IMG/VR virus record: IMGVR_UViG_3300009684_000009 | Coordinates: 1-33,444 of that record | Origin: a virus | Strand: one strand, 5' to 3' | DNA length: 33,444 nt | Shown: positions 1 to 33,444 of the stretch, one piece after another | How positions within the stretch are numbered: position 1 is the stretch's first letter | How the letters are laid out: each line of letters starts with the position of its first letter | Made by a program: the position numbers and the translations under genes | The notes under the pieces: generated by a model | What the model was told of the DNA's origin: nothing | Seen by the model: only the letters and a program-made list of their open reading frames with translations | Databases searched by the model: none

Positions 1-97
1 TCACAGCCCAAGTCAATCTTGTAACTATTGCCCTTGGTATTTGCCATTTAGCAAGGACATCTCGGTTGGATGTCCTGGACAGGAGAACGCAGCATGA
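1..97 (+). CDS. 3' end of the Cas4/RecB-like nuclease (partial; full copy at the right end)
   Basis: Reading from base 2 gives the last 31 residues of the nuclease whose full copy lies at 32660-33418, including the C-terminal cysteine pair (SCNYC) and the later VGCPG cysteine. It ends at the TGA that overlaps the ATG of the next gene. It is a repeat of the same gene produced by the circular overlap, not a second gene or a broken relic. Confidence 0.9.
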   Translation, partial: HSPSQSCNYCPWYLPFSKDISVGCPGQENAA

Positions 98-123
98 GTC
101 CAACTTATGAATTTAGATGCCCA
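1..123. repeat. Terminal direct repeat, left copy (circular assembly overlap)
   Basis: These 123 bases are identical to the last 123 bases of the window. The left copy holds the end of the nuclease gene and the first codons of the FmdB-like gene, and both reading frames continue perfectly across the join. This is what a circular or circularly permuted genome gives when an assembler leaves an overlap. A real short terminal repeat is possible, but it would cut through two genes, which is unusual. Confidence 0.93.
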
Positions 124-279
124 CGCTGTTCAGCAACGATTGAGCAGACACGCGCCATTGAGGATGACACACCACTGCCAGTGTGCGGAGATTGCTGTCA
201 GTCAATGGAGCGAGTATGGTCAGCAACCCCTATCCACTTCAAAGGTTCGGGCTTCTATAAGACAGATTCGGGGCGATGA
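94..279 (+). CDS. FmdB-family zinc-ribbon protein
   Basis: A 61-residue protein starting at the ATG that overlaps the nuclease stop (ATGA), with GGAGAA a few bases upstream. It shows the FmdB pattern: MSPTYEFRCPRC at the start, a second cysteine pair (CGDCC) near residue 35, and the typical GSGFYKTDS end. The two cysteine pairs should bind one zinc ion. FmdB-type proteins are described as regulators in some bacteria and are common small genes in actinophages; the role here is unknown. Its translation is probably coupled to the nuclease. A start 24 bases further upstream (residues MSWTGERS) is possible but lies inside the nuclease gene and lacks the family's usual N-terminus. Confidence 0.8.
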   Translation: MSPTYEFRCPRCSATIEQTRAIEDDTPLPVCGDCCQSMERVWSATPIHFKGSGFYKTDSGR

Positions 280-398
280 TGGCTTTCAAATGGGAAACAG
301 AATGTTATCTATGCAAAGCCATAAAGCCAATTCAGAACATCATTGGGAAAGAACCTTATTGCGATGAATGCTATGGAAAGATTGTAAAGAAAAAATAA
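279..398 (+). CDS. 39-residue zinc-ribbon microprotein
   Basis: A short frame that starts at the ATG sharing one base with the previous stop. It encodes MAFKWETECYLCKAIKP at the start and a second CxxC (YCDECY) near residue 28, ending in a lysine-rich tail. Two CxxC pairs about 16 residues apart in so small a protein make a single treble-clef or ribbon zinc site likely. The tight overlap with the FmdB-like gene supports it as a real gene. The function is unknown; nucleic-acid binding is a guess from the basic tail. Confidence 0.6.
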   Translation: MAFKWETECYLCKAIKPIQNIIGKEPYCDECYGKIVKKK

Positions 399-402
399 AT
401 TT

Positions 403-418
403 CTCATCAACCGATGAG
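403..418 (+). other. Small intergenic hairpin
   Basis: CTCATC, AACC loop, GATGAG: a perfect 6-bp stem between the zinc microprotein and the next gene. There is no T-run after it, so it is not a standard terminator. It may be an mRNA-stability element or chance. Confidence 0.35.
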
Positions 419-455
419 GATGCTTCACCCCTAACACCAACAGAAAGCGAATGAG

Positions 456-938
456 ATGACAAATCCATTTACAGCGCCGGCAACAGCTGGCGAATCAGTT
501 AAACCAGCAGATTTGCAAGGTCATCTGCTAATCATCAAGCCAGTTGAATACAAGACTGGCATTCAAACATCACTAGGCGAGGCAGAGGCAATCGAGGTCA
601 ACCTTGTTGATCTTGACACCAACACCGAACACAACTCAGTTCTATTTTTCAACATCGCGCTTCGATCAGCACTAAAGCCAAACATCGGCAAGTCAGTCTT
701 AGCTCGCATTGGGCAAGGCGTTGCCAAGCCAGGCAAATCCGCACCTTGGATCTTGGTCAATGCCACCGACTCCCAAGCCGACATTGACAAGGCAACCGCC
801 TATCTCGCTGGCTCAGTTGTACCGCCAGCACCAACGGCAGCGGCAGTGCCTAATGCTGGAGCGCCTGGCAGTGGCGCACTCTCGCCAGAGCAGTTGGCGC
901 TTCTAGCAAAGCTAGGGGCATCGCCAGCGCCATTCTAA
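456..938 (+). CDS. Unknown early protein, possible OB-fold ssDNA-binding protein
   Basis: A 160-residue protein. Residues about 20-120 alternate short hydrophobic strands and turns (GHLLIIKPVEYKTGI, EAIEVNLVDLD, SVLFFNIAL, KSVLARIGQG, PWILVNATD), which suits a small beta barrel. Residues about 122-160 form a flexible Ala/Pro/Gly-rich tail ending SPAPF. A barrel plus a flexible tail resembles phage ssDNA-binding proteins, and it sits between a recombination nuclease and a primase-helicase, where such a protein is expected. The tail lacks the acidic tip of classical SSB, so this is inference. The ATG at 456 has only a modest purine-rich site (AGAAAG) upstream. Confidence 0.45.
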   Translation: MTNPFTAPATAGESVKPADLQGHLLIIKPVEYKTGIQTSLGEAEAIEVNLVDLDTNTEHNSVLFFNIALRSALKPNIGKSVLARIGQGVAKPGKSAPWILVNATDSQADIDKATAYLAGSVVPPAPTAAAVPNAGAPGSGALSPEQLALLAKLGASPAPF

Positions 939-949
939 GCGCATAACGA

Positions 950-1010
950 TTTGCCGATGGTCGCGTGAGTTGTTGGGAAACAACTCTTGACGATACGGGG
1001 CATCGGCAAA
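950..1010 (+). ncRNA. Nested stem-loop in untranslated region
   Basis: TTTGCCGATG (950-959) is the exact reverse complement of CATCGGCAAA (1001-1010). Inside it lies a second perfect hairpin, GAGTTGTT (967-974), GGGA loop, AACAACTC (979-986). The two elements form a 10-bp outer stem capped by an arm. No gene is convincing here. It stands immediately 5' of the tRNA-like element and could be a structured leader or a processing signal. No poly-T follows. Confidence 0.5.
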
Positions 1011-1011
1011 A

Positions 1012-1068
1012 CCATTGGCAGGTTTGCATTGACGGGGAAGGCAATCTCGGTTCGATTCCGAGCAATGG
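1012..1068 (+). ncRNA. tRNA-like mini-cloverleaf with canonical T-arm
   Basis: A 57-nt element folds into a four-way junction with no unpaired junction bases. The closing stem is CCATTG (1012-1017) with CAATGG (1063-1068). Arm 1 is GCA-GGTT-TGC (1018-1027). Arm 2 is ATTG, a 10-base loop, CAAT (1028-1045). Arm 3 is CTCGG-TTCGATT-CCGAG (1046-1062), a textbook tRNA T-arm including GGTTCGATTCC. The D-like and anticodon-like arms are too short for a normal tRNA, and I could not place a 7-base anticodon loop. It could be a degenerate tRNA, a tRNA mimic, or the tRNA-derived half of an old attachment site. Arms 1 and 2 are short enough to be chance; the T-arm is the solid part. Confidence 0.45.
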
Positions 1069-1098
1069 ACAAGGCTAAGCAAAAGACAAGGGGCAGCA

Positions 1099-1311
1099 AT
1101 GGCAACCATGCGAACACGATTCAAGCGCACAACGCCGTTTCAAAAAGAATGCGGTTTCGTTGCCGACAATGGCTACGGTGAATTTGAGCAGTGCGAAGCC
1201 GATGCCGACTTCGGGGTTTATTTTGGCGATGACACTTCAACGAAAATGGTGAGTTGGTGCATCTATCACACGATTTGGATGGAAAGTCTATGGCGAGGGG
1301 AACGGCAATGA
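1099..1311 (+). CDS. Unknown 70-residue protein
   Basis: A small protein with three cysteines (at about 18, 32 and 53) and an N-terminus rich in Arg, Lys and Thr. It has a GGGGCAG ribosome site 6-8 bases before the ATG, and its stop overlaps the ATG of the primase-helicase (ATGA at 1308-1311). That overlap and the good ribosome site support a real gene translated together with the primase. I do not recognise the family; the spacing of the Cys residues might allow metal binding, but no standard motif is complete. Confidence 0.6.
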   Translation: MATMRTRFKRTTPFQKECGFVADNGYGEFEQCEADADFGVYFGDDTSTKMVSWCIYHTIWMESLWRGERQ

Positions 1312-3413
1312 ACCCAGTCCTTCAAGCAGCTCTTGATTTCTACGATGCTGGCATTTCGGTAGTTCCTGCCAATAACAATGGCAGCAAATCACCGATTGGC
1401 TCATGGAAGCAGTATCAAGTCAGCCGAGCCGAGCCTGAGCAGTTAGGCGATTGGTTTGGCACAGGTCATCCTGGCATTGGCATAATCACTGGCGCAGTCA
1501 GTGGCAACTTGGAGATGCTCGAACTAGAAGGTCGAGCAATCCACGCTGGCCTATTTGACGAAGCCAAAGAGATCGCCATCAACTCTGGCCTTGAGGAACT
1601 CTGGGGATTGTTGACAACTGGCTACGCCGAGATGACACCGTCAGGAGGATTGCATTTCCTCTACCGAATCGCCGATGAGCCAGTGCCAGGCAACACCAAG
1701 ATTGCTCGCCGACCAGGGGAAAATGACACAGTTGAGGTGCTGGTTGAGACAAGAGGCGAAGGCGGTTTCGTAGTCACCGCACCGTCAAATGGCGAGGTTC
1801 ATCCTAGCCATCAACCTTGGGTGCTACTAGCAGGATCGCCAAACACAATCCCAATGTTCTCAATGGAGGAGCGCGAGGCGTTACACTCAATTTTCAAGGC
1901 ACTTGATTCCATGCCGGTCAAGGAGTCAATTGCCACAGCATTACTACCAAAGTCAGAATTAACAGGAGAGAAGCCAGGCGATGATTTCAACGCAAAAGCA
2001 AAATGGAGCGACATTCTCATTGGATGGAAACAAATCTACACTTCGGGCGGTGTCACTTATTGGTGCAGACCTGGCAAAGATACTGGGATTTCAGCTACCA
2101 CAGGTCGCAACGATGGAGATAATCTCTTTGTATTTACAACATCAACAACATTCGAAGCGGAGAAGCCTTACTCCAAGTTTGCAGCATTTGCGCACCTCAA
2201 TCACAGTGGGGATTTCTCAAGTGCGGCAAAAGCACTCAGGGCGTTAGGTTACGGCGCACAGAATTCCTTGCCTAGTCTGACTCAACTGCAAGAGTTAGCC
2301 AAGCCGACTCTGACTGTTGTGCCTGATATTGACTCAGATCATGTCGAGCAGGTGCAAGAACGCTCCAGTTGGTATCCAAAGCCACTAGACCTTGACGGTG
2401 AGATTGAACAGCCTGAACCTGAGTTCTTAGCTCGCAATGACGGTCATTGCTTGTTCTATCGAGGCAAGATCAACGCTTTACTTGGTGAGTCCGAGTCGGG
2501 AAAGACTTGGGTTGCGCTACTAGCTGTTAAACAGGCACTTGAAATCCAGCAGAAGGTGATTTACTTAGATTTTGAGGATTCGGGCAAAGGTATCCTGAGC
2601 CGACTTCGCTCACTTGGCCTTGAAAACCGTCACTTTGCAAATTTTACCTACGCCAATCCCGACCAGAACTTGACCCTGAATGAGCGAATGGACTTGGTTG
2701 ATGCGCTGACCGAGATTGTGCCTGAGTTGATCATCCTTGACGGCGTAAATGCCGCCATGACCTTGCTGGCCTTAGATTTGACCAGCAATCGCGATGCCAC
2801 CTTTTTCAGCCAGCAGCTCTTAAAGCCATTGGCGCTGTCGGGCGCGTGTGTCATAACCATTGACCATGTTCCTAAGTCAAAGGACAATCGCGGCAACTAT
2901 GCCATCGGCGCTCAGGCGAAACGGGCAGATATAAACGGCTGCGCGATTGCCGTTGAAGTGACACTGCCATTTGGCAAGGGCATGAATGGCGAGTTGAACC
3001 TAAAGGTGACAAAAGACCGCCCTGGCGCTGTCAGAGAACACTCTAAAGAGGCAAAGTTTGCCGGCACAGTCGAGTTGCGGTCAACGGCTGAAGGAATGGT
3101 CACAATGACAATCATCAGCCCTCAAATGGTCGCTGGAGACCGTACTAGGCCAACGCATTTGATGGAGCAGGTGAGCAAGACATTGGAAGCCTCAACGATG
3201 CCATTGTCTAAGAATGCAATTGAAAAAGAAGTCAAAGGCAAAGCCGAGTGGGTCAGAATTGCCATTCAAATACTCGTTGACGAGAAATTCGTTGCCATTG
3301 AAAACGGCTCTCGCAATGCCTTGAACCTGAAATTGCTTCGCCAATATCGAGAAGCTGACGATTCTGCTAGTGGCATTGGCTCCTTCGAATTGAAAGAAGC
3401 TGACAATGCTTGA
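1308..3413 (+). CDS. Primase-polymerase / RecA-like helicase fusion
   Basis: A 701-residue replication protein. Residues 1-200 are a Prim-Pol (archaeo-eukaryotic primase) domain: ALDFYDAGISVVP, GIGIITGAVSG, TPSGGLHFLY (T110-Y119) and RGEGGFVVTAPS all match family signatures. The usual DxD metal pair after the SG is replaced by ELE, so the acidic ligands are Glu-based or shifted. Residues about 380-600 are an AAA_25/RepA-type ATPase: Walker A GESESGKT (393-400), an acidic strand VIYLDFED, Walker B LIILDG with D478, and TIDHVPKS. The C-terminus (about 625-690) looks like a winged helix. The start at 1308 was chosen because it overlaps the previous stop, has GAGGGGAA upstream and begins exactly at the Prim-Pol fold. 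It is the only replication enzyme seen, so host polymerase is probably recruited. Confidence 0.88.
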   Translation: MNPVLQAALDFYDAGISVVPANNNGSKSPIGSWKQYQVSRAEPEQLGDWFGTGHPGIGIITGAVSGNLEMLELEGRAIHAGLFDEAKEIAINSGLEELWGLLTTGYAEMTPSGGLHFLYRIADEPVPGNTKIARRPGENDTVEVLVETRGEGGFVVTAPSNGEVHPSHQPWVLLAGSPNTIPMFSMEEREALHSIFKALDSMPVKESIATALLPKSELTGEKPGDDFNAKAKWSDILIGWKQIYTSGGVTYWCRPGKDTGISATTGRNDGDNLFVFTTSTTFEAEKPYSKFAAFAHLNHSGDFSSAAKALRALGYGAQNSLPSLTQLQELAKPTLTVVPDIDSDHVEQVQERSSWYPKPLDLDGEIEQPEPEFLARNDGHCLFYRGKINALLGESESGKTWVALLAVKQALEIQQKVIYLDFEDSGKGILSRLRSLGLENRHFANFTYANPDQNLTLNERMDLVDALTEIVPELIILDGVNAAMTLLALDLTSNRDATFFSQQLLKPLALSGACVITIDHVPKSKDNRGNYAIGAQAKRADINGCAIAVEVTLPFGKGMNGELNLKVTKDRPGAVREHSKEAKFAGTVELRSTAEGMVTMTIISPQMVAGDRTRPTHLMEQVSKTLEASTMPLSKNAIEKEVKGKAEWVRIAIQILVDEKFVAIENGSRNALNLKLLRQYREADDSASGIGSFELKEADNA

Positions 3414-3570
3414 CCTCGTCCCACCTCGTCCCGACCTCGTCCGAGACGAACTGCCATTCCCTAGATCGACTTCGTCCCACGTCCCCCTCTCTAAGAGGGG
3501 ACGAGGACGAGGTCAGGGTGGTGAGCGTAAATGACCGAATCTTTCATATCAACATTCCCGACCTCGTCCC
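3413..3570. repeat. Iteron-like ACCTCGTCCC cluster, candidate replication origin
   Basis: ACCTCGTCCC occurs exactly at 3413-3422, 3423-3432 and 3561-3570, with near copies at 3434-3443 (ACCTCGTCCG) and 3469-3478 (ACTTCGTCCC). Inverted copies lie at 3499-3507 and 3505-3513 (GGACGAGGT). A hairpin of GTCCCCCTC with GAGGGGAC (3480-3502, one bulged C) sits in the middle, as does TCGTC-CGA-GACGA. Repeats of this size directly downstream of a primase-helicase gene fit iterons bound by an initiator. The cluster also overlaps the start of the next gene, so it could serve as an operator. Confidence 0.6.
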
Positions 3571-3872
3571 TATGTGAAAAGTGCCAAGGTTGGGTGCTGG
3601 AATGTTATGTCAATGGCTTCCTGACAAGGGTTGAGCCGAATCCACTCAACTTTGCCGAGGAGTTGATTGCTAGGGCAAAGGGCTTGAGGATTTACCAGAC
3701 TTTCGGAACTTCACAGGTTTGCCTAGTTCGGCGCAAACTTTGGCATATTGAAAAAGCCGATCCAAGGGCTAAAGTTCTGGCAACTCACAGTTGCCAATCT
3801 CCGACATACTTTGAACCTTCCCCGTTATTTGAAAAGCCAGCCATCTCTAATAGCGAAGGAATCCCATTCTAA
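3531..3872 (+). CDS. Unknown 113-residue protein with a CxxC pair
   Basis: Begins at the ATG after the iteron block; GGTGGTGAG lies upstream as a weak ribosome site. LCEKCQGW near residues 14-21 is a zinc-knuckle-like CxxC, with further single cysteines at about 25, 64 and 87. The middle (NFAEELIARAKGLRIYQ) is helical and the C-terminus is polar. Its first codons contain one of the ACCTCGTCCC repeats, encoding PTSS. The stop is followed at once by the ATG of the next gene, so the two are co-translated. The location hints at a replication accessory role, but I do not recognise the family. Confidence 0.6.
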   Translation: MTESFISTFPTSSLCEKCQGWVLECYVNGFLTRVEPNPLNFAEELIARAKGLRIYQTFGTSQVCLVRRKLWHIEKADPRAKVLATHSCQSPTYFEPSPLFEKPAISNSEGIPF

Positions 3873-4637
3873 ATGACCGACTCACTCTGCCCTCTTTGCC
3901 GCCGAATAGTGACATCGGCTGGATTATGCAATCGCTGTCAAAGCCGACTTCATTCACAGCTTGACGATCTAATGGAATTTTGGATTGGCGCTCACGATGA
4001 ACTGCTTCCTGGCAAGAGTGGAAATGGCGGCAGATCCAGTGAGCGAACCATTGGCTTGAATGTCGCGGCTCTGTCCTTCATTGCCGGTCACGACATTCTC
4101 GGCTTCCTGCATGAGTGGGAGAAGTTGATCCGAGATGAGCGAGAGTTGACAAGGCCAGCGATGATCGCCAAGCCAGCAACACTTCAAGGCGAGATTGCCG
4201 ATGCCATTAAATTCTCGCAGACTCATTTGGCGTGGTCAGGGTTGCAAGATTGGATTGATGACTTTGCCGATGAGCTTGCGAGCATTCATGCTCAAGGCAT
4301 GGCTGCTGCTCGCCGATTCGTTGAAAAGACTCGCCGCATTCCATGTCCAGCTGAAACAGGCGAAGGCAGTTGCAGAACCCTACTCAAGATCAACCCCGAT
4401 GATCCGCTGGAGATATTCCAGTGTCGCAGTTGCCAAAGCCAGTGGACAACCCTTCGCCTGATCGCAGTGGCGATGAGCGATAAGCGTTCAGTCTGGCTCG
4501 ATGCCGAGGCGTTGGGCAAATGGATGGGCATATCAGAACGCCATGTCAGGAGACTCGGACAGAAATACAAACTGCCAAAGCGAGGCGAATTATACGAAGC
4601 ACACGCCATGATCGAGGCACACGCCAAACACGCTTAA
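3873..4637 (+). CDS. Zinc-ribbon protein with C-terminal helix-turn-helix
   Basis: A 254-residue protein. It starts with a double CxxC ribbon (CPLCRR and CNRCQ, residues 6-22), has a helical middle (about 30-150) and a second zinc site (PCPAETGEGSC and CRSCQSQW, about 158-192). It ends in a DNA-binding segment: WLDAEALGKWMGISERHVRR is a clear helix-turn-helix, followed by the short wing KLPKRGELY. Proteins of this design are common in actinophage replication regions as DNA-binding factors of unknown target. It directly follows the previous gene with no gap. It might bind the iteron block or the promoter just downstream; neither is shown. Confidence 0.65.
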   Translation: MTDSLCPLCRRIVTSAGLCNRCQSRLHSQLDDLMEFWIGAHDELLPGKSGNGGRSSERTIGLNVAALSFIAGHDILGFLHEWEKLIRDERELTRPAMIAKPATLQGEIADAIKFSQTHLAWSGLQDWIDDFADELASIHAQGMAAARRFVEKTRRIPCPAETGEGSCRTLLKINPDDPLEIFQCRSCQSQWTTLRLIAVAMSDKRSVWLDAEALGKWMGISERHVRRLGQKYKLPKRGELYEAHAMIEAHAKHA

Positions 4638-4638
4638 C

Positions 4639-4701
4639 TTGACAAAACATGTCCGCAGTGTTTGCTACACTCTAAGTGTCGGCGTGTTGTATCTGCCGAC
4701 A
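4639..4701 (+). promoter_or_regulatory. Candidate promoter with 5'-end hairpin
   Basis: TTGACA (4639-4644) lies 21 bases before TACACT (4666-4671). That spacing is too long for a classic pair, but TACACT is preceded by TGC, making an extended -10 (TGnTACACT) that can work without a good -35. Just after it, TGTCGGC (4677-4683) pairs with GCCGACA (4695-4701), a 7-bp stem with an 11-base loop that would sit at the very 5' end of the transcript. The promoter would serve the small coiled-coil gene, the proteasome-like gene and the HNH gene. Confidence 0.45.
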
Positions 4702-4735
4702 TCTGCTGTCTCTGGGCATGGCTATCCTTACAATT

Positions 4736-4888
4736 ATGAACATCCAAGATGAATCGCTTGAGGAAATCAACGAGGCGTTAAGTCATATCGTTGAAGTGCT
4801 TCATAAAACTCGCGACTCACAAAAGAAACATTTATGGGCATTGGTTGATGAATTATTAGATGCCAAGATCGCAATGGAAAACAAATGA
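4736..4888 (+). CDS. 50-residue coiled-coil protein
   Basis: MNIQDESLEEINEALSHIVE and the rest to ENK form one long charged amphipathic helix, probably a dimerising coiled coil. It ends in an ATGA overlap with the proteasome-like gene. The start is uncertain: an in-frame ATG at 4718 and a GTG at 4676 exist, but neither has a better ribosome site, and the extra residues would fall in the leader hairpin. Its fixed position before the Ntn hydrolase makes a partner or regulator role possible, which is only inference. Confidence 0.55.
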   Translation: MNIQDESLEEINEALSHIVEVLHKTRDSQKKHLWALVDELLDAKIAMENK

Positions 4889-5457
4889 CAACTCTCGCAG
4901 CTATACAAGGCGATGGATGGATTGTCATGGGTGGTGATTCACAATCATCAGATCAAAACGGATTTAAGGTCAACATTCCTGGCGGCAAGATATTTGAAAA
5001 CAATGGCATTGTCATTGGTGGTGCAGGTGATGTTCGAGGAATAAACATTCTCCAACACAAATGGATTGCACCTAAGACAGGGCGATCTAATCCTGACAGA
5101 TTCATAACAAGAACATTGATCCCGTCAATACGCAAAGCATTCTTAGATGCTGGCTATGAAACAAAGAATGACAACTCAGCAGTAACGCATGGCAACATCT
5201 TTCTTGTTGTCATTGACTGCAACCTCTATCGCATTGAGGATGATTACTCATGGGAACGATGCGAGGAAAATGTTTATGTTGCCGGCAGTGGTGAAGCATT
5301 AGCGTTAGGCGCTATGACTTACGCATTGAAAGATGTGGGCTTTAAGATTCACGATCCTAAGTTGGCAGAGATGATCATTCGCGATGCGATAACTGTTGCT
5401 GCTAAGTGGGATGCTTACACTGGTGGAAAGATCACCACGATAATCAAAGAGCAGTAA
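4885..5457 (+). CDS. Proteasome beta/HslV-like Ntn-hydrolase
   Basis: A 190-residue protein with the 20S proteasome beta/HslV pattern. After removal of Met the new N-terminus is Thr1 (TTLAAIQGDGW). Counting from it, Asp17 lies in GGDSQSSD and Lys34 in GGKIF, matching the catalytic Thr1/Asp17/Lys33 set within one residue. AGSGEALALGAMTYAL matches the family's GSG..ALGA helix start, which carries the supporting Ser. The C-terminal half (AEMIIRDAITVAAKWDAYTGG) follows HslV. There is no long propeptide, as in HslV. No ATPase partner is nearby, so it may work alone, with a host unfoldase, or in virion protein processing. It is transcribed with a coiled-coil gene and the HNH gene just before the packaging module. 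Confidence 0.75.
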   Translation: MTTLAAIQGDGWIVMGGDSQSSDQNGFKVNIPGGKIFENNGIVIGGAGDVRGINILQHKWIAPKTGRSNPDRFITRTLIPSIRKAFLDAGYETKNDNSAVTHGNIFLVVIDCNLYRIEDDYSWERCEENVYVAGSGEALALGAMTYALKDVGFKIHDPKLAEMIIRDAITVAAKWDAYTGGKITTIIKEQ

Positions 5458-5460
5458 CAC

Positions 5461-5784
5461 TTGGCTCCGAAGCTATCATGTCTAATGTGCGGCATACCAA
5501 CAGCAAGATCATGGTGTGACTCTTGTTTGATTATCAAGAAGGCAAGCGAACCAAAGCGTGAGCGATTGTCATCAACACTTCGCGGTTACAATGCTGAATG
5601 GCAGAGAGTGCGTGTGCAAGTGTTAAGGCGTGACGGTTGGGTATGTTGCAGATGCAACAAGAAACTTATTGGATCAGATGCAACTGTTGACCATAAGGTT
5701 CCGCTATCCAAGGGTGGCGATCACTCAATGGCCAACCTTCAAGCCATGTGCCGCAGTTGTAACTCATCAAAGAAAGATAAATAA
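5461..5784 (+). CDS. HNH endonuclease
   Basis: A 107-residue nuclease. The HNH (beta-beta-alpha-metal) core is ATVDHKVPLSKGGDHSMANL followed by CRSCNSSK, with the second cysteine pair at WVCCRC. The N-terminus has an extra zinc knuckle (CLMCGIPTARSWCDSC), which requires the TTG start at 5461; the next start (ATG at 5485) would cut it. A gene of this type just before the small terminase is typical of HK97-like cos phages, where the HNH protein works with terminase in making cohesive ends. It could equally be a free homing nuclease, but its position argues for packaging. Confidence 0.85.
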   Translation: MAPKLSCLMCGIPTARSWCDSCLIIKKASEPKRERLSSTLRGYNAEWQRVRVQVLRRDGWVCCRCNKKLIGSDATVDHKVPLSKGGDHSMANLQAMCRSCNSSKKDK

Positions 5785-5923
5785 ACATTACAAAACACGC
5801 TCATAATCAATGCCGCGCCATATATTCGGTTTTTTCTGACACGCACAGATAAACCCAGCCCCCCCGTCTTTTCTCTCTATTCGCGAAATTATCAGTTCGG
5901 ACAATTGTTGGAGGTTTTGCGCC
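5785..5923 (+). other. Non-coding gap before terminase, candidate cos region
   Basis: 139 bases without a gene between the HNH and small terminase genes. It contains a T-run (TTTTTT near 5830-5835), a run of seven C (5859-5865), the palindrome TTCGCGAA (5880-5887) and a strong GGAGG (5910-5914) serving the terminase ATG. In cos phages with the HNH-terminase order the cohesive-end site usually lies here. I cannot identify the nick positions. Confidence 0.35.
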
Positions 5924-6373
5924 ATGACCGCTGGCAGACCGCCTAAACCAACCGAGCTAAAGCGCATCACCGGCAATCCAGGCAAGCGACCATTGCCAGC
6001 ACTCAGCATTGTCACGCCTTTGCCAATGGCTCACTCCATTCCGCAACCGCCAGAGACTCTTGGCGAGGATGGCATTGCGCTTTGGAATCAAGCATGGGGC
6101 GCGGCAATTACTTGGCTGTCACCTCAAAGCGATTTCCAAGCAATTGAGAACGCAGCCAAGCTCGCCGATGACTTAGCCTTTGCCCGTAAGAAGTATCGAG
6201 CAACACTTGAACCTGGCGATGGCAGATTGCTAGTTCACTTAAATAAAGCATTTGTTGATTCACTTTCCACACTAGGCTTTGATCCAACCAGCCGCAGCCG
6301 ACTTGGAGTTGCTGAAGTCAAGGCGATCAGTGCAATTGACAAACTTCTTGCCAAGCGAGAGGCGAGAAAATAA
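5924..6373 (+). CDS. terS: Terminase small subunit, P27 family
   Basis: A 149-residue DNA-recognition subunit of the packaging motor. The N-terminus GRPPKPTELKRITGNPGKRP (residues 4-23) is the hallmark of P27-type small terminases. The rest is helical (ALWNQAWGAAITWLSPQSDF, ENAAKLADDLAFARKKYRA), ending in a charged helix SAIDKLLAKREARK. A strong GGAGG lies 9 bases before the ATG. It is followed after 18 bases by the large subunit and preceded by the HNH gene, the classic packaging order. Confidence 0.92.
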   Translation: MTAGRPPKPTELKRITGNPGKRPLPALSIVTPLPMAHSIPQPPETLGEDGIALWNQAWGAAITWLSPQSDFQAIENAAKLADDLAFARKKYRATLEPGDGRLLVHLNKAFVDSLSTLGFDPTSRSRLGVAEVKAISAIDKLLAKREARK

Positions 6374-6391
6374 TTTCAGCCAGGGGGCGAA

Positions 6392-7936
6392 ATGGCAAGA
6401 GAGAAAAAGATTGCGGGCTTTCCTCCGCAATGGCTAACGCCAGTTCCAACAGCTGATCTCAAGAGATCGCGTGGCGATGACATCGCCGACTTTGCAGAGA
6501 CTCTTTGCAAGATAACAAAAGATTCCATTGCCGGTCATGCTGGCGAGGATTTAGTATTTAGACCTTGGCAACGCGAACTCACCAAACAACTTTTCGCAGT
6601 CAAGGCTGACGGAACTTTTCGTCACCGCATCGGCCTTGTCGGTTTGCCACGCAAAAATGGCAAGTCGGCTTGGCTGTCGGCAGTAGCTCTTGAGTCGCTA
6701 GTTCTTGGAGCGCAAGGCGGTGAAATTTATTCTTGCGCTGCTGAAAAGGAACAAGCGAAAATTGTTTTTAATACAGCGAAGGAAATGGTTCGCCTTCATC
6801 CTGAACTTTCCGAACTGCTAACTGTTTACAAAGACACGATTCACAATCCAAAAACTGGCAGTGTCTATCGCGCTTTATCAAGTGACGCTTTTTCAAAAGA
6901 GGGCTTGAATCCGACACTGGTTTGCTTTGATGAACTTCACGCGCAACCTAATCGCGAACTTTTTGATGTTATGTCACTTGCTATGGGTGCGCGTATTGAA
7001 CCGATGTTGGTTGCGATTACAACCGCCGGTGTTAAAAGCGACAACAGTGGCAAGGATTCAATTTGCTTTAGCCTTTACGAATACGGCAAGCGAATAGCAG
7101 CTGGTGAAGTTGTTGATCCATCATTTTTCTTTGCTTGGTGGGAAGCCAACAATGACGGTGATTATCGTGATCCTTCAGCTTGGAAGCAAGCCAATCCTGG
7201 CTTTGACGATATTGTTGCCGCCGATGATTTCGCTTCAGCAATTCTGAGAACGCCAGAGGCAGAATTCAAAACCAAGCGACTTAACATTTGGACATCCACT
7301 TCCGACACTTGGCTACCGCATGGCGCTTGGGATGTCTTAGCCGATGACCATGAAATTCCTGACGGTTGCGATGTTGTCCTTGGCTTTGACGGTTCCTTCA
7401 ATGGTGACTGCACAGCCATTGTCGCAGTGTCAGTCGGCGAAGTTCCGCACATTATGCCAGTGGCAGTGTGGGAGAAACCCGATGAGGCAGATGCGAGCTG
7501 GCAGATTCCAGTGCTAGAAGTTGAGGATGCCATTCGCAGAGCCGCAACGCGTTGGCAAGTGTTAGAGATTGCTTGCGACCCTTACCGTTGGGCGCGAACA
7601 TTTCAGATTCTTGACGATGAAGGTTTGCCAGTTGTCACCTTTCCGCAAACTGCTAGTCGCATGACACCGGCAACAACACGATTCTTTGAAGCTGTTATCA
7701 ACAAAACGCTAACGCACAACGGCGATGCTCGACTTGCTCGGCATATTGGCAACGCCCAATTGCGAACCGACAATCGCGGATCGCGACTTGCTAAGGAAGC
7801 AAAAGGCTCTAAGCGCCGAATTGACTTAGCGGTTTCATCCGTCATGGCTCTTGAAAGAGCAAGTTGGTGGCAATCTCAAGGTGGCGCATTGCCACAAATT
7901 TTCGACCCGTTCTCAATGGAGGTTCCAGATGCGTGA
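6392..7936 (+). CDS. terL: Terminase large subunit
   Basis: A 514-residue ATP-driven packaging motor and nuclease. The ATPase half has an adenine-binding FRPWQRELTKQLF, a Walker A-like GLPRKNGKS (84-92), Walker B VCFDELH with D180 and E181, and coupling motif AITTAG. The nuclease half starts with the RNase H-like acidic strand VLGFDGSFNGDC (D333) and ends near IDLAVSSVMALERA. Length and motif order match HK97-like large terminases. It is preceded by AGGGGG, and its last codons overlap the start of a small membrane protein gene. Confidence 0.95.
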   Translation: MAREKKIAGFPPQWLTPVPTADLKRSRGDDIADFAETLCKITKDSIAGHAGEDLVFRPWQRELTKQLFAVKADGTFRHRIGLVGLPRKNGKSAWLSAVALESLVLGAQGGEIYSCAAEKEQAKIVFNTAKEMVRLHPELSELLTVYKDTIHNPKTGSVYRALSSDAFSKEGLNPTLVCFDELHAQPNRELFDVMSLAMGARIEPMLVAITTAGVKSDNSGKDSICFSLYEYGKRIAAGEVVDPSFFFAWWEANNDGDYRDPSAWKQANPGFDDIVAADDFASAILRTPEAEFKTKRLNIWTSTSDTWLPHGAWDVLADDHEIPDGCDVVLGFDGSFNGDCTAIVAVSVGEVPHIMPVAVWEKPDEADASWQIPVLEVEDAIRRAATRWQVLEIACDPYRWARTFQILDDEGLPVVTFPQTASRMTPATTRFFEAVINKTLTHNGDARLARHIGNAQLRTDNRGSRLAKEAKGSKRRIDLAVSSVMALERASWWQSQGGALPQIFDPFSMEVPDA

Positions 7937-8084
7937 TCAAATCACGACAATCACCGAATTGATTGGCGCAACAATGATCTCAGTTGGTCTTGGAATCATC
8001 TTTGGCGTTGGTGCTGCTCTTATTGCAGGAGGCGTTCTAGTGGTTGTCGGATCATTTTTGGCAGACTTGGGAGGCAATAAATGA
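7929..8084 (+). CDS. Small membrane protein between terminase and portal
   Basis: A 51-residue protein, essentially two hydrophobic segments (LIGATMISVGLGIIFGVGAA and LIAGGVLVVVGSFLADL) with a charged N-terminus. GGAGG lies about 6 bases before the ATG inside the terminase gene, and the stop overlaps the portal ATG (ATGA). Translation is therefore coupled on both sides. Such short two-helix proteins occur in this slot in several actinophages; a role in head assembly at the membrane or a holin-like role are both possible. Confidence 0.65.
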   Translation: MRDQITTITELIGATMISVGLGIIFGVGAALIAGGVLVVVGSFLADLGGNK

Positions 8085-9184
8085 GCATCTTTAGTCGAGG
8101 CATTCAATCCTTTACAACAGGGCGTTATCCACAGTTTAATAATTATGTTTCACCGCTAAGTCAGTTGTACGGTCAGACATCAATGACCTCAGCTGCCGGT
8201 GAACGAATTGATGAATGGACTGCTCTTGGTGTATCTGCTGTTCTAGGTGCGGTTTCATTGCTTGCTGATTCAGTTGCTTCCATGCCGCTTCGTTGTTATG
8301 AAATTGACAAAGATGGTAAGCGAACAATGAAGCCACTTCCAGATGTTCTTGCCGATCCTGATCCTGAATCAAACACTTACGAATTACTTCATCAAATTGT
8401 TGCTTCAATGGCTTTGCATGGAAACGCTTATGTCAAGATTGACCGAGATCGTTTCGGAAACATGATTGGCTTAGTTCCGCTTCACCCTTATCAAATGCAG
8501 GTCTTGCCAACAGGTGACATGACTGGCCGCCGATACTTACACCTTGGCAATGAAATGAACCGCGAGGATATGCTTCACCTTCGCTGGTTCACACCGCCTC
8601 AATCTTTGGTTGGTATCAGCCCACTGAATCAGGCAAGAAACTTGATCGGTCTTTCAATCGCTATGGATCGCCACTTGGCGCAATTCTATGGCGAGGGTGG
8701 AACACCTTCAGGAATTCTTGAAACAGATCAGAAACTTAATCTTGAACAGGCAAGAGTTATCCAAGCAACTTGGGAAGCAACTCACCGCCGTCACCGCAAG
8801 CCAGCAGTTCTCTCTGATGGTTTGAAGTTCCGACCAATTACAACTTCAGCCGCCGATGCTGAAATGATTGCAACTCGCGAACAATTGATTCGTGACATTG
8901 CTAGAATTTTCCGAATTCCTGATCACCTAATTGGTGCGATGGGCGATAATCAGACCTATCAGAATGTTGAACAAGCATCTCTGAACTTCTTGACTCACAC
9001 AATCGCGCCTTGGATTCGCCGAATTGAAATTGCTATTTCAAACGTTCTTGATCCACGCGATGATGTTGCCTTTGATACTTCAGCGTTACTTCGAACCGAT
9101 GCGCTAACTCGCGCAAGAGTGAACATGATCAATGTTTCAATGGGTGCGCGTACTCCAAACGAAGTTCGCCAAATTGAAGGCTAA
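8081..9184 (+). CDS. Portal protein, HK97-type, C-terminally truncated by an in-frame TAA
   Basis: Forms the dodecameric DNA entry ring at the capsid vertex. The 367 residues read as a HK97-type portal: SAVLGAVSLLADSVASMPLR, a central GNAYVKIDRDRFG, LRWFTPPQSLVGISPL, FYGEGGTPSGIL and the late helix IFRIPDHLIGAMGDNQTYQN. The frame stops at TAA (9182-9184) just after VRQIEG, but the next 41 codons in the same frame read as the missing portal tail and end at a TAATG junction with the next gene. The shortened protein still has the whole stem and wing, so it may function; alternatively the TAA is an assembly error or natural variant. It overlaps the membrane-protein gene by 4 bases. Confidence 0.9.
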   Translation: MSIFSRGIQSFTTGRYPQFNNYVSPLSQLYGQTSMTSAAGERIDEWTALGVSAVLGAVSLLADSVASMPLRCYEIDKDGKRTMKPLPDVLADPDPESNTYELLHQIVASMALHGNAYVKIDRDRFGNMIGLVPLHPYQMQVLPTGDMTGRRYLHLGNEMNREDMLHLRWFTPPQSLVGISPLNQARNLIGLSIAMDRHLAQFYGEGGTPSGILETDQKLNLEQARVIQATWEATHRRHRKPAVLSDGLKFRPITTSAADAEMIATREQLIRDIARIFRIPDHLIGAMGDNQTYQNVEQASLNFLTHTIAPWIRRIEIAISNVLDPRDDVAFDTSALLRTDALTRARVNMINVSMGARTPNEVRQIEG

Positions 9185-9310
9185 GAACCGTTTGATGGTG
9201 GCGATTCATTCAATCAAGCTCTGACTGGTAATGTCACCGCAGGAGGACAAAATCCTGCTCTTGGTGAGGATGCCGATCCTTCAGCGCCGGTGATGGGAGT
9301 CCTTGAATAA
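9185..9310 (+). pseudogene. Stranded C-terminal 41 codons of the portal
   Basis: In the portal frame, directly after the TAA, the sequence reads EPFDGGDSFNQALTG and on to SAPVMGVLE, then TAA at 9308-9310. Portals of this family commonly end with the motif EGL-PP-(F/Y)-x-GGD followed by a polar tail, so the stop codon sits where a Leu is expected (TTA to TAA, one base). The final TAA shares its last A with the ATG of the protease polyprotein, the same coupling used elsewhere in this genome. No start codon with a ribosome site would express it alone. Confidence 0.75.
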
Positions 9311-11523
9311 TGGCTGAAACATTCCGAGTTCCAAACGGGGTTCAAGAGGAAGCCAAAAAAGCATTGGGCTGGATTGCTGAAGGTCATGCTGGCGGTGGAT
9401 TCACAGCTGTTGGCAAGAAAAGAGCAAGTGATTTGGCTGCTGGTCATCCAGTAAGTGCCGAAACAATTTTGAGAATGTATTCATTTTTCAAAAGACATGA
9501 AACAGACAAGCAAGCGCAAGGATTCAACTCTGGGGAGGATGGCTTTCCATCTCCAGGCAGAGTTGCATGGTCAGCTTGGGGCGGCGATGCTGGCTTTACA
9601 TGGTCAACAAGAATCAGAAATCAAATCTCGAAAAGTGCAAGAGCACTTTCCCTGATGGCATCCGAGGAGGGTGACATGGCTGACATGAATCAAGTTCCTG
9701 ATCTAAATGAGGAACTGACTGAACTTCTCGCAGATGTTGTGAGTTTCTATTTCCGCGCTCATGGCGCACACTGGAACGTTAAAGGAAGCGACTTCAGCGA
9801 ATATCACAAACTTTTTAATGAAATCTATGAGGATGTTTACGGGTCAATTGATCCAATTGCCGAGAACCTTCGCAAACTTGGTTCTTTAGCACCATTCACA
9901 CTGCCTTCATTCTTGGCGCTTCGATGCCTTGAGGATGCGCCAACAATTTTGCAAGATCCAATGTCTTTGGCCAGTGACTTATTAGCAGCAAATGACATGA
10001 TCCTTGATGAAATTTCAGATGCCTTTGATTGCGCCACTGCTTATGGCCAACAAGGAGTTGCAAATTTCCTAGCTGATCGCTTAGACAAGCATCAGTTCTG
10101 GAAGTGGCAGTTGACCGCTTCCCTTGGTCAAGAAGTCACTCAACCTTCACCTGATCCTGTTGATGCCCAAGGCATTGATGCAGATGATGATCAGCCTTAC
10201 GATCAAGTTGACGATATGTTGTCAGAGCAAGGTCTTGCGCCTATGCCAATCATGCCACGATCAGCAAGTGGCGCTTCAGACCTTCCAATCGCTCCACGCG
10301 ATACTACTTGGGATGCTGCTGCTGCCGACAAGCGTGTTCAAGAATATGCTGGCGGCAAAGACAACATGGACTGGGCTAAATATGCCAAAGCGTTCTTTTA
10401 TGTTGATGAAACAAACAAAGAATTGCTTGGCTCTTACAAGCTCGGATTTGCTGATGTTATTGACGGTTCACTTGTTGCGGTTCCAAAAGGAATCTTTGCT
10501 GTTGCCGGTGTCTTAAACGGCGCTCGCGGTGGAGCAGATATTCCTGAATCAGATGCAATGGAAATCAAAGACAAGGTGACTGCTTACTATGGTCGCCTTG
10601 CTAAAGAATTCAACGATGATTCAATCAAGGCTCCATTTGAAAATCGCGCTTCCGCAGCTCGTATTGGTGAAGGTTCATTCGTATCTTGGAACACTTCAAA
10701 TGGTCGCGCTAAGGGCAAAGTTGAAAAAGTTGTCACAAAGGGTCAGGCAAAATCATCTGAGGGCTATGCTCTTGAAACAACACCTGATCAACCAGCATTT
10801 TCAATTCGTATTTACAAGGAACAGGGCAATGGTTGGATTCCAACCGATGTGACAGTGGTTCATCGACCAGACATTCTCACAGTTATCACCGCCCTACCTG
10901 CACCACGCTCGGAGGATATTGACATGATTGAACAACGCAAGGCAATGGCAACCGCAGAACGAATCACAATGACTGCTGAAGTTCGCGCTGTTGCAACTGA
11001 TGACGGTTCACTTAAGATCGGCGGCTACGCTGCAACATTTAACAGTGAGGCAAGCGGTTTGAATTTCCGCGAAGTCATCGCACCTGGCGCATTTACTCGC
11101 GCACTTGCATCTAACGATCCAGTTTTCCTTCTTGTCAATCACGATATGGAAGGCATTCCACTGGCCTCAACTCAATCAAGAACTTTGCAACTTCGCCAAG
11201 ATAAAACTGGCCTTTATATGGAAGCAACTCTTGATCCAGCAAATCCAAAAGCTCAAGAACTTTCCTCAGCACTTCGCCGAGGCGATATGGACAAAATGAG
11301 TTTTGCATTCACAGTTTCTCCAGATGGACAAACTAAAGATGCCGGACTTCGTACACTGACAGACATTGAACGCCTCTATGAGGTTTCAGTTGTCACCCTT
11401 CCTGCCTATGACTCAACTTCAGTTGGAATGCGTTCAACAGATGAAGTTGATCTTGATCTTGCCAAGCGCAAGTTAAGCCTGAAGGTCAAACATCATTCCT
11501 TGACTCGCAAGAGCAAGGTATAA
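9310..11523 (+). CDS. Multidomain capsid maturation protease with embedded Dps-like domain
   Basis: A 737-residue protein, against about 200 for a plain HK97 protease. Residues 1-115 are a phage-specific helical domain (VSAETILRMYSFFKRH, PSPGRVAWSAWGGDAG). Residues 123-268 are Dps/ferritin-like: H154 (AHWNVKG), H166, D181 and E185 occupy the Dps ferroxidase positions with exact spacing; the fifth is N170 instead of Asp. Residues 270-330 are an acidic linker. Residues 330-445 are a domain often seen with such proteases (KLGFADVIDG, GARGGADIPE). Residues 452-530 resemble the Tudor-like DUF2945 fold (FVSWNTSNGRAKGKV). Residues 540-730 are the HK97 prohead protease with catalytic H611 (VNHD) and S664 (MSFAF). 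Strong ribosome sites inside suggest shorter products starting at M123 and M539. The protease cleaves scaffold and capsid protein during maturation. Confidence 0.88.
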   Translation: MAETFRVPNGVQEEAKKALGWIAEGHAGGGFTAVGKKRASDLAAGHPVSAETILRMYSFFKRHETDKQAQGFNSGEDGFPSPGRVAWSAWGGDAGFTWSTRIRNQISKSARALSLMASEEGDMADMNQVPDLNEELTELLADVVSFYFRAHGAHWNVKGSDFSEYHKLFNEIYEDVYGSIDPIAENLRKLGSLAPFTLPSFLALRCLEDAPTILQDPMSLASDLLAANDMILDEISDAFDCATAYGQQGVANFLADRLDKHQFWKWQLTASLGQEVTQPSPDPVDAQGIDADDDQPYDQVDDMLSEQGLAPMPIMPRSASGASDLPIAPRDTTWDAAAADKRVQEYAGGKDNMDWAKYAKAFFYVDETNKELLGSYKLGFADVIDGSLVAVPKGIFAVAGVLNGARGGADIPESDAMEIKDKVTAYYGRLAKEFNDDSIKAPFENRASAARIGEGSFVSWNTSNGRAKGKVEKVVTKGQAKSSEGYALETTPDQPAFSIRIYKEQGNGWIPTDVTVVHRPDILTVITALPAPRSEDIDMIEQRKAMATAERITMTAEVRAVATDDGSLKIGGYAATFNSEASGLNFREVIAPGAFTRALASNDPVFLLVNHDMEGIPLASTQSRTLQLRQDKTGLYMEATLDPANPKAQELSSALRRGDMDKMSFAFTVSPDGQTKDAGLRTLTDIERLYEVSVVTLPAYDSTSVGMRSTDEVDLDLAKRKLSLKVKHHSLTRKSKV
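9664..9678 (+). promoter_or_regulatory. Internal ribosome site and ATG before the Dps domain
   Basis: GAGGAGG (9664-9670) lies 5 bases before ATG 9676-9678, which is in frame with the long protein (M123) and falls exactly where the Dps-like domain begins (MADMNQVPDLNEELTELL). It would yield a 615-residue product lacking the first domain. This ribosome site looks stronger than anything before the ATG at 9310. Confidence 0.6.
10911..10926 (+). promoter_or_regulatory. Internal ribosome site and ATG before the protease domain
   Basis: GGAGG (10911-10915) lies 8 bases before ATG 10924-10926, in frame as M539 of the long protein. Starting here gives a 199-residue protein beginning MIEQRKAMATAER, the length of a stand-alone HK97-type protease. 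The position at the domain border makes chance less likely. Confidence 0.6.
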
Positions 11524-11581
11524 CACTCGGCGCATTTGCCCCGACTGGTCTCAAACATCCATCCAAGAGAAAGGGTCACAA

Positions 11582-12931
11582 ATGACTCTAAGCACAAAAC
11601 TCAAGGAGCAGCGTGATGCACTTGTTGCCGAGGTTGAAACAACTTTAGCAGCTGAGGAAGTTACCGCAGAAGCTCTTGATGCCGCATCAGTGAAGCAAGA
11701 TGAAATTGCTGCACTAGATGAGCGCATCGCAACTGCCGACAAGGTAGAAGCTCGCACAGCAGCAATCGCAGAATCTCGCAAGGATTCAAAGGTTGCAACA
11801 TTCGGCGGCGCAGTAGTTACTCGCGAAGCTATGACATACGACAAAGATGGTCGCAACTCATTCGTTCGCGACATGATTGGCGCAAACCTTCGCAATGACC
11901 GCAATTCATGGGAGCGTTTGCAACGCCACCAGCAAGAAGTTGCTGTTGAAACACGCGACATCTCACGCACTGACGGAGCCGGTGGAGACCTAGTTCCTCC
12001 CCTATACCTGATCAATGAATATGCCGAATTCGCTCGTGCTGCTCGTGTAGGTGCTGACCTTGTTACAAACATGGCACTACCAGCAGGAACAGACAGCATC
12101 AACATTCCGCAGATCACAACAGGTACACTTGCTGCATTCCAGTCAGCAGATAACACTGCAACAACAACACGCGATATGATCTCATCAACGGTCTCAAGCC
12201 CAGTGCGTACCATATCCGGCTATGAAAACGTGAGCATTCAGCTGGTGGAACAGTCACCTCTTGCTGGCGGTCTTGATCGCTTAGTATTCGGCGATCTAAT
12301 GGCTGACTATGCACTACAACTCAACACAGCTGTTGTTGGCACTGGTGACGGAACATCAGGAACACTAAAGGGTCTCATCACTCTTGGTGCTGACAGCACA
12401 AACGGAATTCCGACAAGCTGGACAGAGACCACTCCAACTGCTGTTAACGGCGCAATCGCAATTGCTAAGGCAATTTCAAAGGTTGTAACAAACCGCTACA
12501 AGCAAGCAGAAGCTATTTTGATGTCTCCATCAATGTGGTACTGGTTCGCTTCACAGGTAGATAGCTCAAATCGCCCTCTAGTAGTACCTGTCACAGGCGC
12601 ATCCTCTGCATTCAACGCAGCAGGTACAATCACCAATCCTGGCGCTCCTGCTGGCCTTGTAGGTACAATTCAAGGTGTTCCAGTCTTTATTGATGCAACA
12701 ATGACAAAGACATATGGCGCATCAACAAACCAATCACCAATTTTGGTTGGTAAGTTCTCAGATTCATACCTATTTGAATCAGGTGTTAAGACTCGCGTTC
12801 TGCCAGATGTCCTTTCAAGCAACTTAACAGTTCGCTTCCAGGTGTACGGCTACGCAGCACTTGCACACCGCTTTAACAAGTCAGTTTCGGCAATTAGCGG
12901 AACTGGCGCAGTTGCACCTTCAGGCTATTAA
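11582..12931 (+). CDS. Major capsid protein, HK97 fold
   Basis: A 449-residue shell protein. Residues 1-75 are a charged coiled coil (LSTKLKEQRDALVAEVETTL) that acts like the HK97 scaffold (delta) domain and would be removed by the protease encoded just upstream. The E-loop/N-arm region follows. GGDLVPPLYLINEYAEFAR begins the P-domain, and YENVSIQLVEQSPLAGGLDR, QAEAILMSPSMWYWF and TVRFQVYGYAALAHRF are standard Phage_capsid segments. The cleavage site cannot be fixed by eye. GAGAAAGGG lies 6-8 bases before the ATG, and codon use looks like that of a highly expressed gene. A long hairpin follows the stop. Confidence 0.93.
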   Translation: MTLSTKLKEQRDALVAEVETTLAAEEVTAEALDAASVKQDEIAALDERIATADKVEARTAAIAESRKDSKVATFGGAVVTREAMTYDKDGRNSFVRDMIGANLRNDRNSWERLQRHQQEVAVETRDISRTDGAGGDLVPPLYLINEYAEFARAARVGADLVTNMALPAGTDSINIPQITTGTLAAFQSADNTATTTRDMISSTVSSPVRTISGYENVSIQLVEQSPLAGGLDRLVFGDLMADYALQLNTAVVGTGDGTSGTLKGLITLGADSTNGIPTSWTETTPTAVNGAIAIAKAISKVVTNRYKQAEAILMSPSMWYWFASQVDSSNRPLVVPVTGASSAFNAAGTITNPGAPAGLVGTIQGVPVFIDATMTKTYGASTNQSPILVGKFSDSYLFESGVKTRVLPDVLSSNLTVRFQVYGYAALAHRFNKSVSAISGTGAVAPSGY

Positions 12932-12941
12932 TTAGCTGAGT

Positions 12942-12981
12942 CTTGGCGCTGATCTTGCTTTCGGGTAAGGTCAGCGCCAAG
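12942..12981 (+). terminator. Strong hairpin after the capsid gene
   Basis: Positions 12942-12958 pair with 12965-12981 over 17 positions (two G-T pairs), with a 6-base loop TTTCGG; the outer 11 pairs, CTTGGCGCTGA with TCAGCGCCAAG, are perfect. There is no T-run after it (GCGTAACA follows), so it may partly terminate or protect the 3' end of the abundant capsid message from exonucleases. Confidence 0.7.
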
Positions 12982-13008
12982 GCGTAACAACATCCACAGG
13001 GGGATTTT

Positions 13009-13155
13009 ATGCAATCTATATTTCTTGAAGGTTTGAAGTCTGCTCGCGAGATAGTGCAGAACAAAGGTATTCAACATCTTGACCGATTGATTGATGAACT
13101 TGAAGTCGGATCAATTGAAACAACTGCTTTGGCTCCAAAAATGGAGTCGCGATGA
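13009..13155 (+). CDS. 48-residue protein before the glycosyltransferase
   Basis: MQSIFLEGLKSAREIVQNKG then a helical middle, ending APKMESR. CAGGGGGA lies 6-12 bases before the ATG. Its stop overlaps the ATG of the glycosyltransferase (ATGA at 13152-13155), so it may act as a translation lead-in. It is an amphipathic helical protein of unknown role. Confidence 0.6.
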   Translation: MQSIFLEGLKSAREIVQNKGIQHLDRLIDELEVGSIETTALAPKMESR

Positions 13156-13865
13156 AATCAAGTCACAAGGTTTGCGTTGGCATGGTCAACAACGGAACGA
13201 TTGATTCACTCCTTGCGCTTGACCTTATTCAAATTGCAAAAAAGAAAGATGGTCGCTTTGCTCACATGATTCAAGTGGGCAATGTTGGACTTACTACTCG
13301 ATCACGCAATGTTGTAGTTAAAACATTCTTGGAAACAACAGATTCCGAATGGCTCTTAATGATTGACTCAGATGAGCGACTTTCAACTGATACTTGGCTC
13401 AAGCTGATAGATGCTGCTCACGATAAAGATCGCCCAATTGTTTCAGGGCTAGTTTTTGCAGCATTCTTTGACAATAGCGATGCGCTTCGCCCAGTTCCAA
13501 CGATTTATCGCATGGATTCTGAAAAGGGTTTGGAAGCAATTGATGCCTATCCGCTTGACTCAATCATTGAAGTTGATGCTGTCGGAACTGGTTGCCTTTT
13601 AATCCATCGCAGCGTTCTGCTAGATATGCAACAAAAGGCAACGCCGAATCAAGGCAAGGATTGGGCTTGGTTCGTAGAAGGCGCAATTGATGGAACTTAT
13701 TTTGGCGAGGATTTACTATTTTCCAAGCGCTTGAAATCTATGGGTTACAAGATTCACGCCCACACCGGCGCAATACTGCCTCACCACAAACAATTTTGGT
13801 TGGATGAACGCCATCACAAAGCGATGCGCGATCATGCAATTCAACAAGTCAAGCAAGAAGGTTGA
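13152..13865 (+). CDS. GT-A type glycosyltransferase-like protein
   Basis: A 237-residue protein with the layout of a GT2-type enzyme. It has an N-terminal strand VCVGMVNNG, TTRSRNVVVKTFLE (the usual R-N-x-(4) helix), metal/nucleotide-sugar motif LLMIDSDERL (D72-S-D74), VDAVGTGCLLIHRSVL as the acceptor loop, and FGEDLLFSKRLKSMGYKIHA with the ED catalytic-base motif. It would transfer a sugar from an activated donor. Placed between capsid and head-fibre genes, it could glycosylate virion proteins or host surface sugars. A second enzyme of this fold lies at 28498. It is bracketed by two long hairpins and looks like an inserted cassette. Confidence 0.75.
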   Translation: MKSSHKVCVGMVNNGTIDSLLALDLIQIAKKKDGRFAHMIQVGNVGLTTRSRNVVVKTFLETTDSEWLLMIDSDERLSTDTWLKLIDAAHDKDRPIVSGLVFAAFFDNSDALRPVPTIYRMDSEKGLEAIDAYPLDSIIEVDAVGTGCLLIHRSVLLDMQQKATPNQGKDWAWFVEGAIDGTYFGEDLLFSKRLKSMGYKIHAHTGAILPHHKQFWLDERHHKAMRDHAIQQVKQEG

Positions 13866-13893
13866 TCGTACCCCTGGCGATCAACCTTCTTGC
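13853..13893 (+). terminator. Perfect 16-bp hairpin over the glycosyltransferase stop
   Basis: GCAAGAAGGTTGATCG (13853-13868) pairs perfectly with CGATCAACCTTCTTGC (13878-13893) around a 9-base loop. The stop codon TGA (13863-13865) lies in the left arm, so the hairpin overlaps the gene end. No T-run follows. It probably stabilises the mRNA end or attenuates transcription into the next operon. Confidence 0.7.
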
Positions 13894-13914
13894 CCTAACA
13901 ACAAGGAGCAATAA

Positions 13915-14268
13915 ATGGCAAGAATCTCGACAACTGAGGCCAACCAAGCCCTGTCAACAACAGGTTGGAGTTATGTCTCATTGCACACTGCTGATCCAGG
14001 AACAACGGGCGCTTCAGAAGTAACTGGCGGCACTTATGCTCGCGTTGCTGCTACTTGGAACACTCCTTCATCGGGATCAGTTACCAACTCAGGCGCTCTT
14101 TCAATCAACCTGCCAGCATCAACAACCGCCTCTTACTTTGGCGTTTGGTCAGCTTCAACAGCTGGCACTTATTACATTGGCGGCGCTCTTTCTCCAAGCG
14201 TTACAACTGGCGCATCTGCCGGCGTTGTAACAATCGCATCAGGTTCACTTTCAGTTTCAGCTTCCTAA
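13915..14268 (+). CDS. Beta-rich virion protein (LHTADPG type)
   Basis: A 117-residue protein that is nearly all Ser/Thr/Ala/Gly beta strands: WSYVSLHTADPGTTGASEV, GTYARVAATWN, ASYFGVWSASTAGTYYIGG. The YVSLHTxDPG..GA.E...YAR pattern recurs in small structural proteins of many phages, usually encoded among head or tail decoration genes. AAGGAGCAATAA precedes the ATG. It is probably a capsid decoration or fibre base protein; which one cannot be told from the sequence. Confidence 0.6.
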   Translation: MARISTTEANQALSTTGWSYVSLHTADPGTTGASEVTGGTYARVAATWNTPSSGSVTNSGALSINLPASTTASYFGVWSASTAGTYYIGGALSPSVTTGASAGVVTIASGSLSVSAS

Positions 14269-14283
14269 TTTAAGGAGTAGCTA

Positions 14284-14523
14284 ATGGCAACAAATTATCC
14301 AAGTTCGCTTGATTCATTTATCAATCCAACGGCTACTGACACCCTTGATTCGGCTACTGTTCCCCATGCAGGTCAACATGACAACATCAATGATGCTGTT
14401 CTAGCAATTGAAACAGAGCTGGGAACTTTGCCTAAAGGAACATTTGCCACAGTTAAAGCTCGACTTGCAGCTGGAGATCCCGATTCAGATCAAACAGTTC
14501 TTTCCACACAAGTTTTCGGATAG
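14284..14523 (+). CDS. Small virion/fibre-like protein
   Basis: A 79-residue protein. MATNYPSSLDSFINPTATD and the HAGQHDNINDAVLAIETELG segment match a module found at the N-terminus of phage fibre and tail proteins, where it tends to precede a trimeric shaft. Here it stands alone and ends soon after (SDQTVLSTQVFG). AAGGAGTAGCTA lies before the ATG. It may be an adaptor that attaches one of the neighbouring beta-rich proteins to the head. Confidence 0.6.
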   Translation: MATNYPSSLDSFINPTATDTLDSATVPHAGQHDNINDAVLAIETELGTLPKGTFATVKARLAAGDPDSDQTVLSTQVFG

Positions 14524-14532
14524 GAATAACAA

Positions 14533-14895
14533 ATGGCAACTTTTACAAAAACACTACTTAGCGGTTCAACACAAGGGCAACCAATCACGGTAGTTCAAAC
14601 TGCCTCAACTGGTACAACAATTCACGCAACAGGAACTTCATCAGCAACTATTGACGAAGTTTGGCTATACGCAAACAACACTTCAACTTCGCCTGTTGTA
14701 TTAACAGTTCAATTTGGTGGCACTGGTTCAGTGCAACACGCAAAACCAATTACTCTTTCACCACAATCAGGTGACGTTCTTATTGTTGCTGGTTTGCCTT
14801 TAACTGGTACAGGTTCAGCTGCAAACACAGTTTATGCTTTTGCTGCTACTGCCTCAGTTATTACAATTTCAGGTTATGTAAACAGGATTTCATAG
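14533..14895 (+). CDS. Beta-sandwich virion protein
   Basis: A 120-residue Thr/Ser/Val-rich protein with alternating strands (TTIHATGTSSATIDEVWLYA, SPVVLTVQFGG, GDVLIVAGLPL, VITISGYVNRIS). The layout is that of small phage beta-sandwich proteins on capsid or fibre. A similar but shorter protein is encoded at 26213. The stop shares one base with the GTG start of the next gene. Confidence 0.55.
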   Translation: MATFTKTLLSGSTQGQPITVVQTASTGTTIHATGTSSATIDEVWLYANNTSTSPVVLTVQFGGTGSVQHAKPITLSPQSGDVLIVAGLPLTGTGSAANTVYAFAATASVITISGYVNRIS

Positions 14896-15839
14896 TGGCT
14901 AATTCAAATCGCAGAGGGCAATCAGGTGTATCAGTAAGAACTGGAATGACTGGTTCTAATGTCACACCATTTGCTAACACTTCGGCAATTTTGCCATACG
15001 GTTTATTTTTACAACAAACAAAAAATGCGGGCGATACATCAGTCACAATTCCTGCTGGCATCACTTGGGTTTATGCAATTTGTGTAGGTGGTGGTGGTTC
15101 AGCAAACCTTTCAGGCGGTGGCGCCGGAGGTGTTGCTTGGGGTTGGACTCTAGCTAACGCGACTTGCGTTGTTGGTACTGCTGGTAATTACACACGTTAT
15201 GGAAACATTATTGCTGGCGGTGGTCCAACTGGTTCAGGAGTTGGCGGAAATACTGGTACTGGTGGTTCTCTTGGTAGCGGTGGCGGTGGCGCATCGGGTG
15301 GTGGCACTAGTGGATACAACGGCAACGGCGGTGCAGGTTCAACAAATTATTGGGGTATACCTGCTTCTGGAGCAGCATCTACTACTTTGCCAAACGGCGG
15401 TATTGGTGCGGGCGGTTCAGGCGGTACTGGTGTAGGTTCATTAGGAACTTCAACCATTACTGCTGGAAATGGTGGAGATGGCATCTCTGGTGGTGGCGGT
15501 GGACATAATGGTCAAACTTCTGGAACTGTTGGCGGTGGCAACGGCGGTTCAGGTTTAGTAGGTGGCGGCGCTGGTAGAGCAACAAGTTCAAGCGGTGCTC
15601 GTACAGGTGGTAATGGTGGTAACGGAATTAACATTTTAACTGGCGCATTTCTTGCTGGTGGTACTGGAACATCTGGAACTAATGCCAATGGTGCTGGTGG
15701 TGGCGGTGCTGGCATTGCTGGCGCTGGAACTGCTGCCTCTGGAACTACTGGTGGAAATGGTGGTCTAGGCGGTGGTGGCGGCGGTGGCGGTGTATCACAA
15801 GGAACTGGCGGCGCAGGAATACTTTATCTTTTCTATTAG
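14895..15839 (+). CDS. Glycine-rich virion fibre protein, copy 1
   Basis: A 314-residue protein starting at GTG (overlapping TAG). After a polar N-terminus, DTSVTIPAGITWVYAICVGG introduces the glycine-rich domain seen in many phage tail-tip or fibre proteins. From about residue 70 to 310 it is dominated by GG, GGG, GAG and GNGG runs, consistent with a polyglycine-helix bundle. It ends GGAGILYLFY. Its relatives lie at 15849 and 25046. Because this copy sits among head genes, a head-fibre or capsid-surface role is possible. Confidence 0.7.
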   Translation: MANSNRRGQSGVSVRTGMTGSNVTPFANTSAILPYGLFLQQTKNAGDTSVTIPAGITWVYAICVGGGGSANLSGGGAGGVAWGWTLANATCVVGTAGNYTRYGNIIAGGGPTGSGVGGNTGTGGSLGSGGGGASGGGTSGYNGNGGAGSTNYWGIPASGAASTTLPNGGIGAGGSGGTGVGSLGTSTITAGNGGDGISGGGGGHNGQTSGTVGGGNGGSGLVGGGAGRATSSSGARTGGNGGNGINILTGAFLAGGTGTSGTNANGAGGGGAGIAGAGTAASGTTGGNGGLGGGGGGGGVSQGTGGAGILYLFY

Positions 15840-15848
15840 GAGCAAACA

Positions 15849-16682
15849 ATGAGTGTAAACATTTATCAAAATTCATCATTTAGTGATGTTCCTTACGCAC
15901 TCAAATTGCGACAAACTATTACTGCCACAACTTCATCTGTTGTAATTCCAACTGGTATTCAAAGAGTTTATGCAGTTGTTATTGGTGCAGGTGGAGCTGG
16001 CTCAACACAAACCACAGGCGGCGGTGGTGGCGGTGGTGCTGGTGGATTTTCTGCTGGCTGGACTTGGATAACAACTTCGGCAACTGTTGGACTAGGTGGC
16101 ACAGGAACAACAACTTCTGCTGTTGGTGCTAACGGTGGTTCAAGTATTTATGGAATGGTTCTTGCTGGTGGTGGTTCAGGTGGATTAAACTCAACAGTTG
16201 GTGGAGCAGGTGGTGGAGCAACAATTCCCACTGGTTCAACATCAACAGTTTCTTACACAGGCGCTCCTGCTGCTAGTGCAAATGGAACTGGTTATGCCGC
16301 TGGTGGTGGTTCCGCTGCTATTGGTGGCGTTGGCGTTTCATCAGGTGGCGGAGCAGGGATAGCAACTGCAACAGGAACGCAGACTGCTTTTGCTGGTGGT
16401 CGAGGTTTGATTACAGGCGGTGGTGGAGCAGCAGGAACAGCAGGTGTTGGCACAGGTGGTGCTGGCGGCACTGGTGATTTTTTTGCTGGTGGCGCTGGTT
16501 CAACTGGTACTGGCACATCTTTTGGTGGCGGCGGTGGTGGAGCAGGATATTTAGCAGATGGTTCTGCTGCTTCTGGTAACGCTGGCGGTAATGGTGGCTC
16601 TGGTGGCGGTGGTGGTGGTGCTGGTTCAACACTAGGCAAGGCTGGCAATGGTGGCGATGGAGCAATTCTACTTTACTACTAG
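15849..16682 (+). CDS. Glycine-rich virion fibre protein, copy 2
   Basis: A 277-residue paralogue of the preceding gene. The N-terminal segment TTSSVVIPTGIQRVYAVVIG matches the IPAGITWVYAICVG segment of copy 1, and the two share the ending (G-A-G-I-L-Y-L-F-Y and G-D-G-A-I-L-L-Y-Y). The body is again Gly/Ala/Thr-rich. AGGAGCAAAC lies before the ATG. Two adjacent diverged copies suggest duplication followed by selection for a variable surface, as with adhesins. Confidence 0.7.
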   Translation: MSVNIYQNSSFSDVPYALKLRQTITATTSSVVIPTGIQRVYAVVIGAGGAGSTQTTGGGGGGGAGGFSAGWTWITTSATVGLGGTGTTTSAVGANGGSSIYGMVLAGGGSGGLNSTVGGAGGGATIPTGSTSTVSYTGAPAASANGTGYAAGGGSAAIGGVGVSSGGGAGIATATGTQTAFAGGRGLITGGGGAAGTAGVGTGGAGGTGDFFAGGAGSTGTGTSFGGGGGGAGYLADGSAASGNAGGNGGSGGGGGGAGSTLGKAGNGGDGAILLYY

Positions 16683-16690
16683 GAGCAAAA

Positions 16691-16846
16691 ATGACTACAA
16701 GATATGAATACAAATCAACTTGTTGCGGTACAGATTACAGCGAAACGCGCAACGAATCCGATCCACAGATTTACACAACTTGCGTTCAATGCGGTCAAGG
16801 CACTTATGAGCTAATCAATGAAACCAAGTTAGAGGATTCAATTTAG
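16691..16846 (+). CDS. 51-residue zinc-ribbon protein
   Basis: MTTRYEYKSTCCGTDYSETR, then TTCVQCGQG near residue 30 and an acidic end. CC plus CVQC gives a possible four-cysteine zinc site. AGGAGCAAAA precedes the ATG, the same ribosome site as its structural neighbours. A zinc ribbon inside a head-fibre block is unusual; it could be a minor structural clip or an unrelated small regulator. Confidence 0.6.
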   Translation: MTTRYEYKSTCCGTDYSETRNESDPQIYTTCVQCGQGTYELINETKLEDSI

Positions 16847-16864
16847 TAACAAGGAGAAGCGTTG

Positions 16865-17686
16865 ATGGCAATATACAATGAAAGCATTGTTTACAACGCA
16901 GTTGGTGTTGCCTATAACGCCGCCGGTCAAACTGGCTCAGGATCAATCAGCCTTGTAGCAACTGCAACCGTTTCGCTTTCTTTTTCTACAACAGGTTCAG
17001 GCGCAATCAGCCTTGTTGGTTCAGGAGTTACTTCTTTTCCTACAACAGGATCAGGCTCAATCAGCCTTGTTGGTTCAGCTACCACATCTCTTGCCACAAC
17101 AGGATCAGGCTCAATCAGTCTTGTTGCAACTGCAACCGATTCAATTAAATTTGCTACAACAGGTTCAAGTTCAATCAGCATTGTTGGTTCAGCTGCTACT
17201 TCTTTGCCAACAACAGGTTCAGGCGCAATTAGCGTTGTTGGTTCAGCTGCTACATCTTTTGGAACAACAGGATCAGGCTCAATCAGTCTTGTAGGTTCAG
17301 CAAATACAACTTTTGCTTATTCAAGTTTTGGATCAGGCTCAATCAGCCTTGTTGCATCTGGAACCGTTTCAAAAATCAGTTTTGCCACAACAGGTTCAGG
17401 AGCAATCAGCCTGGTAGCAACTGCAACTGACAATCTCTACTTTGCCACATCAGCTTCGGGTTTGATTTCTCTTACTGCTTTGGGATATGCCTACACCGGC
17501 GGCGCTTCAATGAATAACCAGTTCCGAACTGGCGCATCTATTGTTGAAAGAATCAGAGTTGGGGCTACAATGAATCCGAATAAGAATTTAAGAGTTGGGT
17601 CAACAATTGTTTTAAGACCCCGAATCGGTTCGCTAATCAGCAATCGTGAACGCGCCACTTCTACCATCACAAGGAGATCTCGATGA
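16865..17686 (+). CDS. Repeat-built virion protein (TGSGSISLV repeats)
   Basis: A 273-residue protein. After a short N-terminus (MAIYNESIVYNAVGVAYNAA), about ten repeats of 18-21 residues follow, each built as TGSGSISLVGSA-x-TSF-x-T. This suits a beta-solenoid or stacked beta-hairpin shaft. The last about 70 residues are different and basic, with three RVGA/RVGS-like turns (IRVGATMN, LRVGSTIV, RIGSLIS), probably an attachment domain. The ATG at 16865 was chosen over the TTG at 16862 because of its spacing to AAGGAGA. The stop overlaps the connector gene. Confidence 0.6.
   Translation: MAIYNESIVYNAVGVAYNAAGQTGSGSISLVATATVSLSFSTTGSGAISLVGSGVTSFPTTGSGSISLVGSATTSLATTGSGSISLVATATDSIKFATTGSSSISIVGSAATSLPTTGSGAISVVGSAATSFGTTGSGSISLVGSANTTFAYSSFGSGSISLVASGTVSKISFATTGSGAISLVATATDNLYFATSASGLISLTALGYAYTGGASMNNQFRTGASIVERIRVGATMNPNKNLRVGSTIVLRPRIGSLISNRERATSTITRRSR
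16931..17490 (+). repeat. About ten coding tandem repeats, 54-63 bp each
   Basis: Units such as ACAACAGGATCAGGCTCAAT followed by CAGCCTTGTTGGTTC recur with few changes; each unit encodes TGSG(S/A)ISLV and a variable tail. Some neighbouring units are nearly identical in DNA, so recombination could add or remove repeats. Confidence 0.75.
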
Positions 17687-18525
17687 CTTATGACTTAGGA
17701 GATGTTATTCCGCTTGGAATAACCATCACTGATTCAACTGGCGCAAATGCCAATGCTTCGGCGGTCACTTGCACAATTACCCTTCCAGACGGAACCACCT
17801 CAACGGGTTCGGTGACAAATCCTTCAACTGGACTTTACAATTGCGACTTTTCCCCGACTCAAACAGGCCGCCATGCGGTTAGATGGCTTGCTACTGGAAC
17901 AAACGCCTCAGCTTATACCGATGAATTTACAGTTCGAGATTATGCCGACCTTGGCATTGTCGGGCTTGATGAGGTTAAGGCTCACTTGAACATTCCAACC
18001 ACAGACACAACTTTGGATGAGGAATTGCGCCGATTCATTGATGCGGCAACCGACTTGGCTGAAACTTATGTCGGACAGGTTCTAGGTCGCAGAACTTTCA
18101 CCAGCGAACTTTATGACGGCGGCACTGAATTCATTCGCATTCGCAATCCAAAAGCAATTTCCGTTACTTCGGTTTATGAAAATGACGCTTTGGTATCGGC
18201 AAGCAATTATGTCCTTGACTACACAGGACAACGCCTCTATCGAATTGGCTCAGGCACACTTTATGCCACTAATTCTTATGGTTACTGGGTGCAGGGAATG
18301 AATAACATTTCCATCACCTATGTCGCTGGCTATGTCAATCCTCCAATGGCTGCTCGCCAAGGCGTTCTTGAGATCATTCGTCATCTATGGCAGACACAGC
18401 GCGGTTCAATGAGCGTGATGGGTCGCTCACTTGGCGGCGATGAGCTTTACACAACACCGACTTATTCCTTGCCACGCAGAGCGATGGAACTTCTTGACCC
18501 AACTAGCTTCCCTGGCATCGCATGA
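17683..18525 (+). CDS. Head-tail connector (gp6-like) with N-terminal Ig-like domain
   Basis: A 280-residue protein. Residues 1-90 form an Ig/BppU-like beta domain (GDVIPLGITITDSTGANANA, GLYNCDFSPTQTGRHAVRW). From about 95 it is a typical connector: LDEVKAHLNIPTTDTTLDEE, FIDAATDLAETYVGQVLGRR, a beta insert with RIRNPKAISVTSVYEN, and AARQGVLEIIRHLWQTQRGS near the end. Connectors of this family dock below the portal; they are usually about 100-200 residues, so the N-terminal domain is an addition that might point outward as a collar decoration. Confidence 0.75.
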   Translation: MTYDLGDVIPLGITITDSTGANANASAVTCTITLPDGTTSTGSVTNPSTGLYNCDFSPTQTGRHAVRWLATGTNASAYTDEFTVRDYADLGIVGLDEVKAHLNIPTTDTTLDEELRRFIDAATDLAETYVGQVLGRRTFTSELYDGGTEFIRIRNPKAISVTSVYENDALVSASNYVLDYTGQRLYRIGSGTLYATNSYGYWVQGMNNISITYVAGYVNPPMAARQGVLEIIRHLWQTQRGSMSVMGRSLGGDELYTTPTYSLPRRAMELLDPTSFPGIA

Positions 18526-18983
18526 CAGTTTCAATGGCATTCCCAACGATGGTCAACAAGATCATCACAGCCCTGGGCGCAGCCTCATCCTTGACCGGCA
18601 TAAGAATCTTTGACGGCGCTGAAGTTGATTTCTCCTATCCAGGAGATGCAATCGCCATTGGCCACGATGGTTCATTTGGCGATTCTGAAATGCAGGTTGG
18701 CAACATCCAAGACACGCCATTTGCCTTCACAGACTTGCATGAGGAATCAGGAACGATTTCCTGCTCATTATGGTCGCAAGATGGAACAACTGACATTGCA
18801 TCTCGCAGAACTAGGGCATTTGCAGTTTTAAGCGCAATTGACACAGTTATTCGATCAAATTCAACATTTGACGGAACTTGCCTTTACGCAATCCTTACCG
18901 CAAACACAGTCAACTATCGCCAAACTGATATGGGAGTCGCGGTTGTCCTTGACTTTACTATCAGCTACCAAGCCCAGTCATAA
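18522..18983 (+). CDS. Neck / tail-terminator-like protein
   Basis: A 153-residue protein. The helix MAFPTMVNKIITALGAASSL precedes strands (RIFDGAEVDFSYPGDAIAIG, FAFTDLHEESGTISCSLWSQ), then SRRTRAFAVLSAIDTVIRS and the final VAVVLDFTISYQAQS. This helix-strand order with an IDTVIRS helix and a closing beta strand is usual for neck or tail-terminator proteins placed between connector and tail tube. The ATG overlaps the connector stop; an ATG four codons on is an alternative start. Confidence 0.6.
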   Translation: MTVSMAFPTMVNKIITALGAASSLTGIRIFDGAEVDFSYPGDAIAIGHDGSFGDSEMQVGNIQDTPFAFTDLHEESGTISCSLWSQDGTTDIASRRTRAFAVLSAIDTVIRSNSTFDGTCLYAILTANTVNYRQTDMGVAVVLDFTISYQAQS

Positions 18984-18993
18984 GGAGAAACAA

Positions 18994-19224
18994 ATGGCTT
19001 ATACAATCATCAGCAATCGCCTTGACTGCAAGAAAGTTGAAGGCGATTCAATTACAGACAAAGAATTGCTTGAGATGGGTGCAAACATTGAAGCACTCAT
19101 TGAAGGCGGTCACATCTTGGGGGATGCGACAAAAGCAAGTTCAACAGAAACCTCAAACGAAACTGCCGCGCCAGTGGTAGAATCAACATCAGCAATCTCT
19201 GAAGGAGCAACCATCAATGGCTAA
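18994..19224 (+). CDS. Small protein upstream of the tail tube
   Basis: A 76-residue protein: residues 1-45 (AYTIISNRLDCKKVEGDSIT, LLEMGANIEALIEGGHI) look folded, and the rest is a Thr/Ser/Glu-rich tail. AAGGAGA precedes the ATG at 18994, and its stop overlaps the next ATG by 8 bases. Similar small proteins with a disordered C-terminus occur before tail tube genes; function unknown. Confidence 0.6.
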   Translation: MAYTIISNRLDCKKVEGDSITDKELLEMGANIEALIEGGHILGDATKASSTETSNETAAPVVESTSAISEGATING

Positions 19225-19624
19225 AATAGTCCTAACAGATGCAAAAGTGACGATCAACTCAGTCAATCTCTCTGATCATATCAATAGCATCACTCTTGAA
19301 ACAAAAGACGATATTGTCGAGACCACTGCATTTGGATCAACAGCCAAAACACGCGTTGCCGGACTTGTTGACAATTCAGTGACTTTTGACTTTATGCAAG
19401 ACTTTGCAGCAGCAAATGTTGAAGCAACAATCTATCCGTTGCTTGGATCAACAACCACAATTGTTGTTCAACCAACTTCATCTGCTGTCGGCACAACAAA
19501 TCCAACATACACATTCACCGCGCTCATCTCAGAGTGGTCACCTCTTAAGGGTGGAATTGGTCAGTTAGCAACCGCATCGGTTACTTGGCCAATTAGCGGA
19601 TCTATTACAAAGGCGGTTGCATAA
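19217..19624 (+). CDS. Major tail tube protein, copy 1
   Basis: A 135-residue beta-rich protein. KIVLTDAKVTINSVNLSDHI, TLETKDDIVETTAFGSTAKT, NVEATIYPLLG and ISEWSPLKGGIGQLATASVT are typical of short siphophage tail tube proteins of actinophages, which stack as hexamer rings. It is followed with one-base overlap (TAATG) by a close relative of the same length. Both copies share the same fold and ends, so one may be the main tube and the other a minor or alternative subunit. Confidence 0.8.
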   Translation: MAKIVLTDAKVTINSVNLSDHINSITLETKDDIVETTAFGSTAKTRVAGLVDNSVTFDFMQDFAAANVEATIYPLLGSTTTIVVQPTSSAVGTTNPTYTFTALISEWSPLKGGIGQLATASVTWPISGSITKAVA

Positions 19625-20031
19625 TGGCAAAGCTAGTCCTCACAAACCCATCAATCACAATCGGTTCAACCGATCTTTCGTCATATATCACAAGCGTAAC
19701 GCTTGACACAAAATATGACATTGTTGAAACCACATCATTTGGCTCAACAGCCAAGACTAGAGTTGCCGGACTTGCTGACAATTCCGTAACTCTTGACTTC
19801 TTGCAGGACTTTTCGGCATCAGCTGTTGAAGCAACAATTTATCCGTTGCTTGGAACTAGCACCTCAATTGTCATCAAGCCAGTTGCAACAACAACCACAA
19901 CAACGAATCCGACATATACGGTTTCAGCGATTGTTTCTGAATGGTCACCACTTAAGGGTGGAATCGGTCAGTTAGCAACAGCATCAGTCACATGGCCTGT
20001 TTCAGGCACAATTGCAAAAGCAACTTCATAA
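19624..20031 (+). CDS. Major tail tube protein, copy 2
   Basis: A 135-residue paralogue of the previous gene, same length and collinear without gaps. It shares KTRVAGL-x-DNSVT-x-DF, VEATIYPLLG and SEWSPLKGGIGQLATASVTW. Differences cluster in the strand after PLLG (STSIVIKPVATTTT against STTTIVVQPTSSAV), likely a surface-exposed part. The DNA of the two copies differs at many third positions, so the duplication is old and both copies are kept under selection. Confidence 0.8.
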   Translation: MAKLVLTNPSITIGSTDLSSYITSVTLDTKYDIVETTSFGSTAKTRVAGLADNSVTLDFLQDFSASAVEATIYPLLGTSTSIVIKPVATTTTTTNPTYTVSAIVSEWSPLKGGIGQLATASVTWPVSGTIAKATS

Positions 20032-20059
20032 TAACAACTAAGAAAGCAGGGGTTAAAAC

Positions 20060-20338
20060 ATGGATGGATTATCCGTCAAAATCAATCTAGTTGAAGGAAC
20101 TGAACACACCTTTTCCTTACGGCCAAGAGTAATTGTTGAATTTGAACAGAAATTCAACAAAGGCTTGGGTAAGTTGATCGGAGATGAGCAAAAACTTGAA
20201 CATCTCTACTATCTTGCCTGGGCATCGCTCAAAGCCAATGGAATCGTAGTTAAGCCATTTGGTGCAGATTTTCTTGACACTTTGAAATCAGTTGAGTTGG
20301 TCGTTGACCCTTCCTTAGAATCCACCGAGACAGCCTGA
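20060..20338 (+). CDS. Tail assembly chaperone, short form (gpG-like)
   Basis: A 92-residue protein binding the tape measure during tail assembly. It starts MDGLSVKINLVEGTEHTFSL and continues with FEQKFNKGLGKLIGDEQKLE, LYYLAWASLKANG and VELVVDPSLES. Its place between tail tube and tape measure and the second frame that follows match the lambda G/GT arrangement. AGCAGGGGTTA precedes the ATG. A -1 shift near the end would extend it into 20308-20466. Confidence 0.85.
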   Translation: MDGLSVKINLVEGTEHTFSLRPRVIVEFEQKFNKGLGKLIGDEQKLEHLYYLAWASLKANGIVVKPFGADFLDTLKSVELVVDPSLESTETA

Positions 20339-20466
20339 CCTATTCAATAGCAGCTCTCTCGGTGGAGACAGGAATTCCACCTAATGAATGGCTTGATGCT
20401 CCAGACGGAATTCTGGAAGCAACTTATGCCTACTTGAAAGAAAAGAATAGAAGGCGAGAACAGTAA
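20308..20466 (+). CDS. Tail assembly chaperone, frameshift extension (T part)
   Basis: The -1 frame is open from 20308 to the TAA at 20464-20466 and reads SLTYSIAALSVETGIPPNEW, then LDAPDGILEATYAYLKEKNR, a typical T-domain (IPP-x-EW-LDAPDG). It has no good start codon, so it is probably made only as a G-T fusion. The shift must occur between 20308 and the zero-frame stop (20336-20338). GACCCTTCC at 20306-20314 is the best place, because the CCT (Pro) tRNA can re-pair on CCC one base back; the heptamer is not canonical, so the exact site is unsure. The stop overlaps the next ATG (TAATG). Confidence 0.8.
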   Translation, partial: PFLRIHRDSLTYSIAALSVETGIPPNEWLDAPDGILEATYAYLKEKNRRREQ

Positions 20467-21038
20467 TGATTCAAGAACGACTTGTTCTAACTGGTCTCCA
20501 TGAAACGCTTGCTGGCTTGAAAAAGTTTGACAAAGATAACTTGGCAAAATTTAACGCAGTTATCAATAAAGAACTTCGTCAAGCCAAGCAAGCGGCTCAA
20601 GCTTTAGCGGTTGAATATGCCGTTTCTAATGATGCTCCATTGCGGAATTGGAAGGCTGGATCGCAAGCTACTTCTAGCACAGCCAACAAGCGCCCATTTC
20701 CGCGTTGGGATACCGCCCAAGTTGTTCAAGGCATCAAAAGTTCAAAAGCGCAAGGCAAGGTTAGAAAAGGCGATTACACAACATCGGCTGGCGCACTTCT
20801 TAACGAATCCGCAGCTGGCAGAATCCTTGAATTAGCCGGTCGAGGAAAGCGAAAAGTAAGCACAGATCCAAGAAGCATTGCTTTCAAGAAAAACTTGCAC
20901 AATCGTTTTGGCGAAACCTCTCGCTTGATTTACAGAATTGTTGATCGCGACAGAGCTAGAATTGAAATGGCTTTCTATTATGCCCTTGAACAGGCAAAAA
21001 TAGATTTGCAAAAAGCCCTAGAATCCCAAAAGAGTTAA
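20466..21038 (+). CDS. Unknown tail-region protein
   Basis: A 190-residue basic protein. It opens with helices (GLHETLAGLKKFDKDNLAKF, INKELRQAKQAAQALAVEYA), has a middle strand and loop part (PFPRWDTAQVVQGIKSSKAQ, DYTTSAGALLNESAAGRILE), and closes with a helix FYYALEQAKIDLQKALES. The overall order resembles HK97 gp10-type neck or tail-completion proteins, but its position after the chaperone is not the usual one. Its role is therefore open; a minor tail or tail-completion factor is the best guess. Confidence 0.5.
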   Translation: MIQERLVLTGLHETLAGLKKFDKDNLAKFNAVINKELRQAKQAAQALAVEYAVSNDAPLRNWKAGSQATSSTANKRPFPRWDTAQVVQGIKSSKAQGKVRKGDYTTSAGALLNESAAGRILELAGRGKRKVSTDPRSIAFKKNLHNRFGETSRLIYRIVDRDRARIEMAFYYALEQAKIDLQKALESQKS

Positions 21039-21049
21039 AGGAGAGTTAA

Positions 21050-23158
21050 ATGGCAAAAGGCGCGGTCATTGCTCGGATAATCTCCGAATACTCAGACAAA
21101 GGCACAAAGGCAGCCACAAAAGATTTGCAAAACTTTTCCAAGCACAGCAACACCTTTGGAAAACAATTTGAGGAAATGGGCAAAAAACTTGCCAAAGCCT
21201 TTGCAGTTGTAGAAATTGTCAAATTTGGATTTGAATCAATCAAGGTTGCCGAAGCGGTAAATGGCGCATTCTCCAAGATGAATGTTGCTTTTGCCAATAC
21301 TGGTTCAACTTTGAATTCTACTAGCACAGAAGTTCAAGACCTTGTTGAAAAAATGACTGGGCTTGCTTTTACTTCAGCAGAAACCGCAGATGCTCTTGCT
21401 CGTGGAGCAACAAGTTTCCATTCCGCAACCGCAGCAATGGACAACATGGGTCTTGCCGCTGATATTGCTCGCACAACAGGCATGACTTTAACGGATGCAA
21501 TGGTTGCGCTTGGAAAAACTGCCGCAGGTAAGCTGCCAAAATCTCTTGCTGCTCTTGGCGTGATAATGCCGAAAAATGGCACTGCTGCTGAAAAATATAA
21601 AATTATTACCGATCAATTGACCAAAGCATTAAAGGGTCAAGCTGAGGCATACGCACAAACTCATCCAATCGAAGCGATGAAGGCTAAGTTTGAGGAACTA
21701 ACCAACTCGCTTGGTCAATTGCTTTTGCCAGTCTTTAGCGCAGTTGTCAAAGTAATTGATGACCATGTTATCCCTGTCATTGTAAAGATGTTCAATTTCC
21801 TTCGCGAGAATCCAAAATATGTTCAACCAGTTGTTGATGCTTTTGCGCTTTTGGTTAACATATTGGCGAAGGTGGGCGTAAGCATCCTTCAAGAGGCTTC
21901 CTATTTCTTAAAGTTTGCCTCTGTTGTTTTGCAAATTGTTCGCGCAGTTGCCTTCCTTGCCGGCAACAAAGGCATGGAAAAATGGGCAAAGTCAGCCGCA
22001 GATGGTCTTGGCGATACTTCCAAATCATTATCTGATGCAGCCACAAAACTTGATAAGTTCCACATGACTGCAACTAAGTTAAAGGCAACTTCTCCAATCG
22101 TAGTGAAAAGTCTTTCTGGTATAACAACAGCAACCAACGCCGCTGCAAACGCAACAAAAAATTTAACAGACAAAGAAATTCAATCTGCCAAAGTTCTTGC
22201 TCAACTTAAAAAAATGGGCATTACTCCAACAACTGAAACCGATCCAATTGAATTGGAAGCGGCTCGAATCAATCTTTTGAAACAGGGAACTATTGAGGAA
22301 AAGGCTCGCATTGATGCAATTATTGCCGCCACTGCTGCTCAATTAGCATCAAATGAAGCAATTACTCGTTATGCCGACATTCTTGCAGCTCTTGCCGATA
22401 ATAAGATTTCAACCGAGGAAATTGCTGTCCTTGCCTCCAAGTGGGGAATGTCCACAGTTGCAGTTGAGGAATATATTGCCAAAATTTATGCGGCAAATTC
22501 CACACCTGGCAATGATGATGCCATCATGAAACTTTATGAGGCTTGGGGTCTTACTAAAGAGGAAGCCACCAAATACATTGACTTTGCGCGAGCATTAGCC
22601 GATGAAAAGTTGTCCTCAGCTGAGATTGAAAACTTGATGGCCAAGTGGGGATTGACACGCGAGCAAGTTCTTGCCTATGCCAATCAAGTTAAAGATGGCA
22701 CAGTATTTTCAAGCACTTTCGCCGATCCTGGCAATGCTGCAAAAGCTTCTTGGGATAATGCATTGGCGGCGCTTAACGCCTATTTTGCCGCCGTTGCCGG
22801 TGGCACATCTGGCATTGGCGGTGGCAATACTGGCGGCGGCAGCAGCGATCTAAGCGGTGGCAGCAGCGGAAGCGGTGGCACTTTTGGCACTAGCCTTCCT
22901 GGATATGTTTTGGATCAAAATCCAGGCTTAGCCGCAGCCATTGGCGCAACTGCCAATCGCACCGTTGACATTGCCAATCTTGGCTCATCCGCAACATCTG
23001 GAATGGGTGGCGCTGGCGGTTCAGGAACCACCAATGTCACCGTCAATGTTCAAGGTTCCGTCACTAGCGAAACCGATTTAATCTCAACAATTCGTCAGAG
23101 CTTACTAAATAGTCAATTGTCAGGTAAGCAAATCACAGCGTTAGCGTTGACTCTCTAA
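21050..23158 (+). CDS. Tape measure protein
   Basis: A 702-residue protein that sets tail length; at roughly 0.15 nm per residue it suggests a tail of about 100 nm. The N-terminus has a coiled coil (KDLQNFSKHSNTFGKQFEEM), then the phage tail-length segment (LAFTSAETADALARGATSFH, TLTDAMVALGKTAAGKLPKS). Hydrophobic helices lie at about 225-310 (LLLPVFSAVVKVIDDHVIPV, FALLVNILAKVGVSILQEAS). About 440-550 holds repeated KWG units, and the C-terminus is Gly/Ser-rich. GGAGAG precedes the ATG. The gene follows the chaperone region as usual. Confidence 0.9.
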   Translation: MAKGAVIARIISEYSDKGTKAATKDLQNFSKHSNTFGKQFEEMGKKLAKAFAVVEIVKFGFESIKVAEAVNGAFSKMNVAFANTGSTLNSTSTEVQDLVEKMTGLAFTSAETADALARGATSFHSATAAMDNMGLAADIARTTGMTLTDAMVALGKTAAGKLPKSLAALGVIMPKNGTAAEKYKIITDQLTKALKGQAEAYAQTHPIEAMKAKFEELTNSLGQLLLPVFSAVVKVIDDHVIPVIVKMFNFLRENPKYVQPVVDAFALLVNILAKVGVSILQEASYFLKFASVVLQIVRAVAFLAGNKGMEKWAKSAADGLGDTSKSLSDAATKLDKFHMTATKLKATSPIVVKSLSGITTATNAAANATKNLTDKEIQSAKVLAQLKKMGITPTTETDPIELEAARINLLKQGTIEEKARIDAIIAATAAQLASNEAITRYADILAALADNKISTEEIAVLASKWGMSTVAVEEYIAKIYAANSTPGNDDAIMKLYEAWGLTKEEATKYIDFARALADEKLSSAEIENLMAKWGLTREQVLAYANQVKDGTVFSSTFADPGNAAKASWDNALAALNAYFAAVAGGTSGIGGGNTGGGSSDLSGGSSGSGGTFGTSLPGYVLDQNPGLAAAIGATANRTVDIANLGSSATSGMGGAGGSGTTNVTVNVQGSVTSETDLISTIRQSLLNSQLSGKQITALALTL

Positions 23159-24433
23159 ATGGCAGTCGCAGGAGTTCCGATATTTGGAGCAATAATTGAC
23201 TTCACAGATGGTGCGGAATTCATCACTTCGGCGATGCAGTTGGATGATCCTGTCTATGGATTGCTTGGCACTGGACAATTAGCAGATTCTAATGACCGAG
23301 TTGACATCTCAGAGATTGCAGTTTCAGGATCAATTCGCCGAGGGCGTAACCGTATCCTTGACAAGTTTGAGGCTGGAACTGCCACCATTGTTTTGCGCGA
23401 TGACAACGGCTATTTCAACCATTCCAATGCCGCAAGCCCTTATTACGGCAAACTTTTACCGCTACGCAAGATTCAAATCTTTGCCGATTACAATGGCACT
23501 CGATATCCACTTTTCTATGGTTTCGTCATGTCATTCACAACCAATTTTCAAGTGGGAATTGATGCTTATTCCAAAGTCACTTTGCAATGCGTTGACGGTT
23601 TCCGACTTCTCAACAATTTTCATTTCACTACTGTTCCAACAGCCACAGCAGGGGAAACCACAGGATCAAGAATTGGCAAGTTGCTTGACTTAGCATCGTG
23701 GCCAACAGTTGCTCGCAAATTAGATACCGGCGATTCGACAGTTCAAGCTGATCCAGGCACAGCCAATCGAGGAATGCTTGACGAAGTTCAACTGGTTGGC
23801 GATAAGACAGAATTTGGCGGTTTATTTGCCGATAATGAAGGCGATCTGCTTTTCTACTCTCGCACCAATTTGGCAAATCGAGCAGCCAATCCATCAACGA
23901 TTTTCTCTGATAGTGGCTCAGATATTGGCTATCAGACAATTGAATTGATGCATGACGATGTTCTTATCGTCAACGATGTCACCGTTCAAAATCTTGGCGG
24001 CTCGGCGCAGCAAGTTATTGATTCAACTTCACAGACAACTTATTTTCCTCATGTTGGCGTTCGATCTGGTATCTACCTTCAAACCGATGCTGAGGCTCTA
24101 AGCCAGGCGCAAATGTTGCTTGCTACTCGTAAGGATGCCACCCTTCGCATTTCCTCACTTGGCTTGAACTTATTTGATCCGTCAGATAGCGCAGCAACAA
24201 GAATTCAGGCTGGCTTGAGTCTGGATATTTTTTCGCCAATTAAGGTGACAAAAACAATGCCAGGAAGCACTAGCATAACCAAGACATTGTTCGTTCAAGG
24301 CGTGAGCCATGATATGACCAAGCGCAGTTTTGACACAAAATTGATGACGGCTGAACCCGTTATCAAAGCATTTGTTTTAGACAACACTTCAGTCGGAGTG
24401 TTGGATGGAACAGACGGACTTCTCAGTTACTAA
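23159..24433 (+). CDS. Distal tail / minor tail protein
   Basis: A 424-residue protein starting right after the tape measure stop. N-terminal strands (DFTDGAEFITSAMQLDDPVY, EIAVSGSIRRGRNRILDKFE, ATIVLRDDNGYFNHSNA, PLRKIQIFADYNGTRYPLFY) are typical of Dit-like or minor tail proteins of actinophages. The later part (KVTLQCVDGFRLLNN, ITKTLFVQGVSHDMTKR) is the beta-rich hub domain. It would form the ring at the tail tip on which fibres are mounted. Confidence 0.75.
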   Translation: MAVAGVPIFGAIIDFTDGAEFITSAMQLDDPVYGLLGTGQLADSNDRVDISEIAVSGSIRRGRNRILDKFEAGTATIVLRDDNGYFNHSNAASPYYGKLLPLRKIQIFADYNGTRYPLFYGFVMSFTTNFQVGIDAYSKVTLQCVDGFRLLNNFHFTTVPTATAGETTGSRIGKLLDLASWPTVARKLDTGDSTVQADPGTANRGMLDEVQLVGDKTEFGGLFADNEGDLLFYSRTNLANRAANPSTIFSDSGSDIGYQTIELMHDDVLIVNDVTVQNLGGSAQQVIDSTSQTTYFPHVGVRSGIYLQTDAEALSQAQMLLATRKDATLRISSLGLNLFDPSDSAATRIQAGLSLDIFSPIKVTKTMPGSTSITKTLFVQGVSHDMTKRSFDTKLMTAEPVIKAFVLDNTSVGVLDGTDGLLSY

Positions 24434-24446
24434 CAAGGAGCAATAA

Positions 24447-25046
24447 ATGGCCGGTGGATATAAGTTATTCAGCACAGGTGAAGTGCTAACAGCTGCAAAT
24501 GTCAATAATTATTTGATGAAACAGACCGTCATGGTCTTTGCTGATGCTGCTACTCGCACAACAGCACTTTCAGGCGTATTAACTGAAGGAATGCTTTCCT
24601 ATCGCACAGATGGTCATGTTCACGAATACTATGACGGGTCAGCTTGGGTTGCGATTGGAAATGTTAGCCTCACCGGTACTCAAACTCTTACAAATAAGAC
24701 TTTAACTTCGCCATTGATTAACCTTGGCATCAATGCCAACACTTCGACAACTTACACTTTCGTTCTATCTGATAACGGCAAGTTGGTAACTTCAAATAAC
24801 GCCTCAGCGCAGACACTATCTATCCCAACAAATGCAAGCGTTGCCTATCCTATCGGCGCTCAGATAAATGTTGCGTGGATTACTGGCGCAGGACAACCAA
24901 CCATCAGCGCCGTAACTTCAGGCACAACAACAGTGCTTTCAACTGGCGCAACTTCAACAGCGCCTAAACTTCGAGTAGCCAACTCGGTTGCCTCTTGCAT
25001 CAAAATTGCAACCGACATCTGGTTGGTGACAGGAGATATTTCCTAA
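24447..25046 (+). CDS. Minor tail / fibre protein
   Basis: A 199-residue protein. KLFSTGEVLTAANVNNYLMK and QTVMVFADAATRTTAL, followed by GMLSYRTDGHVHEYYDGSAW, are a recurring N-terminal module of tail fibres in actinophages. TGTQTLTNKTLTSPLIN is the common shaft repeat, and the end is a beta-rich head domain. AAGGAGCAATAA precedes the ATG. The stop overlaps the next start by one base, coupling it to the glycine-rich fibre gene. Confidence 0.75.
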   Translation: MAGGYKLFSTGEVLTAANVNNYLMKQTVMVFADAATRTTALSGVLTEGMLSYRTDGHVHEYYDGSAWVAIGNVSLTGTQTLTNKTLTSPLINLGINANTSTTYTFVLSDNGKLVTSNNASAQTLSIPTNASVAYPIGAQINVAWITGAGQPTISAVTSGTTTVLSTGATSTAPKLRVANSVASCIKIATDIWLVTGDIS

Positions 25047-25903
25047 TGCCAAACTTAGGAATCATCGCAAGCAGTAAATTAAAAACAACTTCAACTGTTG
25101 ATTATTTAGTTATTGCTGGCGGTGGTGGCGGTGGTTATTCAGGCGGTGGTGGTGGTGCAGGTGGCTATCAAACTGCAACAAGTTTTTCTATAACACCAGG
25201 TTCAGCTTTAACTATTACAGTTGGCGGTGGCGGTACTGGTGGCGGTTCAACTGGCGATCCTTCAGGCGTTACTGGTAGTTCATCTGTATTTTCAAGCATC
25301 ACTTCTATTGGTGGTGGCGGTGGCGGTGGTGGAAATGATCCAGGAAATACCACTTATAGAAATGGTAAAACTGGCGGTTCTGGTGGTGGCGCAGCAGCTT
25401 GGATTGGAAACGGTACAGGCGGAACGGGTACAACAGGTCAAGGATATGCTGGCGGTAACAGTTTAGATACTGCTCCTTATATGGATGGCGGCGGTGGCGG
25501 TGCATCTCAAGTTGGCGCACAAGGCGGAACGGTAAGTAATCAAGGTGGAAAAGGTGGAGATGGTTCTTCGTCTTCAATTACTGGAACTTCAACATTTTAT
25601 TCAGGCGGCGGTGGTGGCGCTGTAAATGCTCCATCTGGTAACGGTGGCGCTGGCGGTTCAGGTGGTGGTGGAACAGGTGGAACAAGTGGCGGCGCTGGAA
25701 CAGTAGGCACGATAAACACTGGCGGCGGTGGTGGCGGTGGTATTGGGCCAGCAGCAGGCGGTTCAGGAATTGTTGTTATTGCTTATCCTGACTCATTCGC
25801 AGCACCTACATCTATTTCAGGTGGCTTGACATATAACCAACCAACACGATCAGGGTATCGCGTTTATCGCTTTACAGCGGGAACAGGAACAATAACTTTC
25901 TAA
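25046..25903 (+). CDS. Glycine-rich tail fibre protein, copy 3
   Basis: A 285-residue protein. The start at 25046 is chosen for the TAATG overlap and the nearby AGGAGA; an upstream start would lie in another gene. TVDYLVIAGGGGGGYSGGGG opens the polyglycine domain (residues about 17-245). The C-terminus (PTSISGGLTYNQPTRSGYRV, then YRFTAGTGTITF) is a widespread tail-fibre tip ending. It is the tail-located relative of the two head-block copies and a likely receptor-binding protein. Confidence 0.75.
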   Translation: MPNLGIIASSKLKTTSTVDYLVIAGGGGGGYSGGGGGAGGYQTATSFSITPGSALTITVGGGGTGGGSTGDPSGVTGSSSVFSSITSIGGGGGGGGNDPGNTTYRNGKTGGSGGGAAAWIGNGTGGTGTTGQGYAGGNSLDTAPYMDGGGGGASQVGAQGGTVSNQGGKGGDGSSSSITGTSTFYSGGGGGAVNAPSGNGGAGGSGGGGTGGTSGGAGTVGTINTGGGGGGGIGPAAGGSGIVVIAYPDSFAAPTSISGGLTYNQPTRSGYRVYRFTAGTGTITF

Positions 25904-26208
25904 TGGCACATTACGCATTTATTGATGAAAACAATATAGTTGTTGAAGTTATTACTGGACGCAATGAAGATGAAATTGTAGATGGCATTTCAGATTGGGA
26001 AAGTCATTACGAAAAATTTCGTACTGGCTTAAAATGTTTGCGTACTTCTTATCACGGCAATATCAGAAAAAATTATGCTGGCATTGGCTATACCTATGAT
26101 GCTATTCGTGATGCTTTCATCTCGCCTAAGTGCCACGATGAAGCATTGCTAGATGAAGCAACTTGCCAATGGATCTGTACCCACAAAGCACGCACAATAG
26201 AGGAGTAG
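25903..26208 (+). CDS. Small tail-fibre-associated protein
   Basis: A 101-residue protein. MAHYAFIDENNIVVEVITG, a central SDWESHYEK, RTSYHGNIRKNYAGIGYTYD and FISPKC match a small protein family often placed right after fibre genes in phages of aquatic bacteria. It is thought to be a fibre tip or assembly accessory; the function is not established. It starts with TAATG overlap. Confidence 0.7.
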   Translation: MAHYAFIDENNIVVEVITGRNEDEIVDGISDWESHYEKFRTGLKCLRTSYHGNIRKNYAGIGYTYDAIRDAFISPKCHDEALLDEATCQWICTHKARTIEE

Positions 26209-26212
26209 TCAA

Positions 26213-26464
26213 ATGGCGGTTTCATCTGCAAATTACACAATTACCACAACACCAACTCAAGTTTTTATAGGTAATGGTGCAACAAATGTCTATTTGCACA
26301 GTTCATCAGGAACTTGTTTCCTTGGCGGCTCTGATGTCACTCCGACAACTGGCTATCAAATGGATTCAGGTGACAAGTTGATTCTCTCAACTCACGAATC
26401 AGCAATTTATGCTTGCACTTCAGCCGGTTCAACTATTGTGAAAGTTTTGATTTTAAGCAAATGA
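26213..26464 (+). CDS. Beta-rich virion protein
   Basis: An 83-residue protein: SSANYTITTTPTQVFIGNGA, TNVYLHSSSGTCFLGGSDVT and a final STIVKVLILSK form a small jelly-roll or beta-sandwich. It resembles the 14533 protein in type but not in sequence. GAGGAG lies before the ATG. A fibre tip or decoration part is likely. The stop overlaps the next start (ATGA). Confidence 0.6.
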   Translation: MAVSSANYTITTTPTQVFIGNGATNVYLHSSSGTCFLGGSDVTPTTGYQMDSGDKLILSTHESAIYACTSAGSTIVKVLILSK

Positions 26465-26739
26465 ATTCAAACATCGCCACAGTTATCTATTCTTACTTTT
26501 TCATTGGCGCAGCTCTTATGGCTGGAATTGCCATGATTGCTAAGCACACAATTGTCAAATACACAAACGAACTCAAGGACAAGCTCTCTCGCATTGAATA
26601 TGCCCTTTACAACGATGGGCAGACTGGCTTAATCAATAAAGTTGATCAACTCATTGAGAATCAAAATTTGATCAAGATTGATGTTGAAGTTATGAAGGCA
26701 AAAGCCGAAAGTAAGCCTAGAGCCAGGAAAGTCGAATGA
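26461..26739 (+). CDS. Membrane protein with coiled coil, lysis region
   Basis: A 92-residue protein. One N-terminal membrane segment (about 7-27, VIYSYFFIGAALMAGIAMIA) is followed by a charged coiled coil (KYTNELKDKLSRIEYALYND, KVDQLIENQNLIKIDVEVMK) and a basic tail. Overlaps on both sides join it to the fibre gene and the endolysin gene. Its shape and place suggest a holin-type or spanin-like lysis partner, but a single membrane segment leaves it unclear. Confidence 0.6.
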   Translation: MNSNIATVIYSYFFIGAALMAGIAMIAKHTIVKYTNELKDKLSRIEYALYNDGQTGLINKVDQLIENQNLIKIDVEVMKAKAESKPRARKVE

Positions 26740-27191
26740 AATCACAGAATGGTTGGCCAGCAAGCGCCGATCCCAATGCGATTGGCATCAAGGCATTTCC
26801 TGTCGCTGGCACTGCCATCAAATTGCGATGCGCTGCTGGGGTTGGCTTAATTCTTGCCTCATTCGCTGCTGAATTCCACGCCACCGTTGAACCTATTGAC
26901 AAAGGCACTTTGGATGACTGGGGATACGCATACCGCAATGTTAGAAATAGTCCAGATGATTTGTCCAACCACTCATCTGGCACAGCCATTGACATCAACG
27001 CCGCCCATCATTCTCTTGGGTCGGAAGGCACTTTCACAGCTGAGAAGGTTGCAGTTATCCATGCCTTGATCAAGAAGTACGGATTGCGTTGGGGTGGCGA
27101 TTACAAAGGCCGCAAGGATGAAATGCACTATGAAATCATTGAAACACCTGAGCAAGTCAAAGCTCGGATTGCCAAGTTAAACCTCAAATAA
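26736..27191 (+). CDS. Endolysin, M15 (VanY-like) peptidase
   Basis: A 151-residue zinc peptidase that cuts peptidoglycan stem peptides. The M15 motifs are complete: SNHSSGTAIDIN gives zinc ligands H79 and D86, and DEMHYEI gives catalytic E129 and ligand H131. There is no signal peptide and no separate cell-wall-binding domain, so it depends on a holin to reach the wall. It sits between two small membrane proteins, the usual lysis cassette. Confidence 0.88.
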   Translation: MKSQNGWPASADPNAIGIKAFPVAGTAIKLRCAAGVGLILASFAAEFHATVEPIDKGTLDDWGYAYRNVRNSPDDLSNHSSGTAIDINAAHHSLGSEGTFTAEKVAVIHALIKKYGLRWGGDYKGRKDEMHYEIIETPEQVKARIAKLNLK

Positions 27192-27208
27192 ATCAATCAG
27201 GAGATCAA

Positions 27209-27457
27209 ATGAAAATAGATGCCAAGAAGGTTCAATCGCTAGTTTTAACTTACGGAACTGTTACTCTGCCAATTGCAATCACTGCTCTAGCAATGAATGC
27301 ATCAACAACAGTGAAAGTTCTTTCATTCTGCTCAGGTTTGCTTGCCCTTGTTATCCGACAAGGCAATCCAAAAGATCCATTTACAATGAATTTGCTAAAG
27401 ATTGCCGAACAGGAAGTCAATGTTGAATTAGAAAAAAAGACCAAGAAAAAGGCTTAA
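27209..27457 (+). CDS. Holin-like membrane protein
   Basis: An 82-residue protein with two hydrophobic segments (about 10-30, LVLTYGTVTLPIAITALAMN, and 33-50, VKVLSFCSGLLALVIRQG) and a basic C-terminus (VELEKKTKKKA). Size, topology and the neighbouring endolysin fit a holin. AGGAGATCAA precedes the ATG. The membrane protein on the other side of the endolysin is the alternative holin. Confidence 0.7.
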   Translation: MKIDAKKVQSLVLTYGTVTLPIAITALAMNASTTVKVLSFCSGLLALVIRQGNPKDPFTMNLLKIAEQEVNVELEKKTKKKA

Positions 27458-27487
27458 TCTAACAACGCAGGGGAAACGGTTTATCCT

Positions 27488-28225
27488 ATGAAATCCATTG
27501 TTGTCATTTCAGATTTGCAAAGTCCGTTCCATGATGTCGCAGCAACTAAGACAATCGTCAAATTCATTAAGCACTATCGCCCAAGCAGCGTGGTATCAGT
27601 TGGAGATGAAATTGATCTCCCACAAATTTCGCGTTGGGAGGAAGGCGGCGAAGGCGAATGGCAGCGAGACTTAGGCAGACATCGCGACATCACCGTTGAC
27701 CTACTTGCCGAATTACAAGTTGACCACATTGTTCGAAGCAATCACTCTGATCGACTTTACAACAAGATCAAGTCCAAGGCTCCAGGCTTTCTCGGATTGC
27801 CAGAACTTGAGATTGAGAAGTTTCTCAAACTAGACAGCCTTGGCATTACCTATCACCATGAGCCTTATGAATTGGCTCCTAACTGGTTGCTGATGCATGG
27901 CGATGAAGGCAATGTCCAGCCAACTGCCGGTGCTACCGCGTTGGGCTTAGCAAAACGCTCAGGCATGAGCGTTGTTTGCGGCCATACGCATCGCATGGGC
28001 TTGACTCATCACACTCAAGGTTGGGCTGGCAAGACGAAAACCATTTGGGGAATGGAAGTCGGAAATCTCATGGATTACAAGTTTGCCCGATACATTAAGG
28101 CAGGGTTATTCACCTGGAACAAAGGCTTTGGCTTGCTTCATGTTGACGGCACAACCGTCATGCCTCAGCTAGTTCCAATTGTCAATAACTCATTCACCGT
28201 TGATGGCAAAGTTTGGAAGTGGTAG
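27488..28225 (+). CDS. Calcineurin-like metallophosphoesterase
   Basis: A 245-residue two-metal phosphoesterase. Motifs in order: ISDLQSPFHD (D9, with Gln replacing the His of the usual DxH), VGDEID (G39-D40), RSNHSD (the family's GNHD), LMHGDEG and CGHTHRMG. The Gln11 change may alter metal binding but is seen in some phage members. The substrate (nucleic acid, nucleotide or phosphosugar) cannot be told. CAGGGGAAACGG precedes the ATG. Confidence 0.82.
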   Translation: MKSIVVISDLQSPFHDVAATKTIVKFIKHYRPSSVVSVGDEIDLPQISRWEEGGEGEWQRDLGRHRDITVDLLAELQVDHIVRSNHSDRLYNKIKSKAPGFLGLPELEIEKFLKLDSLGITYHHEPYELAPNWLLMHGDEGNVQPTAGATALGLAKRSGMSVVCGHTHRMGLTHHTQGWAGKTKTIWGMEVGNLMDYKFARYIKAGLFTWNKGFGLLHVDGTTVMPQLVPIVNNSFTVDGKVWKW

Positions 28226-28229
28226 CAAG

Positions 28230-28532
28230 ATGGACAGGGATGAAATACTTAAAGAGGCAATTCGCCTGACAATGGGTGATCGCAATGATCAAAATGGAGA
28301 TCCATTTGAGAATCATTTGCGAATCGCAAAGATTTGGTCAGTTGTCCTTCATCAAGAGATTGAGCCGTATCAGGTCGCTCTTTGCATGGCAGGTTTGAAA
28401 CTTGCTAGATTGGCTTACAACCCACTTGATGATTCCTTCATTGATGGGGCTGCTTATCTAGCAATTGCAGGGGAAATCGTTAACAAAGGGGAAAGCATTG
28501 AGAAATCTAGTTGTTCTTGTTCCAAGCCGTAA
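28230..28532 (+). CDS. Conserved phage protein (DUF6378-like)
   Basis: A 100-residue helical protein. ILKEAIRLTMGDRNDQNGDP, FENHLRIAKIWSVVL, PYQVALCMAGLKLARLAYNP and FIDGAAYLAIAGEI follow a pattern of a widespread phage protein of unknown function (GDR..-YG.P..N...IA..W). The start at 28230 is 4 bases after the phosphoesterase stop. It is often found beside nucleotide-metabolism genes; a role there is only suspected. Confidence 0.7.
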   Translation: MDRDEILKEAIRLTMGDRNDQNGDPFENHLRIAKIWSVVLHQEIEPYQVALCMAGLKLARLAYNPLDDSFIDGAAYLAIAGEIVNKGESIEKSSCSCSKP

Positions 28533-29166
28533 TCGGCCACAAAACATCGCCGAGCTGATCAAGTCATTTGACGAAACGGAAACCGAGTCGGACTTGATTG
28601 TCATAGTCGATGACGATGAACCGCAGATGGATGCCTACTTAGCCCTTGGTTGCGATGTCATGGTTGTTGAAAAGAATGGCAAAGGCATGGCCAAGCCACT
28701 GAACTTTGCCGCCCGACATTTTGCTCATAAATACCGCCATTTTGCATTCCTTGGCGATGATCACAGACCGCGCACAAAGAATTGGGATCTCCATTTCATC
28801 AACGCTTTAGATGAATTAGGCACTGGCTTGGTCTATGGCAATGACTTGTTTCAAGGCGAGGCGTTGCCGACTGCCGTTGCTATGAGTGGCGATATTGTCA
28901 ATGCCCTTGGCGGCATGGTTCCGCAAGGAATGATCCACTTGTATCTGGACAATTTCTGGATGAAACTTGGCAAGGACTTGGGAACCTTTAGTTACCTTTC
29001 GGAAGTAGTCATTGAACATCTCCACCCAATTGTCGGCAAAGCGCAATGGGATCAAGGATATGCCGATGTTAATGCCGAGGAAGTTTATTCAGCTGACAAA
29101 AAGGCATTTGACGAATACATCGCCAGCGATGCTTATCGATCACTTGTCGAGAAGCTACTGGCATGA
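28498..29166 (+). CDS. GT-A type glycosyltransferase-like protein
   Basis: A 222-residue protein. The TTG start at 28498 is chosen because AAAGGGGAAA lies just before it and the protein then begins MRNLVVLVPSRNRPQNIAEL, the usual first strand and helix of a GT-A enzyme; another TTG at 28465 would overlap the previous gene more. LIVIVDDDEPQMDAYL carries the DxD-like metal site and HFAFLGDDHRPRTKNWDLHF a second acidic motif. The C-terminal helix is SDAYRSLVEKLLA. It overlaps the epimerase gene (ATGA), so both probably act in one sugar pathway. Confidence 0.75.
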   Translation: MRNLVVLVPSRNRPQNIAELIKSFDETETESDLIVIVDDDEPQMDAYLALGCDVMVVEKNGKGMAKPLNFAARHFAHKYRHFAFLGDDHRPRTKNWDLHFINALDELGTGLVYGNDLFQGEALPTAVAMSGDIVNALGGMVPQGMIHLYLDNFWMKLGKDLGTFSYLSEVVIEHLHPIVGKAQWDQGYADVNAEEVYSADKKAFDEYIASDAYRSLVEKLLA

Positions 29167-30041
29167 AAGTCTTAATCACCGGCAACGCTGGTTTCGTAGG
29201 CCGACATTTTGAAAAACGATTCAAGGCACTTGGTTGGCAAGTTGTTGGCATTGACATTGCTAATTCCTTGCCTATGGATGCTCGCGATTTCTTTCGCAAG
29301 GACAACACCTACTTTGACAAGGTGATCCATTTGGCAGCTGTTGTCGGTGGTCGCAAGTTGATCGAAGGCGAGCCACTATCGCTGGCAGTTGATCTTTCAA
29401 TTGATGCCGAGATGTTCTCATGGGCAATGCGTACCCAACCAGGTTGCATCACTTACTTCTCATCATCTGCCGCTTATCCGATTGAACTTCAAGCCAATGA
29501 TTTTGGCGCTTACAATCTCAAAGAGTCCGATATAAATCTTGACTCAATTGCTACCCCTGACATGACCTATGGCTGGGCAAAGTTGACTGGCGAAATGTTG
29601 GCAACTCATGCAAGGCGAGCAGGATTGACTGTCCATGTTTATCGCCCATTTTCAGGCTATGGCACTGATCAGGCTTTGGATTACCCATTCCCTAGCTTCA
29701 TCAAACGAGGCTTAGATAAGGCTGACCCATTTGAGATTTGGGGCAATGGCGAGCAGGTGCGCGACTTCATCCACATCGCAGATGTTGTTGAAGGCGCTGA
29801 GGCTGGCTGCCTTGCTGGTATCGAAACCGCCAACCTTTGCACAGGAATTCCCACCTCATTCAACGACTTAGCCGAGATCGTGGCAAGTTTTGCTGGCTAC
29901 CAGCCAACGATCAAGCACCTGCCCTCAGAGCCCACAGGAGTCCATTACAGGGTAGGAAACCCGACCCTAATGGAAACCTTCTACACTCCAAAGATCAGCC
30001 TCTACGAAGGCATCCAACGCGCTTTTGCTGGCTTGAGCTGA
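29163..30041 (+). CDS. NAD-dependent epimerase/dehydratase (extended SDR)
   Basis: A 292-residue sugar-nucleotide enzyme. The NAD site is LITGNAGFVGRH (G7, G10, G13), FDKVIHLAAVVGG follows, the active site has ITYFSSSAAYPIE and Y136-G-W-A-K140, and VYRPFSGYG and VRDFIHIADVVEG are substrate-side motifs. It resembles GDP-fucose synthase and UDP-glucose epimerase-type enzymes, but the sugar cannot be fixed. It may supply the substrate for the glycosyltransferase encoded just upstream. Confidence 0.82.
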   Translation: MKVLITGNAGFVGRHFEKRFKALGWQVVGIDIANSLPMDARDFFRKDNTYFDKVIHLAAVVGGRKLIEGEPLSLAVDLSIDAEMFSWAMRTQPGCITYFSSSAAYPIELQANDFGAYNLKESDINLDSIATPDMTYGWAKLTGEMLATHARRAGLTVHVYRPFSGYGTDQALDYPFPSFIKRGLDKADPFEIWGNGEQVRDFIHIADVVEGAEAGCLAGIETANLCTGIPTSFNDLAEIVASFAGYQPTIKHLPSEPTGVHYRVGNPTLMETFYTPKISLYEGIQRAFAGLS

Positions 30042-30069
30042 AACTCGCCTTAGCTCGCCAACAAAATAG

Positions 30070-30105
30070 AAAAGACCCCTACTGCTTCGGCGGTGGGGGT
30101 CTTTT
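30070..30105 (+). terminator. Rho-independent terminator with UUCG loop
   Basis: Positions 30070-30085 pair with 30090-30105 over 16 positions (two G-T pairs) around a TTCG tetraloop; the outer stem is AAAAGACCCC with GGGGTCTTTT. The right arm ends in TTTT. This is the clearest intrinsic terminator in the genome and closes the late operon after the epimerase gene. Confidence 0.9.
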
Positions 30106-30159
30106 CGCTATTGTGGGGCAAATCACGACACGCAGATATCAGCTGAAATGCTTCCTGAC

Positions 30160-30209
30160 TTGACTTGTCGGTGCTATCGTTAATCCTAAGAGAAGGAACA
30201 AGGATCCTT
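30160..30209 (+). promoter_or_regulatory. Candidate early promoter and palindromic operator
   Basis: TTGACT (30160-30165) is followed after 15 bases by TAATCC (30181-30186). Alternatively TGC-TATCGT (30172-30180) is an extended -10, matching the TGC-TACACT form near 4663. The perfect palindrome AAGGATCCTT (30200-30209) lies just downstream and could be an operator. The gap 30106-30231 holds nothing else I can identify. It lies between the terminator and the next co-directional operon. Confidence 0.45.
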
Positions 30210-30231
30210 CACCAAGGCGAGAGGCAAGACA

Positions 30232-30504
30232 ATGGCAAACAATATTTTGGTGGTAGAAGATATTGATTTACAACCACAACCAGCTTCAATTGATGATCTA
30301 GCATTTGCAGCAGATTGGTTGGGTTCTTATGAAACTGACGATGAAAAAACTGCTCAACAACTTATTAATGCAATCAATTTTTTGCAACAACAGATTGCAA
30401 TCAAGCATCGCAAAATTGCAGTCAATGAAGTAAAGAGAAATTATGCAAAAGAACATGGCGTAAAGTTTTCTCAAGTGAAACTCATCAATAAGGCGAGTGC
30501 ATAA
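30232..30504 (+). CDS. Unknown early protein
   Basis: A 90-residue acidic protein, first gene after the terminator and candidate promoter. The second half is a helix-rich segment (TAQQLINAINFLQQQIAIKH, RKIAVNEVKRNYAKEHGVKF) likely to be a coiled coil. GAGAGGCAAG precedes the ATG, and its stop overlaps the next ATG. First genes of an early operon are often host-takeover factors; there is no direct evidence here. Confidence 0.6.
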   Translation: MANNILVVEDIDLQPQPASIDDLAFAADWLGSYETDDEKTAQQLINAINFLQQQIAIKHRKIAVNEVKRNYAKEHGVKFSQVKLINKASA

Positions 30505-30782
30505 TGCCAACTCCATTGGAAATCACCATTGAGGATCTTTCATTCCTTTACACAGTCAGCATGAAATGGGATGCAGAATTTGCGACTCAGATTGACCGCT
30601 TCGAAACTGTCAAAGGTGGAGAAGTCAATCACAATTTCGTCAATGCTTATTGGCTACCTGATTGGATAACCGCAATGGTTTTCCGCACCTATCTCACTTC
30701 AGTTGATGCACCATTTCAAATCCTCATTGACAACGCAGATGCAATGGATCCTTATGTTGTGCTTTGCAATTGGGAGTTCTAA
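30504..30782 (+). CDS. Unknown early protein
   Basis: A 92-residue protein rich in aromatic residues (FLYTVSMKWDAEF, NAYWLPDWITAMVFRTYLTS, DPYVVLCNWEF). It has no motif I recognise. It overlaps its neighbours at both ends by one base, which supports expression in the early operon. A small globular protein is likely. Confidence 0.6.
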   Translation: MPTPLEITIEDLSFLYTVSMKWDAEFATQIDRFETVKGGEVNHNFVNAYWLPDWITAMVFRTYLTSVDAPFQILIDNADAMDPYVVLCNWEF

Positions 30783-30922
30783 TGAACATTCTCATTGGCG
30801 TTGCAATGGTTGTTGGTGTTTTAGTCTCAATCCTTTGGCTAGATAGCGAACTCAATAAGAATGACGATTTTCAAGAAGTTAAAGATTGGCACAATTTCCA
30901 AACCAAAATGGGGAGAAAATAG
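30782..30922 (+). CDS. 46-residue single-pass membrane protein
   Basis: MNILIGVAMVVGVLVSILWL forms one N-terminal membrane segment, followed by a charged stretch NDDFQEVKDWHNFQ and a basic end. It starts at the overlapping TAATG, and the next gene begins two bases after its stop. Its role is unknown; small early membrane proteins sometimes block superinfection. Confidence 0.55.
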   Translation: MNILIGVAMVVGVLVSILWLDSELNKNDDFQEVKDWHNFQTKMGRK

Positions 30923-30924
30923 AG

Positions 30925-31149
30925 ATGGGATTTGATATGTCACCAACAACATTTGCTTGGCTTCTCGCAGCTGGAAGCGTTGCGATTTTCAGTTACCTAA
31001 TTGGCGGTTTCGTTTATTGGAACCAAGGTCAAGACAAGATCAAGCAACTTGAAGCGGATTTGAAAGTTGCTTTTCAAGAATCAGAGCATTTGCGATCAGT
31101 TATATCTTGCGATTGCCGATCCAATCGCAATCCTTCTGCTGGGAAGTAA
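30925..31149 (+). CDS. Membrane protein with coiled coil
   Basis: A 74-residue protein. One membrane segment (about residues 9-32, TFAWLLAAGSVAIFSYLIGG) is followed by a helix QDKIKQLEADLKVAFQESEH and a short tail with a CDC motif. GGGGAGAAAATAGAG lies before the ATG at 30925. It overlaps the nuclease gene by one base (TAATG). Together with the previous gene it forms a pair of small early membrane proteins. Confidence 0.6.
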   Translation: MGFDMSPTTFAWLLAAGSVAIFSYLIGGFVYWNQGQDKIKQLEADLKVAFQESEHLRSVISCDCRSNRNPSAGK

Positions 31150-31508
31150 TGAGTAAAGCCAAGCAAAAGGGAACCGCGGCCGAGTCAGCGCTCGTCAAAT
31201 TTCTGTTGGGGCAGGGCTTTCCTGGAGCAGAAAGACGGGCGCTGACTGGTTCGAATGATCAAGGTGACATCACTGGCATTCCATCGCTTTGCATGGAAGT
31301 CAAAAATCATGCCACCTACAAAATCCCTGCTTGGTTGAAGGAAACTGAAATTGAACGCAAGAATGCCAAAGCTGATTTCGGCATCCTAGTTGTCAAGCCT
31401 AATGGCGTGGGCATGACCCCTGACAAAGTTGGTCAATGGTGGGGCATTATGCCGATGGCAATGATGATGGATTTGCTTCGCGATGCCGGATACGGAGATC
31501 CACGATGA
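31149..31508 (+). CDS. Hjc/VRR-type PD-(D/E)XK nuclease
   Basis: A 119-residue protein. SKAKQKGTAAESALVKFLLG is the usual first helix with its Glu; ERRALTGSNDQGDITGIP gives the Asp, and LCMEVKNHATYK gives the E-x-K site. This is the layout of small Holliday-junction resolvases and related phage nucleases. The C-terminal part (ADFGILVVKPNGVGM) closes the sheet. It would resolve branched DNA before packaging. Confidence 0.8.
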   Translation: MSKAKQKGTAAESALVKFLLGQGFPGAERRALTGSNDQGDITGIPSLCMEVKNHATYKIPAWLKETEIERKNAKADFGILVVKPNGVGMTPDKVGQWWGIMPMAMMMDLLRDAGYGDPR

Positions 31509-31900
31509 CACTGCTGGCGCTTATGAATGCGCCTTCATTTCCAGAGGCAAAGTGCGTAGACAAGGACAACCTAGACTTTTTCTTTCCTGATTCTCAGGTA
31601 GAATTGACCCAGCGCCTTCCGCGCTTATTAGAGCTTTGCAACAGTTGCATTCACATAACTGCTTGCCGGACATTTGCCATCGAAAATCAAGAGACAGAAG
31701 GTTTCTGGGGTGGAACAACTCCAGAGCAAAGAAAACCACTTATGAAACCAAAGGAGGTTGGAACTAAGAGGTTCAGGGAGATTCAGGAATACCTATCGAG
31801 AGGCTTGACCAAAGAGGAAATCGCTATCAAGTTGAGAGTGCAAGTTGCCTCAATTGATCGCAATTTGGAAAGAGCCAAAAGGAAAGGATTTACTCAATGA
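31505..31900 (+). CDS. WhiB-like iron-sulfur regulator with HTH tail
   Basis: A 131-residue protein. The Wbl pattern is intact: C17, C45-x2-C48, C54 (LCNSCIHITAC), preceded by FFFPDS and followed by GFWGGTTPEQR (the G(V/F)WGG turn). It should carry a 4Fe-4S cluster and bind the housekeeping sigma factor. After about residue 80 there is an extra region GLTKEEIAIKLRVQVASIDR that looks like a helix-turn-helix, longer than the short basic tail of most Wbl proteins. Wbl genes are restricted to Actinobacteria and their phages, giving the best host clue in this window. Confidence 0.85.
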   Translation: MTLLALMNAPSFPEAKCVDKDNLDFFFPDSQVELTQRLPRLLELCNSCIHITACRTFAIENQETEGFWGGTTPEQRKPLMKPKEVGTKRFREIQEYLSRGLTKEEIAIKLRVQVASIDRNLERAKRKGFTQ

Positions 31901-32328
31901 GTCGTGAAGTTTCATTGTCACTGATTGGTGTCGCTCTTTTGGCACTGATTGTCAGCATCACAAACGGATTCTCGCCAAAAGTCGAGAAGCCAGCAATAAG
32001 GGTTGAGATAGTTAAAAGTCAGCCTGTCCTAACAGATAAGCAAAAGGTCACTAAGTTCGTCAATGAGCTAATGATCAAACGCCAAGCCAATTGTTTGCTA
32101 TGGGTCTTTGAAAAAGAGAGTCATATCAATTCCAAATCAGCCAACAGCAGATCATCTGCCAAAGGCGTTGGGCAGTTGCTTGAGTCAACCTATCGCACGA
32201 TTGGATTGAAGCACTCAGCTGATCCACTCGCCCAGGTAGTCGCATCGATTGCCTATATCTCTCGCCATTACGGTTCTGACGGTGCTTGCGCCGCCAAAGC
32301 CTTTTGGCAAAAGCACTCTTACTACTAG
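31897..32328 (+). CDS. Membrane-anchored lysozyme-like protein (SLT type)
   Basis: A 143-residue protein. An N-terminal signal anchor (about 6-24, SLSLIGVALLALIVSITNGF) is followed by a linker and a lysozyme-like domain: CLLWVFEKESHINSKSAN has the Glu of SLT enzymes, SSAKGVGQLLESTYRTIG is the GxxQ motif and VVASIAYISRHYGS the closing helix. It would act on peptidoglycan glycan strands outside the membrane. It lies with replication and regulation genes, not with the late lysis genes, and is joined to the WhiB-like gene by an ATGA overlap. Confidence 0.75.
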   Translation: MSREVSLSLIGVALLALIVSITNGFSPKVEKPAIRVEIVKSQPVLTDKQKVTKFVNELMIKRQANCLLWVFEKESHINSKSANSRSSAKGVGQLLESTYRTIGLKHSADPLAQVVASIAYISRHYGSDGACAAKAFWQKHSYY

Positions 32329-32345
32329 GAAAGGAAACAGGGGAA

Positions 32346-32660
32346 ATGTCAACACAAATCAACACTTCAATGGTGGATTTAGATCCGGCAGCATCAGCGT
32401 TCTTGTCTGCCTATATTGAAGCCAAGATCAAGATGAAGGAATGGCAAGAGAAGGCAGACATCGCTGCCGAGCAGGTCAAGGCAGCTCTAGGGGATGCCGA
32501 GATTGGCTTGGTCAATGGTCGCGAGTCGGTTCGCTGGACAACAGTTGAAACAACTCGCATTGATGCCAAGAAGTGCCGCGAACTATTGCCGGCAGACATC
32601 GTTGAACGAATTGAATCGGTATCAGTAACTCGCCGATTCTCAATCATTGATGAGGAATAA
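32346..32660 (+). CDS. Recombination-associated small protein
   Basis: A 104-residue protein. A helix EAKIKMKEWQEKADIAAEQV precedes GLVNGRESVRWTTVETTRID, then a KKCRELLPADIVERIE helix and final RRFSI. The (D-x-K... RRF-x-I) ending is the same as the C-terminal part of YqaJ/RecB-type phage nucleases. Being encoded directly before such a nuclease with a shared base, it looks like a detached domain of that protein. Confidence 0.6.
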   Translation: MSTQINTSMVDLDPAASAFLSAYIEAKIKMKEWQEKADIAAEQVKAALGDAEIGLVNGRESVRWTTVETTRIDAKKCRELLPADIVERIESVSVTRRFSIIDEE

Positions 32661-33418
32661 TGTTCACAGCGCCAGGGGATGAAGCAAGTCATCTTGCTGA
32701 ACGCATCAAGAATGTTGTCAATCATCGCTCAGCCAATGCGCCACGCTCACAGCAAAAGCGCATTGGTTTGAGCGAGGTTGGCGAGATTTGCGTGAGAAAA
32801 ACTTCTTACAAATTACTTGATTGGAATCGTTCCAATCCTGCCACTGATCCTTGGGCGAGTATCTCTGGCACTGCAATCCACACTTGGCTTGCCGATGCAT
32901 TCAATGATGTTTATGACGGTGAGGAAAATAAACTTTACTTAGTTGAGCATCATGTCAAAGTCACCGATGAATTATCCGGCACAGCTGATCTCTTTGACAT
33001 TGAAAACAAGATGGTTATTGATCACAAATGCGTTGGTGCTACTGCCATGAAGTCACGCAAGCAGGGTGGCATGACCCATCAACAACGGGTGCAGATCAAC
33101 TTGTACGCGCTTGGCTTTGAACGGGAGTTTGGCGTTGGCTCAGTTGAGAAGGTGGCACTGGCGTTCTATCCGCTAGGCGGCAGACTCGATGGACTTTACA
33201 CAATCGTTGAAAAATACAATCGCCAGTTGGCGTTAAATGCCATTGAACGATTAGAGGATGCTCAAGTCCTACTTTGGCAGCTCGATCCTGAAGCCAACCC
33301 TAACCATTGGCAACTCATTCCTCACAGCCCAAGTCAATCTTGTAACTATTGCCCTTGGTATTTGCCATTTAGCAAGGACATCTCGGTTGGATGTCCTGGA
33401 CAGGAGAACGCAGCATGA
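32660..33418 (+). CDS. Cas4/RecB-like PD-(D/E)XK nuclease with cysteine cluster
   Basis: A 252-residue protein. GLSEVGEICVRKTSYKLLDW gives the first cysteine, HTWLADAFND the helix His, GTADLFD (D110) and VIDHKC (D121, K123) the metal-binding centre, and HQQRVQINLYALGFE the QxxxY helix. SCNYC and VGCPG at the C-terminus supply three more cysteines, as in Cas4/AddB-type 4Fe-4S nucleases. It should resect DNA ends for recombination-dependent replication. It starts at the TAATG junction with the previous gene and overlaps the FmdB-like gene across the circle. Confidence 0.85.
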   Translation: MFTAPGDEASHLAERIKNVVNHRSANAPRSQQKRIGLSEVGEICVRKTSYKLLDWNRSNPATDPWASISGTAIHTWLADAFNDVYDGEENKLYLVEHHVKVTDELSGTADLFDIENKMVIDHKCVGATAMKSRKQGGMTHQQRVQINLYALGFEREFGVGSVEKVALAFYPLGGRLDGLYTIVEKYNRQLALNAIERLEDAQVLLWQLDPEANPNHWQLIPHSPSQSCNYCPWYLPFSKDISVGCPGQENAA

Positions 33419-33444
33419 GTCCAACTTATGAATTTAGATGCCCA
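33322..33444. repeat. Terminal direct repeat, right copy
   Basis: Identical to bases 1-123 (see the left copy). When joined, the nuclease and FmdB-like genes become continuous. Confidence 0.93.
33415..33444 (+). CDS. 5' end of the FmdB-like gene (partial; full copy at 94-279)
   Basis: First ten codons (MSPTYEFRCP) of the zinc-ribbon gene, cut by the window end. It belongs to the circular overlap and is not a separate gene. Confidence 0.9.
   Translation, partial: MSPTYEFRCP

Follow-up and report, generated by a model that had tools for sequence, protein, structure and literature searches.

The window analysed here is a virus record of 33,444 bases in which a 737-aa open reading frame (ORF) follows the portal gene and precedes the major capsid gene. 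The head genes and the parts of the ORF, a polyprotein, are as follows.

8081..9184, + strand: portal protein gene (Pfam Phage_portal, 1.2e-81; phrog_12), its stop 126 nt 5' of the polyprotein
9310..11523, + strand: polyprotein ORF, 737 aa, with N domain, Dps, middle domain, Tudor and S78 protease (ORF, Pfam, PHROGs, AlphaFold)
9310..9645, + strand: N domain, residues 1-112 (phrog_2859, 8.8e-38; basic, pI 9.8)
9676..10134, + strand: Dps / mini-ferritin domain, residues 123-275 (Pfam Ferritin, PDB sequences, AlphaFold, Foldseek)
10285..10659, + strand: middle domain, residues 326-450, missing in many relatives
10672..10806, + strand: Hva1_TUDOR domain, residues 455-499 (Pfam PF11160, 1.7e-6; basic, pI 9.5)
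10924..11523, + strand: S78 prohead protease from internal ATG 10924, residues about 541-737 (Pfam Peptidase_S78, TIGR01543)
11582..12931, + strand: major capsid protein (Pfam Phage_capsid, 1.3e-17, match from residue 159 on), with a long N-terminal region

The protease domain matched Peptidase_S78 (PF04586) over residues 556-711 (1.4e-37, 129.8 bits) and TIGR01543 with 116 bits against a cut-off of 59. Its residues H611, D612 and S664 are invariant in A3, the conserved His and Ser of S78 being present, and its position between the portal and major capsid genes is the same in relatives. AlphaFold predicted the full-length polyprotein as separate domains joined by low-confidence linkers (residues 108-129, 275-317 and 533-542); with a pTM of only 0.29, the relative placement of the domains in this model is meaningless. 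The portal ORF of the window stops at 9182-9184 and is 367 aa long, while homologues have ~406-411 aa and reach the polyprotein start; the frame is open from the stop to 9309, possibly reflecting a nonsense variant or a sequencing error. Elsewhere in the window, a predicted HslV-type peptidase (4885-5457; phrog_1040, 7.3e-30) lies 5' of the terminase gene, a glycosyltransferase-like gene (13152-13865; phrog_34859) stands in the head module immediately 3' of the capsid gene, and two similar 135-aa genes are in tandem in the tail-module region (19217-19624 and 19624-20031), the stop of one overlapping the start of the other. No tRNA genes were found in the 33,444 bases.

Residues 123-275 are a true Dps domain, lying upstream of an intact S78 prohead protease. 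Pfam Ferritin (PF00210) matched residues 134-273 (1.3e-13; 51.6 bits against a cut-off of 24.5), phrog_3636, a Dps-type 'DNA binding protein', matched residues 127-273 (3.8e-18), and a PDB sequence search returned Dps chains of solved structures (best 1e-14); the NCBIfam Dps equivalog models matched below cut-off. AlphaFold predicted residues 123-275 as a four-helix bundle with a short BC helix (pLDDT 93, pTM 0.88), whose best PDB matches in Foldseek were all Dps/NAP proteins (TM about 0.8-0.94). An earlier note on this DNA had described a Dps signature in the polyprotein and suggested a structure prediction of the segment; the signature is borne out by Pfam, PHROGs, PDB sequences, AlphaFold and Foldseek, the predicted structure is the four-helix ferritin bundle, and the positions given for H154, H166, N170, D181 and E185, with their spacing of +12/+16/+27/+31, proved exact. 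Chance resemblance to Dps is ruled out by the Pfam, PDB-sequence, AlphaFold and Foldseek results and by ligand invariance in 122/122 homologues. Dps assembles as a dodecamer with its ferroxidase site between two subunits, so ligands that do not converge inside one monomer are no evidence against the assignment. DNA binding through a basic tail occurs in some Dps proteins only and does not define the family. The domain here is acidic (pI 4.3; 9 K+R against 25 D+E) and has no basic tail, which makes DNA binding by the Dps domain itself unlikely. The DNA protection that had been proposed for it is possible as scavenging of iron and peroxide, and improbable as shielding by DNA binding.

We counted ligand conservation over 122 distinct viral homologues, with 20 bacterial sequences for comparison.

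9769..9771, + strand: H154, ferroxidase ligand, 122/122 viral homologues
9805..9807, + strand: H166, ferroxidase ligand, 122/122 viral homologues
9817..9819, + strand: N170, fifth-ligand position, Q/L/E/N/S/G/A/M in viral sequences and never Asp, D in 14/20 bacterial sequences
9832..9834, + strand: D175, invariant in the viral clade only (122/122 viral; variable in bacteria)
9850..9852, + strand: D181, ferroxidase ligand, 122/122 viral homologues
9862..9864, + strand: E185, ferroxidase ligand, 122/122 viral homologues

The viral clade has thus kept His/His/Asp/Glu of the canonical His, His, Asp, Asp, Glu set, the fifth ligand never being Asp. Because this ligand is lost throughout the clade, ferroxidase activity could be slow or altered; the strict retention of the other four suggests that the metal chemistry of the Dps cargo matters. 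In a quick tree of 77 rows, 59 viral-type rows split from most bacterial Dps and from three cultured-phage Dps (SH-aLRT 98), with one very long-branched bacterial row inside the viral-type group; the inner forks are uncertain because the alignment has few columns. A pattern scan of IMG/VR recovered at least 569 confirmed relatives of the viral Dps. When 84,980 genomes were scanned in a similar way, two relatives turned up. One lies on an Actinomycetota MAG contig (L083) that carries N domain, Dps and S78 flanked by portal and capsid genes and is the sole fused member from the genome scan.

Dps is built into the capsid-maturation protease polypeptide in many metagenome-only phages. Among the 54 best IMG/VR matches, Dps and S78 were fused wherever the ORF was complete, and portal and capsid genes adjoined whenever they were on the contig. 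Contigs with the in-frame fusion number in the dozens and derive from different metagenomes; their Dps identities are 63-100%. The fusion to an HK97-type prohead protease, as the earlier note had it, holds by the S78 match above cut-offs, the portal-capsid position and this recurrence, and the search for the same domain order elsewhere, which that note had recommended, yielded dozens of IMG/VR contigs and one MAG. Assembly fusion is ruled out by recurrence in many contigs and the MAG. Across the clade the domain was seen in the following forms, the counts of which are biased by the choice of query.

(a) the window's own order, N-Dps-(Mid)-(Tudor)-S78, some members of which lack Mid, Tudor or N; the shortest are Dps-S78 of about 436-464 aa (L053, L095, L104, L149, L154)
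(b) phrog_9427 protease-DUF6321-Dps-C-terminal extension, flanked by portal and capsid genes of other types (L071, L085, L087)
(c) phrog_3270 protease-Dps (L156)
(d) a phrog_859 portal, a phrog_18402 protease and Dps, in this order in one protein of 1,765 aa (L120)
(e) L110-type, about 650 aa, Dps mid-protein and a charged C-terminal region, flanked by portal (phrog_9232) and capsid (phrog_3922) genes
(f) split, an N-Dps ORF followed directly by a separate S78 ORF (L059-L061)
(g) a Dps ORF immediately 3' of a phrog_776 portal

For the N-terminal part of the L110 type, protease likeness was seen by eye only, and profile comparison was not significant. Other clade members stand alone, often adjoining a DUF6321 ORF (L058, L063, L100, L102, L103, L107, L111, L112, L135 and L146), and two of the stand-alone genes (L056, L062) are distant from recognised head genes. 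On the Dps tree, the states 'fused' and 'not fused' require 8 changes. Profile comparison also suggested a relationship between DUF6321 and the N domain (phrog_2859; 67%, 5e-5). As a separate observation, an interruption of about 170-220 nt splits the major capsid gene in several relatives (L132:6112-6309 and L095:7710-7905, similarly in L030, L096 and L141). In L132 and L095, Rfam scored it above cut-off as a group I intron (RF00028); the capsid gene of the window is uninterrupted.

The polyprotein ORF further contains two internal sites with the features of translation starts.

9664..9671, + strand: internal Shine-Dalgarno (SD) GAGGAGGG preceding the Dps start, whose ATG has the best pairing (-12.1 kcal/mol) of 116 internal in-frame ATGs
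9676..9678, + strand: internal ATG (M123), putative start of a Dps-to-protease product (anti-SD ranking, relatives)
10911..10915, + strand: internal Shine-Dalgarno GGAGG for the protease start (ATG 10924), second strongest of 116 (-9.5 kcal/mol)

The DNA 5' of residue 123 reads GAGGAGGGTGAC-ATG, and that 5' of residue 539 reads CGGAGGATATTGAC-ATG. Of the in-frame ATGs inside the 21 long genes of the window, 116 in all, the two with the strongest anti-SD pairing mark precisely where Dps and the protease begin, and only 1/34 gene starts pairs as strongly as the Dps site. The ATG before Dps ranked first or second among internal ATGs in 59/66 Dps-S78 ORFs, and the site persists where the encoded residues differ (SEEGD-M in the window, YKESN-M in L006, SEEDA-M in L053; L012 also differs). 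Over the five codons before the Dps ATG, Glu was encoded by GAG in 99/109 cases against 28% elsewhere, and before the protease ATG in 55/82 against 31%; these internal-start and codon counts come from related, non-independent sequences. In the separate lineages L059 and L090 the top internal site likewise precedes Dps. The site is missing or weak in the fusions L049, L083, L110 and L154, and L110, L113, L156 and L120 have no candidate ATG in the zone preceding Dps. Nested products are likely, given that the strongest internal sites coincide with the two domain starts, and from its sequence the ORF probably yields full-length, Dps-to-protease and protease-only products. With starts nested as predicted, Dps would always be covalently joined to the protease when made.

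The segment occupied by Dps is exchangeable. A scan seeded with the portal, and hence not selected for Dps, gave 80 loci, of which 72 had Dps in the polyprotein, 2 ended too early and 6 lacked it. Dps is therefore present in 72/78 informative close relatives, and in the remaining 6/78 (L221-L225, L227) another small helical domain, MAADAAMDAAQ...AYYLICAADAALSEVIEALG, takes the same slot. The SD/ATG before the slot was the strongest internal site in five of these six and the second strongest in L227. A search of four of the six contigs with the ferritin model gave no match. In S78 polyproteins further removed from these, the N-terminal modules are different ones, among them a HAD-like phosphatase domain and cysteine-rich domains. 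Since the slot can be exchanged, Dps is not essential to capsid maturation.

Segments of the type CxxC...C...C were noted in prohead-protease or Dps proteins of L083, L272, L294, L301, L308, L125 and L066. Two cysteine-rich segments had sub-threshold Pfam HiPIP matches (E 0.004 and 0.085), and as the matches are sub-threshold only, we do not claim a HiPIP-like iron-sulfur identity for the cysteine-rich domains beside some proteases. The N-domain region of L294 and L301 gave sub-threshold matches to an 8-oxoguanine glycosylase-like family, and a redox theme among these cysteine-rich and glycosylase-like segments is possible.

HK97-type proteases enter the prohead and are later destroyed or released. 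We propose as the likeliest reading, at what we judge to be an even chance, that the protease polyprotein is a modular loading platform which gives nested products and leaves in the particle a mini-ferritin that takes up Fe(II) and peroxide. The S78 protease would be synthesised joined to a cargo module, here a virus-specific Dps that retains four ferroxidase ligands out of five. Ribosome-binding sites inside the ORF, one for the Dps start and one for the protease start, would give the full polyprotein, a Dps-to-protease product and the protease alone, with free protease made in addition to the Dps-joined form. Once the capsid has assembled, the protease would cut the linkers, and the mini-ferritin would probably stay inside the particle. 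There, by taking up Fe(II) and peroxide, Dps could lessen oxidative damage, whether to the DNA in the capsid or to the cell just infected. A loading platform for capsid cargo fits the joining of one domain to different proteases, its head-operon position and the swapping of the slot. The carriage of Dps into the capsid, already suggested in the earlier note, is supported indirectly by fusions to several protease types, the portal-capsid position and module swapping; packaging, linker cleavage, dodecamer formation, ferroxidase activity and the benefit of Dps are what we infer.

The main rival is that Dps acts in the infected cell as a late oxidative-stress defence of the host and the replicating phage DNA, being cleaved from the protease, with the fusion ensuring co-expression only. 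A freshwater-phage ferritin has been proposed as phage-mediated defence of the host against reactive oxygen (PMC6802176), stand-alone phage Dps have been proposed as metabolic help (PMC8008677, PMC6669764), and cultured-phage Dps genes lie among nucleotide metabolism genes. However, a late head position and a recurrent covalent link to several prohead proteases would be odd for a soluble enzyme, which needs no fusion, and the slot is swapped for helical domains of non-enzymatic look; we regard this role as unlikely. Next comes a purely structural co-option, in which oligomerising Dps brings twelve proteases together or seeds the prohead core and metal chemistry is secondary. The dodecamers textbooks describe for Dps, the C-terminal extension after Dps in XkdF-type and L110-type fusions and the loss of the fifth ligand would suit it, but His/His/Asp/Glu, unneeded in a scaffold, is kept in 122/122 sequences, a smaller, unrelated-looking domain replaces Dps in close relatives, a long N-terminal region is already present in the capsid protein, and the internal starts predict a Dps-free protease. 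The internal scaffold that had been offered as an alternative to DNA protection thus loses ground, given six close relatives without Dps (four of their contigs searched, with no other ferritin) and strictly kept ligands that a scaffold would not require, and we consider a structural role rather unlikely, the more so of these two.

Encapsidated Dps could also be a carrier, loaded with iron in the dying host, from which iron or Dps is delivered to the next cell with the DNA. The fusion and position evidence bears on this explanation as it does on the loading platform, and an iron-related 'Ferrojan horse' idea exists for phages, one instance being a ferritin-like protein that mass spectrometry revealed in Vi01-like phages (PMC10892097). 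Passage of a folded ~9 nm 12-mer through a tail tube is nevertheless improbable, and we hold delivery to be very unlikely. An assembly or annotation artefact, or a chance resemblance, might be suspected because the window is a single metagenomic contig; its probability is negligible, since dozens of contigs, drawn from different metagenomes and with a Dps identity of 63-100%, share the fusion, as does the L083 Actinomycetota MAG, and this recurrence already refutes it.

Returning to the loading platform, a wider reading can be put forward tentatively, as somewhat doubtful in its entirety: the prohead proteases of many uncultured phages may be modular cargo vehicles, with an exchangeable slot that has its own ribosome-binding site and whose domains, fused to the protease, enter the capsid and are released in it. 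The cargo of such slots, of which Dps is the commonest seen near the window, might comprise mini-ferritin, other helical or cysteine-rich domains and phosphatase-like domains, with Dps making virions iron-detoxifying. If this were true, the capsids of a common uncultured phage group would hold an iron-oxidising mini-ferritin, and the prohead protease would be a general means by which virions are loaded with enzymes. It would provide a testable answer to how phage DNA is guarded from Fenton chemistry outside the cell and a natural fusion handle for packaging proteins in HK97-type capsids, and some phage ferritin genes assigned to 'ROS defence' may work in the particle rather than the host.

Phage Dps are already known; the protease fusion, nested starts and exchangeable slot are apparently undescribed, as we found no description of any of them in a mostly open-access literature. 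The internal starts, the exchangeable slot and the virus-specific clade without the fifth ligand go beyond the earlier note. The Dps-like proteins borne by Gratiaviridae, Lactobacillus phages and freshwater phages resemble the window domain in being phage-borne, and a role against reactive oxygen has been proposed for them (PMC8008677, PMC6669764, PMC6802176); the protease fusion is absent from these three accounts. In contrast to the window Dps, the cultured-phage genes that we examined stand alone in nucleotide-metabolism regions, not among head genes, and their Dps group falls outside the window's viral clade in the tree. UniProt/BFVD proteins of 'uncultured Caudovirales phage' share this Dps module, at 46-53% identity and TMq 0.85-0.92 in Foldseek, for example A0A6J7WPK9 (763 aa, 'Prohead protease'), A0A6J7WIS1 and A0A6J7WVS4 (498 aa, 'DNA-binding protein Dps'); they carry automatic names only, several of them 'prohead protease'.

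Compared with HK97-type prohead proteases (Peptidase_S78 / TIGR01543), the window protein shares S78 matches above curated cut-offs, the portal-capsid position and H611 with S664, and adds about 540 N-terminal residues of cargo-like domains and a putative protease-only internal start. With the Dps family (PF00210; H. pylori NAP, T. pallidum TpF1, Listeria Dps) it has in common a TM of about 0.9, the HWNV.G motif and the His/His/Asp/Glu spacing, whereas the viral Dps is embedded in a prohead-protease polyprotein, never has Asp as fifth ligand, has an invariant D175, is acidic without a basic DNA-binding tail and forms its own clade (SH-aLRT 98). The T4 IP proteins and the inner-body proteins of giant phages are prohead cargo that is processed by the prohead protease and targeted by short signals. 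The Dps described here would likewise be prohead cargo, but it is fused to the protease itself, and its packaging is putative.
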